Assembly: GCF_018308945.1 (NCBI RefSeq)
Contig: NZ_CP070501.1
Coordinates: 930,001 to 994,000 of the forward strand
Length of the DNA stretch: 64,000 nt
Source of the DNA: Agrococcus sp. Marseille-Q4369
Lineage (GTDB): Bacteria; Actinomycetota; Actinomycetes; Actinomycetales; Microbacteriaceae
Direction of reading: 5' to 3'
Shown here: positions 1-64,000 of the stretch, in pieces
Layout of the letters: every line of letters starts with the position of its first letter
Position numbering within the stretch: the first letter of the stretch is position 1
Translations under genes and position numbers: made by a program
The notes under the pieces: model-generated
Told to the model about the DNA's origin: nothing
What the model saw: only the letters and a program-made list of their open reading frames with translations
The model's database searches: none

Positions 1-923
1 CCTCCCTCGGCAACCCCGGCCCCACCGGTTGGGGCTGGTACATCGACGAGGCGCGCTGGGCCGCGGGCGGGCAGCGCATCGGCACGAACAACATCGGCGA
101 GCTCTCGGCCGTCGTCGACCTGCTGCGGCAGACGCGCGGCGTCGACGAGCTGCTCATCCTCTGCGACAGCCAGTACGTCATCAACTCGGTGACGAAGTGG
201 ATGGCCGGTTGGAAGCGGAAGGGCTGGCGGAAGGCCGACGGCAAGCCGGTCATGAACCGCGAGCTGCTCGAGGAGCTCGACCGGCTGATGGCCGAGCGGA
301 AGGCCGACGGCGGCACGGTGCGCTTCGAGTGGGTCAAGGGCCACGCGGGCCACCCGCTCAACGAGGCGGCCGACCGGCTCGCGAACGGCGCGGCGGCGGC
401 CTACCAGCGGGGGGCGGTGCCGGATGCGGGACCCGGGTTCGGGGGCGTGACCCCGGCAGCGGTGCCCACGCCGTGCGCGGCGGAGGCGACCGGCGCGCGA
501 GCGCCCGCCGACGCATCCGCCACGACCGCCGCCGCGGCCCCCGCGTCGCCCGACCTCTTCGACGGCTTCGACTTCCTCACCGACACGCCCGCCGAGGCCG
601 AGGTCGTGCGGCTCGAGCGCTCGCTGCTGAGCGACGAGGTGCGCGCAGATCCCGCGAGCGTCGCGGCGCTGCTGCACCCCGAGTGGGAGGAGATCGGTGC
701 CTCGGGCCGCCGCTGGAGCCGCGAGGAGCTGCTCGCCGAGATCGCGCCGCTGCCGGAGCGCACCGAGCTCGAGGTGCTCGCGACGCACGAGCTCGGCGAC
801 GACGCGCTGCTGCTCGTGTGGCGCTCGGTGGGCGCTCGCAGGAGCGCGCTGCGCAGCTCGCTGTGGGTGCGCGTCGGCGGGCGCTGGCGGCAGCGCTTCC
901 ACCAGGGCACGCCGGAGGCTTGA
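1..923 (+). CDS. RNase HI fused to an NTF2-like (DUF4440) domain, 5' partial
   Basis: The reading frame is open from the first bases of the window, so the start lies upstream. The N-terminal part is ribonuclease HI, which cleaves RNA in RNA/DNA hybrids. Visible acidic residues are Glu in GEL, Asp in CDSQY and Asp in EAADRLAN, with the family's WVKGHAGHPLNE loop before the last. The first catalytic Asp (before GxxxxNPGP) falls outside the window. An Ala/Pro/Thr-rich linker then leads to about 105 residues with the look of a DUF4440/NTF2-like fold (LLHPEWEEIGASGRRWSREE, ending FHQGTPEA). An internal ATG at 189 gives a shorter frame but would delete half of the RNase H core. A strong hairpin follows the stop. 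Confidence 0.85.
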   Translation, partial: SLGNPGPTGWGWYIDEARWAAGGQRIGTNNIGELSAVVDLLRQTRGVDELLILCDSQYVINSVTKWMAGWKRKGWRKADGKPVMNRELLEELDRLMAERKADGGTVRFEWVKGHAGHPLNEAADRLANGAAAAYQRGAVPDAGPGFGGVTPAAVPTPCAAEATGARAPADASATTAAAAPASPDLFDGFDFLTDTPAEAEVVRLERSLLSDEVRADPASVAALLHPEWEEIGASGRRWSREELLAEIAPLPERTELEVLATHELGDDALLLVWRSVGARRSALRSSLWVRVGGRWRQRFHQGTPEA

Positions 924-938
924 GCGCTGGAGCTGAGA

Positions 939-962
939 GCGGAGGCCCTTTCGGGCCTCCGC
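939..962. terminator. GC-rich hairpin after the RNase H gene
   Basis: A perfect 10-bp stem (GCGGAGGCCC / GGGCCTCCGC) closes a TTTC loop 16 bases after the stop codon. No T-tract follows, as is common in actinobacteria. It lies between convergent genes and could work on either strand. Confidence 0.65.
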
Positions 963-975
963 CGCGACGCCAGCT

Positions 976-998
976 CCGGGGCCCGTCTCGGGCCCCGG
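976..998. terminator. Second hairpin between convergent genes
   Basis: A 9-bp perfect stem (CCGGGGCCC / GGGCCCCGG) with loop GTCTC lies between the RNase H gene and the convergent M50 protease gene. It has no T-tract. It probably serves the minus-strand gene or both genes. Confidence 0.55.
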
Positions 999-1029
999 GA
1001 ACCGCGGATCCCGGCGAGCCCTGCCTCGG

Positions 1030-2358
1030 TCAGCCCCCGAACAGCGCGATCGGCTTGACGATGTCGGCGTAGATGAGCAGCGCGCTCATGATGCCGAGCA
1101 GGCCCGTCACGACGAGCGTGACCGGCACCCACTTCGCGGTGTCGAGCGGCGTCGCGACCGTGCCGCGCAGCCTCGCCCAGCCGCGCCGCACCGCGTCGAC
1201 GACCGCGCCGAGGATGTGGCCGCCGTCGAGCGGCATGAGCGGGATGAGGTTGAACACGAACAGCGCGACGTTGAGGCTCGCGAGCAGCTGCACCATCGCG
1301 CTGATGCGCTCGAGCACCGGCACCTGGTCGAGCGCCGCGATCTCGCCCGCCATGCGGCCGACGCCGACGACCGACATCGGGCCGTTCGGGTCGCGCTCCC
1401 CCGGCCCGAACGCCGCCGCGGCGACGTCGACGAGCCGCTGCGGCAGGTTCACGATGAGCTGCCCGACGCGCCAGACGTTGTCGCCGACCGCCGGCAGCAC
1501 CGCCGATGCGGGCTGCTGCGCGACCTCGTACTGCGGGCCGACGCCCGCGAAGCCGACCGTCTCGGTGCGCTGCCGACCGTCGACCTCGACGGGATCGCCG
1601 CGGTCGTCGAAGACGTAGCGCTCGGTCGCGAGCGGCGTGAGCTGCAGCGCCTGCCGGGCGCCGTCGCGCTCGACGACGAGCTCGACCCGCTGCCCCGCGA
1701 GGTCGCGGATCGCGGCCTGCACGTCATCCCAGCTGCCCGCGGGCTGCCCGTCGATAGAGACGATCGTGTCGCCGGGCTGCACGCCGGCCTCGGCGGCGGG
1801 CGCGAGCGGGTCGCCGGGCTCGCACTCCGCCCGCTCCTCCGAGGCCGCGATGACGCACTCCGAGACGCTCGCGACGGTCGTCGAGGGCACCGCGATGCCG
1901 AAGCCGCACAACACGATCGCGTAGAGCACGACCGCGAGCACGAGGTTCATGAGCGGCCCGCCGAGCATGATGGCGATGCGCTTCCACGTCGCGAGGCGCC
2001 AGAACGCCCGCTCCTCCTCGCCCTCGTGGATCGTCTCGGCGCTCGAGTCGCGCGCGTCCTGGACGAGGGCGTCGAAGAAGCCCGTCGACGCATCCCTCGA
2101 CTCGCCGCCGACCTTGAGCGGCGGGAACATGCCAGACATCGAGATGTAGCCGCCGAGCGGGATCGCCTTCACGCCGTACTCGGTCTCGCCGAAGCGCTTC
2201 GAGAACAGCGTCGGGCCGAAGCCGATCATCCACTGCCCGACGCGCACGCCGAAGAGCTTCGCGGGCACGAGGTGGCCGATCTCGTGCAGGCCGATCGAGA
2301 CGGCCAGGCCGATCACGACGACGAGCACGCCGACGACGTACAGCAGCACGGCTTCCAT
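1030..2358 (-). CDS. M50 site-2 (RIP) metalloprotease, RseP-like
   Basis: Membrane-embedded zinc protease of 442 residues, the family that cleaves anti-sigma factors and other single-span proteins inside the membrane. The first helix carries the HEIGH zinc motif (HExxH). A PDZ-like domain follows in the middle (EAGVQPGDTIVSIDGQPAGSW), and the C-terminal helix has the third-ligand motif MPLDGGH. Start: ATG at 2358, with a TAGCCT -10 hexamer ending 11 bases upstream (2369-2374), so the leader is very short. In actinobacteria this gene usually sits next to dxr, as here, with two small genes between them. The substrate cannot be inferred from the sequence. Confidence 0.93.
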   Translation of the reverse strand: MEAVLLYVVGVLVVVIGLAVSIGLHEIGHLVPAKLFGVRVGQWMIGFGPTLFSKRFGETEYGVKAIPLGGYISMSGMFPPLKVGGESRDASTGFFDALVQDARDSSAETIHEGEEERAFWRLATWKRIAIMLGGPLMNLVLAVVLYAIVLCGFGIAVPSTTVASVSECVIAASEERAECEPGDPLAPAAEAGVQPGDTIVSIDGQPAGSWDDVQAAIRDLAGQRVELVVERDGARQALQLTPLATERYVFDDRGDPVEVDGRQRTETVGFAGVGPQYEVAQQPASAVLPAVGDNVWRVGQLIVNLPQRLVDVAAAAFGPGERDPNGPMSVVGVGRMAGEIAALDQVPVLERISAMVQLLASLNVALFVFNLIPLMPLDGGHILGAVVDAVRRGWARLRGTVATPLDTAKWVPVTLVVTGLLGIMSALLIYADIVKPIALFGG

Positions 2359-2431
2359 ATCGCCCGCCAGGCTACTGCCGGTGCCTATCAGCCGTGCACG
2401 CGGATGCGGTGGCGCGCATAGGCGACGCGGC

Positions 2432-2437
2432 TACCGT
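2432..2437 (+). promoter_or_regulatory. -10 element TACCGT, leaderless start at 2445
   Basis: TACCGT lies seven bases before ATG 2445, which places the transcription start on the start codon. The same geometry recurs across the window. Confidence 0.55.
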
Positions 2438-2444
2438 CACTCGC

Positions 2445-3050
2445 ATGCCAGCTCGAGCCCGCCGCGCGGTCGCCGAGCGCGTCGCGCCCGGCGGCGACGC
2501 GCTCGGCCTCATCGCGGGCCTCGTGGGCGTCGCGCTCGTGGTGCTGCTCGTCTTCGTCGCGACTCGGCCCCCCGCCGGGCCCGTGCCGCCCCCGCAGTCG
2601 GCGCGCGTCGAGGGCGAGCTGCCCGCGCGGGTCGGCGAGTGGCGCGGCGCGCAGCTCGAGAGCGCCGCGATCGTCATGCGCGCGGGCCGCGACCTGGGCC
2701 TCGGCGAGCGCGACGTGCAGCTCGCGGTCATGACGGCGATGGGCGAGTCGAGCCTGCGCGTGCTCGATCGCGGCGACGAGGCGGGGCCCGACTCGCGCGG
2801 CCTCTTCCAGCAGCGCGACGGCTGGGGGCCCTACGAGGTGCGCATGGATGCGTACGGCTCGGCCGTGCTCTTCTACCGGGCGCTCGCGCGCGTCGAGGGC
2901 CGCGACGCGATGGCGCCGACGCGCGTCGCGCACGCGGTGCAGATCAACCGCGACCCCGACCACTACGCGCGCTGGTGGGACGACGCCGGCGAGGTCGTCG
3001 CGGCGATCGACGCCGCCGACGTGCGCGTCGTGCTCGACCGCTCGGGCTGA
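2445..3050 (+). CDS. Single-span membrane protein with a lysozyme-like extracellular domain
   Basis: About 201 residues. An Arg-rich start (MPARARRAV) is followed by one membrane helix (about residues 20-42, LGLIAGLVGVALVVLLVFVA), a Pro-rich stretch, and a roughly 140-residue outer domain. The segment AVMTAMGESSLR...SRGLFQQRDGWGP resembles the transglycosylase/lysozyme-like module found in actinobacterial and phage proteins, with Glu in MGESS as the possible catalytic residue. No longer peptidoglycan hydrolase signature is visible, so enzymatic activity is inferred. I chose ATG 2445 over the upstream ATG 2394 because the TACCGT hexamer lies between them. Confidence 0.7.
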   Translation: MPARARRAVAERVAPGGDALGLIAGLVGVALVVLLVFVATRPPAGPVPPPQSARVEGELPARVGEWRGAQLESAAIVMRAGRDLGLGERDVQLAVMTAMGESSLRVLDRGDEAGPDSRGLFQQRDGWGPYEVRMDAYGSAVLFYRALARVEGRDAMAPTRVAHAVQINRDPDHYARWWDDAGEVVAAIDAADVRVVLDRSG

Positions 3051-3125
3051 CGCCCGCCCCGAGCGCCGCGTGCAACCCCCGCTCGATCCTCCTGGGCTCG
3101 ACGCAGGCCGCGCGGCAGCGCCGCG

Positions 3126-3590
3126 TCAGCCTCGCAGTCGCTTCCGCATGTGCACGTCCGTCTCCGTCGCGGTGCGGCGCACGCCGTCGCGGTCGACGTA
3201 CTCGTACGTCGTCGTCGAGCGCTCCCCCGTCTCGACGTAGCCCAGGCGGCGGTAGAGCGCGGCCGCTCTCGGGTTGTCGACGCCCACGCCGAGCTCGACG
3301 AGCGTCGCCCCCATCGCCGCCGCCTCCCGCTCGGCAGCGCCGATGAGCGAGGCGCCGATGCCACGGCCGCGCGCGACCTCGTCGACGAAGAGGTGGCGCA
3401 GCTCGGGCACGTCGCCGAGCACGAGCACGCCAGAGCCGAGCGGCTCGCCGTCCTCGAGCGCGACGAGGAAGAGCACCTCGCCCGCCTCCTGCCGGCGCAG
3501 ATGCGACGCGGCCACAGCGGCGCCGGGAGGCTCCGACGCCGCGAGCCTCGACGCATCCGCCGCCGTCGCTCGTCGGACCTCGACCGTCAC
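3126..3590 (-). CDS. GNAT family N-acetyltransferase
   Basis: A 154-residue GCN5-type acetyltransferase. Acetyl-CoA binding is supported by the motif A sequence [12 protein letters not shown], preceded by the ELRHLFVDE strand, and by the C-terminal [18 protein letters not shown] motif. The acceptor substrate is unknown. The GTG start at 3590 overlaps the dxr stop codon by four bases (GTGA), so translation is probably coupled to dxr. The neighbouring plus-strand gene converges on it, with a gap of about 75 bases. Confidence 0.88.
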
Positions 3591-4669
3591 CGGCCGACGC
3601 CGCAGATCTCGTCCGCGGCCCGGCGCGCCCAGCGCTCGGCCTGCAGCACGTGCTCGACCGTCAGCTCGCCCGGCTCGTGCTGCTCGAGCACGCGCTCGAC
3701 CGCGGGCAGGATGTCGAGGAAACCGATCTCGCCGAGGTGGAAGGCCTGCACCGCCTGCTCGTTCGCGGCGTTGAAGACGGCCGGGAACGTCGAGCCGGCC
3801 CGCCCGACGCGCTTCGCGAGCGCGACCGACGGGAACGCATCCTCGTCGAGCGGCTCGAACGTCCACGTCGACGCGCGCGTCCAGTCGAGCGGCGCGCCGA
3901 CGCCCGCGACCCGGTGCGGCCAGTCGAGGCCGAGCGAGATCGGCAGCCGCATGTCGGGCGGCGAGGCCTGCGCGATCGTCGAGCCGTCGACGAACTCGAC
4001 CATCGAGTGCACGATCGACTGCGGGTGCACCGTCACGTCGATGCGATCGAAGGGCACGTCGAACAGCACGTGCGCCTCGATGACCTCGAGCCCCTTGTTC
4101 ACGAGCGTCGCCGAGTTCGTCGTCACCATCGGGCCCATGTCCCACGTGGGGTGCGCGAGCGCATCCGCGGGGCTCACCGCCGCCATCCGCTCGCGCGACC
4201 AGCCTCGGAACGGACCCCCGGATGCGGTGAGCACGAGCCTGCGGACCTCGCGCGCGTCGCCCGCGAGCAAGCACTGCGCGATCGCCGAGTGCTCGGAGTC
4301 GACCGGCACGATCTGGCCGGGCTCCGCGCGCTGCATGACGAGGTCGCCGCCCGCGATGAGCGACTCCTTGTTCGCGAGCGCGAGCACCCGGCCGGCGTCG
4401 AGCGCGGCGAGCGTCGGCGCGAGGCCGACGGAACCGGTGATGCCGTTGACCACGACGTCGCACTCGACCGACTCGATCATCGTCACCGCCGCGTCGGCGC
4501 CGAGCGCGGCCTCACCGCCGAACTCCGCCTGCTGCGCCTCGAGGCCCGCGCGGTCGGTGCCCGCGACGAGCCCGACGGCCTCGAAGCGGCCCGGGTTCGC
4601 GCGGATGACATCGAGCGTCTGCGTGCCGATCGAACCGGTCGAGCCGAGCACGATCACGCGCCGGCGCAT
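3587..4669 (-). CDS. dxr: 1-deoxy-D-xylulose 5-phosphate reductoisomerase
   Basis: Second step of the MEP isoprenoid pathway: NADPH-dependent conversion of DXP to 2-C-methyl-D-erythritol 4-phosphate. The 360-residue length is usual for the family. Motifs in order are the NADPH loop [12 protein letters not shown] near the N-terminus, ALANKESLI, the metal-binding DSEHSAIAQ (Asp and Glu ligands), [10 protein letters not shown] and [16 protein letters not shown] 4669 shares one base with the stop of the upstream OsmC gene (TGATG), and the stop overlaps the downstream GNAT start. The three genes therefore look like one unit. Confidence 0.97.
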
Positions 4670-5187
4670 CAGCGCACCTCCTCGGCGTCGGCGGCCCGCT
4701 CGTGCTGCGGGACGACCTCGCCGCCCGCGACGATCGTCGGCTCGTGCAGCACCGGGAAGGCGACGGAGGATGCGATGAAGCAGTCGCGACCCGCTTGCCC
4801 GTGCGCGTCGAGCGCATCCGCCGCTCGCGCCGCGTCGGCGATCGTCACGACCGGGCGCAGCACCGCTCGCGTGAAGCGGCCGCCCGTGCCGCTCGTCTCC
4901 ATCTCGCCCGTCGCCGCATCGCGGTAGGCGGTCACGACGATGCCGCGACTCGCCGCCTGGTGGAGGTAGCTGAGCATGTGGCACTGCGCGAGCGCGGCGA
5001 GGAGCAGCTGCTCGGGGTTGTGGCGCTCGCGGTCGCCGCGGAACGTCGGGTCGGCGGAGCCGAGGATGTCGGGGAGGCCCTCGACGCGCACGACGTGGTC
5101 GCGCGTGTAGGAGCGGTAGGTCGCGGTGCCGTCGGCTCCCGCTCCCGTCCACTCGACCTCGACGGCGTAGGCGTGGCGCATCGGCAT
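4669..5187 (-). CDS. OsmC family peroxide-detoxifying protein
   Basis: A 172-residue OsmC/Ohr-type protein. This family reduces organic hydroperoxides with a Cys pair. Candidate active-site residues are Cys in [11 protein letters not shown] and Cys in [12 protein letters not shown]. The fold starts with [13 protein letters not shown] and contains [13 protein letters not shown], a conserved core of the family. I chose ATG 5187 because TACGCT (5194-5199 on the plus strand as AGCGTA) lies six bases upstream; ATG 5181 is an in-frame alternative. It is divergent from gabT, with 67 bases between them. Confidence 0.9.
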
Positions 5188-5193
5188 GGCTCC

Positions 5194-5199
5194 AGCGTA
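5194..5199 (-). promoter_or_regulatory. -10 element TACGCT of the OsmC gene
   Basis: On the minus strand TACGCT is followed by six bases and then ATG 5187, consistent with leaderless transcription of the OsmC-dxr-GNAT unit. Confidence 0.5.
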
Positions 5200-5241
5200 G
5201 GCGCGGCCTGCCGGGAGCGCCCGCTCGCGCGCGCTCGGGCG

Positions 5242-5247
5242 TAGGAT
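5242..5247 (+). promoter_or_regulatory. -10 element TAGGAT of gabT
   Basis: TAGGAT lies seven bases before the gabT ATG at 5255. No Shine-Dalgarno sequence fits between them, so leaderless initiation is likely. Confidence 0.55.
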
Positions 5248-5254
5248 CGGCGGC

Positions 5255-6586
5255 ATGACTGACACCGTCGCCACCGCGCCCTCCCGCTCGATCGTCACGG
5301 AGATCCCCGGCCCGAACAGCCGCGCGCTCCTCGAGCGGAAGGCAGCGGCCGTCCCCCAGGGCATCCCGCACCAGCTGCCCGTGTTCATCGCGGAGGCGCA
5401 CGACGCGATCATCACCGACGTCGACGGCAACCGCTTCATCGACCTCGGCTGCGGCATCGGCGTCACGACGATCGGCCACACGAACGACGCCGTCGTCGCC
5501 GCGGTGCGCGAGCAGGTCGGGAAGCTCACCCACTCGCTCTTCGGCACGACGCCCTACGAGCCCTACGTGCGCGTCGCCGAGTACCTCGGGAAGCACACGC
5601 CCGGCGACTTCGAGAAGAAGACGTTCTTCGTCAACTCCGGCTCGGAGGCCGTCGAGAACGGCGTCAAGATCGCCCGCAAGTTCACGGGCCGCCGCGCGGT
5701 CGCCGTCGTCGAGCACGGCTACCACGGCCGCACGAACCTGACGATGACGATGAACTTCAAGCCGGCGCCGTACGCGACGGGCATGGGCCCGCTCGCCTCC
5801 GACATCTTCCACGCGCCGGGCTCCTACCCGCTGCACGACGGCCTCGACGGCGCCGAGGCGGCCGAGCGCACCCAGTACTACCTCGAGAAGCACGTCGGCG
5901 TCTCCGACCTCGCGTGCCTCGTCATCGAGCCGATCCAGGGCGAGGGCGGCTTCATCGTGCCCGCCGACGGCTACCTGCCCGCGATGCAGGAGTGGTGCAC
6001 CGAGCACGGCGTCGTGATGATCGCCGACGAGGTGCAGTCGGGCATCTCGCGCACGGGCGCGACGTTCGCGTCGTCGCTGTTCGGCTGGGAGCCCGACATG
6101 GTGCTCTCGGCGAAGGGCATCGCGGGCGGCATGCCGCTCGCGGGCGTCACCGGCCGCGCCGAGATCATGGACTCCGTGCACACCGGCGGCATCGGCGGCA
6201 CCTTCGGCGGCAACCCCGTCTCGTGCGCCGCGGCCGTCGCCGTCTTCGAGCAGATCGAGGAGCACGACCTCAACGCGCAGGCGCAGCGGGTCGAGCGCGT
6301 GCTGCGCCCCCTGCTCGACGAGCTCGCCGAGCGCCACGAGGAGATCATCGAGGTGCGCGGTCGCGGCGCGATGCTCGCGATCGAGCTCATCGACCCCGCC
6401 TCGGGCGCCCCGATCCCGACCGCGCCCATCTCGAAGGCGTGCGGCGAGGACGGCGTGCTCGTGCTCACCGCCGGCACCGACTACAACGTGCTGCGGTTCC
6501 TGCCGAGCCTCGCGATCACCGACGACCAGCTGCGCGAAGCGGTCGACGTCATCGATCGCGCGATCGCGAGCACGAAGGCCGCGTGA
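5255..6586 (+). CDS. gabT: 4-aminobutyrate--2-oxoglutarate transaminase
   Basis: A class III PLP-dependent aminotransferase of 443 residues. It moves the amino group of GABA to 2-oxoglutarate, giving succinate semialdehyde and glutamate. Typical elements are [15 protein letters not shown], the EPIQGEGGF and ADEVQSGI motifs (Asp contacts the PLP ring nitrogen), and the Schiff-base Lys in [14 protein letters not shown]. The C-terminus matches GabT rather than ornithine aminotransferase. The last base of its stop is the first base of the ald ATG (TGATG), so the two genes are translationally coupled. A nearby succinate semialdehyde dehydrogenase gene is not in the window. Confidence 0.94.
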
Positions 6587-7698
6587 TGCTGATCGGCGTC
6601 CCGCGCGAGACCAAGACCGACGAGGCGCGCGTCGCGCTCACCGCCACCGGCGCGACCGAGCTCGTCGCGCGCGGCCACGAGGTGCTCGTCGAGACCGGCG
6701 CGGGCGTCGGCAGCGGCATCACCGACGAGGCGTTCGAGGCGGCCGGAGCCCGCATCGTGGCCACGGCCGAGGAGGCATGGAGCGCGCAGCTCGTGCTCAA
6801 GGTCAAGGAGCCGGTCGGTCCCGAGCTCGACCTCCTGCGCGACGACCTGACGCTCTTCGCCTACCTGCACCTCGCGGCGGCACCCGAGCTCGCGCAGGCG
6901 CTGCTCGACCGCGGCACGACCGCGATCGCGTACGAGACGGTGCGCGCGCCCGACGGCTCGCTGCCGATGCTCGCGCCGATGAGCGAGGTCGCCGGCCGCC
7001 TCTCGGTCGTGCAGGGCGCCTCGCTGCTCACCGCGCCGCAGGGCGGGGCCGGGCTGCTGCTCGGCGGCGTGCCGGGCACCCGCGCGGGCCACACGGTCGT
7101 GCTCGGCGGCGGCGTCGCCGGGACCGCGGCGGTCGAGATGGCCGTCGGGCTCGGCTCGCGCGTCACGGTGCTCGACGTCTCGCTCCCGCGGCTGCGCCAG
7201 TTCGACACCGTCTACGGCGGCCGCGTGCAGACGCTGCACTCGAACCGCGTGACCGTCGACGAGGCCGTCGTCGACGCCGACCTCGTGATCGGCTCGGTGC
7301 TCATCCCGGGCGCGAAGGCGCCCAAGCTCGTCACGAGCGAGATGGTCGAGCGGATGCGTCCCGGCTCCGTGCTCGTCGACATCGCGATCGACCAGGGCGG
7401 CTGCTTCGCCGACTCGCGGCCGACGACGCACGGCGACCCGACGTTCGACGTGCACGGCACCCTGTTCGCGTGCGTCGCGAACCTCCCCGGCGCCGTGCCG
7501 CGCACCTCGACCGAGGCGCTCACGAACGCGACGCTCGCCGCGACGCTGAAGCTCGCGGACCTCGGCTGGCGCGACGCGCTGCGGGCCGACGCGGGGCTCG
7601 CGGCTGGCCTCAACACGACCGGCGGGCGGGTCGCGCACGAGGGCGTCGCCTCGGCGCTCGGGCTTCAGTCCGCATCGGTGGCGTCGCTGCTCGGGTAG
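6586..7698 (+). CDS. ald: Alanine dehydrogenase
   Basis: NAD-dependent interconversion of L-alanine with pyruvate and ammonia, 370 residues. Diagnostic segments are [17 protein letters not shown] at the N-terminus with substrate-binding Arg, [10 protein letters not shown] with the conserved Lys, FAYLHLAA (catalytic His), the Rossmann loop [15 protein letters not shown], and [12 protein letters not shown] 6586 overlaps the gabT stop by one base; GTG 6583 is directly in front of it in frame. The last 34 bases overlap the convergent FtsK-like gene. Together with gabT it forms a small amino-nitrogen module. Confidence 0.96.
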
Positions 7699-10367
7699 CG
7701 CAACCTCGCGAAGCGCCCGTCCTGGAGCAGCCAGGCGGGCGCTTCGCGCATCGGCGGCGCGGGCGGCGCGTGCCGCAGCACCTGCCGCAGCGCCCGCTCG
7801 TCGACCCCGAGCACGACGACCGGCCGCTCGGCGCGCAGCCGGTCGAGCTCGCCCCACGCCGCCTCCCACTCGGCGACGGAGCCGACGACCGCGGTCGCGC
7901 TCGTGCCGGGCGCGGGTCGCGGTGCGCCGCCGAGCGCGAGCGGGAGCTCGACCCCCGCGCCGCGCACGACCGCGATCGGACCGATCGGCATCGGCACCCA
8001 CGCCGGTTCGCGCCGCGGCGCGGGCGCATCGGGCAGCGCGAGCTGGACGCGCTCGTCGGCGAGCCACCCGGCACCCGGCGGCAGGCTCGCGTCGTGCAGG
8101 GCGCCAGCACCGCCCGCGACGATGTGCTCCTGGCGGCTCGCGATGCGCAGCAGCACGCGCGTCTCTGCGAGGGCGGCGACCTGGCTCATCGCGCTCGAGA
8201 TGCGCCGCGCGGTGAGCGCGACCGCGCCGCCCTCGCGCATGCGGCGAAGCAGCAGCTGCACGGCGATAGCCTGCTGCGCCTCGCCAAGCCGAGCGAGCTG
8301 CAGGTCGAGGTCGTCGACGACGAGCGCGCCGTACCCTCCAGGCGCTGCGCCCTCCTCGAGCGCATCCCACAGCGCGTCCTCGCGGTCGACGACGGCGGCT
8401 CCGAGCTGGCCCGCGACGAGGTCGGCGAGACTCGAGCGGCCGCTGCCAGCACCGCCGATCGCGAGCAGGGGCCCGTCGGTCGCGGGGCGCCACCGCACGG
8501 GATCGATGGCCTGCCGCGCGGGCCGGTCGACGAGACCGAGCCGCACGCCGCCCCCTGCGCGATCGCCGCGCGCGTCCGCGCCGTCGAGCGGCACGGCAGC
8601 GAGCCGCACGCGGGCCGGCAGCGGCTCGCGCCACGGCCGCGGCGGCCTCGCCATCGTCGCGGAGGCCGCGACGAGCCGCTCCAGGAGCGCGGGCGACGCG
8701 AGGGCGGCTTGCGCGAGCCGGGTCGCCCCGCCGCTCACGCGCACGACGCAGCGGCCGCGCGCCTCGAGCGGGATCGCCGCCGCCTCCGGGCTCCCGGTCA
8801 CCGCGACGGCGTCGGCCTCGGAGGTCACGCGCAGCGAGATGCGGATGCCGCAGTTGGCGAGCAGCGCGTCGCGCACCGCGTCGGCGGGCCGCTGGGTGCA
8901 CAGCACGACGTGCACGCCGAGCGAGCGGCCGCGCGCCGCGAGGTCGACGAAGAGCCGGTGCAGGTCGGGCAGCTCGTCGAGCATCGCGGCGAACTCGTCG
9001 ACGACGATGACGAGCCGCGGCAGTCCCGTCGCCTCCTCGATCGAGCGCGCGCCCCGTTCGGCGAGGGCTCGCTCGCGCCGCCGGAGCTCTGCTCGGAGGC
9101 TCTCGATCGCGCGCCGCGCGCCCGCCTCGTCGAGGTCGGTCATGACGCCGACGACGTGCGCGAGCGCGTGCAGCGCGGCGAACGACGCACCGCCCTTGAA
9201 GTCGACGAGCAGGAACGACACGTCCTCGGTCGAGCGGCCCGCCGCCATCGCCGCGACCCATGCGACGAGCAGCTCGCTCTTGCCGGCGCCGGTCGTGCCG
9301 CCCACGACGGCGTGCGGCCCGTCGCGCACCAGGTCGAGCGGCATCGGGGTGTCGGCGACGAGGAACACCGCCTCGAGTCCGCCCTCCCCCGGTGGCAGCG
9401 CGTCGAGCTCGACGCGGCCGGGCAGCCCGCTCGCGCGGCGGAGCCCAGCGTGCTCGGCGGCGAGCGCGAGCGTGCGAGCGACGCTCGCGGCCTCCCTCGC
9501 GCTGAGCGCCGTCGGCACGACCTCTCGGCCTGCGAGCCGCGCGGCGTCGAGCGCGGCGCGCACGACGACCCGGCACTCGCGCGGCAGGAGCGCCGGCGCC
9601 GACGCGATGGCGAGCGTGACGTCGACGTCGTCGCCGACGACGCGCACGTGGTGGCCGGGCTCGCGGTGCACGGGGTGCGGGACGGGCGCGAGCCAGTCCC
9701 AGGCCTCGTCGTCGGGCGCGATCACCTCCGCCTCGTCGGGCGCGACGGCGTCGAGCACCTGCACGAGCGCCGCGCGGGCGAGCGCGATCGCGATGGCGGG
9801 CGGGCCGACGAAGCCGATCCCCTCGCGCGCGTCGACCGTCACGGGCCCCTCGACGACCGATGCTGCCGAGCGCAGCCGCGCCGCCTCCTCGGCCGCGCCC
9901 AGCCGCAGCGCGGCGGGGTCGGCCGCCGGGACGACACCCTCGACGACGATCCCCGAGGGCAGCGCGCCGACGCCCAGCACGATGTCGAGCGGTGCCCCGC
10001 GCTCGCGCCGCCAGCGGTGCGGGTCGTGCGGCGGGCGCGCGGCGATCCGGCGGGCGTCGGGATGCGCGACCTCGAGCTCGCGCCGCCGCTCCGCGACCGC
10101 GCGGTCGATGCGCTCAGCGGCATCGGCGACCTCCGCTCGCCAGCGCGCCGCCTCGCGGCGAGTCCGCGCCCTGCGCACGCGCCGGCCGTCGCCGAGGCTC
10201 GCGAGCGCGATCACCGGTCCGAGGAGCGCGAGCACGAGCACCGTCGGCGTCTGCAGCAGCAGCCACATCGCGATCGCACCGAGCACCGGCGCGAGGCTCG
10301 CGAGCAGCGGGAACGACGCGGGCTCCGGCTCGACGGGCGGGCGCGGGAGGTCGATGCGCGTCTCCAT
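7665..10367 (-). CDS. FtsK/SpoIIIE ATPase resembling type VII secretion EccC
   Basis: About 900 residues. Two membrane helices near the N-terminus (residues about 18-55) and a roughly 180-residue linker precede two ATPase domains, the layout of EccC motors. Domain 1 has an intact Walker A (GGTTGAGKSELL), the FKGG signature (LVDFKGGASF) and Walker B (LVIVVDEFAAM). Domain 2 has GGAGSGRSS, where the Walker A Lys is Arg, and ALVVDDLDL. I chose ATG 10367 because the helices begin shortly after it. It is the last gene of the kinase/Ig-protein operon and ends inside the convergent ald gene by 34 bases. No EccB, EccD, EccE, MycP or WXG100 gene is in the window, so a classical ESX role is not supported. 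Confidence 0.85.
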   Translation of the reverse strand: METRIDLPRPPVEPEPASFPLLASLAPVLGAIAMWLLLQTPTVLVLALLGPVIALASLGDGRRVRRARTRREAARWRAEVADAAERIDRAVAERRRELEVAHPDARRIAARPPHDPHRWRRERGAPLDIVLGVGALPSGIVVEGVVPAADPAALRLGAAEEAARLRSAASVVEGPVTVDAREGIGFVGPPAIAIALARAALVQVLDAVAPDEAEVIAPDDEAWDWLAPVPHPVHREPGHHVRVVGDDVDVTLAIASAPALLPRECRVVVRAALDAARLAGREVVPTALSAREAASVARTLALAAEHAGLRRASGLPGRVELDALPPGEGGLEAVFLVADTPMPLDLVRDGPHAVVGGTTGAGKSELLVAWVAAMAAGRSTEDVSFLLVDFKGGASFAALHALAHVVGVMTDLDEAGARRAIESLRAELRRRERALAERGARSIEEATGLPRLVIVVDEFAAMLDELPDLHRLFVDLAARGRSLGVHVVLCTQRPADAVRDALLANCGIRISLRVTSEADAVAVTGSPEAAAIPLEARGRCVVRVSGGATRLAQAALASPALLERLVAASATMARPPRPWREPLPARVRLAAVPLDGADARGDRAGGGVRLGLVDRPARQAIDPVRWRPATDGPLLAIGGAGSGRSSLADLVAGQLGAAVVDREDALWDALEEGAAPGGYGALVVDDLDLQLARLGEAQQAIAVQLLLRRMREGGAVALTARRISSAMSQVAALAETRVLLRIASRQEHIVAGGAGALHDASLPPGAGWLADERVQLALPDAPAPRREPAWVPMPIGPIAVVRGAGVELPLALGGAPRPAPGTSATAVVGSVAEWEAAWGELDRLRAERPVVVLGVDERALRQVLRHAPPAPPMREAPAWLLQDGRFARLRYPSSDATDAD

Positions 10368-10437
10368 GGCGGCAGGGTGCCGCTCGAGCGCGGCACCGCG
10401 CAGCGCCACGGCGCGGGGCTGTGGAGACGGCTCCCGG

Positions 10438-12591
10438 CTACCGCTTCGCGAGCGATGCGGGGTTCAGGCGCGCGAGCACCGACCGCAGCCGCCCCTCCCC
10501 CTCGTCGCGGCGCTCGAGCACCGCGTCGCTCAGCGCCCAGGCGGCGTCGATCTCGGGCTCGGTCGGGGGCCTCGGCGCGAACACCGCGCGGTCCACGCGG
10601 TGCGCGAGCTCGCGCATCCGCTCGTCCTCGCCGGCTTGCTCGACCCGCGTGCCGCCCTCCGGCGCCGCGTCGCCGCGGTCGCGGAGGCCGTCGACGACCT
10701 CCGCCCACGCGCCCTCGGCGCGGTCGCGCGGCTCGTCCGCGCGACGGCGGCGCCTGCGGCGCACGACCTTCGCGACCACGAGCCCGACCGGCAGCGCGGC
10801 GACGAGCGCGAGCAGTCCCAGCACCGCCGCGGCTGCGCCGAGCGCCGCGAGCAGCCTCGAGGTGCCGTCCTCGCTGCGCTCCGGCGCGTTCGGCGCCGCG
10901 GCGTCGGCGCCCTGGCGCTGCCCGCCGGGCGCGGGCGCGGGCGCCTGCTGCGCGGGCGGCTGCTCGACGATCGCCGGCGCGCCCTGCTCCTGCTCGGGGA
11001 TCGGGCGCGGCGCGGGCGAGACGTCGATGCTGACCCAGCCCGCCGACGTGCGCACCTCGATCCACGCATCCGCATCGGCGCCGACGACCGCGGTCGGGAG
11101 CCCCGGCTCGATCGCATCGGGAGTGAAGCCCACCACGACGCGCGCGTCGAAGCCGAGCTGGCGCGCGAGCAGCATCGCCGCCGTGGAGTACTGCTCGGCG
11201 TCGCCGATCATGGGCTCGGTGAAGAGCTCGATGAGCCGCTCGCGCGAGTGGCCGGGGCGAGAGGGCGCCTCGTCGTCGAGCACGCCGTGGCTGATGTAGC
11301 CGCTCGCGCGCATGCCGTCGACCATCGCCTGGAGGCGCGCGCCGGGCGTCTCGGCGTCGCCCGTCCAGGCGGCGAGCGCGGTGAGCATCTCCTCCGGCAG
11401 CTCGATCGCGGCCCGCCCGGGGTCGGCGGGCACGAGCTCCTGCACCTGCTCGGGCGGGACGATCGGCGCGCCCTGCTCGACCTGCATCTGGAAGCCGTCG
11501 CCCGGCCGGAGCCCCGCCTCGACGATGAGGGTGCGGAGGCCGCGGTCGCGGTGCAGCGTCGAGCCGAGCTGCTCGGCGCGCTCGCCGACGAACCGCACGC
11601 CGGTGGGCACGCCGACGGTGGGCAGCCACGCGCTCGAGAGCTCGTCGATCGTGATGCCGACGAGCCGGCCGCTGCCCTCCTCGGCGCTCGCGACGCGCTC
11701 GAAGCCGGCGCGCTCGACGGTGAGCACCTTCCCGTCGTAGCCGTCGAGGGCGGCGATGCGGATGCGGTCCCCCGGCACGAGGCCCGTGGCGGTGAGCTGA
11801 CGGGCACCGCGCCGGTCCTCGGCCCAGAACGAGCGGTAGGAGGCCATCGGCGAGGCGCCCGCCAGCTCGACGGACGACGTGCTGCCGCCGCGCAGCACGA
11901 CGCGCTCCGGGAGCTCGACGAGCGCGCCCGCCGTGCCGGCCGCGATCGCGGCGACGACCGCGACGGCGACGCCCGCGCCGACGCGGCGCGCGAGCGACGA
12001 GAGCGCGCGCGGCGCGCGGCTGCGCCGCCTCGCTTGCCGCACGACCGTGATGTAGGCGCCGATCGGCACGAGCGCGATCATGCCGAGCAGCCACGGGACG
12101 GGCATCGCGAGCGGGCCCCAGAGGATCGACCACACGCCGATGAGCGCGGGCACGAGCGCGGCCGACTCGGCCGAGCGCGAGCGCAGCGCGATCCACACGC
12201 CGATGAGCGTGCCGAAGAGCACGAGCAGCACGGGCGCGATGAGCAGCGCGTCGCTCGTGCCGACGGGCAGCCCGATCGTCAGCAGCCGCCGCCACGACAG
12301 CACGGCCGCGGCCGCGGCGTCGACGAGCCCCTCGCCCCACTCGCCGCGCCCGATGCGCTGCGGGGCGGTGAGCGGCACGGCGAGCACGGCGAGCGCGGCG
12401 AGCGCGACGAGCAGCATCGAGAGCGAGCCCCAGCGGCGCACCGCCCCGAGGACGCCGATGCCGGCGCCGACGAGCAGCGAGACCGAGACGGCGACGACGA
12501 GCTGCAGGGTGCCGAAGATCCACCACATCGGCACGCACGCGGCCGCGATCGCGAGCATGAGCAGGCCGACGCTCGGCGCGCGGCGGATCAC
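10438..12591 (-). CDS. TgpA-like membrane transglutaminase-fold protein, catalytic residues missing
   Basis: About 717 residues. The N-terminal half has six or more membrane helices (to about residue 225), followed by an extracellular domain with a transglutaminase-like core at about 405-530, a Pro/Gln/Ala linker, one more helix (about 560-585) and an Arg-rich cytosolic tail. The active-site position of TgpA-type enzymes reads GDAEQYS, with Ala (about residue 465) where Cys is expected. The HAW motif reads DAW (about residue 508). Only the third triad residue, Asp in SIDVSP, is kept, so the domain is probably a binding module. The GTG start at 12591 overlaps the DUF58 stop (GTGA). Confidence 0.85.
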   Translation of the reverse strand: MIRRAPSVGLLMLAIAAACVPMWWIFGTLQLVVAVSVSLLVGAGIGVLGAVRRWGSLSMLLVALAALAVLAVPLTAPQRIGRGEWGEGLVDAAAAAVLSWRRLLTIGLPVGTSDALLIAPVLLVLFGTLIGVWIALRSRSAESAALVPALIGVWSILWGPLAMPVPWLLGMIALVPIGAYITVVRQARRRSRAPRALSSLARRVGAGVAVAVVAAIAAGTAGALVELPERVVLRGGSTSSVELAGASPMASYRSFWAEDRRGARQLTATGLVPGDRIRIAALDGYDGKVLTVERAGFERVASAEEGSGRLVGITIDELSSAWLPTVGVPTGVRFVGERAEQLGSTLHRDRGLRTLIVEAGLRPGDGFQMQVEQGAPIVPPEQVQELVPADPGRAAIELPEEMLTALAAWTGDAETPGARLQAMVDGMRASGYISHGVLDDEAPSRPGHSRERLIELFTEPMIGDAEQYSTAAMLLARQLGFDARVVVGFTPDAIEPGLPTAVVGADADAWIEVRTSAGWVSIDVSPAPRPIPEQEQGAPAIVEQPPAQQAPAPAPGGQRQGADAAAPNAPERSEDGTSRLLAALGAAAAVLGLLALVAALPVGLVVAKVVRRRRRRRADEPRDRAEGAWAEVVDGLRDRGDAAPEGGTRVEQAGEDERMRELAHRVDRAVFAPRPPTEPEIDAAWALSDAVLERRDEGEGRLRSVLARLNPASLAKR

Positions 12592-13766
12592 GCGCGCCCC
12601 GCGTCGCCGATGCCGCGCGAGAGGTCCTCGATCGCGCCGACGGTCGCGACGTCGGCGTCGCCGAGGCGCGCCCTCGTCGGCACCGCCCCGACCGCGGCGC
12701 GCACGACGACCGAGACGACGCCCTCCGGCATGCCGTTCGCCGCGGTGCGGAGCTCGCGCGGCGGCACGGTCGAGCCGGTCACGAGCCACGCGACGCTGCC
12801 GCGCGCCGTGCTGCGCGCCGCGCGCGCCGTGGCCGCGATGCCGACGCCGCTGCGCGCCTCGAGCACCGCGAGCGCGTCGAGCAGCCGGTCGCGCGTGACC
12901 GCGTCGATCGGCCGCACCGGGCCGCGCTCCGCTCGCGGGCTCTCGACGATGCGCAGCGAGCGGCGGTCGGCGATCGCGGCGAGGCCGAGGGTGCCGACGA
13001 TCGAGAGGGCGAGCTCGAAGTCGTCGCCGTCGTACTCGCGCGGGTCGGTCGAGAGCACGATGAGCGTGTCGGCGCGCCGCGCCGGCTCGAACTGCCGCAC
13101 GAGCAACGAGCCGTGGCGAGCGCTCGAGCGCCAGTGCACGAGCCGCCGGTCGTCGCCCGGCGCGTACTCGCGCAAGCTGTGGAACGAGACGTCGTCGGCC
13201 GTGCGCTCGGCGGCCGCCTCCCCGTCGAGGTCGCGCACGATGCCGCCCGCGCCGCCGGGCAGCCGCACGACGCGCGGGTGCACGACGAGCGTGCGCGTCT
13301 CGGTGAGCCGGTGGCGCCGCTCGAGCACGCCGAACGGATCGGTGCGCATGATCGTCGCGGGCCCGATCGTGCGCAGCCCGCGACGGCTCGTGTCGAGCGG
13401 CACCGAGCGCAGCACCTTGCCGCCCACGGCGAGCGACGGGATCTCGAGCACCGCCTCCTCGTCGCCGATGTCGAGGTCGATCTGGCGCGGCGTCGCGGCG
13501 CGCGTGGGGCGCGAGACCTCGATGAGCGCGAGCGCGTCGGCGCCGACCGGCACGCGCTCGGCGCTCAGGCCGATGCGGGCGCGCGCCCAGCGCTCGCCGA
13601 CGATCCACGGGATCGCGCCGAGCAGCAGGGTCGCGGCGGCGACGGCCGCGACGAGCGCCTCCGCCCAGCCGAGCGAGCGGGCGAGGAAGACGCCGAGCGC
13701 GACGACCGCGAGCAGCGCCCAGCCCCACGGGGTGATGGCGCGCAGGGCGGCGTCGAGCCAGCGCAT
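12588..13766 (-). CDS. DUF58 domain protein
   Basis: A 392-residue protein with two N-terminal membrane helices (about residues 14-55), then a beta-rich region and the DUF58 core. The family signature is visible as REYAPGDDRRLVHWRSSARHGSLLVRQFEP. DUF58 proteins normally pair with MoxR ATPases, often with a vWA-like fold, and are thought to act in assembly or maturation of envelope complexes; the exact job is unknown. The MoxR gene ends two bases upstream of ATG 13766, and the stop overlaps the next gene by four bases, so the MoxR-DUF58-TgpA trio is tightly coupled. Confidence 0.92.
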   Translation of the reverse strand: MRWLDAALRAITPWGWALLAVVALGVFLARSLGWAEALVAAVAAATLLLGAIPWIVGERWARARIGLSAERVPVGADALALIEVSRPTRAATPRQIDLDIGDEEAVLEIPSLAVGGKVLRSVPLDTSRRGLRTIGPATIMRTDPFGVLERRHRLTETRTLVVHPRVVRLPGGAGGIVRDLDGEAAAERTADDVSFHSLREYAPGDDRRLVHWRSSARHGSLLVRQFEPARRADTLIVLSTDPREYDGDDFELALSIVGTLGLAAIADRRSLRIVESPRAERGPVRPIDAVTRDRLLDALAVLEARSGVGIAATARAARSTARGSVAWLVTGSTVPPRELRTAANGMPEGVVSVVVRAAVGAVPTRARLGDADVATVGAIEDLSRGIGDAGRA

Positions 13767-13768
13767 CG

Positions 13769-14761
13769 TCAGCGCCTGGGCGGCGCCACGGTGAGCATGA
13801 GCTGCTGCACGATGCTCTCGGGCCGGACGTCGTCGAACTCCGCCTCCGGCTGCAGCACGAGGCGGTGCGCGAGCGCCGGCACGGCGAGCGCCTTCACGTC
13901 GTCGGGCGTGACGTAGTCGCGGCCGTGGATCGCGGCCCACGCGCGGGCCGTCCGCACGAGCGCGAGCGCGCCGCGCACCGAGACGCCCAGCCGCACCTCG
14001 TCGGCCTCGCGCGTCGCGTCGACGAGCCGCGCGACGTAGTCGACGATCGACGCCTCGACGTGCACGCCGCGCACCTGGCGCGCGAGCGCCTGCATGAGCC
14101 GCACGTCGGCGACCGGCTCGATCCCCTCGGGCGAGAGCTCGTCGCCCGAGTCGGCGAGGATGCGCAGCGTCGAGGCGTGGTCGGGGTAGCCGATCGACGC
14201 CTTGAGCGCGAAGCGGTCGAGCTGCGCCTCGGGCAGCTGGTAGGTGCCCGCGTGCTCGACCGGGTTCTGCGTCGCGATCACCATGAACGGCTGCGGCACG
14301 GGGTGCGCGATCCCGTCGACCGTGACGCGCCCCTCCTGCATGACCTCGAGCAGCGCCGACTGCGTCTTCGGGCTCGCGCGGTTGATCTCGTCGGCGAGCA
14401 CGATGTTCGCGAACACCGGACCGGGACGGTACTCGAACTCCCCGGAACCCTGGCTCCACACGCTCACGCCCGTGATGTCGCCCGGCAGCAGGTCGGGTGT
14501 GAACTGGATGCGGTTCGAGGTCCCGGAGATCGCGGTCGCGAGCGCGCGAGCGAGCGACGTCTTGCCGGTGCCGGGGTTGTCCTCGATCAGCAGGTGCCCG
14601 TTGCTCAGCATCGCGGTGAGCGAGAGCTGCACGACGTGCGGCTTGCCGACGAGCACGCGCTCGACCTGCTCGACGACCCGCTCGGCGAGCTCCTGGATGG
14701 TCGAGACGTCGACGTCCGCGTCGATCGTCCTCGCGTCCGCCCCCGCCGTCGCGTCCACCAC
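13769..14761 (-). CDS. MoxR-family AAA+ ATPase
   Basis: A cytosolic AAA+ chaperone-like ATPase of about 330 residues. Walker A is EDNPGTGKTSLA, Walker B is NIVLADEINRASPKTQ, and sensor 1 is VIATQNPVEHAGTYQLPEAQLDRF, the standard MoxR set. MoxR proteins remodel or activate client complexes, usually with a DUF58 or vWA partner such as the gene immediately downstream. Three starts are possible: ATG 14794, GTG 14785 (GTGA overlap with the Ig-like gene) and GTG 14761. I chose 14761 because AGGGAGGAG sits six bases before it. The Walker A region has Asn where family members often have Val (DNPGTGKT). Confidence 0.93.
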   Translation of the reverse strand: MVDATAGADARTIDADVDVSTIQELAERVVEQVERVLVGKPHVVQLSLTAMLSNGHLLIEDNPGTGKTSLARALATAISGTSNRIQFTPDLLPGDITGVSVWSQGSGEFEYRPGPVFANIVLADEINRASPKTQSALLEVMQEGRVTVDGIAHPVPQPFMVIATQNPVEHAGTYQLPEAQLDRFALKASIGYPDHASTLRILADSGDELSPEGIEPVADVRLMQALARQVRGVHVEASIVDYVARLVDATREADEVRLGVSVRGALALVRTARAWAAIHGRDYVTPDDVKALAVPALAHRLVLQPEAEFDDVRPESIVQQLMLTVAPPRR

Positions 14762-14781
14762 AGTGGGCTCCTCCCTGCCGG

Positions 14782-17700
14782 TCACAGCCCGCATCCCGCC
14801 TCGGTCGGCGATGGATCCCTGTGAGGCCCGGACTCCAGATAGGTTACTTGGCCCCATGCCTGCACTCGCGTCGCCCCGGCGGGCACAGCCTGGGTCGCCG
14901 GCCGCTCGCTCGTCCACGAGCCGCCGACGAGGTAGCGCGCGAAGACCTCGTCCTGCGCGAGCGGCGTCACGTTGCCCTCGACGCTCGCCTCGAGCGGCAC
15001 GAGCGGGCGGCACGCCTCGATCGTCGCGCGGAGCCGCAGCGGCACGACCTGACCGACGCGCGTCACCGCCGAGCAGACGCCCTGGGTCGCGCCGGGGGCG
15101 CACGCGCGCACCTCGACGCCGACCTGCTCCCCGTACTGGAACGCGGCGCTCGAGGGCGTCAGCCACGAGCCGGCTTGCGCTCGCTGCCACGGACCGCCCG
15201 CGACGCGCGCCTCGAGCCACGTGCCGCTCGTGAGCGTCGGCGCGCGGTCGAGGCGCGCGTCGAGGGCGTCCTCGCGCACCTCGGTGACGACGGCGACGGC
15301 GGATGCGTCCACGGGCGCGGGCGTGCCGAACACCGGGTCCGAGACCGAGACCGAGCAGTGCCAGCCGTTGTCGGCGGTGACGGCGACGACGGCGCGCGCA
15401 CCCTGGGCGACGGGCAGGGTCGCGCTGAGCGCGGCGCTCCCCGCGGGGGTGCCGCCGCCCGAGCTGGCGCACGACTGCGACTCTCCGGGCGAGAGCACCC
15501 GCGCCGAGTAGCGCACGCTGGCGGCGCCCGCGCGGTCGACCTCCGCCCAGGTCACGGTGACGCTCCCGCCGTCGTGTCCCGTCACGAGCACGGGAGCGGT
15601 GCCGGGCACCCCGACGGCCGTGAACGGCACGGGTGCTGCCGGCCAGCGCCAGGCGGCATCGGGCACGCCGGCGCGGTTCGCGGCCGCGACCTCGATCGAG
15701 TAGGCGCGGCCCGGCGTGAGCCCCGCGATGACGCTCTGGCGCTCGGCGGCACCGACGCGCACGAGCTGGTCGAGGCCCGAGCCCGAGACGCGCACGAGGT
15801 ACGCCTCGATCGGGGTGCCGCCGGGCGGCTGCGGCACGCCCTGCCACACGACGCGCATCGAGCCCGGTGTGCTCGCGGGCATCGCCTGCACGCCGGGCAC
15901 GACCGCGGGCAGCCGGTCGGCGTGCACGGGCTCCGAGGGCTCGGACGGGCGGCTGTCGCCGACCGCGTTCGTCGCGATCGCCTGCAGCCGCAGGTCGACG
16001 CCGGCCGGCAGTCCCTCGATGCGGCAGCGGGGCGTCGGCCCGCACGCGACGTCGATGCCGCTCGCGACGTTGACGACGCGGTAGCCGGTGATGGGGCTGC
16101 CGTTGCTCGCGGGCGGCTCGATCGACATCATCACGACCCCGTCGACGTGCTCGTCGAACGCCTGCACTGGCGGGGCCGGCGCGTCCGGCACGTCCTGCAC
16201 CGTCACGGTGATCGGGCTCCACACCCCGCGCTCGGGCACGCCGGCGGCATCGAGCACGAGCACCTGCACGATCGTCGTGCCGATCGCCGCGGTGGACGAC
16301 GCCGCGATGCGCACCGTCGTGCCGTCGACGACCGCGGTGATGCCGCGCTGCTCGGCGCCCGTCACTCGCAGGCCGCCGATCCGCAGCGGCGTCGCGGGGA
16401 ACGGATTGGATGCCTCGTCGTCGACGAGCGGCTGCACCTCGGCGCTCGTGCCGCGCCGCACGGTCACGGCGTCGGGCTCGGGCGCGACGAGCGGGGCGGT
16501 CGTCGAGATCACCGCGAGCGAGACGGTGCCGGGCACGCCCTCGCCCGCCGCGTCGCGCACGCCGATGCGCAGCTCCGCGCGCGTGCCGCGGTCGGTGCGG
16601 TCGAGCGCCCGCACCGTGAGCGTCGAGCCCTCGATCCTGGCCTGGAAGCCGGCTGGCACCTCGTCGAGGATCGACCACGACGCGCCCGCGATCCGCGCCG
16701 GGTCGGGCGCCCGCGTGACCCGTGCGAGGTCGATCGAGCGCTCGGTGCCGGGCTCGAGCTGCACGAAGGAGCCGAGCACCGTGAGCGGCACCCCGTCGCC
16801 GGGCAGCACTTCGATCGGCAGCACGATCGTGCCGATCCGCCCCTCGGGATCGGTGGGGCTGTCGCCGTCGGTGACCTCGAACGTGATGCTCGCCGGCCCG
16901 AAGTACCCCGGCTCGGGCACGAACCGCAGCGTCTTCTCGTCGATCACCGGGTTCGAGCCGTCCGTCGGCGCCGCGCGCACGGCGCTCGCGTCGGTCAGCA
17001 TCGCCCCCTCGCCGTCGACGGTGTCGACGACGTCGTCGATCGCGATCTCGAGCGTCTCGCCCGCGCGCGCCGCGAGCGGCGCGACGCCGGGCTTGAGCTG
17101 CGGCAGCGCGTCGAGGCGGCCGGGCACCGCGATGACGGCCGTCGCGCTCGCGCCGCCTGCGTCGTCGCGCTCGACCGCGAACGGCACGAATCGCGTGCGG
17201 TCGCCGATGGGGATCTCGATGGTGCCGTCGTCGCGGAGCGTCACGCCCTCGGCGGGCAGCGGGAGGCTCGCGCGCAGCACATCGGTGCGGCCGTCGCGCA
17301 CCGTCGCCTGCGCGAGCGGGTCGATGCGCACCGCCTCCGCCGACGCGATCGACTGGATGGGCACCTGCACGTCGGTGACGTCGGGCGCGGGCGGCGGCGC
17401 GTCGGGGTCGACGTCGATGCGCAGCCAGCTCGCGGCAGCGGTGCCGGCGGAGTTCTCGACCGTGACGACGATGCCGAGGTCGGATGCGTCGGGCGCGGCG
17501 GAGACGAGCACGGCACCGTCGCGGATGGACGCGGTCGCGCCCGGCGAGGCGGTGTCGACGTCGACGATCTCGAGCGGCAGCCCCGCGGGGTCGCGGTCGT
17601 TGTCGAGCACCGGCACGACGAGCGTCGAGTCTGGCCGCATGGCAGCGGAGTCGGCGCCCAGGACGGGCGGCAGCGCGGGCCCCGGCTCGACGACGATGAC

Positions 17701-20472
17701 CCGCACGACGCCCTCACCGGTCGCGCCGAGGTCGTCGGTGATGCGGTAGCGGAACTCGTCGGTGCCGCGCGAGTAGTCCCCCGCCTGGTAGCGGAGCGTC
17801 GAGCGCCCGAGCTGCGTGACGAAGCCGCGCGTCGGCGCGGTCGAGGGGCCGAGCAGCTGCACGGGATCGCCGTTCGGGTCGGCGTTCGAGAGCGGCAGCG
17901 CGAGGTCGACGCTCGCGCCCGCGACGACGCGCGCCTCGATTGCCGGCGCGGTGGGCGCCGCATTGGTCGTGCGCGCCGCCGCGGCGACCTGCATCGTGAT
18001 GCCGGCCGTCGACGACTGGCCGTCCGGTCCGCGCACGGCGTAGGTCGCCGTGAACGTGCCAGGCTCGTCGGGCGCGACGAACCGCATCCGGTCGCCGTCG
18101 ACGAACAGCAGGCCGGCCTCAGGCGGCGCGACGATCGCGGGATCGAGCTCGAGCGCGAGCCCGTCGGGCTGCTCGTCGTTGACGAGCACCGGGATGTCGA
18201 CGAGCCCGCCGGGGCGCACGGTCACCTCGTCGTCGCGCGCGATGGGCGCCTGCACCGACGCCGTGCCGGTCGACGAGACGCGCAGCTCGCCCTCGGCGCT
18301 CTGCACGCCGTTCGTGACGGTGTAGCGCACGCTCGCCTGCTGCGCGAGCTCGTCGGTGAGCGTGAGCCGCAGCTGCTCGGCATCGACGACCTCCGCGCGC
18401 ACGGCGGTGTCGTCGCTCGCGGCGTTCAGGAGCGCGACGACGCCGCCGGAGGGGTCGAGCGCGAGGTCGTCGACGTCGAGCTCGACCGTGCCGAGCGCCG
18501 GGAGCGCCGCGCGCGCCGGCATCGTGATGGGCGGGCTCGACGCGTCGGCGGCCTCGAGCACCCGCACGACGACGCGCCCCTCCTGCGTCGCGGTGCCGTC
18601 GGTGACGACGTAGGAGAAGCGCATGAGCCCCGCGTCGGTCGGCTGCACCCGGATGGTGCCGTCGGCGAAGCTCGGCTCGACGGGGTAGTTCGGTGCGACG
18701 ACGTTGTGGAGGCTCAGCTCGCCCGCGCCGCCCTGGGCCGCGAGCAGAGGCTCGAGCACGAGCTGCTGCCCCACGCGCGTGACGGCCGTGACGGGCTGCG
18801 CCGAGATCGGCACCGCGCCGGCGTGCACGGTGAGCACGATCTCCTCGGTCGCCTCCGCTTGCCCGTCGGTGACCGTGACGAGCACCCGGCGCTCGGTGCC
18901 CGTACCGCCGTCGGTGAACTCCAGCCGGCCATCGGCGCGCACGCTCACGCGGTCTGGGGCGGCGGCCTCGGCGCTGACGAGCGCGAGCGCGTCGCCCTCG
19001 GGGTCGACCCAGCCGTCGAGCGCGTCGAGGGCGATGGTCCTGCCGGCCTCGAGCGTCGCGCGCACGGGGCGCTCGAGCACGGGCGGCTCGTTGCCCTCGC
19101 GCAGCGCCACGGTCGCGACCGCCCGATCGCTCTCGGCGCCGTCCGAGATGCGGTAGTCGATGCGGGTGGGCCCGGCCGCGGGCGCCTCGAAGCGGATGCC
19201 GCGCCCGTCGGGGGTGATGGCGGCGGATGCGTCGGCCCGGTCGAGCTCGACGCTGGTGATGAGGATGGGGTCGCCGTTCGCGTCGCTGTCGTTGAGCAGC
19301 ACGGGCAGCACCGTCACCTCGCCCGGGCGCGCGCCGAGCTCGTCGTCCTGCGCGACGGGCGGCTCGGGCGCCGCCTCGACGGCCTCCTCGACGGCCTCGT
19401 CGTCGATCGGCGCCTCGGGCGCGGGCTCGTCGTCCTCGAGCTGCCAGCCCGTGATGCGGCGGCCGTCGCGGTCGATCGACCACGCGTCGCCCGAGCCGAC
19501 GTCGGTGACCGCCGTCGCGCTCCCGCGCTGCAGGATCCGCAGGCTCGCGTCGATCGGCACGCCTTGCAGCGAGAGGACGACGGGCTCCTCCCCCTCGCAC
19601 GAGCGCCAGCCGGTGCCGCCCTGCCAGGCCGCGTACGCGCATCCGTCGCTCACGACCGGCCTCGCCGGCTCGCCGCTCGCGCCCGACGCGAGGGTCGTCG
19701 CGGCCGGCACGCCGAGCTGCTGCCGCACGAGGGCTGTGTCGGTCGCGTAGAGCACGGCGGATGCGCTCGGTCCGGGCTCCTGGAGGCGCACGCCGGTCTC
19801 GTCGAGGGCGCGCTGCCACGAGCTCGTCGAGAGCACGCCCGAGCCGGCGTCGTAGAGCACCCACTCGTCGCCGAGCGCCGTGAGCTGCAGCTCGGGCGCG
19901 GCGGGCGAGACGGGGGCGCGCTCGCTCGAGACGGTCTCTCCCGCGTCATCGACGCGCAGCACCCGGCCGAGGCCCGGTGACGCGGCGAGCAGGCTCTCCT
20001 CGCCGAGCACGGCGACGCCGCCGCGGCCGAGCGCCACGACGGGTTCGTCGAGCGGCGTGCCCTCCGCGATCGCGCCGGTCGTCGTGCGCCACACGTCGCC
20101 GGTCGCGGGCGACGTGATGACGACGCGGTCGTCGCGCGCGGCGACGGCGGCCCCCGCGACGATCGGCACCGCCGGGCCGGCCTGCGCCTCCCCCTCGCGC
20201 ACGACGCGCACGGTGGATGCGCTGCGGTCGACGACGACGGTGCCCGACGGCGTCTGCAGCGCCTCGTGGACGCCGCCGACCTGGACGGTGCGCTCGATCG
20301 TGCTGTTCGCGGTGTTGGCGAGCCCGATCGCGCCGGCGCTCGAGTTCGCGATCCACACGCTCGAGCCGTCGAGCTCGGGCTCGAGCGCCTGGTAGCCGGG
20401 GGCGACGACGGCGCCGACGACGATCCCCGCGGTGAGGAGTCCGCCGAGGACGAGGCCGGCCCGCGCCCTCAC
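14782..20472 (-). CDS. Giant Ig-like/fibronectin type III surface protein
   Basis: A 1,896-residue protein, the largest gene in the window. A signal-anchor helix lies at about residues 5-27. Residues about 30-370 look beta-propeller-like (repeated V-x-D-x-A-G-x-V pieces). From about 370 to 1425 come roughly eleven Ig-like/cadherin-like repeats, several with the hallmark RPG-(9-10)-PVLxND-xD (for example VLLNDSDANGDPI, VLVNDEQPDG, VLDNDRDPAG). Three or so FN3 domains follow at about 1425-1720 (SPITGYRVV, TPIEAYLVRVSG). The last 170 residues contain scattered Cys. GTG 20472 overlaps the kinase stop (GTGA). Its position between a kinase and a MoxR module suggests a cell-surface structure whose assembly is phospho-regulated. 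Binding partners are unknown. Confidence 0.85.
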   Translation of the reverse strand: MRARAGLVLGGLLTAGIVVGAVVAPGYQALEPELDGSSVWIANSSAGAIGLANTANSTIERTVQVGGVHEALQTPSGTVVVDRSASTVRVVREGEAQAGPAVPIVAGAAVAARDDRVVITSPATGDVWRTTTGAIAEGTPLDEPVVALGRGGVAVLGEESLLAASPGLGRVLRVDDAGETVSSERAPVSPAAPELQLTALGDEWVLYDAGSGVLSTSSWQRALDETGVRLQEPGPSASAVLYATDTALVRQQLGVPAATTLASGASGEPARPVVSDGCAYAAWQGGTGWRSCEGEEPVVLSLQGVPIDASLRILQRGSATAVTDVGSGDAWSIDRDGRRITGWQLEDDEPAPEAPIDDEAVEEAVEAAPEPPVAQDDELGARPGEVTVLPVLLNDSDANGDPILITSVELDRADASAAITPDGRGIRFEAPAAGPTRIDYRISDGAESDRAVATVALREGNEPPVLERPVRATLEAGRTIALDALDGWVDPEGDALALVSAEAAAPDRVSVRADGRLEFTDGGTGTERRVLVTVTDGQAEATEEIVLTVHAGAVPISAQPVTAVTRVGQQLVLEPLLAAQGGAGELSLHNVVAPNYPVEPSFADGTIRVQPTDAGLMRFSYVVTDGTATQEGRVVVRVLEAADASSPPITMPARAALPALGTVELDVDDLALDPSGGVVALLNAASDDTAVRAEVVDAEQLRLTLTDELAQQASVRYTVTNGVQSAEGELRVSSTGTASVQAPIARDDEVTVRPGGLVDIPVLVNDEQPDGLALELDPAIVAPPEAGLLFVDGDRMRFVAPDEPGTFTATYAVRGPDGQSSTAGITMQVAAAARTTNAAPTAPAIEARVVAGASVDLALPLSNADPNGDPVQLLGPSTAPTRGFVTQLGRSTLRYQAGDYSRGTDEFRYRITDDLGATGEGVVRVIVVEPGPALPPVLGADSAAMRPDSTLVVPVLDNDRDPAGLPLEIVDVDTASPGATASIRDGAVLVSAAPDASDLGIVVTVENSAGTAAASWLRIDVDPDAPPPAPDVTDVQVPIQSIASAEAVRIDPLAQATVRDGRTDVLRASLPLPAEGVTLRDDGTIEIPIGDRTRFVPFAVERDDAGGASATAVIAVPGRLDALPQLKPGVAPLAARAGETLEIAIDDVVDTVDGEGAMLTDASAVRAAPTDGSNPVIDEKTLRFVPEPGYFGPASITFEVTDGDSPTDPEGRIGTIVLPIEVLPGDGVPLTVLGSFVQLEPGTERSIDLARVTRAPDPARIAGASWSILDEVPAGFQARIEGSTLTVRALDRTDRGTRAELRIGVRDAAGEGVPGTVSLAVISTTAPLVAPEPDAVTVRRGTSAEVQPLVDDEASNPFPATPLRIGGLRVTGAEQRGITAVVDGTTVRIAASSTAAIGTTIVQVLVLDAAGVPERGVWSPITVTVQDVPDAPAPPVQAFDEHVDGVVMMSIEPPASNGSPITGYRVVNVASGIDVACGPTPRCRIEGLPAGVDLRLQAIATNAVGDSRPSEPSEPVHADRLPAVVPGVQAMPASTPGSMRVVWQGVPQPPGGTPIEAYLVRVSGSGLDQLVRVGAAERQSVIAGLTPGRAYSIEVAAANRAGVPDAAWRWPAAPVPFTAVGVPGTAPVLVTGHDGGSVTVTWAEVDRAGAASVRYSARVLSPGESQSCASSGGGTPAGSAALSATLPVAQGARAVVAVTADNGWHCSVSVSDPVFGTPAPVDASAVAVVTEVREDALDARLDRAPTLTSGTWLEARVAGGPWQRAQAGSWLTPSSAAFQYGEQVGVEVRACAPGATQGVCSAVTRVGQVVPLRLRATIEACRPLVPLEASVEGNVTPLAQDEVFARYLVGGSWTSERPATQAVPAGATRVQAWGQVTYLESGPHRDPSPTEAGCGL

Positions 20473-21830
20473 GGCAGCGGCTCTCCGCAGGCCTCGGTCG
20501 GCTCCCCGGTCGAGCCGTCGCGGTTGACGGCGACCCAGATGCACAGCTGCTCGCCAGCCGCGCCCGTGAGGGTGAACTCGCGGCCGCCCTGGATGACCGC
20601 ATCCCCCGTCGAGGTGCGCACGTGGAAGGTGTCGGTGTCGACGAGGCCCGGGTCCTCCCAGCCGAACACGACCCGGCCCTCCGCGGGGCTCACTGCGATC
20701 TCCTGCACGACCGGGATCTGCGACGAGACGCTCGAGAGCGCGAACGCCGCGACGGTGATGAGCCCGAGCACGACGACGGTCGCGGCGGCGATGCCGAGGC
20801 CGATCGCGAAGCGCTTCGGCTTCGGCGGCTGGCGACGGCCCGTCGACTGCGAGATGTCGACGCGGCTGCCCGTGATGCCGGGAGCGCGACGCGACCTGCG
20901 CTGGCGCAGCCGCAGCGCATCCGAGTCCTCCTCGACCTCGTCGCCGTCGACGATGGGCTCGGCGGCCCACGCGTCGACCTCGACCTCGATGGGCGTGACG
21001 TCGAAGCCGAGCTCGCGCTGCACGCGCTGCAGCTCACCCAACAGCTCCTCGACGCTCCCGTGACGATCGCCGGGCCTCGCCGCGAGCGCCTTGTCGAGCA
21101 CGGGGCGCAGCGCCGCGGGGATCGCGCGCGAGGGCAGCAGGTCGTGGGCGATGATGCGGTCGGAGAGCGCGGCGTGGTCGTTCGCCCGGCCCGGCTGCTC
21201 GGCGGGGCTGCGACCCGCGATGAGCGAGAAGAGCGTCGCGGCGAGCGACCACACCTCGGTCGCGATCGTGCCACCGGTCTCGCCGCGCAGCATCTCGGGC
21301 GCCGCCCACGGCACCGAGACGCCCGCGGCCTCGCTCGCGTCGTGCTGGAGGCCGGCGATCCCGAAGTCGCTCAGCACCGGGTGCCCGAACGAGGTCGTGA
21401 GGATGTTGGCTGGCTTGATGTCGCGGTGCAGCACGCCGGCCCGATGCGCGGTCTCGACCGCCGCGCCGATGCGGATCGCGACGCGCAGCGCCGCCTCGGG
21501 CGCGAGCGGGTCGGTGCGGAAGCGCTCGCCGAGCTCGGGGTTCGCGAGCTCCATCACGAGGTAGGGGCGGCCGTCGCTCGCGACCGAGGCGCCGTAGACG
21601 GTGAGGATGCTCGGGTGCGACGAGAGGCGACCCATGAGGTTGACCTCGGTGCGGAACGAGCGGCGCACGTCCTCGTCGACGAGCTCGGCGAGCAGCACCT
21701 TGACCGCGACGGGGCGGCGGGGCAGCGCCTGCTCGTAGAGGAAGACGTCGGCGTACCCGCCCGTGCCGAGCACGTGGAGATGCGAGAAGCCGGGCAGGAC
21801 CGGCGGCGCGGAGGGGAGCCGCCTGGCCAT
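20469..21830 (-). CDS. PknB-type transmembrane Ser/Thr protein kinase
   Basis: A Hanks-type kinase of 453 residues. The catalytic domain (about 15-275) has the Gly loop GTGGYADVF, VAVK (Lys about 44), HRDIKPAN (Asp about 137), DFG (about 155) and PWAAPE. After an acidic and then basic juxtamembrane segment, a single helix lies at about 341-366 (FAIGLGIAAATVVVLGLITV). The outer domain is only about 85 residues and FN3-like, not PASTA, so it is not a standard peptidoglycan-sensing PknB. ATG 21830 shares one base with the phosphatase stop (TGATG). The phosphatase is the natural antagonist; the downstream envelope proteins are plausible substrates, by inference. Confidence 0.94.
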   Translation of the reverse strand: MARRLPSAPPVLPGFSHLHVLGTGGYADVFLYEQALPRRPVAVKVLLAELVDEDVRRSFRTEVNLMGRLSSHPSILTVYGASVASDGRPYLVMELANPELGERFRTDPLAPEAALRVAIRIGAAVETAHRAGVLHRDIKPANILTTSFGHPVLSDFGIAGLQHDASEAAGVSVPWAAPEMLRGETGGTIATEVWSLAATLFSLIAGRSPAEQPGRANDHAALSDRIIAHDLLPSRAIPAALRPVLDKALAARPGDRHGSVEELLGELQRVQRELGFDVTPIEVEVDAWAAEPIVDGDEVEEDSDALRLRQRRSRRAPGITGSRVDISQSTGRRQPPKPKRFAIGLGIAAATVVVLGLITVAAFALSSVSSQIPVVQEIAVSPAEGRVVFGWEDPGLVDTDTFHVRTSTGDAVIQGGREFTLTGAAGEQLCIWVAVNRDGSTGEPTEACGEPLP

Positions 21831-22672
21831 CAGGACCGCCGCGGCTCCTCGTCGCGGAGCGTCGTGCGCGGCACGGTCCGGTCGACGTCGTCGACGCTCG
21901 GCGCGCGCGTGACGTCGATGACGATCACCGAGACGTTGTCGCGCCCCCCGGAGTCGAGCGCCGCGGCGACGAGTGCCTGCGCCGCGGCGGCCGGGTCGTC
22001 GTGCTCCCACAGCAAGCGCTCGATGTCGACGTCGTGCACTTCCTTCGTGAGGCCGTCGGAGCACACGAGCAGGCGCAGCTGCGGCATGATCGGCAGCAGG
22101 AAGTAGTCGGGCACGGGGTCGATGCCGGCGCCGACGCCGCGCGTGACGACGTTCGCCTCCGGGTGCGTCTCGGCCTCCTCCTCGGTGAGCAGGCCCGCGT
22201 CGATGAGCTCCTGCACGACCGAGTGGTCGACGGTGATGCGCGTGAGTCGCTCGCCGAGCATCGCGTAGGTGCGCGAGTCGCCGACGTTGAAGACGGCGAA
22301 GTGGGGCGCGCCCTCGTGCAGCGCGAACGCGCAGCCCGTGACCGTCGTGCCCGCGGAGCCCTCGCCGACGCCGAGCAGCTCGATCGCGTCGGTCGCGCGG
22401 CGGAGCGCGTCGACGACGTCGACCGGTTCGACGGCCGGGAGCTCCCGGAGGTCTGCGAGCTGCTCGACGACCGCCTTGCTCGCGAGGTCGCCGTGCGAGT
22501 GACCGCCCATCCCGTCGGCGACCGCGAAGACCGGCGGCTGCGTGATGAGCGAGTCCTCGTTGTGCTGGCGGCGGAAGCCGGTGTCGGTCATGCCTGCCCA
22601 GCGCACCGCGAACTGCTGGGCCTCTGGCCCCTGGGTTGCGTGCTCGCCGCTCGCCGCTCCGATGTGGGTCAC
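21830..22672 (-). CDS. PP2C-family Ser/Thr protein phosphatase
   Basis: A soluble PPM-type phosphatase of about 280 residues. Metal-binding motifs are present: RRQHNEDS near residue 38, VADGMGGHSHG near 53, CSDGLT and SGGRDNVSVIVID near the C-terminus. It should reverse phosphorylation by the kinase encoded next. It is the first gene of the seven-gene operon. The start is uncertain: GTG 22672 follows a GGAGGA only two bases away, while GTG 22711 and an internal ATG (MTDTGFRRQHNED) are alternatives. No clear promoter hexamer is seen just upstream; the next gene begins 70 bases away. Confidence 0.93.
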   Translation of the reverse strand: MTHIGAASGEHATQGPEAQQFAVRWAGMTDTGFRRQHNEDSLITQPPVFAVADGMGGHSHGDLASKAVVEQLADLRELPAVEPVDVVDALRRATDAIELLGVGEGSAGTTVTGCAFALHEGAPHFAVFNVGDSRTYAMLGERLTRITVDHSVVQELIDAGLLTEEEAETHPEANVVTRGVGAGIDPVPDYFLLPIMPQLRLLVCSDGLTKEVHDVDIERLLWEHDDPAAAAQALVAAALDSGGRDNVSVIVIDVTRAPSVDDVDRTVPRTTLRDEEPRRS

Positions 22673-22742
22673 GTCCTCCAGTCTCCCACGCCGCGCGCCC
22701 GCTGCTCGCACCGCGCGCTCAGCGGCAGCGGCCGAGGAACGC

Positions 22743-23933
22743 TCACAAGCGGCCCTTGAGGATGCGGTGCCAGTAGATCTGCGGGAGCGCGTGGCGATCG
22801 AGCAGGTACCAGAGCGGGCTCGAGCGGATCTCGCCCCGTGCCGGGATCGGGAGCGAGCGGCGCAGGCTGAGCTCCCGGTCGTACTCGCCGAACGAGAGGC
22901 TGCTGCGCGAGGTGGCGATCGGCGCGACGGTGTAGCCGTCGTAGCGCTCGAGCGGCTCGCCGGCGCGGGCGCGACGGATGTTCTCGACCGCGATCTTCAC
23001 CTGCTCGCGCAAGCCGCCGCCGGTGCGCGCGTCGCCGATGTCGGCGACGTCGCCGATGACCCAGACGCGCGGATGCGCGGGGTGACGGAGCGTCTCGGGG
23101 TCGACGGCGGCGAATCCCCCGGTGCCGTGGGCGTCGAGGCCGGAGGCCCCGATGACGTCGGGCGCGCGGTACGGCGGGTGCAGGTGGACGAGGTCGGCGC
23201 GCTCGGCGATCGTGCCGCGCGGCCCGGCGAGGTCGACCTCGTCGCCGCGCAGGGCGACGACGTGGGTCGCGGGTCGCGCCTCGATGCCGTAGCGGTCGAG
23301 GTGGCGGCGGATCTCCACCGCGATCGCGTCGACGGGGTGCAGCTCGTCGCCGTCGTGCACGAGGATCACCTCGATCGCGTCGAGCACGCCGTTCGCGCGC
23401 CACGTGTCGCACGCGATGAAGAGCGGCTTGAGCGCCGTCTCGCGACCCGAGACCGGCTGCCCGCGCAGCTCGAAGATCGCGCGGCCCGAGGTCAGGCCCG
23501 CGATGCGCTCGCGGGTGCGGGCGAGCTCGGTGTCGACGTAGGTCGTGATGGCGAGGCCGCTCGCGAGCGCCTCCGCCGCGCCGGGCAGCAGGCTCCAGTC
23601 GATGACCGCGCCGGTCGCGATGATGAGGTCGCGCCCACGGACGACGGAGCCGTCGGCGCAGCGCACCTCGCGCCGTGCCGGGTCGATCGCGACCGCCGAT
23701 GTGCGATGCCACTCGACCCCGTCGGGGATGAGCGACGCCTGCGGCCGGGACAGCTCGTCGTCGCTCGCGAGGCCGGTGGCGACGTAGTTCTGCAGCGGCT
23801 TGTAGACGTGCCGCTCGGAGGGCTCGATGAGCCCGACGTCCGGAGAACCGCGCCGCCGCAGGTGCGCGGCTGCCGAGAGTCCGCCGTTGCCCCCACCGAC
23901 CACCAGGACGTCGTGCACTCGCTCTGCCGCCAT
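22743..23933 (-). CDS. SQR-like FAD-dependent oxidoreductase without the catalytic cysteines
   Basis: A 396-residue flavoprotein with the N-terminal dinucleotide fold VLVVGGGNGGLSAAAHL and the second FAD motif VWVIGDVADIGDARTGGG, as in sulfide:quinone reductases. At the positions of the two redox cysteines of SQR this protein has Ser (PVSGRETALKP, about residue 162) and Ala (YDGYTVAPIATS, about 352), so sulfide oxidation is unlikely. A role as an NADH- or quinone-linked dehydrogenase of unknown donor is more probable. ATG 23933 lies six bases after a TAGCGT hexamer. The neighbouring DUF4192 gene ends only nine bases upstream. Confidence 0.85.
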   Translation of the reverse strand: MAAERVHDVLVVGGGNGGLSAAAHLRRRGSPDVGLIEPSERHVYKPLQNYVATGLASDDELSRPQASLIPDGVEWHRTSAVAIDPARREVRCADGSVVRGRDLIIATGAVIDWSLLPGAAEALASGLAITTYVDTELARTRERIAGLTSGRAIFELRGQPVSGRETALKPLFIACDTWRANGVLDAIEVILVHDGDELHPVDAIAVEIRRHLDRYGIEARPATHVVALRGDEVDLAGPRGTIAERADLVHLHPPYRAPDVIGASGLDAHGTGGFAAVDPETLRHPAHPRVWVIGDVADIGDARTGGGLREQVKIAVENIRRARAGEPLERYDGYTVAPIATSRSSLSFGEYDRELSLRRSLPIPARGEIRSSPLWYLLDRHALPQIYWHRILKGRL

Positions 23934-23939
23934 GGCCCG

Positions 23940-23945
23940 ACGCTA
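23940..23945 (-). promoter_or_regulatory. -10 element TAGCGT of the SQR-like gene
   Basis: TAGCGT plus six bases leads directly to ATG 23933 on the minus strand. The hexamer overlaps the end of the upstream DUF4192 gene. Confidence 0.5.
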
Positions 23946-25013
23946 CTCCCGCGTGGCTGGGCGTGCACCGGCCTCCCCGCCCGACCACAGCACCCAGTCC
24001 GGCGCGCCCTTCGCGTCGACGATGTCGCGCAGCAGCGGAGCCATCGTGAGCGCGGGGTCGATGGCCATCGCGAGCTCGGCGCACCGCCCCGCGGACCGGC
24101 CGCGACCGAGGAAGAAGTGCAGGAAGCCGACGATGACGAGCACCGGCGCGCGCAGCTCGAGCGGCGTCGCCTCGGCGATCGCCGTCCAGCGCTGCAGCCG
24201 GTCGCGGAGCCGATCGACGTCGGGAGCCGGCCCGACGCCGAGGAAGCGGTTCGCCGCGGCCTCCGTCGCCGCATCGCCCTCGATCGCGTCGAGCGTGCGC
24301 TCGGCCGACGAGGTGCCGTCGATCGCGAGCTCGATCGCGAGATCGCGCTGCGCGGGGCTCACGACGAGTGCGATCGCGAGCGCCGCTGCCTTCGTCGGGT
24401 CGATGCCGAGCGCGGTCGGCCCCTCCTCGAGGCGGTCGGCGAGCGAGACCGCGAGCTCGAGCGCGGCGATCGGGTCGTCGCGCGCGGCAGCGACGACGCC
24501 GCCCTCCAGCGCGCCGAGCCACGCGGCGACCTCGAGCGCGGCGGCGCTCCCCCGGCCCTCGGGCACGCCGGGGATCGGCGGCAGCTCCGGCACGCCCGGC
24601 GCGGGGTCGTCGAGCAGCTCGAGCTCGGCGAGCGGGCCGCGCGCGCCCGCGGGCGCCGAGTAGTCGCCCCACGCGTCGGGCGCGAGCGCGAGCACCTCGA
24701 GCACGCGCATGCCCGCCCGCTCGAGCCGTCGGGCGACGTGCCCGAGCTCGTCGGCGAGCGGCAGTCGGCCGGCACCGAGCGGCTGCGCGAGGCACGCGAC
24801 GAGCACGACCGCGTCGGCCCTGCGCGCGCCTCGGCGCACCGCGTGGGCGATCGGCGCGGCCGAGCGGCGGTCGGGCAGGTCGAGCGCCATGGGCATGCCC
24901 GAGCGGCCGCGCGAGAAGGGCAGGGCGACGAGCGACGGCGCCTCCGTGTGCCCGACGAGCCGGGGCAGCATGCGCAGCAGCGACTGCGGGGTGCGGATCT
25001 TGACGGTCTCCAT
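23943..25013 (-). CDS. DUF4192 domain protein
   Basis: A 356-residue cytosolic protein of a family seen mainly in actinobacteria and with no known function. Typical features are the start METVKIRTPQSLLRMLPRLVGH, the strand-rich VALPFSRGRSGMPMALDLP, and the C-terminal RAPVLVIVGFLHFFLGRGRSAGRCAELAMAIDPALTMAPLL. That last segment looks like a TPR-like helical pair. ATG 25013 was chosen because family members begin at this motif; an open frame extends to 25127 but would run through the divergent copper promoter. It is divergent from the copper ATPase gene. Confidence 0.85.
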   Translation of the reverse strand: METVKIRTPQSLLRMLPRLVGHTEAPSLVALPFSRGRSGMPMALDLPDRRSAAPIAHAVRRGARRADAVVLVACLAQPLGAGRLPLADELGHVARRLERAGMRVLEVLALAPDAWGDYSAPAGARGPLAELELLDDPAPGVPELPPIPGVPEGRGSAAALEVAAWLGALEGGVVAAARDDPIAALELAVSLADRLEEGPTALGIDPTKAAALAIALVVSPAQRDLAIELAIDGTSSAERTLDAIEGDAATEAAANRFLGVGPAPDVDRLRDRLQRWTAIAEATPLELRAPVLVIVGFLHFFLGRGRSAGRCAELAMAIDPALTMAPLLRDIVDAKGAPDWVLWSGGEAGARPATRE

Positions 25014-25097
25014 GCGCGCAGGGTGCGGCATCGCGCCGTCGGGCCGAGAGCGTTCCCCGCGGACCTGTGGAGAGCCGCGGCGAGCGCGCCTTGCCAG

Positions 25098-25114
25098 ATA
25101 CCCCCAGGGGGTAT
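25098..25114 (+). promoter_or_regulatory. CsoR-type copper operator overlapping the copper ATPase promoter
   Basis: The perfect palindrome ATACCCCCAGGGGGTAT (8-bp arms around a central A) matches the TACCCC/GGGGTA pattern known for CsoR sites. Its right arm runs into a -10-like TATAGG (25112-25117), only eight bases before ATG 25126. Bound repressor would therefore cover the promoter. No csoR gene is in the window. Confidence 0.8.
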
Positions 25115-25125
25115 AGGTTCGCAGC

Positions 25126-27369
25126 ATGAGCGGGATTCGACGAGACGAGCACGAGGCGCACGAGCACGGGGGCGCGCCGCAGCCGCACGAGCGCCACCAG
25201 CATCAGCACGCCGCGCACCACCAGCACGAGCACGCGGCGCACGCCCAGCGCCCGCAGCACGAGCACGCAGCGCATGCCCAGCACCCGCAGCACGCCGAGC
25301 ACCGCGATCACGGCGACCACACCGGACACGCGGGCCATGCCGGCCACGGCGACCACGTCGCCCTCTACCGGCGCCTGTTCTGGTGGATGCTCGCGCTCGC
25401 GATCCCGACGGTGCTGCTGAGCGGCATGTTCGCGTCGATCGTCGGGTACGCCCTCCCGGACGCGCCCGGGCTGCGCTGGGTCTCCCCCGCGCTCGGCACC
25501 GTCATGTTCGTGGTGGGCGGCCGGCCCTTCCTGACCGGCGCGGTCGACGAGCTGCGCTCGCGCCGGCCGGGGATGATGCTGCTGATCGCGCTCGCGCTCA
25601 CGACCGCGTTCATCGCGTCGTGGGCGGCGTCGCTCGGCTTCGCCGACCACCACCTCGACTTCTGGTGGGAGCTCGCGCTCCTCGTCGTCATCATGCTGCT
25701 CGGCCACTGGCTCGAGATGCGCTCGCTCGCGCAGACCTCGTCGGCGCTCGACTCGCTCGCGGCGCTCCTGCCCGACGAGGCGGAGCGCGAGACGCCGTCC
25801 GGCATCGAGCGCGTCGCCCCGGCGGCGCTGCGCGTCGGCGACGTCGTGGTCGTCCGCCCTGGCGCTCGCGTGCCGGCCGACGGCGCGATCGTCGAGGGCA
25901 GCGCGAGCTTCGACGAGTCGATGATCACGGGCGAGTCGCGCCCCGTCGCGCGCGGCGCGGGCGAGCGGGTCGTCGCCGGCACGGTCGCGACCGACTCGGG
26001 CGTGCGGGTGCGGGTCGACGCCGTCGGCGACGCGACGGCGATCGCGGGCATCCGCCGGCTCGTCGCCGACGCGCAGGCGTCGACCTCGAGGGCGCAGCGG
26101 CTCGCCGACCGGGCTGCGGGCTGGCTCTTCTGGTTCGCGCTCGGCGCCGCCGCGATCACCGCCGTCGCGTGGAGCGCGCTCGGCGCCCCGGACGACGCGA
26201 TCGTGCGCACGGTGACGGTGCTCGTGATCGCGTGCCCGCACGCGCTCGGCCTCGCGATCCCGCTCGTCGTCTCGATCGCGACCGAGCGCGCCGCGCGCGG
26301 CGGCGTCCTCGTCGCCGATCGGCTCGCGCTCGAGACCATGCGCCGCGTGGACGTCGTGCTGTTCGACAAGACCGGCACGCTCACGGCCGGCGAGCCGACG
26401 GTGCTCGACGTGCTCGCCGTCGACGGCGACGCCGACCGGGTGCTCGCGCTCGCCGCGGCGGCGGAGCGGCCGAGCGAGCACCCGCTCGCCCGCGCGATCG
26501 TGCGCGCGGCCGAGCGCGCCGCGCTCGACGTGCCCGACGCATCCGACTTCTCCTCCTCCCCCGCGGTGGGCGTCACGGCCGTCGTGGAGGGAGCGCGCGT
26601 GCGCGTGGGTGGCCCGCATCTGCTCGACGAGGAAGATGTCGCGGAGCTGCCCGCCGTCGAGGCGTGGCGCGCGGAGGGCGCGATCATCCTGCACGTCGTC
26701 GTCGACGGGGAGGTCGTCGGCGCGCTTCGGCTCGCCGACGCGATCCGGCCCGAGTCGAGGGAAGCGGTGGATGCGCTCCATCGGCTGGGCGTCGAGGTCG
26801 CGATGGTCACGGGCGACGCCGACGCGGTCGCCCAGTCGGTCGCGCGCGAGCTCGGCATCGACCGCGTCGCCGCGAATGTGCGCCCCGAGCACAAGGAGCG
26901 CGAGGTCGCGCGGCTGCAGGACGAGGGGCGCACCGTCGCCTTCGTCGGCGACGGCGTGAACGACGCGCCCGCGCTCGCGCGCGCCGACGTGGGCCTCGCG
27001 ATCGGTGCCGGCACCGACGTCGCGATCGCCTCTGCCGACGTGATCCTCGCGAGCTCGGACCCGCGGAGCGTGCTCTCGGTCGTCGAGCTCTCGCGCGCGA
27101 GCGCCCGCAAGATGGTGCAGAACCTGTGGTGGGCTGCGGGCTACAACCTGCTCGCCGTGCCGCTCGCGGCCGGCGTGCTCGCCCCCTTCGGCTTCGTGCT
27201 GCCGATGTCGGTCGGAGCGCTCCTCATGTCGCTCTCCACGATCGTCGTCGCCCTCAACGCGCAGCTGCTCCGCCGCCTCGACCTCGACCCGGCGGCGAGC
27301 GCCGCCCGCGTGCTCGACGCAGCGCCCTGGGCCGCCGCTCGGCAGGAGGCGGCTACCGTGTCGGCATGA
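25126..27369 (+). CDS. P1B-type copper-transporting ATPase (CopB-like, CPH class)
   Basis: A 747-residue heavy-metal efflux ATPase. The first 80 residues are extremely His-rich, with a repeated HEHAAHAQ block, replacing the usual Cys metal-binding domains. Then come eight predicted helices, the phosphatase-loop motif ITGES, the membrane metal site CPH (VIACPHALGL), the phosphorylation site FDKTGTLT, SEHPLA, and GDGVNDAPAL. CPH with a His-rich N-terminus fits the CopB subgroup (Cu+/Cu2+ or Ag+ export). It sits directly behind a CsoR-like operator, so copper induction is likely. The stop overlaps the start of the next gene by three bases (ATGATG). Confidence 0.94.
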   Translation: MSGIRRDEHEAHEHGGAPQPHERHQHQHAAHHQHEHAAHAQRPQHEHAAHAQHPQHAEHRDHGDHTGHAGHAGHGDHVALYRRLFWWMLALAIPTVLLSGMFASIVGYALPDAPGLRWVSPALGTVMFVVGGRPFLTGAVDELRSRRPGMMLLIALALTTAFIASWAASLGFADHHLDFWWELALLVVIMLLGHWLEMRSLAQTSSALDSLAALLPDEAERETPSGIERVAPAALRVGDVVVVRPGARVPADGAIVEGSASFDESMITGESRPVARGAGERVVAGTVATDSGVRVRVDAVGDATAIAGIRRLVADAQASTSRAQRLADRAAGWLFWFALGAAAITAVAWSALGAPDDAIVRTVTVLVIACPHALGLAIPLVVSIATERAARGGVLVADRLALETMRRVDVVLFDKTGTLTAGEPTVLDVLAVDGDADRVLALAAAAERPSEHPLARAIVRAAERAALDVPDASDFSSSPAVGVTAVVEGARVRVGGPHLLDEEDVAELPAVEAWRAEGAIILHVVVDGEVVGALRLADAIRPESREAVDALHRLGVEVAMVTGDADAVAQSVARELGIDRVAANVRPEHKEREVARLQDEGRTVAFVGDGVNDAPALARADVGLAIGAGTDVAIASADVILASSDPRSVLSVVELSRASARKMVQNLWWAAGYNLLAVPLAAGVLAPFGFVLPMSVGALLMSLSTIVVALNAQLLRRLDLDPAASAARVLDAAPWAAARQEAATVSA

Positions 27370-29118
27370 TGCGCACCCGACCCCCGCTGCAGGGATCGTT
27401 CGGAGCCGTCGCCTCGACGCACTGGCTCGCATCGTCGAGCGGCATGTCGGTGCTCGAGCGAGGCGGCAACGCGGCCGACGCGGCCGCGACGGCGGGCTTC
27501 GTGCTCCACGTCGTCGAGCCGCACCTCAACGGCCCCGGCGGCGACCTGCCCGCGATCGTGCGCGTGCCCGGCCGGGAGCCGCGAGTGCTCGCCGGGCAGG
27601 GCCCGACGCCCGCGGCCGCGACGATCGAGCGGATGCGCGCCGAGGGCATCGAGCACATCCCGGGCACCGGCCTCCTCGCGGCCGTCGTGCCCGGCGCGGT
27701 GCCCGCGTGGCTCACGCTGCTGCGCGACCACGGCACGTGGACGCCCGGCGACGTGCTCGCCTACGCGATCGAGCTCGCCGAGCGCGGCCACCGGGTGCTG
27801 CCGCGCGTCGCCCGCACGATCGCGGGCCGCGCCGAGTTCTTCCGCGAGCACTGGCCCGCGTCCGCCGACCTCTGGGCCGACCCGGCGCCCGAGCCGTGGG
27901 ACGTCATCCGCAATCCCGTGCTCGCCGGCACGTACCGCCGGCTCGCCGACGCGGGCAGCGGCCTCTCGCGCGAGGCAGCGTGCGACGCGGCGATCGCCGC
28001 CTGGAGCGAGGGCTTCGTCGCGGAGGCGATCGACCGGCACTCGCGGCACGCGGCGATGGACTCCTCGGGCGCGGCCCACGCGGGGCTCCTCACGGGCGAC
28101 GACCTCGCCGCGTGGCGCCCCTCGTGGGAGCCGACGACGTCGATGCCGTGGCGCGGCACCACCGTGCACAAGGCGGGCGCGTGGTCGCAGGGCCCCGCGA
28201 TGCTCGAGGCGCTCGGCATCGTCGAGCCGCTCCTGCCCGAGCGGTCGGATGCGTTCACGGCCGACATCGTGCACGTCGCGGCCGAGGCGATGAAGCTCGC
28301 ACTCGCCGATCGCGACGCGTGGTTCGGCGACGGCGCCGACCTCGAGCGCCTCCTCGACCCCGCCTACCTCGCCGAGCGCCGCGCGCTCATCGGCGACCGC
28401 GCCTCGCTCGAGCTGCGGCCCGGCGCGCTGCGGGGCGAGGCGCGCCTCGCGGCCGTGCGCGTCGCCGAGGAGGCGCCCCGCACGCCCCGCTCCGGCACGG
28501 GCGAGCCCACGCGCGGCGACACGTGCCACATCGACGTCGTCGACAAGGACGGCATGGTCGTCTCGGCGACCCCGTCGGGCGGCTGGCTGCAGTCGAGCCC
28601 GACGATCGGCGAGCTCGGCTTCTGCCTCGGCACGCGCGCCCAGATGCTCTGGCTCGAGGAGGGCCTGCCCACGAGCCTCGCCCCGCGCATCCGCCCCCGC
28701 ACGACCCTCTCGCCGACGATGCTCGTCGACCACGACGGTGCGGTCGCCGCGCTCGGCACGCCCGGCGGCGACCAGCAGGACCAGTGGCAGTTCGCGATGC
28801 TGCTCGGCATGCGCGTGCTCGGCCTCGACCCGCAAGCATCGATCGACGCGCCCTCGTGGCACCTGACGCACCTCGTGTCGTCGTTCGAGCCGCGCGTGTG
28901 GGAGCCGGGCGGTCTGCACGTCGAGTCGCGGCTCGGCGAGGCGGTCATCGACGACCTGCGCTCGCGCGGGCACGTGGTGACGGATGCGGGGCCCTGGTCG
29001 CTCGGTCGCCTCTCGTTCGCGTCGCACGAGCCTGGCGGACCGGGCGAGGGCGGCACGATCCGCGCCGCCTCGAACGCGCGCGACGAGCAGGGCTACGCCG
29101 CGCTGCGCTGCGCGCTAG
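27366..29118 (+). CDS. Gamma-glutamyltransferase family protein, stop codon out of frame
   Basis: An Ntn-hydrolase of the GGT family, about 580 residues to the expected end. Visible elements are STHWLASSSGMSVLERGGNAADAA near the N-terminus, the NGPGGD pocket, the autocleavage nucleophile Thr in RGDTCHIDVVDKDG, and the small-subunit signature SPTMLVDHDG...ALGTPGGDQQ. The family end RAASNARDEQGYAALR is present at about 29108. However, the expected TAG (29116-29118) is in the +1 frame, and the frame used by the gene stays open to 30548 through antisense of the next gene. I give the end at the CTAG shared with the convergent AKR gene. ATG 27366 overlaps the copper ATPase stop. Substrate is not known; gamma-glutamyl peptides are usual. 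Confidence 0.75.
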
Positions 29119-30068
29119 GCGAAGGTCTCGGAGATCGCCTCGACCGTCGCGGCGTCGAGCCGGCCCTCGCCGGCCGCCGCGTTCTGCGCGACCTGCTCGG
29201 GCTTCGTGGCGCCGGCGATGACGCTCGTGACCGCCTGCTGCGCGAGCAGCCACTGGAAGGTCACCTCGAGCATCGAGCGACCGGTGCCGCGCACGACCTC
29301 CTCGTAGCGCTCGAGGCGGGCCCAGTCGGTCTGCTCGAGCAGCTGCGGCTTGAGGCGCGTGAGGCGCGCGTCGGCGGGCGACGACGCCTGCGAGTACTTG
29401 CCCGTGAGCAGCCCGTTCGCGAGCGGGAAGTAGGGCAGGAAGCCGAGCCCGGCTTCGAGCACCGCGGGCAGCACCTCGCGCTCGACGCCGCGCTCGACGA
29501 GCGAGTACTCGTCCTGCGCCGTCGAGAAGCCGTTGGGGGTTGCGACGGCGGCCGCGTCGCGGATCTGCTCGGCGGAGAGGTTCGAGTGGCCGTAGGCGCG
29601 GATCTTGCCCTCGGCGACGAGCTCGTCGAGCGCCTCGACGGTCTGCTCGATCGGCGTCACCGGGTCGGGCGTGTGCAGCTGGTACAGGTCGATGTGCTCG
29701 ACCTGCAGGCGGCGCAGCGACGCCTCGACGGCCTTGCGGATGTAGCCGCGGGCGCCCTTCGCGCCCCACTCCTCGGTGCCCTCGATCGCGAAGTCCTGGT
29801 GGCCCCACTTCGTCGCGAGCACGATCCTGTCGCGCGCGGCGCTCCCGGCCTTCGAGAGGGCGACGCCCATGAGCGACTCGGAGGTCGTCGCGGGGTTGCC
29901 GTAGATGTCGGCGGTGTCGAAGAGCGTGATGCCGTGGTCGATCGCCGCGTGGATGACGGCGTCGGTGCCCGCTTGGTCCTCGGTGACCGTGCCCTTGCGG
30001 CCGAAGTTGTTGCAGCCGAGCCCGATGGGCGAGACCTCGATGCCGGAGTTGCCGAGAGTGCGCGTCAT
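29115..30068 (-). CDS. Aldo/keto reductase
   Basis: A 317-residue NADPH-dependent oxidoreductase with a TIM-barrel fold. The catalytic tetrad is visible: Asp and Tyr in DTADIYG, Lys in LATKWG, His in LYQLHTPD. The NADP-binding C-terminal segment SVIAGATKPEQVAQN is intact. The substrate cannot be told from sequence; the family reduces small carbonyl compounds. ATG 30068 is seven bases after a TAGGCT hexamer. Its stop TAG lies in the palindrome CTAG, which would also be the stop of the convergent GGT gene. Confidence 0.95.
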   Translation of the reverse strand: MTRTLGNSGIEVSPIGLGCNNFGRKGTVTEDQAGTDAVIHAAIDHGITLFDTADIYGNPATTSESLMGVALSKAGSAARDRIVLATKWGHQDFAIEGTEEWGAKGARGYIRKAVEASLRRLQVEHIDLYQLHTPDPVTPIEQTVEALDELVAEGKIRAYGHSNLSAEQIRDAAAVATPNGFSTAQDEYSLVERGVEREVLPAVLEAGLGFLPYFPLANGLLTGKYSQASSPADARLTRLKPQLLEQTDWARLERYEEVVRGTGRSMLEVTFQWLLAQQAVTSVIAGATKPEQVAQNAAAGEGRLDAATVEAISETFA

Positions 30069-30075
30069 GCGCTCA

Positions 30076-30081
30076 AGCCTA
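30076..30081 (-). promoter_or_regulatory. -10 element TAGGCT of the aldo/keto reductase gene
   Basis: TAGGCT is followed by seven bases and ATG 30068, which fits leaderless transcription. Confidence 0.5.
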
Positions 30082-30110
30082 GATCGCGCGCGGGCGGCGA
30101 TCCTGCACGG

Positions 30111-30458
30111 CTACCGGCCGGGCTTCGCGCTCCGCGCTGCCGACGGCTTGCGTGGCTTCGGCACCTGCGTCGCCGCGATCGTCTGCACGGTCTCGAGCAG
30201 CCACTCGAGGTCGCCGAGCCGGTCGACGTCGACGATCCCGTAGGGCTTCGAGCCCGGGTACGCCTCGCCGCGCGCGAGCGGCTCGGTGAGCTCCGCCGCC
30301 TCGGGCACGAGCTTGAGCAGCAGCGTGTCGTCGCACACGAACGCGAAGACGCGGTCGTCGCAGTAGAGGGCGTGCTCCCCGAACATCGGCTGCAGGCGGA
30401 TCGGCAGCGGGTCGAGGGCATCGAGGATGCGCTCGAGCGTCTCGGGCCGGTTCGGCAT
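30111..30458 (-). CDS. TfoX/Sxy N-terminal domain protein
   Basis: A 115-residue protein carrying only the N-terminal TfoX-type domain (MFGEHALYCDDRVFAFVCDDTLLLK...KPYGIVDVDRLGD). In gammaproteobacteria the two-domain TfoX drives competence. Single-domain actinobacterial members are uncharacterised, so no competence role should be assumed. The C-terminal 20 residues are basic and disordered (PKPRKPSAARSAKPGR). It lies between an aldo/keto reductase and recQ, all on the minus strand, with gaps of 42 and 32 bases. Confidence 0.8.
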   Translation of the reverse strand: MPNRPETLERILDALDPLPIRLQPMFGEHALYCDDRVFAFVCDDTLLLKLVPEAAELTEPLARGEAYPGSKPYGIVDVDRLGDLEWLLETVQTIAATQVPKPRKPSAARSAKPGR

Positions 30459-30490
30459 GCGTCGATCATGGCACCGGCCGCTGCCGGGCG

Positions 30491-32182
30491 TCAGAGCTGC
30501 TGGAGCACTCCGGAGCGCTCGACGACCTCGAGCGCGAGGGTCTTGTAGCCCTCCTCGTCGAAGAGCACCGTGATGCGGTCGCCGTCGTCGCTCACGACGC
30601 CGCCCTCACCCCACGACTCGTGCCGCACGCGCTGGCCCACGGTCCAGTCCCCCGCGGTGTCGGACGACGCATCCGCCGACTCGCGCGCCTCCTCGATGCG
30701 CTCGGCCGAGCCCGAGCGGCACGTGTCGCACGCGCCGCACAGCTCGGGCAGCTCCTCGCCGAAGTAGCCGAGCAGGAACCGTCGCCGGCAGCCGCTCGTC
30801 TCGGCGTAGCCGCGCATCATCTCGACGCGCGAGCGGTCGACGCGGCGCCGCGCCTCGGCGATGCGAGCCGCCTCCTCGACCGCGGGCTTGACCGTGCCCT
30901 CCCGCCACACGAGGTCGCCGTCGTCGGTCGTCTCGACCGCCCCCGCTTGCTCGAGGAGGTTGACCGCCGAGGTGAGCCGGCTCGCGCCCACGTCGAGCCG
31001 CTCGCGCAGCCGCTCGGGCGGAACGGGCTGCTTCGCGCGCCGGACGCGCGCGGCGACCGCCGAGAGCATGTCGACATCGGCTCCGCCGCCCGTCCGGAAG
31101 CGGTGCACGCCGAAGTCCTCCTGGCGGTGGAAGAGCGCCGCGAGCGCTGGTTCGCCGTCGCGGCCGCCGCGCCCGATCTCCTGGTAGTACGAGTCGAGGG
31201 AGTCGGGCGGCGCGGCGTGCAGCACGAAGCGCACGTCGGCCTTGTCGATGCCCATGCCGAACGCCGACGTCGCGGCGACGACCTCGGCGCTGCCGTCGCT
31301 GAACGCGTCGTGGACGCGCTCCCGCTCGACCCGCGACATCCCCGCGTGGTACGACTCGGCGCGCACGCCGGCCTCGGCGAGCGCAGCGGCGTAGCGCTCG
31401 GCGTCCTTGCGCGTCGCGACGTAGATGAGCCCGGGCTTCGCCTCGGCGATCGCTCGCTCGACGATCGCGTCGCGCTTGGCGTCGTCGTCGCTGTGCCGCT
31501 GCACCTCGAGGAAGATGTTGGGGCGGTCGAAGCCGCGCACGACCTGGCGCGGCTCTCGCATGCGCAGCCGCTCGACGATCTCCTCGCGCACGGGCGGTGC
31601 GGCGGTCGCGGTGAGCGCGACGGTCGTCGGGTGCCCGAGCGCCTCGACGACGTGGCCGAGCCTGAGGTACTCGGGCCGGAAGTCATGGCCCCACGCCGAG
31701 ACGCAGTGCGCCTCGTCGACGACGAGGAGCGACGGCTGCAGCTCGCGCAGCCGCTCGAGCACCTCGTCGCGCGCGAGCTGCTCGGGGGCGAGGAAGACGA
31801 ACTCGGCGTCGCCCGCCTCGAGCTCCTCCCACGCCTCGCGGTTCTCGCCGACGCGCTGCGAGGAGTTGACGGCGACCGCGGGGTCGGCGCCCATCTCCTC
31901 GAGCTGCTCGACCTGGTCGCGCTGGAGGGCGATGAGCGGCGAGACGACGACCGTGAGCCCCTCGAGGAGCTTCGCGGCGAGCTGGTAGATCGCCGACTTG
32001 CCGTGACCCGTCGGCATGACGGCGAGCACGTCGTGCCCTTCGAGGGCGGCTTCGACCGCCTCGCGCTGCCCTGGCCGAAGGTCGTCCCAGCCGTACTCGC
32101 GGGCGGCGGCGAGGATGCGGTCCCCCGCGCTTCCCCGATCGGTTCCGGCGGTCTGATCGGTGCGCGAGGAGCGGGGAGGCAT
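30491..32182 (-). CDS. RecQ-family ATP-dependent DNA helicase
   Basis: A 563-residue superfamily 2 helicase that unwinds 3'-tailed DNA in repair. Motifs in order are the Q-motif region LRPGQREAV, Walker A MPTGHGKSAIYQ (His where Gly or Ala is common), VVDEAHCVSAWGHDFRPEY (DEAH), TATAAPPV, YHAGMSR, ATSAFGMGIDK, and the Arg-finger region QEIGRGGRDG. The zinc site is kept (SGCRRRFLLGYF...LCGACDTC). There is no HRDC domain. Instead the last 45 residues form a Tudor-like module (VGQRVRHESWGEGGVVSDDGDRI) like that at the end of UvrD/PcrA. ATG 32182 is six bases after TAGCAT. Confidence 0.95.
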   Translation of the reverse strand: MPPRSSRTDQTAGTDRGSAGDRILAAAREYGWDDLRPGQREAVEAALEGHDVLAVMPTGHGKSAIYQLAAKLLEGLTVVVSPLIALQRDQVEQLEEMGADPAVAVNSSQRVGENREAWEELEAGDAEFVFLAPEQLARDEVLERLRELQPSLLVVDEAHCVSAWGHDFRPEYLRLGHVVEALGHPTTVALTATAAPPVREEIVERLRMREPRQVVRGFDRPNIFLEVQRHSDDDAKRDAIVERAIAEAKPGLIYVATRKDAERYAAALAEAGVRAESYHAGMSRVERERVHDAFSDGSAEVVAATSAFGMGIDKADVRFVLHAAPPDSLDSYYQEIGRGGRDGEPALAALFHRQEDFGVHRFRTGGGADVDMLSAVAARVRRAKQPVPPERLRERLDVGASRLTSAVNLLEQAGAVETTDDGDLVWREGTVKPAVEEAARIAEARRRVDRSRVEMMRGYAETSGCRRRFLLGYFGEELPELCGACDTCRSGSAERIEEARESADASSDTAGDWTVGQRVRHESWGEGGVVSDDGDRITVLFDEEGYKTLALEVVERSGVLQQL

Positions 32183-32188
32183 GCGGCG

Positions 32189-32194
32189 ATGCTA
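32189..32194 (-). promoter_or_regulatory. -10 element TAGCAT of recQ
   Basis: TAGCAT plus six bases leads to ATG 32182. No Shine-Dalgarno sequence is seen. Confidence 0.5.
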
Positions 32195-32251
32195 GATCGC
32201 CCGCCTGATCGCGGGCCGCGCGGCGGATGCGTCGGGAGGGCCCGCGCCGGG

Positions 32252-32604
32252 TCAGAACGGCGCTGGCGGCTCGTGGTCGGGCCAGGGCTCGGGCGGCGGC
32301 GGCGGGTCATCGCCTCCGACGGGCGTGAGGAAGTACGCCATCCACTCGTCGAGCGGGACCTTGCCCGACATCATGCGGACCAGCTCGGGGTCTGGCGGGG
32401 GTCGATCGGCCCACGGGTGCCGAGACGGTGGCCCCGCGGGCGGGGGCAGCGCGGGCTCGAGCTCGGCGAACGTCGGCCCGATCGGCCGAGGCTCGTCGAC
32501 GATCACCTCGCCGAGCGGCGACGTCCACTCGATGACGCCGTGGTCGAGCTGGCGCATGCTCCAGCGCGAGGCGTGCTTGAGCATGTGATCGCTGCGGCAG
32601 AGCG
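32252..32604 (-). pseudogene. C-terminal fragment of the DUF222/HNH endonuclease gene split by the IS
   Basis: This piece encodes the end of an HNH protein: LCRSDHMLKHASRWSMRQ, with the final His and Lys-His of the HNH motif, then a beta strand EWTSPLGEVIVDEP and a Pro-rich tail. A 110-residue frame starts at an internal ATG (32584), but the sequence before it continues the HNH motif up to the target duplication at 32601-32604. Joined to 34351-35723, minus one AGCG copy, it reads in frame for 573 residues. On its own it has no complete domain, and any expression would depend on the element. Confidence 0.88.
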
Positions 32605-32622
32605 GAGGCTGTCGCGCGAATG
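32605..32622 (+). repeat. Left terminal inverted repeat of the IS
   Basis: GAGGCTGTCGCGCGAATG, matching the right end with two mismatches. The weaker continuation nCGTnC extends the similarity to about 24 bp. Confidence 0.9.
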
Positions 32623-32689
32623 TCGTCCGGGTCGACGGCGACGGGTATCGGCAGTCGCGGCGAGCGCGCGGGGCGTGCCCGCCGGGCAG

Positions 32690-34288
32690 CTATGCCCCTG
32701 CGGTGCGCAGCTTCAGGAGGTTGTGTGCGGCGCAGATGAGGCGCCATTCGCTCTGGACTGCGTCGATGCCTCGGCGGGTGAATCGTCGGTAGCCGAGGTT
32801 GCCCTTGATGTTGCCGAAGACCGGTTCAATCGTGTGCTGGCGCTGGGCGTAGAGGGCGGAGCCGCGTGGCTCGGCGAGCTTCTCGTCCATCACGGCCCTC
32901 GCGATCGACGGTTCGACGGCCTCGCCGCGGACGTGGGCGAGCATGGAGTTGATCCGGGTGCCGGAGACCATGAGCTCGCCGGCGGCTTCTCGCTTGTTGA
33001 TCTCGCCGCGATTCAGGCGCTCGATCACGGGCAGCCATTCAGCCGGCGTCGGTTCCGCAGCGCGCCCAGCTCGAGGTCCGTCCTTGCCGAAGTAGCGCTT
33101 GGTCATGTCGCCGACCCACGTGTAGGAGACGCCGAGGATCTCGCCCGCCTTGCGCTGGGAGAGCTCGCCCCGGTTGACCTTCGCCAGCACTGACAGCTTG
33201 TGGTCGTCGGGTCGCTCGGCACGGTGATCGGCGGGCTTCTTCGTCGCGATCAGCACCTCGGCGCCGACATCGGCGGTGCCGTTCGCGGCGGTCCAGTAGC
33301 CGGCGTCGGCGACGAACGTGCCGACCGGCTCGTCGTGGCCGGCGTCGGCGAGGTTCTCGGTGACCGCGGTCGCCATCGGCACGAAGTGCGGCTGGTCATT
33401 GGTGGTGACGGTGACCTCGGCGGCGACCACGATCTGGCCGCCCGCGGTCGCCGCGGTCTGCGCGTTGTAGCCCTGCATCGCGCCGCGCCCGGTGTTCGGG
33501 ATGATCCGCGAGTGCGGGTCGGTGGTGTTCGCCCGTCGCGGCTTCGCCCGCCGCGCCGTGTCGGGCCGCGGTTTCGGGCCGGTCAGTTGCTTGCCTGAAG
33601 CGGCCTCCTTCCGCTCCCGCTCCGCGACCCGCGACTCGTAGTCGCGCGCCTTCTCCCGCTCCAGCTCGTCCAGCGCGGCCCGAATCCGCTCGCGCCGGTC
33701 CCGGCCGCCGGACCATGCCGCGGGCAGCTCGTCGCCGCGGCGATCGCCGAACAGGGCGTCCTCGGCCGCGTCGGTCTGCTCCGCCTCGTCGAGGATCTCG
33801 GCGGCGAGATCCTCGCGCGAGCGGTTCGCGAAGAACGACGCGTCCGCGGCGATCTTCGTCCCGTCGATCGCGATCATCCCCGCATCGACGATCCCCGCCT
33901 TCACGCAGAGCCCGAGCACCTGCCCGAACAGCGCCGCGATCGCCTCCTGGTGCCGCGATCGGAACCGCGCCAGCGTCGCGTGATCCGGCGTCTGGTTCAC
34001 CGCCAGCACGCGGTAGGCGACGTCCTCGACCAGCTTCCGCTCGATGCGCCGAGAGGAGCGCTCGCCGGTGCAATAGGCGTAGAGCAACACGCCCAGCATC
34101 AGCGCCGGATCGTAGACCGCGCCGCCGCGACCATCGGCCCGGTACGACGCGTAGAACGCTGTGAGATCGAGCTCCGCGACCGTGTCCAGCACGAAGAACG
34201 CGAGGTGGTCTTCAGGGAGCCACTCCCGCACCGACGGCGGCATCAGGAACAGCTGATCGAGATCCCCAGAGCGCACGTTCACGGCCAT
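32690..34288 (-). CDS. IS1182-family DDE transposase
   Basis: 532 residues and apparently intact. The N-terminal domain LFLMPPSVREWLPEDHLAFFVLD and the TPDHATLARFRSRH segment are typical of the family. Likely DDE residues are Asp in IAIDGTKIAADAS, Asp in FVADAGYW and Glu in HTIEPVFGNIKGN, with the end GYRRFTRRGIDAVQSEWRLICAAHNLLKL. Between the second Asp and the Glu lies a 100-residue insert with two helix-turn-helix-like units (VNRGELSQRKAGEILGVSYTWV and LNRGEINKREAAGELMVS, read as separate pieces). ATG 34288 (MAVNVRSGDLDQ) is preferred to 34339, which is inside the terminal repeat. Confidence 0.92.
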   Translation of the reverse strand: MAVNVRSGDLDQLFLMPPSVREWLPEDHLAFFVLDTVAELDLTAFYASYRADGRGGAVYDPALMLGVLLYAYCTGERSSRRIERKLVEDVAYRVLAVNQTPDHATLARFRSRHQEAIAALFGQVLGLCVKAGIVDAGMIAIDGTKIAADASFFANRSREDLAAEILDEAEQTDAAEDALFGDRRGDELPAAWSGGRDRRERIRAALDELEREKARDYESRVAERERKEAASGKQLTGPKPRPDTARRAKPRRANTTDPHSRIIPNTGRGAMQGYNAQTAATAGGQIVVAAEVTVTTNDQPHFVPMATAVTENLADAGHDEPVGTFVADAGYWTAANGTADVGAEVLIATKKPADHRAERPDDHKLSVLAKVNRGELSQRKAGEILGVSYTWVGDMTKRYFGKDGPRAGRAAEPTPAEWLPVIERLNRGEINKREAAGELMVSGTRINSMLAHVRGEAVEPSIARAVMDEKLAEPRGSALYAQRQHTIEPVFGNIKGNLGYRRFTRRGIDAVQSEWRLICAAHNLLKLRTAGA

Positions 34289-34332
34289 GGCCCATTCTCC
34301 CGCGACCCCTCCGCAGACCCACGCAGGCACGC

Positions 34333-34350
34333 CATTCATGCGACAGCCTC
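34333..34350 (-). repeat. Right terminal inverted repeat of the IS
   Basis: On the minus strand this reads GAGGCTGTCGCATGAATG. An ATG inside it (34339) opens the longest transposase frame, but the start at 34288 is more likely. Confidence 0.9.
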
Positions 34351-35723
34351 AGCGTCGCGAGGTTGTCGATCGAGGTCGGGCCGCCCTGCGCCCACGCGAT
34401 CGTGTGGTCGAGGTCGGCGCGACGCCCGCTGCACGCGCAGCCCGGCGTGCGACACCCGCCATCGCGCGCACGCAGCCAGCGCAGCTGCTCAGCGCTCGGC
34501 CGCCGGGAGTCGACCGTCACCGCGACGCCCGAGACCGGATCGGTGAAGAGCCGCTCCCACACGGTCACGCCGAGCGCGAGTCGCCGCGCGGTCTCGGGGT
34601 CGACGAGCACGCGGCCGTCGAGCGCCGCGGGGAACCGCAGCGCTGCCGGGTCGAGTGCCGGGCCGTCGCCGGGTGCGCCCGCGGCGATGAGCGTCGTCGC
34701 CGGGATGAGCACCGAGACGTTGCCGGTGAGGTTGTCGAGCCCGTGCACGCCGTCGGGTACGACGCCGCCCATGACGACCTCGCACAGCGCGTCGGCGCAG
34801 AACTGGTCGAACGTGCGCGGGTCGTCCTTCGGCTTGCTCCGCGCGGCCTGCGCGAGGCGGTCGAGCATCGCCATGCCGCGCACGACGGGCACGCGCGCGA
34901 TGAGGTCGCCCATGCCGTCGCCGACGTCGACGAACCGGACGCTCCGCTGCTCCCTGGCTCTGTCGTAGCGCTGCTGCAGCGGCTCGGTGAGCGCCGAGTC
35001 GACGATGCGCTTCGAGCGAGCCCGCAGCCGGCCGGGCGAGGTGGTCTCGGCGAGCGCGACGAGCTCTCGCTCGACCCGGCGCCGGTCGTCCTCGGGGGTG
35101 TCGCCACTCGCGCGGAGGCCGCGCGTCTCGCCCTCGATCGCCCGCAGGTGCGCGAGCGTCATGCGGCCGGCAGCCGCCGACTCGTGAGCGGCAGGCAGCT
35201 CGGTGACGATCTGCCACGCCTCCTGCATGCGGGCCTCGACGCTCCGCCGCGACAGGCCCAGGGCGACGGCTGCGATCGACGCGAGCTCGCGCACGGCCAT
35301 CGCGGTGTCTCCCGGGCCATCGAGGGCCCGCTGGACGTGCCGCGCCATGAGCGCGCGGCGCTCCCCCTCGATGCGCGCGGAGCGCAGCTCGATCGCGCGC
35401 ATTCGGTGCGCGAACTCGTCGTCAGCGGCGAGCCGCGCGAGCTCCGGCGGCAGCGGCTCGTCGACGTGCGACAGCTCCCACTCGAGCATCGCGACGAGCT
35501 TGCCGCTGCGCACGAGCCCGAACGAGGCGCGCATCACGCGGAAGCCGCGTGCCTCCGCGTCGCGGTCGCGCAGCTCGAGCGCGAGCTCCTCGCCCGAGCG
35601 CCCGAGCGGATCGAGCACGGCGCCTGCCCGGATGAGGGCGATCACCGCCCGGGCATCGACGCCGGCGGCAGCGAGCGCGGCGGCATCGAAGATGCCCTCC
35701 TCGTGCTCCGTGCCCTCGTGCAT
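34351..35723 (-). pseudogene. N-terminal fragment of the DUF222/HNH endonuclease gene
   Basis: About 456 residues up to the insertion point. It contains the helical DUF222 domain (REDxRRVERELV-type region, TSPGRLRARSKRIVD) and the first part of the HNH nuclease: RDGGCRTPGC, DLDHTIAWAQGGPTS and DNLATL. The next codon is broken by the IS, after which the frame runs about 140 bases into the element. Such DUF222-HNH proteins are abundant in actinobacteria, often several per genome, with no settled role. ATG 35723 is the only start near the family N-terminus. Without the His of the second half the nuclease cannot be active. Confidence 0.9.
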
Positions 35724-35777
35724 GCGCGCATCACATCACGGGCCACTGACATCGCCTCGCGCCAGTGGAGGACCGCC

Positions 35778-36497
35778 TCAGCCGGCCGCGACGAGTCGCG
35801 GATCCTGCACGACGAGCCGCAGCCCGCGCTCGCCGCGCGTGAGCGGCACGGACGCCGACGCCGCCCACTCGAGCAGCGCATCCGCCGTCTCCGCCTGCAC
35901 GCCGGCGAGCGCGAGCGAGCGCACGAGCGCGCCCTTGCCAGCCTTGTTCCAGTGGTTGAGCGCCTTGCCCTCGGGCGAGACGATCTCGACCGGCTCGGCG
36001 CCCGGCACGGGCGCGATCGCGGCGTAGGCCTTCGAGCGCAGGTCGAGCGCGAAGCCCTCGATCGCATCGCCCGCGCCCGACCACAGGTCGCGCATCCGCT
36101 CGCCCGGGAGCTTCGAGTGCTCCGACACCTTGTAGGCGGGGATGGCGTCGGATGCGCGCACGAAGCCGAGCAGGGCCGACTGGATGACGACGTGGTCGTC
36201 GACCCATCGCCGCGCGGCAGCGGGCAGGTCGGCTGCGGCGAGCGCGTCGTAGAGCACGCCCGTGTAGCGCTCGATCGCGGGCATCGTCGGCGCCGAGCGG
36301 ACGGCGGCGTTGTCGGCCGCGGCGCGCGCCTTCGCGGGCGTCGAGACGTCCTGGCCCTCGGCGACGAGGCGGTCGAGGGCGGCCAGCGCCCGGGAACGGC
36401 CGACGGCCAGCCCGGGGAATCCCAGACTGGCCGTCGAGAGCGGCGCTCCCGTCCCCCCTGCCGCCTTCGTCTCGCTGGGCGGCAGCAGGACGATCAC
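35778..36497 (-). CDS. yaaA: YaaA family peroxide-stress protein (DUF328)
   Basis: A 239-residue homologue of E. coli YaaA, which limits free iron and DNA damage under hydrogen peroxide stress. Family landmarks are the start MIVLLPPSETKA, the strand YTGVLYDAL, VIQSALLGFVRASDAIPAYK and the end VSPEGKALNHWNKAGKGALVR. The GTG start at 36497 overlaps the atpC stop by four bases (GTGA), so it is probably translated from the ATP synthase mRNA. That placement is unusual and may link it to respiration. No separate promoter is visible. Confidence 0.92.
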   Translation of the reverse strand: MIVLLPPSETKAAGGTGAPLSTASLGFPGLAVGRSRALAALDRLVAEGQDVSTPAKARAAADNAAVRSAPTMPAIERYTGVLYDALAAADLPAAARRWVDDHVVIQSALLGFVRASDAIPAYKVSEHSKLPGERMRDLWSGAGDAIEGFALDLRSKAYAAIAPVPGAEPVEIVSPEGKALNHWNKAGKGALVRSLALAGVQAETADALLEWAASASVPLTRGERGLRLVVQDPRLVAAG

Positions 36498-36750
36498 GCG
36501 AGCTTGGCGTTCCGCGCGACGATCTCGACCCGGTCGTGGTCGACCGAGAGGAAGCCGTCCTCAGCATCGACCGCGTGCACCGTGCCGGAGGCGTCGGTGA
36601 CGCGCACCTGGCCCTCGGCGAGCACGGCGAGCACCGGCTCGTGACCCCGCAGGATGCCGATCTCGCCCTCGGTGGTGCGGGCGATGACCTGCGTGGCCTC
36701 GCCCGTCCACACCTCGGCCGCGGCCGACACGATGCTGACGGTCAGAGCCA

Positions 36751-36751
<1 letters not shown>
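36494..36751 (-). CDS. atpC: ATP synthase epsilon subunit, short form
   Basis: 85 residues, containing only the N-terminal beta-sandwich (MALTVSIVSAAAEVWTGEATQV, GEIGILRGHEPVLAVLAEGQVRV). The C-terminal helical hairpin that inhibits the enzyme in longer epsilon subunits (about 130 residues) is missing, so epsilon-mediated inhibition of ATP hydrolysis should be weak or absent. The ATG shares a base with the atpD stop (TGATG). It is the last ATP synthase gene, followed by yaaA. Confidence 0.93.
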
Positions 36752-39113
<2,362 letters not shown>

Positions 39114-39136
39114 TCCGCCTCCTCAGCGATCTCGCG

Positions 39137-40771
39137 TCAGCGACGGCCCTTGACGATCTGCTCCTGGTTGACGTCCTCGACCATCGGGTTGTTCGCCTCG
39201 GTGCCGGGGTCGGTGATGCTCGACGCATCCTTGCCCTGCCAGTTGCGAGCGAACTCGTCGACCTCGGACTCGAGCGTCGCGAGCGTCGCGTCGTCGAGCA
39301 CGTTGGTCTCGCGCAGCGTCGCGAGCACCGTGCTGTTGCCCCGCAGGTGCTCGAGCAGCTCGCTCTCGAACTGCAGCACCTGGTTGACCGGCACGGCGTC
39401 GAACTTGCCGTTCGTGCCGGCCCAGATCGAGACGACCTGCTCCTCGACGGGGTACGGCGAGTACTGCGGCTGCTTGAGCAGCTCGGTCAGGCGCGCACCG
39501 CGCTCGAGCTGACGGCGCGAGGCCGCGTCGAGGTCCGAGGCGAACATCGCGAACGCCTCGAGCGAGCGGTACTGGGCGAGCTCGAGCTTGAGCGTGCCGG
39601 AGACCTTCTTGATCGACTTGACCTGCGCGTCGCCACCGACGCGCGAGACCGAGATGCCGACGTCGACCGCGGGACGCTGGTTGGCGTTGAAGAGGTCGGA
39701 CTGCAGGAAGATCTGGCCGTCGGTGATCGAGATCACGTTGGTCGGGATGTACGCCGAGACGTCGTTGGCCTTCGTCTCGATGATCGGGAGACCCGTCATC
39801 GAGCCGGCACCGAGCTCGTCCGAGAGCTTCGCGCAGCGCTCGAGCAGACGCGAGTGCAGGTAGAAGACGTCACCCGGGTAGGCCTCGCGGCCCGGCGGAC
39901 GACGGAGGAGCAGCGACACGGCGCGGTACGCCTCGGCCTGCTTCGACAGGTCGTCGAAGATGATGAGGACGTGCTTGCCCTCGTACATCCAGTGCTGGCC
40001 GATGGCCGAGCCCGAGTAGGGCGCGAGGTACTTGAAGCCGGCCGGGTCGGATGCCGGGGAGGCGACGATCGTCGTGTACTCCATGGCGCCGGCGTCCTCG
40101 AGCGCGCCCTTCACCGAAGCGATGGTCGAGCCCTTCTGGCCGATCGCGACGTAGATGCAGCGCACCTGCTTGTTGACGTCGCCCGACTCCCAGTTGGACT
40201 TCTGGTTGATGATCGTGTCGATCGCCAGCGCGGTCTTGCCGGTCTGGCGATCGCCGATGATGAGCTGGCGCTGGCCGCGGCCGACCGGGATCATGGCGTC
40301 GATCGCCTTGATGCCCGTCTGGAGCGGCTCGTGCACCGACTTGCGCTGCATGACGCCGGGCGCCTGCAGCTCGAGGGCGCGGCGGCCGCTCGAGGCGATC
40401 TCGCCGAGGCCGTCGATCGGGTTGCCGAGCGGGTCGACGACGCGGCCGAGGTAGCCCTCACCGACGGGGACGGAGAGGACCTCGCCCGTGCGGGTGACCT
40501 CCATGCCCTCCTCGATGCCGTCGAACTCACCGAGCACGACGACGCCGATCTCGGTCTCGTCGAGGTTCTGCGCGAGGCCGAGCGTGCCGTCCGCGAAGCG
40601 GACGAGCTCGTTCGCCATGACGCCGGGCAGGCCGGAGACGTGCGCGATGCCGTCGGCGGCGTCGACGACGTGGCCGACCTCGGCGGTCGTCGAGGTCGAG
40701 GCCTCGTAGGACGAGACGAAGTCGGCGAGGGCGCCCTTGATCTCGTCGGGGCTGATGGTGAGCTCTGACAT
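39137..40771 (-). CDS. atpA: ATP synthase alpha subunit
   Basis: The 544-residue non-catalytic nucleotide-binding subunit of F1. Walker A is [13 protein letters not shown] and the Walker B region is [13 protein letters not shown], with the Arg finger in the [10 protein letters not shown] segment. The N-terminal beta barrel ([19 protein letters not shown]) contacts the delta subunit. The C-terminal extension after about residue 505 ([10 protein letters not shown] to the end) is longer than in E. coli, as is common in actinobacteria. Confidence 0.99.
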
Positions 40772-40798
40772 GTGTCTTCCTGTTCGGGTTTCTTCGAC

Positions 40799-41581
40799 CT
40801 AGGCGAGCGACAGGCGCAGGTCGGTGAGCTTGGAACGGACGGTGCCGTCGATGACGTCGTCGCCGATCGAGACGCGCAGCCCGCCGAGCACGGCCGGGTC
40901 GACCACTTGCTGCAGCTGCAGCGTGCGGCCGTACTGGCGCTCGAGACCGGCGCGGAGCCGGTCGAGCTGGTCGGCGGGGATCTCGCGAGCCGTCGTGACC
41001 GTCGCGAGCGAGCGACCGGCCGCGGCGGCGACCTGCGTCGCAGCGGAGCGCAGGCGCTGACCGATGCGGCGGCCACGAGGGGCGCGCACGAGGTGGTCGA
41101 GGATCGCGAGCGTCGTCTCGCTCGCGCGGCCTGCGAGCAGTCGCTGCACGAGCTGCGCCTTCTCGTCGAACGAGCCCTGCAGGCCGCCGAGAGCCAGCTC
41201 GAGCTGCGCGTCGGCCGAGACGATGCGGCCGAAGGAGGCGATCTCCCCCGCGACGTCGTCGCTCGTCGAGCGCACCGCGACCCGCACGGCCGCCTCGTCG
41301 ATCGCGGCGAGCAGGTCGTCCGGCTCGGACCAGCGCTGGCGCGCGAGGTGCGCGACGATCGAGACCGCCGCTCCACCCAGCTGCCCGAGCACGCGCTGCG
41401 CGAGCGCGGCGCGGGAGTCGGGCGTCGAGACGGGGTCGCCGAGCGAGGAGAGCACCTGCGGGCTGCGCTCGAGTGCGCGCGATGCCCGGAAGAGATCCCG
41501 CGCGTCCTCGAGCCCTGCCTGCGGCTGGGCCCGGACGGCCTCGTCGATGCCGGCTCGCGCCTGGCTGGTCGCGCTGCCCAC
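40799..41581 (-). CDS. atpH: ATP synthase delta subunit
   Basis: 260 residues, longer than the usual 180 of proteobacterial delta. It joins the peripheral stalk to F1. The C-terminal part has the expected RLRSAATQVAAAAGRSLATVTTAREIPADQLDRL followed by VVDPAVLGGLRVSIGDDVIDGTVRSKL. The extra N-terminal length also occurs in other actinobacteria. The GTG start is directly at the atpF stop (TAGTG, one shared base). Confidence 0.96.
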   Translation of the reverse strand: MGSATSQARAGIDEAVRAQPQAGLEDARDLFRASRALERSPQVLSSLGDPVSTPDSRAALAQRVLGQLGGAAVSIVAHLARQRWSEPDDLLAAIDEAAVRVAVRSTSDDVAGEIASFGRIVSADAQLELALGGLQGSFDEKAQLVQRLLAGRASETTLAILDHLVRAPRGRRIGQRLRSAATQVAAAAGRSLATVTTAREIPADQLDRLRAGLERQYGRTLQLQQVVDPAVLGGLRVSIGDDVIDGTVRSKLTDLRLSLA

Positions 41582-42132
41582 TAGCGGTTCGCTCCCTCGC
41601 GCTCGAGGTCGGCCAGGAAGCGGTCGACGATCGCAGCCGAGCGGGCGTCGTCCATCGATTCGCCGACGACCTTCTCGGTCAGGTCGAGGGCGAGCGAGCC
41701 GACCTCGGTCTTGAGCGACGAGAACGCGGCCTGGCGCTCAGCCTCGATGCGCTGGTGCGCCTGCGCGGTGATGCGCTCGGCCTCCTCGTTGGCGCGAGCC
41801 TTGAGGTCGGCCTCGATGCGCGCGGCGTCGGCGCGAGCCTGGTCCTTGATGCGAGCTGCCTCGGCGCGAGCCTCGGCGAGCTGGGTGTTGTACGACTCGA
41901 GCGCCGCAGCCGCCTCGGCCTGCGCCTCCTCGGCCTTCTTGATGCCGCCCTCGATCGCGGCAGCGCGCTCGTCGAGCAGCGCCTGCACGCGAGGCAGGAC
42001 GACCTTCCAGAAGACCAGCAGGAGGACGACGAAGATGACCGCCGACCAGATGATGTCGTACGGGGCCGGAAGCAGCGGGTTCTGAGTGGTCTCCCCCGCT
42101 TCTTCCGCGAGGAAGAGAGGAGTGGTGAGCAT
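41581..42132 (-). CDS. atpF: ATP synthase b subunit
   Basis: The 183-residue peripheral-stalk subunit: one N-terminal membrane helix (IIWSAVIFVVLLLVFWKVVLP) followed by a long, charged coiled coil rich in Ala, Glu and Arg. About 15 residues precede the helix. It lies seven bases after atpE and overlaps atpH by one base. Confidence 0.97.
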   Translation of the reverse strand: MLTTPLFLAEEAGETTQNPLLPAPYDIIWSAVIFVVLLLVFWKVVLPRVQALLDERAAAIEGGIKKAEEAQAEAAAALESYNTQLAEARAEAARIKDQARADAARIEADLKARANEEAERITAQAHQRIEAERQAAFSSLKTEVGSLALDLTEKVVGESMDDARSAAIVDRFLADLEREGANR

Positions 42133-42139
42133 CAGGGCG

Positions 42140-43241
<1,102 letters not shown>

Positions 43242-43398
43242 GGCGTTCAGCGTCTCTTCCTCAAGCTCGTGGCGCCTGGCGCCTTCTTGACGTCGGTGCG
43301 CCCCCTCGCGCAGACGCGCTCGGAGAAGAGCGGCGCAGTTGGGGGAACGGTAACGACTCTATCAGAGGGGATCGGGATGGCTCGACGTCCTGCGGCGC
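43242..43398. other. 157-bp leader/intergenic region before atpB
   Basis: No gene is visible. On the minus strand it holds two -10-like hexamers, TAGAGT (plus-strand 43356-43361) and TACCGT (43347-43352). Next to atpB there is a small self-complementary GGCGCCAGGCGCC piece. A promoter for the atp genes here is plausible but rests on short motifs. Confidence 0.4.
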
Positions 43399-43860
43399 TC
43401 ACGCGCGGGTGCCGGAGGCCGGCCGGCCCTGGGTCTCGTCGTCGGCGGCGCTGTCGATCACGGGCTGCCGGCTCGTGGCGATCACGACGCAGTCGATGAC
43501 GAGCGAGCCGATGACGGCCGCGACGAGCGCGCCGAACGCGACGCCGCGGTGCAGCCAGTCCTGGTCCCCGAGCACGAAGACGAGCACGATGAACAGCACG
43601 AACTTCAGCAGCCAGCCGCCGAGCACGATCCCGAAGAACGCCCCGGAGACCATCTGGCCCCGCGACGCCTTGAGGGCGAGCAGGATGCTGCCGGCCGTGA
43701 GCATGCAGAAGACGATCGCGAGCGCGGTGCCCACGAGCGCCGAGGCGAGGCCCGCACCCTCGGCGAGCACCCAGCCGACGACGCCGCCGATGACCGCGAC
43801 CGCGGCCGCGAGGACCGCGCCCCACACGAGGATCCGCTGCATGATCTGGGTGGTGTTCAC
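43399..43860 (-). CDS. AtpI-like small membrane protein
   Basis: 153 residues with four hydrophobic helices (ILVWGAVLAAAVAVIGGVVGW, ALVGTALAIVFCMLTAGSILLAL, GAFFGIVLGGWLLKFVLFIVLVFVL, GVAFGALVAAVIGSLVIDCVVIA, listed as separate pieces). The sequence is poorly conserved, but position directly before atpB and the GGWLLKF helix fit the AtpI/UncI type, which helps assemble the c-ring in other bacteria. The GTG start overlaps the stop of the glycosyltransferase gene (GTGA). Confidence 0.75.
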   Translation of the reverse strand: MNTTQIMQRILVWGAVLAAAVAVIGGVVGWVLAEGAGLASALVGTALAIVFCMLTAGSILLALKASRGQMVSGAFFGIVLGGWLLKFVLFIVLVFVLGDQDWLHRGVAFGALVAAVIGSLVIDCVVIATSRQPVIDSAADDETQGRPASGTRA

Positions 43861-45044
43861 CGGGAGTCCCCCTGGGAGTCGATGCTGGCGCTGGTCGGCT
43901 GGAGTCCGGAGCGGCGAGCGCGGCGTTCGCGCATCACCCGCAGGAACGTGCGCCAGACCCTGCGACCGACGGGCGCGGCCGTGAGCAGGGCGCACACGAG
44001 GAACCCGAGCACCATGATACCGACGGCCACCCACCACTGGACGATGAGGAAGAGCAGGCAGCCGATCGAGACGACGGCGGTCCACGAGTAGAAGATGAGC
44101 ACTGCGCCGAGGTGCGAGTGGCCCATGTCGAGCAGCCGGTGGTGCAGGTGGCGCCGGTCGGCTGCGAACGGGCTGTTGCCGTTCGCCACCCGGCGGATGA
44201 CGGCGAGCGCGAAGTCGGTGAGCGGCAGCAGCAGGATCGCGAGCGGCAGCAGCACCGGGATGAAGGCGGGCAGGATCTGGCTCCGGCCGCCCATCGTGCC
44301 GACGTCGATCTGGCCCGTGACGGCGATCGCGCTCGCCGCGGTCAGCAGCCCGAGCATGAGCGCGCCGCCGTCGCCCATGAACATCCGCGCAGGGTGCCAG
44401 TTGACTGGCAGGAAGCCGACGCAGACGCCGACGATGATCGAGGTGATGAGGCTCGCGAGCGAGAAGTAGGCGTTCTGCTGCGCGAAGTTCTGGCTGATCA
44501 TCCAGATGTAGCCGAAGAAGGCCGTCGAGCCGATGATCGTCGTGCCCGCCACGAGCCCGTCGAGGCCGTCGATGAAGTTCACCGCGTTCATGACGAGCAC
44601 GATGATGAGCACGGTGAGCGAGATCGCCATCGTCGCCGACGGCACGACGATGCCCGCGATCGGCAGGCTCACGATCTGCACGCCGAAGAGCGCGACGCCC
44701 GTCGCGACGAGGATCTGGGCACCGAGCTTCAGCATCCAGTCGAGGTCGACGAGGTCGTCGAGCACGCCGATGGCGCAGATGGCGATCGCGCCGCCGAGCA
44801 GCGTCCACACGCGCACGGGCTCGGCGAACACGCCCGCGAACTCGGGCACGAACGACGCGACCGCGAGTGCGGCGATCACGCCGATGCACATCGCCGCGCC
44901 GCCGAGCCGCGGCGTGGGGCGCGAGTGCACGTCGCGCTCGCGCACCGGCGGGTGGATGCCGTGGCGGAGCGCGAGACGGAGCACGACACGGCTCGCGACG
45001 AACGTCACGACGGCCGCGACCGCGGCGATCAGCAGGAAGATCAC
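43857..45044 (-). CDS. wecA: Undecaprenyl-phosphate GlcNAc-1-phosphate transferase (MraY/WecA family)
   Basis: A polytopic enzyme of 395 residues with about ten helices. It links a sugar-1-phosphate to the lipid carrier, starting cell-wall polymer synthesis. Family motifs are VHSRPTPRLGG, GVLDDLVDLDW (the DD pair), NFIDGLDGL, FMGDGGALMLG and HLHHRLLDMGHSH. The last is typical of WecA/TagO rather than MraY. The same gene lies before the ATP synthase operon in mycobacteria (rfe). The C-terminal tail is cytosolic and basic. It starts four bases after sua5 ends. Confidence 0.93.
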   Translation of the reverse strand: MIFLLIAAVAAVVTFVASRVVLRLALRHGIHPPVRERDVHSRPTPRLGGAAMCIGVIAALAVASFVPEFAGVFAEPVRVWTLLGGAIAICAIGVLDDLVDLDWMLKLGAQILVATGVALFGVQIVSLPIAGIVVPSATMAISLTVLIIVLVMNAVNFIDGLDGLVAGTTIIGSTAFFGYIWMISQNFAQQNAYFSLASLITSIIVGVCVGFLPVNWHPARMFMGDGGALMLGLLTAASAIAVTGQIDVGTMGGRSQILPAFIPVLLPLAILLLPLTDFALAVIRRVANGNSPFAADRRHLHHRLLDMGHSHLGAVLIFYSWTAVVSIGCLLFLIVQWWVAVGIMVLGFLVCALLTAAPVGRRVWRTFLRVMRERRARRSGLQPTSASIDSQGDSR

Positions 45045-45048
45045 GGCA

Positions 45049-45717
45049 TCACCCCGAGGCGAGCAGGTCGCCGAGCGCGGCGGCGATCGTCGCGCGCGGC
45101 AGCACCCCCTGGCGCACGATGCGGGCGACGCCGTCGGTCGAGCAGTCGAGGATCGTCGAGCCGTTCTGCTCCCCCGGCGCTGCCGCTCCGCCGACGGTGC
45201 CGGCGTCGAGCACGAGCGCCACGCGGTCGCCGAGCATCTCGGCGGCCGCCGCGGCCTCGGTGGGCGCGGGCATGCCGTGGAGGTTGGCGCTCGAGACGGC
45301 GAGCGGGCCTGTCTCGCGCAGCAGGCCGATCGCGATGGGGTGGTCGGGCACGCGGATCGCGACGGTGCCGCCCGTGTCGCCGAGGTCCCACGTGAGCGAG
45401 GGCTGGGCGCGCAGGATCACCGTGAGCGGGCCGGGCCAGTGCGCGTCGAGCAGCGGCTCGAGCTCGGCAGGCACCCGCTCGGCGAGCGCCGCCGCCATGT
45501 GCCGGTCGGCGACGAGCACGGGCGGCGGGAAGCCGCGGTCGCGGCCCTTCGCGGCGAGCAGCCCCGCGACGGCCTCGTGCGAGAACGCGTCGGCCGCGAT
45601 GCCGTAGACCGTGTCGGTCGGGATGACGATGCTCTTCCCCGCCGCGATGGCTGTGCGAGCCGCGCGGATGCCGTCGAGGAGGGACGCGGGGTCGGAGCAG
45701 TCGTAGAGCGCGGGCAC
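45049..45717 (-). CDS. L-threonylcarbamoyladenylate synthase (Sua5/YrdC)
   Basis: A 222-residue YrdC-type enzyme that makes threonylcarbamoyl-AMP for the t6A37 modification of ANN-decoding tRNAs. Key motifs are IVIPTDTVYGIAADA, KGRDRGFPPPVL (Lys-Arg pair; the usual KxR-x-P context), WPGPLTVIL, VAIRVPDHP and PLAVSSANLHG. It is a single-domain form without a Sua5 C-terminal domain. The GTG start at 45717 is six bases after TACCAT, so it is probably leaderless. Confidence 0.94.
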   Translation of the reverse strand: MPALYDCSDPASLLDGIRAARTAIAAGKSIVIPTDTVYGIAADAFSHEAVAGLLAAKGRDRGFPPPVLVADRHMAAALAERVPAELEPLLDAHWPGPLTVILRAQPSLTWDLGDTGGTVAIRVPDHPIAIGLLRETGPLAVSSANLHGMPAPTEAAAAAEMLGDRVALVLDAGTVGGAAAPGEQNGSTILDCSTDGVARIVRQGVLPRATIAAALGDLLASG

Positions 45718-45723
45718 GCTCCC

Positions 45724-45729
45724 ATGGTA
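45724..45729 (-). promoter_or_regulatory. -10 element TACCAT of the sua5 gene
   Basis: TACCAT plus six bases leads to GTG 45717. This may also be a start point for the sua5-wecA-atpI-atp transcription unit. Confidence 0.5.
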
Positions 45730-45759
45730 GTTCGCGCGGTGGAGCTGGAAGCCGCCGCC

Positions 45760-46620
45760 TCAGCGGATCGCGGTCGTCACCCGGTCTCGACCGGCGAGAT
45801 CCTGGAGCGTCCTCGCCTGGGTGAAGCCCGCATCCGCGAGCATCTCGCGGATCGCCTCCCCCTGGTGCTCGGCATGCTCGAACGCCACGAGCCCGCCGGG
45901 CGCGAGCAGGTCGGCGGCGAGCGGCGCGAGGCTGCGGATGAGGTCGAGCCCGTCGGCACCGGAGTAGAGGGCGGCGTGCGGGTCGAAGCCCCGCACCTCG
46001 TGGTCGAGGGGCACGGATGCGTCGGGCACGTAGGGCGGGTTGCTCACGAACGCCGTCAGGGAGCCGGGCGTGACGCCCACGGAGGCGAGCGCCGCGAGGT
46101 CGCGCGCGTCGGCGTGCACGAGCGCCGCGTCGGGCGCGAGCTCATCGAAGTTGCGGCGCGCCCAGACGTACGCAGCGGGGCTCCGCTCGACCGCCACGAC
46201 GCGAGCGCCCGACTCCCGCGCGATCGCGATCGCGACGGCGCCGCTGCCCGTGCCGACGTCGAGCACGAGTGGCGCCTCGGCCCGGCGGAGGTGGCGGAGC
46301 GCGACGTCGACGAGCAGCTCCGTCTCGGGCCGTGGCGTGAAGACCCCGGGGCCGACGAGCAGGTCGACGTGGCGGAACGGCGCGGTGCCCGTGATGTGCT
46401 GGAGCGGCTCGCGGGCCTCGCGACGCGCGACGGCGCGCGCGAACCGCGCGAGCGCATCCGCCTCGAACGCACGGCCCATCGCCATGTCGACGCGCAGCTC
46501 GCCGAACGACGAGCCCGACGCCCACGCGGCGAGCAGCTCGGCGTCGGGACCGTCGATGCCGACCGCGGAGAGCCGGGCGCGGGCGTCGCGCACGGCGTCG
46601 GAGACGGAGGAGGGATGCAC
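45760..46620 (-). CDS. prmC: Release factor N5-glutamine methyltransferase
   Basis: A 286-residue SAM-dependent enzyme that methylates the GGQ glutamine of RF1 and RF2. It has the N-terminal helical domain, the SAM loop LVLDVGTGSGAVAIAIA, the FTPRPETELLVD motif and the substrate motif VSNPPYVPD. Its usual partner prfA lies 4.7 kb away on the same strand, separated by the cysK-to-PLDc_N insert. The GTG start at 46620 is six bases after TAGCGT. Confidence 0.95.
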   Translation of the reverse strand: MHPSSVSDAVRDARARLSAVGIDGPDAELLAAWASGSSFGELRVDMAMGRAFEADALARFARAVARREAREPLQHITGTAPFRHVDLLVGPGVFTPRPETELLVDVALRHLRRAEAPLVLDVGTGSGAVAIAIARESGARVVAVERSPAAYVWARRNFDELAPDAALVHADARDLAALASVGVTPGSLTAFVSNPPYVPDASVPLDHEVRGFDPHAALYSGADGLDLIRSLAPLAADLLAPGGLVAFEHAEHQGEAIREMLADAGFTQARTLQDLAGRDRVTTAIR

Positions 46621-46626
46621 GCCATC

Positions 46627-46632
46627 ACGCTA
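46627..46632 (-). promoter_or_regulatory. -10 element TAGCGT of prmC
   Basis: TAGCGT plus six bases leads to GTG 46620. The region is shared with the divergent cysK promoter. Confidence 0.5.
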
Positions 46633-46744
46633 ACCCGAGCAGCCATCAGCGACGTGCGGGAATGCGCAGGGCGGTGCGAGCGGTTGCTCAGCGTGAGGCC
46701 GATACAGTGAGAACCCTGGCTTCAACCCGATGAAAGGAAAGCGA

Positions 46745-47674
46745 ATGGCGCGCATCTTCGACGACATCACGGCCACGATCGGCGGCACTCCCCTCGTGCG
46801 GCTCGGCCGCACGAACGACACGCACGCGACCGTGCTCGTCAAGATGGAGTCCTTCAACCCCGCGGGTTCCGTGAAGGACCGCATCGGCCGCGCGATCATC
46901 GACGCCGCCGAGGCGTCGGGCGAGCTGCAGCCGGGTGGGACGATCGTCGAGGGCACGAGCGGCAACACGGGCATCGCACTCGCCTTCGTCGGCGCGGCCC
47001 GCGGCTACCGGGTGATCCTCTCGATGCCGGAGACGATGTCGGTGGAGCGGCGCAACATCCTCAAGGCCTACGGCGCCGAGCTCGTGCTCACGCCCGGCCC
47101 CGACGGCATGCGCGGCGCCGTGGAGCGCGCGCAGCAGATCGTCGCCGAGACGCCCGGCGCGATCCTCGCGCGCCAGTTCGAGAACGAGGCGAACGTCAAG
47201 GTGCACCGCGAGACGACCGCCGAGGAGATCTGGGCCGACACCGACGGCGACGTCGACGTCTTCGTCTCGGGCGTGGGCACGGGCGGCACGGTCACGGGCG
47301 CGGGCGGCCGCCTCAAGGAGCTCAAGCCCGAGCTGCACCTCGTCGCCGTCGAGCCCGCGGATTCGCCGCTGCTGACCAAGGGCCAGGCGGGCCCGCACAA
47401 GATCCAGGGGCTCGGCGCGAACTTCGTGCCGGCGCTGCTCGACACCGACGTCTACGACGAGGTGATCGACGTCGAGCTCGACGACGCCGTGCGCGTCGGC
47501 CGCGAGCTCGCGGCGCGGGACGGCATCTTCGCCGGCATCTCCTCGGGCGCGATCGTGTGGGCCGCGCTCGAGATCGCGCGCCGCCCCGAGTCGGCCGGCA
47601 AGACGATCGTCGCGGTCGTGTGCGACACGGGCGAGCGCTACCTCTCGATGCCGATCTTCGCCGACCTGGCCTGA
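46745..47674 (+). CDS. cysK: Cysteine synthase A (O-acetylserine sulfhydrylase)
   Basis: A PLP enzyme of 309 residues that makes cysteine from O-acetylserine and sulfide. Signature pieces are [19 protein letters not shown] with the PLP Lys, [13 protein letters not shown], the [10 protein letters not shown] phosphate loop and GISSGA. A good Shine-Dalgarno (AAAGGAAAG) lies just before ATG 46745, which is why the in-frame ATG 46730 is rejected. A -10-like TACAGT lies at 46703-46708. cysE follows by eight bases, and the two enzymes form the cysteine synthase complex. Confidence 0.97.
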
Positions 47675-47682
47675 GGAGCACG

Positions 47683-48237
47683 GTGGGCCTGCTCAACATC
47701 CGCGAGGACATCGAGAACGCGAAGCGGCACGACCCCGCCGCTCGCGGCGCGCTGACGATCGCGCTCACCTACTCGACCCTGCACGCGGTGTGGGCCCACC
47801 GCATCCATCACCGCCTCTGGCACGCCGGTGCGCGCTCGCTCGCGCGCGCCGGCAGCCAGGTCGCGCGGTTCATGACCGGGGTCGAGATCCACCCGGGCGC
47901 GCGACTCGGGCGGCGGTTCTTCATCGACCACGGCATGGGCGTCGTCATCGGCGAGACGGCCGAGACCGGCGATGACGTCATGCTCTACCACGGCGTCACG
48001 CTCGGCGGCACGGCGAACGCTGCGGTCAAGCGCCACCCGACGCTCGGGCACCGCGTGCTCGTCGGGGCCGGCGCGAAGATCCTCGGACCGATCGCGCTCG
48101 GCGACGACGTCAAGGTGGGCGCGAACGCCGTCGTCCTGAAGGACGCGCCGTCTGGCGTCACGCTCGTCGGCATGCCCGCGAAGCCGGTCGGCGGCACGTC
48201 GCCCGCGGAGCTGCCGCACATCGAGTACTCGATCTGA
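47683..48237 (+). CDS. cysE: Serine O-acetyltransferase
   Basis: A 184-residue hexapeptide-repeat acetyltransferase that makes O-acetylserine for CysK. The left-handed helix region holds [29 protein letters not shown], with the catalytic His-Asp pair, followed by LYHGVTLGG. It ends in HIEYSI: the C-terminal Ile is the residue that inserts into the CysK active site in the known complex. The N-terminal domain is short, as in small CysE forms. The GTG 47683 start is supported by GAGGAG four to five bases upstream. Confidence 0.96.
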
Positions 48238-48250
48238 GCGCCTGCCGCTC

Positions 48251-48380
48251 CTCGAGCGGTCACTTCCGCCCGCGAACGGTCACTTCCGCCCGCGAACGGT
48301 CACTTCCGCCCGCGAACGGTCACTTCCGCCCGCGAACGGTCACTCCGGCCTGCGAGCGGTCAACTCCGCCTGCGAGCCAG
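48251..48380 (+). repeat. Tandem array of 20-bp repeats, left arm
   Basis: Six units with an exact 20-bp period begin at 48261. The unit is CACTTCCGCCCGCGAACGGT; four consecutive copies (48261-48340) are identical and two (48341, 48361) are degenerate, with a partial copy before. The shared core GGTCACTTCCGC reappears in reverse in the right array. It starts 14 bases after the cysE stop. Confidence 0.95.
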
Positions 48381-48420
48381 CAGCTTGTGGCGGACGCAGC
48401 CTCGCCACGCGTCGCGGCGG

Positions 48421-48563
48421 CGGCTCAGATGGGTGACCGCTCAGACGCGGAAATGACCATTCGCACGCGGAAGTGACCGCTCAGACGCGGAAGTGACCTG
48501 TCAGACGCGGAAGTGACCGCTCAGACGCGGAAGTGACCTGTCAGACGCGGAGCTGACCGCTCA
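48421..48563 (-). repeat. Tandem array of 20-bp repeats, right arm (inverted)
   Basis: Seven 20-bp units from 48421 to 48560 of type TCAGACGCGGAAGTGACCGC carry the core GCGGAAGTGACC, the reverse complement of the left-arm core. Unit ends alternate CCGC, CCAT, CCGC, CCTG, CCGC, CCTG, CCGC, a 40-bp higher-order pattern. The last unit abuts the stop of the SMR gene. The 40 bp between the arms equals two periods, so the whole tract keeps one 20-bp register. Confidence 0.93.
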
Positions 48564-48953
48564 CGGGCCTGCGGCGCCGGACGGCCGGGCGGTGGCGGCG
48601 GACGCGGTGGCCTCGGCTGGGTCCGAGCGCTCGGTGAGCGCGAGGCCGGCGACCGCGACGAGGATGCCGGCGAGGAAGAGCAGCATGAGCGGGTTCCAGG
48701 GCTGCGCGCCGGTCGCGAGCGCCCAGATCACCGTGAGCGCGCCACCCACGCCCGTCCAGACGGCGTAGCCCGTCGCGAGCGGGATCGTCTGCACCGCCCG
48801 CTCGAGGCCGATGAAGCTCGCGACCGCCGCGATCGCGAACACGACCGTCGGCACGGGCCGCGAGAAGCCCTCCGACTGCCCGAGCGCCGTCGCCCAGACG
48901 GCCTCGAGCACGGCGCTCACGAGCAGCACGGCCCACGCGGTTCCGCGGCGCAT
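48561..48953 (-). CDS. SMR family transporter, second subunit of a pair
   Basis: 130 residues: four helices plus a C-terminal tail of about 25 Ala/Thr/Pro-rich residues. The active-site Glu is in AVLEAVWATALGQSEGF. GYAVWTGVGGALT matches helix 3 of guanidinium exporters. The gene starts one base after its partner ends, so the two probably form a heterodimer. Expression should follow the guanidine riboswitch of the pair. Confidence 0.9.
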   Translation of the reverse strand: MRRGTAWAVLLVSAVLEAVWATALGQSEGFSRPVPTVVFAIAAVASFIGLERAVQTIPLATGYAVWTGVGGALTVIWALATGAQPWNPLMLLFLAGILVAVAGLALTERSDPAEATASAATARPSGAAGP

Positions 48954-48954
48954 G

Positions 48955-49269
48955 TCAGCTCACCAGCTTCAGGCCGACGAGGCAGCCGACGAGCAGCACG
49001 AGCAGCAGCGAGCGCACGAGCGTCAGCCGCTCCTTGCCGCGCGCGACCTGCAGGACCACGGTCGCGACCGCTCCCACGCCGACCCACACCGCATACGCCG
49101 TGCCTGTCGCGATCTCGAGCATCGCCCACGCGAGCCCGCCCATCGACGCGGCCATCGCGACGACGAACAGCACGGTCGGCCGCCACTTGCGGAAGCCCTT
49201 CGACGACTGCATCGCAGCCGCCCAGACGGCCTCGAGGAGGCCGGAGGCGATCAGGATCACCCAAGACAT
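48955..49269 (-). CDS. SMR family guanidinium exporter subunit (Gdx/SugE type)
   Basis: A 104-residue, four-helix proton-coupled exporter. The essential Glu is in GLLEAVWAAAMQSSKGF. The helix 3 motif GTAYAVWVGVGAVATVV and the K-GF pattern after helix 1 agree with the Gdx subclass rather than EmrE. A guanidine-III riboswitch immediately upstream strongly supports guanidinium as substrate. ATG 49269 is preceded by GGGGA six bases upstream, a ribosome-binding site next to the riboswitch end. Confidence 0.93.
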   Translation of the reverse strand: MSWVILIASGLLEAVWAAAMQSSKGFRKWRPTVLFVVAMAASMGGLAWAMLEIATGTAYAVWVGVGAVATVVLQVARGKERLTLVRSLLLVLLVGCLVGLKLVS

Positions 49270-49281
49270 GACGAGTCCCCA

Positions 49282-49326
49282 CTGGCCGTCTTGTCGCGCT
49301 GCGGGTACAGCTCCCTCGTCCGCGGA
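49282..49326 (-). ncRNA. Guanidine-III (ykkC-III) riboswitch
   Basis: On the minus strand the segment contains, in order, GCGGACGAGG, GUACCCGC and GACAAGACGGC, the conserved blocks of the class III guanidine aptamer. The pairing GCGG/CCGC replaces CCGG/CCGG of the Thermobifida fusca aptamer as I recall it. GCUGU pairs with ACGGC by one wobble, giving the pseudoknot, so changes are compensatory. It ends a few bases before the GGGGA ribosome-binding site (about 49276-49280), suggesting control of translation. Confidence 0.9.
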
Positions 49327-49348
49327 TCCGGCGTCGGATCCAGCCTCC

Positions 49349-49354
49349 AGGGTA
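49349..49354 (-). promoter_or_regulatory. Possible -10 element TACCCT of the riboswitch transcript
   Basis: TACCCT lies about 23 bases upstream of the aptamer on the minus strand, a suitable distance for transcription to start just before it. No clear -35 is seen. Confidence 0.4.
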
Positions 49355-49365
49355 GCAACCGGGGC

Positions 49366-49731
49366 TCAGTCGGGCCGGTCGGCGGCGAGCGACGCGTGCG
49401 CCCGCCAGGTCGCGAGCACGAGCCCGACGACGAGCACGATCGCGGCGAGCACGGCGAGCACCGCCCACTCCTCGACGCCTGCCGCGAAGGCCGCGACGAG
49501 GGCGCCGATGGCCGCGACGGCGGCGACCGAGCCTGCGAGCCAGGTGAGCGGCGTCGCCGCGCGGTGCGCGCTCCGGTAGGTGAACGCATCCGCCCGCAGC
49601 CGCTTGCCCGGCAGGCCGAGCACGCCCGTCGAAACGACGCGGCCGAGGCCGATCGCGTGCACGACGATCGCGATGGCGATCGCGCCGAGCGCGAGCAGCA
49701 CCGAGCCGACGGCCATCAGGGCGACTTCCAT
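49366..49731 (-). CDS. Small membrane protein, possibly SdpI-like
   Basis: 121 residues with three hydrophobic helices: EVALMAVGSVLLALGAIAIA, TWLAGSVAAVAAIGALVAAF and WAVLAVLAAIVLVVGLVLA. The stretch GKRLRADAFTYRSAHRAATPLTWLAG between the first two faintly recalls the G-x-R-T...W pattern of SdpI proteins, but this is weak. ATG 49731 is preceded by GAGGC; an open frame extends to 49773. The function is unknown. It lies upstream of the SMR pair on the same strand. Confidence 0.6.
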   Translation of the reverse strand: MEVALMAVGSVLLALGAIAIAIVVHAIGLGRVVSTGVLGLPGKRLRADAFTYRSAHRAATPLTWLAGSVAAVAAIGALVAAFAAGVEEWAVLAVLAAIVLVVGLVLATWRAHASLAADRPD

Positions 49732-49748
49732 GCCTCGATCCTGGCACG

Positions 49749-50345
49749 TCAGCTCGCGGGCGCCCTCCCCCACGTGATCGCGTCGCGCACGGCACCGGGG
49801 GCGGATGCGTGCAGCTCGGCATCAGGGAGCGCGCCGAGCGCGTCGTTCACGGTCGAGAACGCGATGCGCGCGGCGATGTAGGCGGTGAGCGCGACGATCG
49901 TCCGGTCGTCGAGGCCGACGTCGCGGAGCGCGGCGACGTCGTCCGCGGTCGTGCTGTTGGGGTCGCGCGCGAGCCGGCGCGCCCACGCGGCGATCACGCG
50001 CTCCGAGACATCGAGCGCGCTGCCGCCGGCCGCCTCCTCGCCGCGCAGCACCGCGGCCGCGGTCGCCGGATCGCTCGCACGCGCGAGCCTGCCTCCCCAG
50101 GCGAACGAGCAGTAGGAGTCGCGCAGCGCCCCCGCGAGCGCGCTGACGACGACGCCCTTGAGCCGGAAGCCGAGCCTCGCCGCCTCGGCGGAGGCGGTCG
50201 CGAACGCCGTCCACGCGTCGTGCACCTCGGGCGCGTGCGCCCACACGCGCGTGAGGTTCATGACGTAGCCGTCGCCCTCGAGGTCGTCGCCGTACATCGC
50301 CTCGACCGCCGCGCTCGGCGCCGGCTCCCCCACGAACGCGCCCAT
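49749..50345 (-). CDS. Carboxymuconolactone decarboxylase/AhpD-fold protein
   Basis: A 198-residue all-helical protein of the CMD/AhpD-like superfamily. The core is LRDSYCSFAWGGRLA...AAVLRGEE and LRDVGLDDRTIVALTAYIAARIAFSTVNDALGALPD, the last part being typical of this group. Only one Cys of the redox CxxC pair and no following His is present, so peroxidase activity is doubtful. ATG 50345 was chosen because GAGGAGG lies about six bases upstream; the frame is open to 50396. Confidence 0.8.
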   Translation of the reverse strand: MGAFVGEPAPSAAVEAMYGDDLEGDGYVMNLTRVWAHAPEVHDAWTAFATASAEAARLGFRLKGVVVSALAGALRDSYCSFAWGGRLARASDPATAAAVLRGEEAAGGSALDVSERVIAAWARRLARDPNSTTADDVAALRDVGLDDRTIVALTAYIAARIAFSTVNDALGALPDAELHASAPGAVRDAITWGRAPAS

Positions 50346-50411
50346 GCCGCCTCCTCGCTCGGCGCCAGCGTAGGGCGCGGCGGATGCGTCGTCCATGCCT
50401 GGGGCACCGGA

Positions 50412-50873
50412 TCAGCCGGTCTCGACGAGGCGGTGAGCCTCTCCGGGCCCCGGCCACTCGAAGCCCTCGACGTAGGCGCGCAGCGCCTCGTCGTCCAGCA
50501 CGACGGAGTCGGGGCCCGGCTCGCGCTCGTGGAGGCGCTCGAGGAGCCTCGGCAGCGGCGCGCGCACGACGACGATCTCGACGCTCACGCCCATCGCGCC
50601 GCAGCGCATCCGCCACCGATCCCGCACCGCCCGCGTCGAGAGCGACGCGTCGAGCACGACGTCGCGGTCGGCGAGCACGGCGCCCTCGAGCCGCCGCAGG
50701 AAGTCGGCGTCGATCTGCTCGACGAGCTCGCGGGTCGGCTTGCCGTCTCGCACGCCGCGAGCCCACGCCTCGCGGTCGTAGGAGAGCACGCGCGCGCCGG
50801 CGGCCTCGAGGCCGCGCGCGATCGTCGTCTTGCCCGCGCAGGCGGGGCCGCACAGCAGCGTGACGAGCGCCAT
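50412..50873 (-). CDS. P-loop AAA-type kinase-like protein
   Basis: A 153-residue single-domain P-loop protein with Walker A GPACAGKTT near the N-terminus and a strand-Asp VVLDASLSTRAVRDRWR that fits the substrate Asp and lid region of small kinases related to zeta toxin or gluconate kinase. An antitoxin-like partner is not seen, and the substrate is unknown. ATG 50873 is seven bases after TAGGCT. Confidence 0.8.
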   Translation of the reverse strand: MALVTLLCGPACAGKTTIARGLEAAGARVLSYDREAWARGVRDGKPTRELVEQIDADFLRRLEGAVLADRDVVLDASLSTRAVRDRWRMRCGAMGVSVEIVVVRAPLPRLLERLHEREPGPDSVVLDDEALRAYVEGFEWPGPGEAHRLVETG

Positions 50874-50880
50874 GCGCGCG

Positions 50881-50886
50881 AGCCTA
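50881..50886 (-). promoter_or_regulatory. -10 element TAGGCT of the P-loop kinase gene
   Basis: TAGGCT plus seven bases leads to ATG 50873, again leaderless geometry. Confidence 0.5.
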
Positions 50887-50912
50887 GCCGCGCGCGCCGC
50901 CGAGGCGGCGGC

Positions 50913-51155
50913 TCAGGCTCGGAGCGCGCGCTCTGCCCGTCGGTGCGGCCGCACCGCGAACCACGCGATCGGGCCGACGACCGGCAGCGCGAGGATCACG
51001 AGCACCCAGATCGCCGCCTCGGTGCCGCGGATCTCCGCGGCCCGCACGAGCTGCGCGATCGCGACGACCGCGAGGCTCGCGATCGCCAGCAGCGCGATCG
51101 TCCACACGACGTCGTAGCCGGCGGGGAGGAGCGGGTTCGCGGCGGTGGTGAGCAT
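50913..51155 (-). CDS. PLDc_N-domain small membrane protein
   Basis: 80 residues with two helices: VVWTIALLAIASLAVVAIAQL and AIWVLVILALPVVGPIAWF. The second, ending in P-V-x-G-x-I-A-W-F, is the phospholipase D nuclease N-terminal (PLDc_N) signature found as a stand-alone anchor in many Gram-positive bacteria. The tail is short and basic. ATG 51155 is six bases after TAGCGT. Function unknown. Confidence 0.8.
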   Translation of the reverse strand: MLTTAANPLLPAGYDVVWTIALLAIASLAVVAIAQLVRAAEIRGTEAAIWVLVILALPVVGPIAWFAVRPHRRAERALRA

Positions 51156-51161
51156 GCCGTG

Positions 51162-51167
51162 ACGCTA
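51162..51167 (-). promoter_or_regulatory. -10 element TAGCGT of the PLDc_N gene
   Basis: TAGCGT plus six bases leads to ATG 51155. Confidence 0.45.
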
Positions 51168-51305
51168 GCAGCCGCACGCCCCGGTGGTCCGCCTCAGCGC
51201 ACGTCGACCCGGATGACCGAGCCGATGTCCGCGGACGTCGAGTCGATCGTGACGCATGCCGAGCGGTCGTCGCGCGGTCATGCCCGCGACGCTCGCAGCG
51301 GCGGG

Positions 51306-52385
51306 TCAGGCGTCGCCGCCGAGGGCCGCGAGCCGCGCCTCCTCGTCGGCCGCGATGCACGAGTCGATGACGGGCTGCAGCGCGCCGTCCATGACCGTGT
51401 CGAGGTTGTAGGCCTTGAACCCCGTGCGGTGGTCGGCGATGCGGTTCTCGGGGAAGTTGTAGGTGCGGATGCGCTCGGAGCGGTCCATGCCGCGGATCTG
51501 CGAGCGGCGCGCGTCGGACGCGGCCGCGTCGAGCTCTTCCTGCTGCTTCGCGAGCAGGCGGGCGCGCAGCACGCGCATCGCCGCCTCGCGGTTCTGCAGC
51601 TGGCTCTTCTCGTTCTGCATCGACACGACGATGCCGGTCGGCACGTGCGTGATGCGCACCGCCGAGTCGGTCGTGTTGACCGACTGGCCGCCGGGGCCCG
51701 ACGATCGGAAGACGTCGATCTTCAGGTCGTTCTGGTCGATCTGCACCTCCTCGGGCTCGTCGACCTCGGGGAAGACGAGCACGCCGGTCGTGGAGGTGTG
51801 GATGCGTCCCTGCGTCTCCGTCGCGGGCACGCGCTGCACGCGGTGCACGCCGCCCTCGTACTTGAGCGACGCCCAGACGCCCTCGGCGGGATCGTTCGAG
51901 GAGCCCTTGATCGCGATCTGCACGTCCTTGAAGCCGCCCATGTCGGAGGGCGTCGACTCGAGCATCTCGACCTTCCAGCCGCGGCTCGTCGCGTAGTGCG
52001 AGTACATGCGCACGAGGTCGGCCGCGAAGAGCGCCGACTCCTCGCCGCCCTCGCCGCCCTTGACCTCCATGATGACGTCGCGGCCGTCGTCGGGGTCGCG
52101 CGGGATGAGGAGGCGGCGCAGCCGCTCCTCCGCCTCGTGCGCGGCCTCCTCGAGCGCCGGCACCTCCTCGGCGAACGCCTCGTCCTCGCGGGCGAGCTCT
52201 CGCGCCGCCGCGAGGTCGTCGACGCTCGCGCGCCAGCGCTCGTGCGCCGCCTTGACCTGGCTGAGCTCGGCGTAGCGCCGGTTCACCCGGCGCGCACGCC
52301 CGGCATCGGCGTGCAGCGCCGGGTCGGCGAGCTGCGACTCGAGGTCGGCGTGCTCGGCGAGGAGGCCCGAGACCGACTCGAACAC
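51306..52385 (-). CDS. prfA: Peptide chain release factor 1
   Basis: RF1 recognises UAA and UAG and releases the peptide with the GGQ loop. In 359 residues it has [21 protein letters not shown], and the length, without an in-frame UGA frameshift site, fits RF1 rather than RF2. [12 protein letters not shown] lies in the middle domain. The GTG start at 52385 is one base after the rho stop, so the gene is coupled to rho. prmC, which modifies the GGQ, is separated by the accessory insert. Confidence 0.97.
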
Positions 52386-52386
52386 C

Positions 52387-54465
52387 TCAGTCCTTGTCGT
52401 GCTGGCCGGGCACCGACTTCGAGACCTTCATGAGGAACTCGACGTTCGACTGCGTCTCCTTGAGCTGCTTGAGCACGAGCTCGAGCGCCTGCTGCGTCTC
52501 GAGGCCCGCGAGCGCGCGCCGCAGCTTCCACATGACCTTCGTCTCCTCGACGCCCATGAGCATCTCCTCGCGGCGCGTGCCGGAGGCGTTGACGTCGACG
52601 GCGGGGAAGATGCGCTTGTCGGCCATGTTGCGCGAGAGGCGCAGCTCCATGTTGCCGGTGCCCTTGAACTCCTCGAAGATCACCTCGTCCATCTTCGAGC
52701 CCGTCTCGACGAGCGCGGTCGCGAGGATGGTGAGCGAGCCGCCGTGCTCGATGTTGCGCGCGGCGCCGAAGAACTTCTTCGGCGGGTAGAGCGCGCTCGA
52801 GTCGACGCCACCCGAGAGGATGCGTCCCGACGGCGGGGCGGAGAGGTTGTAGGCGCGGCCGAGCCGCGTGATGCCATCGAGCAGCACGACGACGTCGTGG
52901 CCGAGCTCGACGAGCCGCTTCGCGCGCTCGATCGCGAGCTCAGCGACGATCGTGTGGTCCTCGGCGGGCCGGTCGAAGGTCGACGCGATGACCTCGCCCT
53001 TGACGGTGCGCTGGAAGTCGGTGACCTCCTCGGGGCGCTCGTCGACGAGCACGATCATGAGGTGCACCTCGGGGTTGTTCTCGGCGATCGCGTTCGCGAT
53101 GGCCTGCATCACGAGGGTCTTGCCGGCCTTGGGCGGCGAGACGATGAGGCCGCGCTGGCCCTTGCCGATCGGCGCGACGAGGTCGATGACGCGCGTCGAG
53201 AGCTTGTTCTGCGTCGTCTCGAGGCGCAGGCGCTCCTGCGGGTACAGCGGCGTGAGCTTCGAGAACTCGACGCGGTTCAGCGCATCCTCGCTCGACATGC
53301 CGTTGATCGAGTCGACGCGCACGAGCGCGTTGAACTTCTGGCGGCTCGAGTGCTGCTCGCCCTCGCGCGGCTGCTTGATGGCGCCGACGACGGCGTCGCC
53401 CTTGCGCAGGCCGTGCTTCTTCACCTGCGCGAGCGAGACGTAGACGTCGTTCTGTCCCGGGAGGTAGCCGGAGGTGCGCACGAACGCGTAGTTGTCGAGC
53501 ACGTCGAGGATGCCGGCGACGGGCAGCAGCACGTCGTCCTCGCGGATCTCAGGCTCGGCGTCCTGGCCCAGCGTGCGCTGGCGGTCTCGACCTCGGCCAC
53601 GGCCGCGGCGCGAGCCCTCGTCGTCCTGCTGCTGCTTGGGCTGCTGGCCGCGCTGGTTGTTCTGGTTGTTCTGGCCGTTCTGACCGCGGCCCCGGCCGCG
53701 GCGCGACGACTCGTCGTCGTCGTCCGAGTCCTGCTCGTCCTGCTGCTGCGAGCCCTTGCCGCGCGAGCGGCGGCGGCGGGAGGTGCCCTCGCGCTGCTGC
53801 TCGCCATCCTGACGGCTCTGCTGCTGCTCGTCGGCGTCGGATGCGTCGTCCGTCGTGCCGCTCTCGGCATCGGCTGCGGGGGCGACCTGCTCGGCGTCGC
53901 CCGCGGGTGCGTCGGCCTGCTCGGCGGGCGCGTCGGCGGCCTTGCGCGAGCGGCTCGCGCGCGGCGAGCGGCGGCCGCGCGCGGGCGCCTCGGCCTGCTC
54001 GTCGGCGGACTGCTCGGTGGTCTCCTCGGCAGCGCTCTGCTCGGTCGCCTGCTCGGCGGCGGGCGCCTCGGGCTGCTGCTCGGTGGCCTGCGCGTCCGAA
54101 GCCGGGGCGTCGGCGGGCGCGGCGTCGGCGGGCGCTGCCTCGGCCGTCGCCTCCTCCTCGGCGGCGGGAGCCGCCTTCTTGCGGCGTGCGGGCGCGCGGC
54201 GCTTCGTCGCGGCGGGCGCCTCTGCCTCGCCGGTCGGCTCGGCACCGGACTCGGCTGCAGCAGGCTCGGCGGCCGGCTGCGCGTCAGCGGCGGGCGCCTC
54301 GGCGGGGGCGGCGTCGGCCTTGGCCGGCTCTGCGGTCACGGTCGCCGTCGACGCGCGACGCGAGCGGCGCTTGGGCGCGGCGGGCGCCTCGGCGGACTGC
54401 TCGGATGCGGAAGCCTCGGGTGCGGCCTCTGCCGCGGCAATGCTGTCGGTGATCTCGCTCGTCAT
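52387..54465 (-). CDS. rho: Transcription termination factor Rho with a long disordered N-terminus
   Basis: 692 residues. The hexameric helicase core (from about residue 310) has the RNA-binding [12 protein letters not shown], Walker [14 protein letters not shown], Walker [17 protein letters not shown] and the Arg finger region [15 protein letters not shown]. The first 300 residues are low complexity: Ala/Glu/Pro repeats, then Ser/Asp/Arg blocks, then an Asn/Gln run ([20 protein letters not shown]). The usual Rho_N helical domain is not recognisable. ATG 54465 has AAGGAG nine bases upstream. A 139-base gap separates it from thrB, consistent with a leader for self-regulation, though none is proven. 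Confidence 0.97.
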
Positions 54466-54604
54466 GTGCGAGTGCTCCTTACGATGTCGGCCCGCGCGCG
54501 ATGGTCGCGGGCGTGGGACCATGTCTCGCGCTGCGCTCACGGCCGGTTCGGTCGACGGGCGCTTCAGATTGCGGAGAGTGGAGTCAAGAAGTCCCCCCGC
54601 GCGG

Positions 54605-55600
54605 CTAGGCCGCGGCGCTGGTGGGGATGGCGTCCACTGTACCACCGCGGATGTCGACGGCCAGCAGGCGCGCGTGCCAGCCGGTACCCGGCGCGGCGGA
54701 GCGCTGCTCGACGATCCGCGCGGCTTCGAGCCGGGCCGCGGGGTCGGAGGCGAGCACGAGCACCGAGGGTCCCGCGCCCGAGACGACGGCAGGGTGGCCC
54801 GCGGCCCGCAGCTCGCCGATGAGGGCGCTCGTCTCGGGCATCGCGCTCGCGCGGTAGGTCTGGTGCAGCCGGTCCTCGGTCGCGTCGAGCAGCAGCTCGG
54901 GGCTCTGCGTGAGCGCCGCGACGAGCAGCGCCGAGCGCGAGAGGTTGAAGACGGCGTCGGCGTGCGGCACGGCCTCGGGCTGGAGGCTGCGCGCGAGCTT
55001 CGTCGACATCGTCGCCTCGGGCACGGCGACGAGCAGCGAGACGCCGCGGTGCACGGCGAGCTGCTTGTGGCGCGGGCCGGTCTCGTCGACCCACGCGATC
55101 GTGAGGCCGCCGAAGATCGCCGGCGCGACGTTGTCGGGGTGGCCCTCGAGCTCGGTCGCGAAGCGCAGCACATCCTCGTCCGAGATGTCGACGACGCCCT
55201 CGAGGAGTCCCTTCGCGGCGAGCACGCCCGAGACGATCGCGGCGCCCGACGACCCGAGCCCACGGCCGTGGGGGATGCTGTTGGTCGCCTCGAGCGCGAG
55301 GCCCGGTGCGGGCACGCCCACGCGGTCGAAGACGTGCAGCGCGGCGCGCGCGACGAGGTTCGACTCGTCGGTCGGCACGGCGCCCTCCCCCGAGCCCTCG
55401 CCGACGCCGGAGACCTCGACGGTCACGCCCGACGCCGTCGCCGTGACCTCGAGCTCATCGTGCACGTTGAGGGCGAGGCCGAGCGTGTCGAAGCCCGGGC
55501 CGAGGTTGGCGCTCGTGGCGGGGACGCGCACGCGCACGGCCCGGCCCACCGGAACCACGCGACCCGACGCATCCGCCATGCCCGAGACCGCGTCGCTCAC
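54605..55600 (-). CDS. thrB: Homoserine kinase
   Basis: A GHMP kinase of 331 residues that phosphorylates homoserine for threonine synthesis. Motifs are VRVPATSANLGPGFDTLGLAL (motif 1), IPHGRGLGSSGAAIVSG (ATP loop) and VSGAGPSVLVLA (motif 3). The GTG start at 55600 overlaps the thrC stop (GTGA); ATG 55579 is possible. It ends the hom-thrC-thrB block. Confidence 0.96.
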   Translation of the reverse strand: MSDAVSGMADASGRVVPVGRAVRVRVPATSANLGPGFDTLGLALNVHDELEVTATASGVTVEVSGVGEGSGEGAVPTDESNLVARAALHVFDRVGVPAPGLALEATNSIPHGRGLGSSGAAIVSGVLAAKGLLEGVVDISDEDVLRFATELEGHPDNVAPAIFGGLTIAWVDETGPRHKQLAVHRGVSLLVAVPEATMSTKLARSLQPEAVPHADAVFNLSRSALLVAALTQSPELLLDATEDRLHQTYRASAMPETSALIGELRAAGHPAVVSGAGPSVLVLASDPAARLEAARIVEQRSAAPGTGWHARLLAVDIRGGTVDAIPTSAAA

Positions 55601-56682
55601 GACAGGCCCAGGAGCGCAGCGACCTGCGCGGTGTCGGCGTCGGCCGACTCGGGCGCGGCGTCGGAGCCGTCGTCGAGCTTGAGGCCCCACTGCGCGTCCT
55701 TGAGGCCGTGGCCCGTGACCGTGAGCGCGACCGTCGAGCCGGCCGGGATCTGCCCCGCGGCGTGGCGCTCGAGCAGGCCAGCGACCGAGATGGCCGAGGC
55801 GGGCTCGACGAAGACGCCGGTCGAGGAGGCGAGCAGCCGCTGCGCGCGGAGGATCGCGGCGTCGTCGATCGCGCCGATGTGGCCGCCCGAGGCGTCGCGC
55901 GCCTCGAGCGCTTGCTGCCACGAGGCGGGGTTGCCGATGCGGATCGCGGTCGCGACCGTGTCGGGCTCGCGCACGACCTCGCCGCGCACGATGGGGGCGG
56001 CGCCGGCGGCCTGGAAGCCGAGCATCTGCGGGCGCTTCGTCGCCCAGCCCTCGGTCTCGGCGAGCGAGTAGCCGCGCCAGTAGCTCGAGATGTTGCCGGC
56101 GTTGCCGACCGGGATGCAGTGGATGTCGGGCGCGTCGCCGAGCACGTCGACGATCTCGAGCGCGGCCGTCTTCTGCCCCTCGATGCGGTCGTCGTTCACC
56201 GAGTTGACGAGGTGCACGGGGTAGCGCTCGGCGAGCTCCTTCGAGATCTCGAGGCAGTCGTCGAAGTTGCCGCGCACCTGGACGATGCGCGCGCCGTGCA
56301 CGACCGACTGGGCGAGCTTGCCCATCGAGATGCGGCCCTCGGGCACGAGCACGATCGCCTGGATGCCCGCGGCGGCGGCGTAGGCGGCGGCCGAGGCCGA
56401 CGTGTTGCCGGTCGAGGCGCACGCGATCGCCTTCGCGCCGCGCTCGATCGCGCGCGAGATCGCGACCGTCATGCCGCGGTCCTTGAAGGAGCCGGTGGGG
56501 TTGAGGCCCTCGAACTTCACGAGCACGCGCGCGTCGGTCATCGCCGAGAGCGCCTTCGACTCGATGAGCGGGGTGCCGCCCTCGCCGAGCGTCACGACCG
56601 TCGACGCGTCGCCCACGTCGAGCACGTCCGCCCACTCGCGCAGCACGCCGCGCCACTGGTTGCGCTGGCCCTGGTTCGCCAT
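55597..56682 (-). CDS. thrC: Threonine synthase
   Basis: A PLP enzyme of 361 residues that converts O-phosphohomoserine to threonine. Motifs are FEGLNPTGSFKDRGMTVAIS with the PLP Lys, ACASTGNTSASAAAYAA and PVGNAGNISSYWRGY. The start is decided by AGGAGG seven bases before ATG 56682; ATG 56688 lies almost on the Shine-Dalgarno. It follows hom by 11 bases. Confidence 0.97.
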   Translation of the reverse strand: MANQGQRNQWRGVLREWADVLDVGDASTVVTLGEGGTPLIESKALSAMTDARVLVKFEGLNPTGSFKDRGMTVAISRAIERGAKAIACASTGNTSASAAAYAAAAGIQAIVLVPEGRISMGKLAQSVVHGARIVQVRGNFDDCLEISKELAERYPVHLVNSVNDDRIEGQKTAALEIVDVLGDAPDIHCIPVGNAGNISSYWRGYSLAETEGWATKRPQMLGFQAAGAAPIVRGEVVREPDTVATAIRIGNPASWQQALEARDASGGHIGAIDDAAILRAQRLLASSTGVFVEPASAISVAGLLERHAAGQIPAGSTVALTVTGHGLKDAQWGLKLDDGSDAAPESADADTAQVAALLGLS

Positions 56683-56693
56683 CGTCATTCCTC

Positions 56694-58001
56694 CTAGTCG
56701 ATGAGCCGGATCACGCTGTCGATCCGCTCCACGTCGGGGTGCGCCTCGAGCGCGTCGAGCACGGCCGCGATGCGGGCCTCGCTCGCGGTGTGGGTGCCGA
56801 GCACGAGCGATGCCTCGCCGTCGGCCGGGTCCTGCCGCACCGACTCGACCGAGACGCCATGCTCGGCGAAGAGCCCGGCCACGCCCGCGAGCACGCCGGG
56901 GCGGTCGACGACGGTGAGCGCGAGCTCGTGCCGCGCGAGCACGTCGCCGAACGGCGCGACGGCCAAGTCGGCGTGCGTCGACGCCGCGGTGCCCGGGCCG
57001 CCCAGCACGTGCCGGCGTGCGATCGAGACGAGATCGCCGAGCACGGCCGAAGCCGTCTCGGGGCCACCCGCGCCCGCGCCGTAGAACATGAGGTCGCCCG
57101 CCGACTCGGCGGTGACGAAGATGGCGTTCTTCGCCTCGCGCACGGCGGCGAGCGGATGCGTCGCCGGCAGCGAGACGGGATGCACGCGGGCCGAGACGGC
57201 CTCGCCGCCCTCGCCCGCGAGCCGCTCGCAGATGGCGACGAGCTTGAGCACCCGGTCGTTCCGCTCCGCCTGCTCGACCATCGCATCCGTCACGCCCGTG
57301 ATGCCCTGCCGGTGCACGACCTCGACGGGCACGACGGTGTGGAACGCGAGCGAGGCGAGGATCGTCGCCTTGCTCGCCGCGTCGAAGCCCTCGATGTCGG
57401 CGGTCGGGTCGGCCTCGGCGTAGCCGAGCTCCGTCGCGATCGCGAGCGCCTCCTCGAGCGTCGAGCCCTCGGTGTGCATGCGGTCGAGGATGAAGTTCGT
57501 CGTGCCGTTGACGATGCCCATGACGCGCATGACGCGGTCGCCCGCGAGCGACTGCTCGAGCGGGCGGATGATCGGGATCGCGCCGCCGACCGCGGCCTCG
57601 TAGTTGACCTGCGCGCCGACGGTCTCGGCGGCCCGGAAGAGCTCGGGGCCGTGCGCGGCGATGAGCGCCTTGTTGGCGGTGACGACGTCGGCGCCCGCGG
57701 CGAGCGCGTCGAGCAGCAGCGAGCGGGCAGGCTCGATGCCGCCGAGCAGCTCGACGACGATGTCGGCGCTCGCGACGAGCGTGCCGAGGTCGTCGGTCAG
57801 CAGCGCTGCGGGCAGGTCGACGTCGCGCTTCGCGGCGACGTCGCGCACGCCGATGCCGATGAGCTCGAGCGGCGCGCCGACGCGCGCGGCGAGCTCGTCG
57901 CGGTGCTCGAGCAGCAGGCGCGCGACCTGGGAGCCGACGCTGCCGGCGCCGAGCAGCGCGATGCGGAGCGATCGGTAGTGGTCGGTGCGGTCGTGGTTCA
58001 T
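56694..58001 (-). CDS. hom: Homoserine dehydrogenase
   Basis: 435 residues: NAD(P)-dependent reduction of aspartate semialdehyde to homoserine. The Rossmann loop is IALLGAGSVGSQVARLL, with VTANKALIA, NYEAAVGGAIPIIRPL, and GIVNGTTNFIL. A C-terminal ACT domain (ELALTVVDRPGVLAGVAGLFAEHGVSVESV) suggests feedback by threonine. ATG 58001 overlaps the lysA stop by three bases (ATGA). Confidence 0.97.
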   Translation of the reverse strand: MNHDRTDHYRSLRIALLGAGSVGSQVARLLLEHRDELAARVGAPLELIGIGVRDVAAKRDVDLPAALLTDDLGTLVASADIVVELLGGIEPARSLLLDALAAGADVVTANKALIAAHGPELFRAAETVGAQVNYEAAVGGAIPIIRPLEQSLAGDRVMRVMGIVNGTTNFILDRMHTEGSTLEEALAIATELGYAEADPTADIEGFDAASKATILASLAFHTVVPVEVVHRQGITGVTDAMVEQAERNDRVLKLVAICERLAGEGGEAVSARVHPVSLPATHPLAAVREAKNAIFVTAESAGDLMFYGAGAGGPETASAVLGDLVSIARRHVLGGPGTAASTHADLAVAPFGDVLARHELALTVVDRPGVLAGVAGLFAEHGVSVESVRQDPADGEASLVLGTHTASEARIAAVLDALEAHPDVERIDSVIRLID

Positions 58002-59461
58002 GCGGATGCGGCTCCGGTGGTGTCGTCGTCGGGTCGCGGGGCTTCGGTGCCGGCGGGCGGGGAGGCGGCCAGCGGCGCCGACGGGTGCAGTCCCTCGTCG
58101 CGCGAGAGCACGTCGTCGATCGACTCGCGGCGCACGAGCACGCGGACGGCGCCGTCGGTGACGGCGAGCACGGGCGGGCGGGGCGTCGCGTTGTAGTTCG
58201 AGGCGAGCGAGTGGCAGTAGGCGCCGGTCGCGGCGACGGCGAGCAGGTCGCCGGGCTCGACGTCGGTGGGCAGCCACTCGGCGTCGACGACGATGTCACC
58301 TGACTCGCAGTGGTGGCCCGCGACGCGCACGAGCGTCGGCTCGGCGACGGAGACCCGGTTCGCGAGCCGCGCAGAGTACTGCGCGTCGTAGAGCGCGGGG
58401 CGCGCGTTGTCGCTCATGCCGCCGTCGACGGCGACGTAGGTGCGGGCGCCGTCCGCGAGCCGCACGGGCTTCACGGTGCCGACCGAGTAGACGGTGACGC
58501 CGGCGGGGCCGACGATCCAGCGGCCCGGCTCGATCGCGATCCTGGGCACGGGGATGCCGAGCTCGCCCGCGGTCGTGCGCACCGCATCCGCGAGCCTCGA
58601 CGCGATGGCCTCGATCGGCTCGGGGCTGTCGGCGGCGGTGTAGGCGATGCCGAAGCCGCCGCCGAGGTTGAGCTCGGGGAGCGGTGCGCCCTCGCCCAGC
58701 GCAGCGTGGAGCGCGAGCATGCGGCGCGCCGACTCGGCGAAGCCCGAGTGGTCGAAGATCTGCGAGCCGATGTGTGTGTGGAGGCCCGCGAGCTCGAGGC
58801 TCGGCAGCTCGCGGATGCGCGCGACGATCGCAGGCGCCTCGTCGATCGGGATGCCGAACTTCTGGTCCTCGTGGCTCGTCGCGAGGAACTCGTGGGTCGA
58901 GGCGTGCACGCCGACCGAGATCCGCAGCCGCACGCGCTGCACGCGGCCCGCTCGCTCGGCGGCGGCGGCGATGCGCTCGACCTCGATGGCCGAGTCGATG
59001 ACGAAGGTGCCGATGCCGGCGGTGACGCCCGCCTCGATCTCGGCGAGCGACTTGTTGTTGCCGTGCGAGCCGATGAGGGCGGGCTCGACGCCGGCGCGCA
59101 ACGCGATCGCGAGCTCGCCGCCCGTGCACACGTCGATGCGGAGGCCCTCGCCCCGCATCCAGCGGGCGACGTCGCCGGTGAGGAGCGCCTTGCCGGCGTA
59201 GTAGACGTCGACGCCCGCGCCGCCGGCCTCGGGCGAGAACGCGGCTTCGAAGGCCTCGCGGATGCGTCGCGCCCGGGCGCGCACCTCGGTCTCGTCGACG
59301 AGCAGGAAGGGGGTGCCGTGCTGCGCCGCGATCGCGCCCAGGTCGACGCCGCCGACGCGGAGCGCGCCGTCGACGCGCTCGGCCGACGCGGGCCAGACGC
59401 CCTCGGCGAGGGCGTTGGGGTCGCCCGCGTCGGTGAGGTGCGGGGCGAGCGGATGCGGCAC
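57998..59461 (-). CDS. lysA: Diaminopimelate decarboxylase
   Basis: The last step of lysine synthesis, 487 residues, PLP-dependent fold III. PLP-Lys is in YYAGKALLTGDV; HTHIGSQIFD and the GGGFGIAYT phosphate-binding loop are present; the C-terminal catalytic Cys is in HHCESGDIV. About 30 residues after the last domain are Ala/Pro-rich. The GTG start at 59461 is supported by CGGAG five bases upstream. A -10-like TAGGAT (plus-strand 59534-59539) implies a leader of about 65 bases. It couples to hom, which fits a lysine/threonine unit. Confidence 0.96.
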   Translation of the reverse strand: MPHPLAPHLTDAGDPNALAEGVWPASAERVDGALRVGGVDLGAIAAQHGTPFLLVDETEVRARARRIREAFEAAFSPEAGGAGVDVYYAGKALLTGDVARWMRGEGLRIDVCTGGELAIALRAGVEPALIGSHGNNKSLAEIEAGVTAGIGTFVIDSAIEVERIAAAAERAGRVQRVRLRISVGVHASTHEFLATSHEDQKFGIPIDEAPAIVARIRELPSLELAGLHTHIGSQIFDHSGFAESARRMLALHAALGEGAPLPELNLGGGFGIAYTAADSPEPIEAIASRLADAVRTTAGELGIPVPRIAIEPGRWIVGPAGVTVYSVGTVKPVRLADGARTYVAVDGGMSDNARPALYDAQYSARLANRVSVAEPTLVRVAGHHCESGDIVVDAEWLPTDVEPGDLLAVAATGAYCHSLASNYNATPRPPVLAVTDGAVRVLVRRESIDDVLSRDEGLHPSAPLAASPPAGTEAPRPDDDTTGAASA

Positions 59462-59668
59462 GGGACTCCGTCCGGGTGGGGGGCTGTGGGCCTGACGGGC
59501 AGGCGGCGTCGGCGCTTGTGGCGCTCTGCCTCCATCCTAGGCAACGGTCGGGTGCCGCTCGGCGCCTGCGCGCCGCGCGGCCGTCGCGAGCAGCGGCGAT
59601 CCTGCCGCTCGGCGGCGACTCCCTGCGCGGCCCACCGCATCCGCAAGCCGACGCTCGGATGCGCCCGC

Positions 59669-59674
59669 TACGGT
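59669..59674 (+). promoter_or_regulatory. -10 element TACGGT of the glycosylase gene
   Basis: TACGGT is seven bases before GTG 59682. It overlaps the upstream GTG 59673, which speaks against that start. Confidence 0.5.
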
Positions 59675-59681
59675 GCCGATC

Positions 59682-60347
59682 GTGCCCACCCCTCCCCCGA
59701 GCTGGTTCGAGCGCGACCCTCTCGAGCTCGCGCCGCTGCTGCTCGGCGGCGTGCTGCGGCGGGCGGATGCTTCCGGCGCGGTCGCGGTGCGGATCACCGA
59801 GACCGAGGCCTACCGCGGCAGCGACGACCCGGGTGCGCACACGTTCCGCGGGAAGACGGCGAGGAACGCGACGATGTTCGGGCGGGGCGGCCGCGTCTAC
59901 TGCTACTTCACCTACGGCATGCACCACGCGGTGAACATCGTCGCGGGGCCGGAGGGTCGCGGCTGGGGCGTGCTCGTGCGCGCGGGCGAGGTCGTCGAGG
60001 GGCACGGACTCGCGCTCGAGCGGCGCTCGGCGCGGCGCCGCACGACGCCGACGGGCGAGCTCGCGCGGGGCCCGGGAAACGTCGCGCAAGCGCTCGGCGC
60101 GACGCTCGTCGACGACGGCGCGGCGCTCGGCGACGCGGAGCTGGGCGATGGCGTGACGGCGGCCGACGGCGTCGAGGCGGCGACGTGGTCGTTCGCGCCG
60201 GCCGAGGTGCCGCCGCCATACCGCACCGGGCCTCGCGTCGGTGTCAGCGGACCGGGTGGCGACGCGTACGCCTATCCCTGGCGCTTCTGGGTGCCGGGCG
60301 AGCCGAGCGTCTCGGCCTACCGGCCGGCCGTGCAGCGGCAGCGCTGA
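59682..60347 (+). CDS. DNA-3-methyladenine glycosylase (AAG/MPG type)
   Basis: About 221 residues. This base-excision enzyme removes alkylated purines. Family features are the RITETEAYRGSDDPGAHTFRGKTARNATMFG block with the catalytic Glu, VYCYFTYGMHHAVNIV with the intercalating Tyr, GPGNVAQALG and the end YPWRFWVPGEPSVS. It is inserted between lysA and argS on the opposite strand, breaking the usual adjacency. The start GTG 59682 is chosen from promoter spacing; GTG 59673 adds three residues. Confidence 0.93.
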   Translation: MPTPPPSWFERDPLELAPLLLGGVLRRADASGAVAVRITETEAYRGSDDPGAHTFRGKTARNATMFGRGGRVYCYFTYGMHHAVNIVAGPEGRGWGVLVRAGEVVEGHGLALERRSARRRTTPTGELARGPGNVAQALGATLVDDGAALGDAELGDGVTAADGVEAATWSFAPAEVPPPYRTGPRVGVSGPGGDAYAYPWRFWVPGEPSVSAYRPAVQRQR

Positions 60348-60429
60348 GCCGCGGGCGCCGAATCGCGCCCTTCGCGCGGCCGTCGCCCCCTTGCGGCGCG
60401 AGGAGGCGAGTGACGGCGCTCCGGGGAGG

Positions 60430-62088
60430 CTACATCCGCTCGGGCGCCGACACCCCGACCGTCGCAAGCGCCGTCCGCAGCACCTGGCCCGCGGCGTCGT
60501 TCAGCCACAGGCGCGTGCGGTGCAGCGCCGTGACCTCCTCATCGCCCTGCGGCGCGACGCGCGTCGCGTCGTACCAGCGGTGGTAGAGCCCGGCGAGCTC
60601 CTCGGCGAAGCGCGCGACGCGGTGCGGCTCGCGCAGCTCCGCGGCCTGCGTCAGCACGCGCGGGAAGTCCGCGAGCGCGCCGAGCAGCGCCGACTCGGTC
60701 TCGTGCGAGAGCAGCTCCGGCTGGAACTCCGAGCGGTCGACGCCCGCCGCGACCGCGTTCCGCGCGACCGCCGACATCCGGGCGTGCGCGTACTGCACGT
60801 AGTAGACGGGGTTGTCGTTCGTGCGCTGCGTGAGCAGCTCGAGGTCGATGTCGAGCGGCGTGTCTGCACTCGAGCGCACGAGCGCGTATCGAGCGGCGTC
60901 GACACCCACCGCATCCACCAGGTCCTCCATGGTCACGACGGTGCCCGCGCGCTTCGACATGCGCACCGGCTTGCCCTCGCGCAGCAGGTTGACCATCTGG
61001 CCGATGAGGATCTCGAGGTGCTCGTGCGGGGTGTCGCCGAACGCCGCGCACATCGCCATCATGCGGCCGACGTAGCCGTGGTGGTCGGCGCCGAGCATGA
61101 TGATGTTCTGCTCGAAGCCGCGCTCGCGCTTGTTCTGGTAGTAGCCGAGGTCGCCCGAGAAGTAGGCGGGGGCGCCGTTCGAGCGCACGATGACGCGATC
61201 GCGGTCGTCGCCGAACGTCGTCGTGCGCAGCCAGAGCGCGCCGTCCTCCTCGAAGACGTGGCCGCGCTCGCGCAGCACCTCGATCGCGCGCTGCACCGAG
61301 CCGTCGGACTGCACCTGGTGCTCGTGGAAGAAGACGTCGAAGTCGACGCCGAAGTCGTGCAGGTCGCGCTTGATCTCCTCGAACATGAGCTGCACTCCGC
61401 GCTCGCGGAACGTCTCCTGCAGCGCGGCGTCATCGAGGTCGAGCAGGTCGCCGTCGTAGCCGTCGTCGACGCGCCCCGCGATCTCGGCGATGTAGGCGCC
61501 GCCGTAGCCGTCCTCGGGCGTCGGCTCGCCGCGGAAGGCGGCGACGAGGCTCTTCGCGAAGCGGTCGATCTGCGCGCCGTGGTCGTTGAAGTAGTACTCG
61601 CGGGTGACGAGCGCGCCCTGGCGCTCGAGCACGCGGCCGAGGCTGTCGCCGACGGCGGCCCAGCGCGTGCCGCCCATGTGGATGGGTCCGGTCGGGTTCG
61701 CCGAGACGAACTCGAGGTTGATCTTCACGTCCTTGAGCGCGTCGCCCGAGCCGTAGGCGTCGCCCGCCTCGACGATCGTGCGGGCGAGCTCGCCCGCGGC
61801 ACCGGCCGCGAGCGTGAGGTTGATGAAGCCGGGGCCGGCGACCTCGGCCTTCGCGATGCCGTCGATGGTCGCGAGCTCCGCCGCAACCTCATCGGCGAGC
61901 TCGCGCGGCGAGGTGCCGACGCGCTTCGCGAAGCGCATCGCGGCGTTGGTCGCCCAGTCGCCGTGGTCGCGGTTGCGAGGGCGCTCGAGCACGATGTCGG
62001 CCTCGCGCACCTCGACCTCGGCCGTTCGTCGGCCCACGGCGCCCTGGACGGCGGCGAGCACGGCGGACGAGAGCGAGGAGGGCTGCAT
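60430..62088 (-). CDS. argS: Arginyl-tRNA synthetase
   Basis: A class Ia synthetase of 552 residues. The HIGH-type signature reads [18 protein letters not shown], a variant with Gly-Gly that I recall from other actinobacterial ArgRS. The KMSKS loop is [18 protein letters not shown]. An N-terminal Add-1-like domain and the helical anticodon-binding domain ending in [14 protein letters not shown] are present. ATG 62088 is six bases after TACCCT, so a leaderless mRNA is likely. Confidence 0.97.
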
Positions 62089-62094
62089 CCCTCT

Positions 62095-62100
62095 AGGGTA
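62095..62100 (-). promoter_or_regulatory. -10 element TACCCT of argS
   Basis: TACCCT plus six bases leads to ATG 62088. It lies back to back with the lipoprotein promoter in a 62-base gap. Confidence 0.5.
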
Positions 62101-62138
62101 CTGCGCGCGCCTCGACCGCCTCGGCCCTGGAGCGCCCG

Positions 62139-62144
62139 TAGTCT
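62139..62144 (+). promoter_or_regulatory. -10 element TAGTCT of the lipoprotein gene
   Basis: TAGTCT plus six bases leads to ATG 62151. Confidence 0.5.
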
Positions 62145-62150
62145 GACAGC

Positions 62151-62741
62151 ATGCCGAGCCGTACCCAGCGCATCCGTCGTCTCCTGCCCGCCGCGATCAT
62201 CGCCTCGGCGACCGCGCTCGCGCTGACGGGGTGCGAGCCGGGCGTGCTCGCGCCGAGCGAGTCGCCGACGCCGTCGGCCTCGAGCTCGCCCACCGCGACG
62301 CCCTCGCCCTCGGCGACGACGACGCCGGTCGAGAGCCCCGAGCCGACGCCCGCGCCGACCGGCTCCGCGCTGCCGACGACCCCGCCCGTCGCGGGCGACG
62401 TGCCGTGCTCGCAGGTCTACACGGCCGACCAGCTCTACGCGTTCAACCCGAACTTCGCCCCGTCGAGCGACGCCGGCTCACTGCCGGGCGCGATCTCGGA
62501 CATCGTGGATGCGGGCGGCACCGTCTGCGCATACCAGCACGTCACGGGCGGCGACCGACTCGTCGTCGGCGTGCTGCAGGAGGCCGCGGGCTTCCAGGCG
62601 CCCGCGTTCGAGACGGTCGGCGACCTCGGCGTCGCGACAGCGCCGTCGGGCGGCACGGTCGTGAGCGTCGCCTCGCAGTACTTCACGAGCGAGCAGGACG
62701 CGCGCGAGGTGCTCGACCAGGTGATCGCCAACCTGGGCTGA
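62151..62741 (+). CDS. Lipoprotein of unknown function
   Basis: 196 residues. A basic N-terminus ([10 protein letters not shown]) and a hydrophobic helix end in the lipobox ALTGC, so Cys (about residue 27) should be lipid-modified and the protein held at the outer face of the membrane. A Ser/Pro/Thr-rich linker of about 55 residues leads to a 110-residue domain with two Cys (VPCSQVY and GTVCAYQH) that may form a disulfide. I do not recognise the domain. Confidence 0.85.
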
Positions 62742-62759
62742 CGCCCACCGACTCCCGCT

Positions 62760-62805
62760 GGTTGAGCCGCTCCGCGCGCGCCAGCGCGCTGAGCGAGTCG
62801 AAACC
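62760..62805. repeat. REP-like palindromic intergenic element
   Basis: The element starts GGTTGAG and ends CGAAACC. It forms a hairpin with stems CGCTC/GAGCG and GCGCGC/GCGCGC around loop GCCA (62780-62783). It resembles a palindrome that I recall as frequent between genes in Microbacteriaceae. It lies between two convergent genes, so it may also act as a terminator. Confidence 0.7.
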
Positions 62806-62812
62806 CGCCGAG

Positions 62813-63604
62813 TCAGCCGATCTTGACGAGCGCCTTCACGTCATCCACCGCACCATCCTCGAGCGCCTCATCCTCCGCCCGCACCGCCACCGACCGCAGT
62901 GTGATCGGGTTCCGCGCCGTCGTCGCCCAGGCCGTCTCGAGCGCATCCGCCCCCGTCGCGATGCGGATGAGGCTCTGCCTCGGCGCGAGCCCGGTCGGGT
63001 CGACGACGAACCACTCCCCGTCGATGAGCACTTCGGCGACGGCGTGGAAGTCGGGCGGCTGCAGGCCCGGCGCGTAGACGCCGACGTAGCGCGCGGGGAT
63101 GCCGGCCGCGCGCGCGAGGCTGATCATGACGTGCGCGTAGTCGCGGCACATCCCGCCGCTCTTGCGGATCGTGTCCACCGCGGTGTCGTCGATCTCCGAG
63201 AGCGAGGGCGAGTAGGTGAAGCCGCGCGCGATCCAGTTGCGCATCGCGGCGATCTGCTCGTGGCCGCTCGCGCGCCCGAAGCGCTCGTCGACGAAGCCGC
63301 GCAGCGCGCTCGCCTCGACGTAGCGCGAGTCGTCGAGGTAGCGCGCCGGGTCCCCCTCCTCGATCGGCCGCTCGAGCCCCGAGACGGCCGATCGGATCTC
63401 GACCTCGAGCTGCCCTGCGGGTGCGGTGAAGACGAGCTCGCGGGTGTCGTGCTGAGCCGGTTGGATGCGCCACTCGACGGGCGCGTCGTCGACGGTGACG
63501 TCGATGTCGTCGTCGGATGCGTAGGCCGCGGCGGGCAGGACGAGGAGCGTGACGTCGGTCTCACCCACGAGCGACATCGAGAAGGTGGCGTGGGTGGTGC
63601 GCAT
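62813..63604 (-). CDS. Transglutaminase-like protease-fold protein with intact triad
   Basis: A 263-residue cytosolic protein. The N-terminal beta-rich half (VTLLVLPAAAYASDDDIDV) is followed by the transglutaminase core with Cys in GGMCRDYAHVMISLARAAGIPARYV, His in DFHAVAEVLIDG and Asp in WFVVDPTGLAP. All three catalytic residues are present, unlike the TgpA-like protein at 10.4-12.6 kb. The group may act as a peptidase; its substrate is unknown. The start ATG 63604 is preceded by GAGAAT at seven bases, a weaker -10. Confidence 0.88.
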   Translation of the reverse strand: MRTTHATFSMSLVGETDVTLLVLPAAAYASDDDIDVTVDDAPVEWRIQPAQHDTRELVFTAPAGQLEVEIRSAVSGLERPIEEGDPARYLDDSRYVEASALRGFVDERFGRASGHEQIAAMRNWIARGFTYSPSLSEIDDTAVDTIRKSGGMCRDYAHVMISLARAAGIPARYVGVYAPGLQPPDFHAVAEVLIDGEWFVVDPTGLAPRQSLIRIATGADALETAWATTARNPITLRSVAVRAEDEALEDGAVDDVKALVKIG

Positions 63605-63643
63605 TGCACCGATTCTCCCACACCGCCCTCTCGAGGACGCGCC

Positions 63644-64000
63644 TCACGGACCGGCGAGCGAGCTGCGGAAGACGTAGAGGTAGCCGACGATCTCTGCCGT
63701 GCCGGGCTGGTCGTCGACCGCTGCGGTCAGCGTCGTGCTCGTCACCGAGGCGAGGCGCGTGCCCATCTGCAGCTGCTGCATGAACTCGCCGAGTTCCGTC
63801 GTGCCACCGCTCGCCGAGATCGTGAAGGGCAGCGCCGCGAAGTTCTGGTCGTTGATGAGCGGGTTCGTGTGGGGCGTGGGTGCGCTCGGCTCGGAGGGTG
63901 CGGCTGCGGGATCCGCGGCCTGGTCGCTCGACCCGTCCGCTGGCTCAGCAGGCTCCGCCGGCGCCTCCTGCACGGGCGGCACGTAGGCGATGGCATCGCT
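63644..64000 (-). CDS. PilO-like pilus assembly protein, N-terminus outside the window
   Basis: The last 118 residues of a protein whose start lies beyond the window edge. A Pro/Ala/Ser-rich linker precedes TNPLINDQNFAALPFTISASGG, TTELGEFMQQLQMGTRLASV and a final strand GYLYVFRSS. The ferredoxin-like fold pattern and LQxGxRL motif resemble PilO of type IV pilus machinery in related bacteria. This is a similarity judged by eye, and the neighbouring pilM and pilN genes are not in view. Confidence 0.5.
   Translation of the reverse strand, partial: SDAIAYVPPVQEAPAEPAEPADGSSDQAADPAAAPSEPSAPTPHTNPLINDQNFAALPFTISASGGTTELGEFMQQLQMGTRLASVTSTTLTAAVDDQPGTAEIVGYLYVFRSSLAGP

Follow-up and report, generated by a model that had tools for sequence, protein, structure and literature searches.

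What does an ATPase of the type VII secretion family do in a gene cluster that carries no type VII substrate gene? The question is raised by the window, a stretch of 64,000 nucleotides (G000:C1:930001-994000) of a 2.74-Mb single-contig genome, in which seven consecutive genes lie on the minus strand at positions 7665-22672 (Table). The genes were called from codon usage, ribosome-binding sites and junctions, which bear out the one-strand layout of the original prediction at its coordinates, and the families computed with Pfam and NCBIfam agree with those named in it, including the 1,896-residue Ig/FN3 protein. From the phosphatase to the motor gene the spacings are -1, -4, 20, 2, -4 and 70 bases, within the overlaps or gaps of up to 70 bases that had been described; the four GTGA/TGATG junctions counted earlier are, however, three true overlaps (TGATG, GTGA and GTGA) and one 2-base gap. 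Seventy bases ahead of the PP2C gene, and in the same orientation, lies an oxidoreductase gene (22743-23933); the transcript could therefore start further up. Neither a sigma-70-like promoter nor an intrinsic terminator was found for the cluster, a weak test at such G+C content. The 3' end of the motor gene overlaps that of a convergent alanine dehydrogenase gene by 34 bases (7665-7698). EccB, EccD and MycP were not found among the window genes examined. The reading we favour, at a probability of roughly 0.55, is that the cluster provides the membrane-bound and regulatory half of a second, scattered type VII-like system, with the short EccC-like ATPase as its motor and a WXG100 protein encoded at the groEL locus as its likely substrate or partner.

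Table. The seven genes of the cluster and the loci related to it (positions are those of the window unless a contig is given)
Feature	Position	Strand	Size	Basis or content
PP2C-type Ser/Thr phosphatase	21830..22672	-	280 aa	PF13672/PF00481
Membrane Ser/Thr kinase	20469..21830	-	453 aa	PF00069, 2e-34
Giant Ig/FN3 surface protein	14782..20472	-	1896 aa	Six Big_9 stretches, two fn3 stretches
MoxR-family AAA+ ATPase	13769..14761	-	330 aa	PF07726, 2e-60
DUF58 membrane protein	12588..13766	-	392 aa	PF01882; two TM (TM scan)
TgpA-like predicted pseudo-transglutaminase	10438..12591	-	717 aa	TM bundle and transglutaminase fold
Short EccC-like motor	7665..10367	-	900 aa	Pfam, NCBIfam, structure model; two TM
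Orphan WXG100	G000:C1:1233810-1234097		96 aa	Beside groEL, about 293 kb from the cluster
T7SSd-like locus, PFNA-type part	G000:C1:1424001-1464000 (L070/L071)			Ig protein (2040 aa), MoxR, DUF58, TgpA-like (predicted pseudo-transglutaminase), RDD protein with weak FHA match
T7SSd-like locus, rest	as above			PP2C, FHA protein, kinase, 246-aa protein without Pfam match, EssC-type ATPase (1530 aa; FHA, three P-loops), WXG100, small protein beside it without WXG100 match
Motor-whiB-histidine kinase loci				L083, L184, L186, L284, L286-L299; nine families

The PP2C gene starts at a GTG with GGAGG upstream, and its NCBIfam Stp1-type match lies below that model's cut-off. Read by eye, the motifs of a PP2C phosphatase (VADGMGGH, GDSR and GGRDN) and of a kinase (VAVK, HRDIKPAN with its HRD, and DFG) are intact, and the kinase has a transmembrane segment at residues 347-365 followed by a short ectodomain (TM scan). 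At what we take to be the catalytic positions of the TgpA-like protein, Cys is replaced by Ala465 and His by Asp508, with Asp523 kept. Alignment counts find the catalytic Cys in 0 of 58 readable homologues and the His missing in all 39 of those linked to a short motor. The fold is common to TgpA of Pseudomonas aeruginosa (PDB 6g49/6g4h), which has a Cys-His-Asp triad where the window protein has Ala/Asp/Asp. Judged on these residues, the window 'transglutaminase' is a non-catalytic TgpA fold.

The Ig/FN3 protein begins with a predicted transmembrane or signal segment (residues 5-23) and has a weaker hydrophobic stretch at residues 1389-1407; neither LPxTG nor a C-terminal hydrophobic stretch was found in it. 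Pfam assigns no domain to some 320 of its residues (about 40-360), where by eye a beta-propeller is suspected. The protein resembles TsdI of T7SSd, although the C-terminal transmembrane helix reported for TsdI is not seen here. A wall-spanning role as conduit, anchor or adhesin has been proposed for TsdI (PMC11217815), and by analogy the window protein may insert through its own N-terminal segment and span the wall in one of these roles.

The motor comprises a TM pair, a stalk with ATPase0, an intact ATPase1, a degenerate ATPase2 whose P-loop reads GSGRS (K to R) and a remnant C-terminus, with neither an FHA match nor a third P-loop detected; with the alternative start, a GTG at 10409, it would be 14 aa longer. 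Among the best 80 short-motor loci the ATPase1 P-loop is kept in 80 and a third canonical P-loop occurs in none, and the closest named relative among the matches listed is the motor of Agrococcus pavilionensis (88% identity), on which ground the family of the window genome (f1 in the survey) is taken to be Microbacteriaceae. Its sequence and structure model place the motor in the EccC/EssC family, closer to EccC/EssC than to FtsK. According to the model, it would share the TM pair, stalk, ATPase0 and ATPase1 fold of ESX EccC (PDB 4nh0, 6umm, 7b9f), which has a third ATPase domain where the motor has a remnant only, in addition to the K-to-R change in ATPase2. In mycobacteria ATPase3 is described as the EsxB-binding domain (PMC6954902); with this domain reduced to a remnant, substrate recognition would therefore need another site. 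In a tree of ATPase1 domains the short motors group together (99/96), away from a clade (100/99) of full-length cluster-linked ATPases that we label TsdC; by this tree the short motor represents an EccC lineage of its own, reduced in length. Descent as a decayed T7SSd ATPase was considered and rejected, as the motor sits in a different clade.

No WXG100 substrate had been seen with the cluster. This holds for the window, within whose 64 kb a PF06013 search gave zero matches, but not for the genome, which has three (at 1.23, 1.43 and 1.72 Mb), one of them tracking the short motor. That gene, the orphan beside groEL, was examined in 14 genomes, its own and 13 others. In all 14 the same two genes precede it (response regulator and histidine kinase in the window genome), and a convergent groEL follows in 13. 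Residues W43, G45, Y83, E87, N90 and F94 are invariant in the 14 proteins, whose C-terminal end is conserved and all of which carry YxxxE; a Yxxx[D/E] motif is reported to be required in mycobacterial substrates (PMC6954902). We then surveyed 60 Microbacteriaceae genomes, nearly all of different genera, scoring a match of at least 282 bits as a clear short motor; in these genomes a profile of the 14 proteins parts the ortholog (at least 79.6 bits) from other matches (at most 55.4). Each of the 31 genomes with a clear motor has at least one WXG100 match, and in the 12 genomes where both share a contig the distance between motor and WXG100 gene is never below 58 kb. With the likely partner encoded so far from the motor, surveys confined to gene neighbourhoods would overlook the pairing.

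The groEL-locus ortholog is present in 41 of the 60 genomes: in all 39 that bear a motor (31 clear and 8 divergent, the latter classed after their WXG100 matches were known) against 2 of the 21 others (Fisher's exact P 1e-13, relatedness ignored). A divergent motor is here a weaker match on an open frame of less than 1200 aa, and was assigned to G207, G186, G178, G160, G204, G194, G158 and G175, with a frame of 318 aa in G158. For the clear motors alone the computed counts are 31/31 against 10/29 (Fisher's exact P 1e-8, again ignoring relatedness). The 19 genomes without the WXG100 gene gave no motor match of either class; the gene occurs without a detected motor in G161 (99% complete) and G187 (83% complete). 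Full-length EccC-type ATPases have no positive association with it (22/40 vs 19/20). From this co-occurrence we infer that the short motor secretes the WXG100 protein.

The same pattern could arise if the two genes, functionally unconnected, had merely been kept by the same lineages and the motor served, for example, in DNA or wall-related transport. The two genes are unlinked, and WXG100 is common throughout the order, its profile matching 125 of 149 genomes at E<=1e-15. Well-supported independent comparisons are also few: a quick single-gene rpoB tree of 57 genomes (G170 and G192 gave no match and G186 was fragmentary) has 4 independent pairs on well-supported branches, of which a mean of 2.5 agree, 0 are opposed and 1.5 show no difference, and 4 pairs are too few for a paired test. 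The best rpoB tree nevertheless needs 11 changes for the motor and 9 for the WXG100 gene, and despite these changes the association stays one-way, with 0 of 39 motors lacking WXG100. Considering also that the full-length ATPases show no such association, and that the motor is nearer to EccC/EssC than to FtsK, we regard mere shared retention as improbable.

The conserved linkage for which the original prediction suggested a search is observed, and is not chance, among the best 80 short-motor loci from named genomes, which belong to Microbacteriaceae genera or unclassified actinobacteria. In 39 of them the TgpA-like gene is upstream of the motor, the 10-kb flank then excluding the PP2C and kinase genes, in 38 it is PP2C without a TgpA-like gene, and 3 are contig ends; an FHA-type match lies near the motor in 43. 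Among the 31 clear-motor genomes of the family survey, a PFNA-type MoxR (at least 340 bits) is found no more than 10 kb from the motor in 21 and not within that distance in 10, two of these motors being on short contigs. G164 keeps motor, PP2C, FHA and WXG100, with MoxR matches no better than 313 bits. The small genomes G178, G158, G175 and G186 have a divergent motor and the WXG100 gene; no MoxR match at E<=1e-60 was found in them and the other PFNA queries were unmatched in the flanks taken, the motor stretch of G186, a draft in 420 contigs, being only 6.4 kb long. Since motor and WXG100 are kept where the PFNA MoxR is not, the pair is likely to be the core of the system and the PFNA genes an added module.

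These observations bear on the model of the original prediction, which does without a WXG100 protein and has the motor export the Ig-like protein or build it into an envelope structure. The model is supported in part. Export of the Ig protein by the motor is not supported and is unlikely: the Ig protein has an N-terminal TM or signal segment of its own, 38 of the best 80 motors stand behind PP2C with no Tgm gene in the upstream flank, and the small genomes just described keep motor and WXG100 with no PFNA-type MoxR match. In its favour are the 39 loci with a Tgm-type cluster, the 21 genomes with a nearby PFNA MoxR, the lack of a WXG100 gene in the cluster and the loss of the ATPase3 substrate domain. 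Among the small genomes of the family, G207 and G160 (1.4-1.6 Mb; L210, L211) keep an Ig-MoxR-DUF58-Tgm-motor cluster, a notable share of a reduced genome.

The window genome has a second PFNA-type set, together with a T7SSd-like locus, at 1.42-1.46 Mb, next to two genes that we take, from their sequences, to be rpoB and rpoC. The original prediction had named as the case against it an ESX locus elsewhere that uses the window ATPase; what we find is a locus with a 1530-aa EssC-type ATPase and a WXG100 of its own, and therefore with no need of the window motor. That the short motor might be an accessory or regulatory subunit of this T7SSd-like system would fit the fact that the window genome has both, as have 21 of the 31 motor-bearing family genomes, and that the two have a kinase/phosphatase/Ig/MoxR set in common. 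We find this hardly credible, as in 10 of the 31 the short motor is the only EccC/EssC-type match at E<=1e-20 and is accompanied by exactly one WXG100 match (three of these ten, G170, G192 and G202, are 87-90% complete drafts); a role tied only to T7SSd was rejected on the strength of these genomes. In a MoxR+DUF58 tree of 55 rows, a branch supported at 100/99 splits the window set from its T7SSd-linked counterpart in this genome; the window side (39 rows) also includes two unlinked sets, as well as one with a full ATPase linked to it. This split points to an old duplication as the source of the two PFNA-type sets.

With PFNA-type genes fused to it, the T7SSd-like locus goes beyond the set of genes so far described for T7SSd. 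In its ATPase, the first 100 residues, which precede the FHA domain (L070:11325-11624, minus strand), appear beta-grasp-like by eye, and a ubiquitin-like domain is suspected there; T7SSd is reported to have no ubiquitin-like protein (PMC11217815). At about 1.72 Mb (L073, 6867-9918) lies a WXG100 that is 100% identical over 95 aa to the T7SSd-linked one, along with a WXG-like partner and proteins of 429 and 201 aa weakly similar to products of the T7SSd-like locus; this looks like a separate substrate island.

Beyond the family, we considered 23 EccC-like motors from other families, chosen as seemingly unlinked to T7SSd. Eighteen of these, from nine families, adjoin whiB and histidine kinase genes (WhiB and PdtaS by Pfam in G105), one is beside the kinase alone and four are beside neither, one of the four (G015) grouping with T7SSd ATPases. 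We know of no function for an EccC-like ATPase beside whiB and a histidine kinase. All 23 genomes have WXG100, against a background rate that is already 84%. WXG100 occurs without an EccC-level motor match in G032 (none) and G012 (1e-8), both fragmented assemblies. Among 20 listed of the 24 order genomes without WXG100, six have no EccC-level motor match (G002, G081, G095, G109 and G123 at E 6e-10 to 8e-9, G053 with no match), and eight others belong to one family (f12), at least five of them with full-length ATPases. One may tentatively suggest, at somewhat short of even odds, that a type VII system of ancient origin, with dispersed genes for an EccC-like motor and the groEL-locus WXG100, is present in the Actinomycetales and has not been seen by locus-based surveys. 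According to this suggestion, the motor would often sit at a motor-whiB-pdtaS locus outside the Microbacteriaceae; within them it would have been shortened and moved into the PP2C/PFNA cluster, some small genomes keeping detectably little more than motor and WXG100.

Returning to the scattered type VII-like system that we favour for the window, a working order for its parts can be proposed. The short EccC-like ATPase would act as the motor that pushes the groEL-locus WXG100 protein, perhaps together with a partner. The kinase and the PP2C phosphatase may set the activity state of the motor complex; FHA proteins adjoin the motor in many relatives, with none beside it in the window. MoxR and DUF58 could form an assembly pair that folds or assembles the Ig protein and the scaffold with its non-catalytic TgpA fold. 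Gene identities, the architecture and lineage of the motor, the lost catalytic residues, the conserved linkage and the co-occurrence with the WXG100 gene are computed results; export, phosphorylation control and the assembly role, like the conduit role of the Ig protein, are drawn by analogy from T7SS and MoxR biology. If this reading is true, a type VII motor can work with fewer ATPase domains and with its substrate gene unlinked, the orphan WXG100 gene found across a bacterial order is explained, and the inactive transglutaminase, like MoxR, DUF58 and the giant Ig protein, finds its place in one setting next to type VII motors. A genome that has a single motor and a single WXG100 gene would offer a small system for the question of the minimal type VII machine. 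The surprise lies in the dispersed motor-WXG100 pair, which can be tested directly.

Two described systems invite comparison. The PFNA operon of Bifidobacterium has the order pkb2-fn3-aaa-atp-duf58-tgm, with a prpC phosphatase in some species (PMC8430577, PMC6803598). The window cluster matches its five core genes in order and on one strand and also has the prpC counterpart, which is sixth in the PFNA operon and first here. The tgm product is called a transglutaminase-like enzyme in a review (PMC8430577), whereas that of the window lacks the catalytic Cys. The B. longum operon is reported to be co-transcribed, and its FN3 protein is said to bind TNF-alpha and to serve adhesion (PMC8430577). 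This report and the shared gene order would suit an ordinary PFNA surface sensing or adhesion operon to which the motor gene is an incidental neighbour. Such an explanation seems very unlikely, given that EccC-type ATPases repeatedly adjoin PFNA genes, short ones in the Microbacteriaceae and full-length ones in eight further families of the order, and that these ATPases belong to two separate lineages. The eight-family sample consists of ten genomes picked non-randomly from listings, the genes lying in one stretch with varying completeness and, in G105, on different contigs.

The main texts of the two PFNA papers (PMC8430577, PMC6803598) make no mention of FtsK, nor does that of PMC6803598 mention EccC or that of PMC8430577 'type VII'; MoxR, DUF58 and transglutaminase are absent from the main text on T7SSd by Garrett, Higginson and Palmer 2024 (PMC11217815). 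The two literatures, on PFNA surface signalling and on T7SS diversity, are separate, and the favoured reading, if true, would join them. A search of titles and abstract openings of open-licence papers gave nothing on the short motor or on a link between it and the groEL-locus WXG100. The components that define T7SSd are a WXG100 protein, an EssC-type ATPase with FHA, a membrane kinase, TsdH and TsdI, the giant Ig-like protein (PMC11217815). Like the window cluster, T7SSd is actinobacterial and has an EccC/EssC-family ATPase, a membrane Ser/Thr kinase (TsdD) and a giant Ig-like protein (TsdI). In T7SSd, however, the WXG100 gene (TsdA) is in the cluster, whereas the window cluster has no linked one, and TsdC has an N-terminal FHA and four NTPase domains, whereas the window motor has neither the FHA nor a third P-loop, and the tree places it apart from the clade formed by its own genome's T7SSd-like ATPase and kin. 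Common to both motor systems of this genome are the MoxR, DUF58 and TgpA-like genes that adjoin them.
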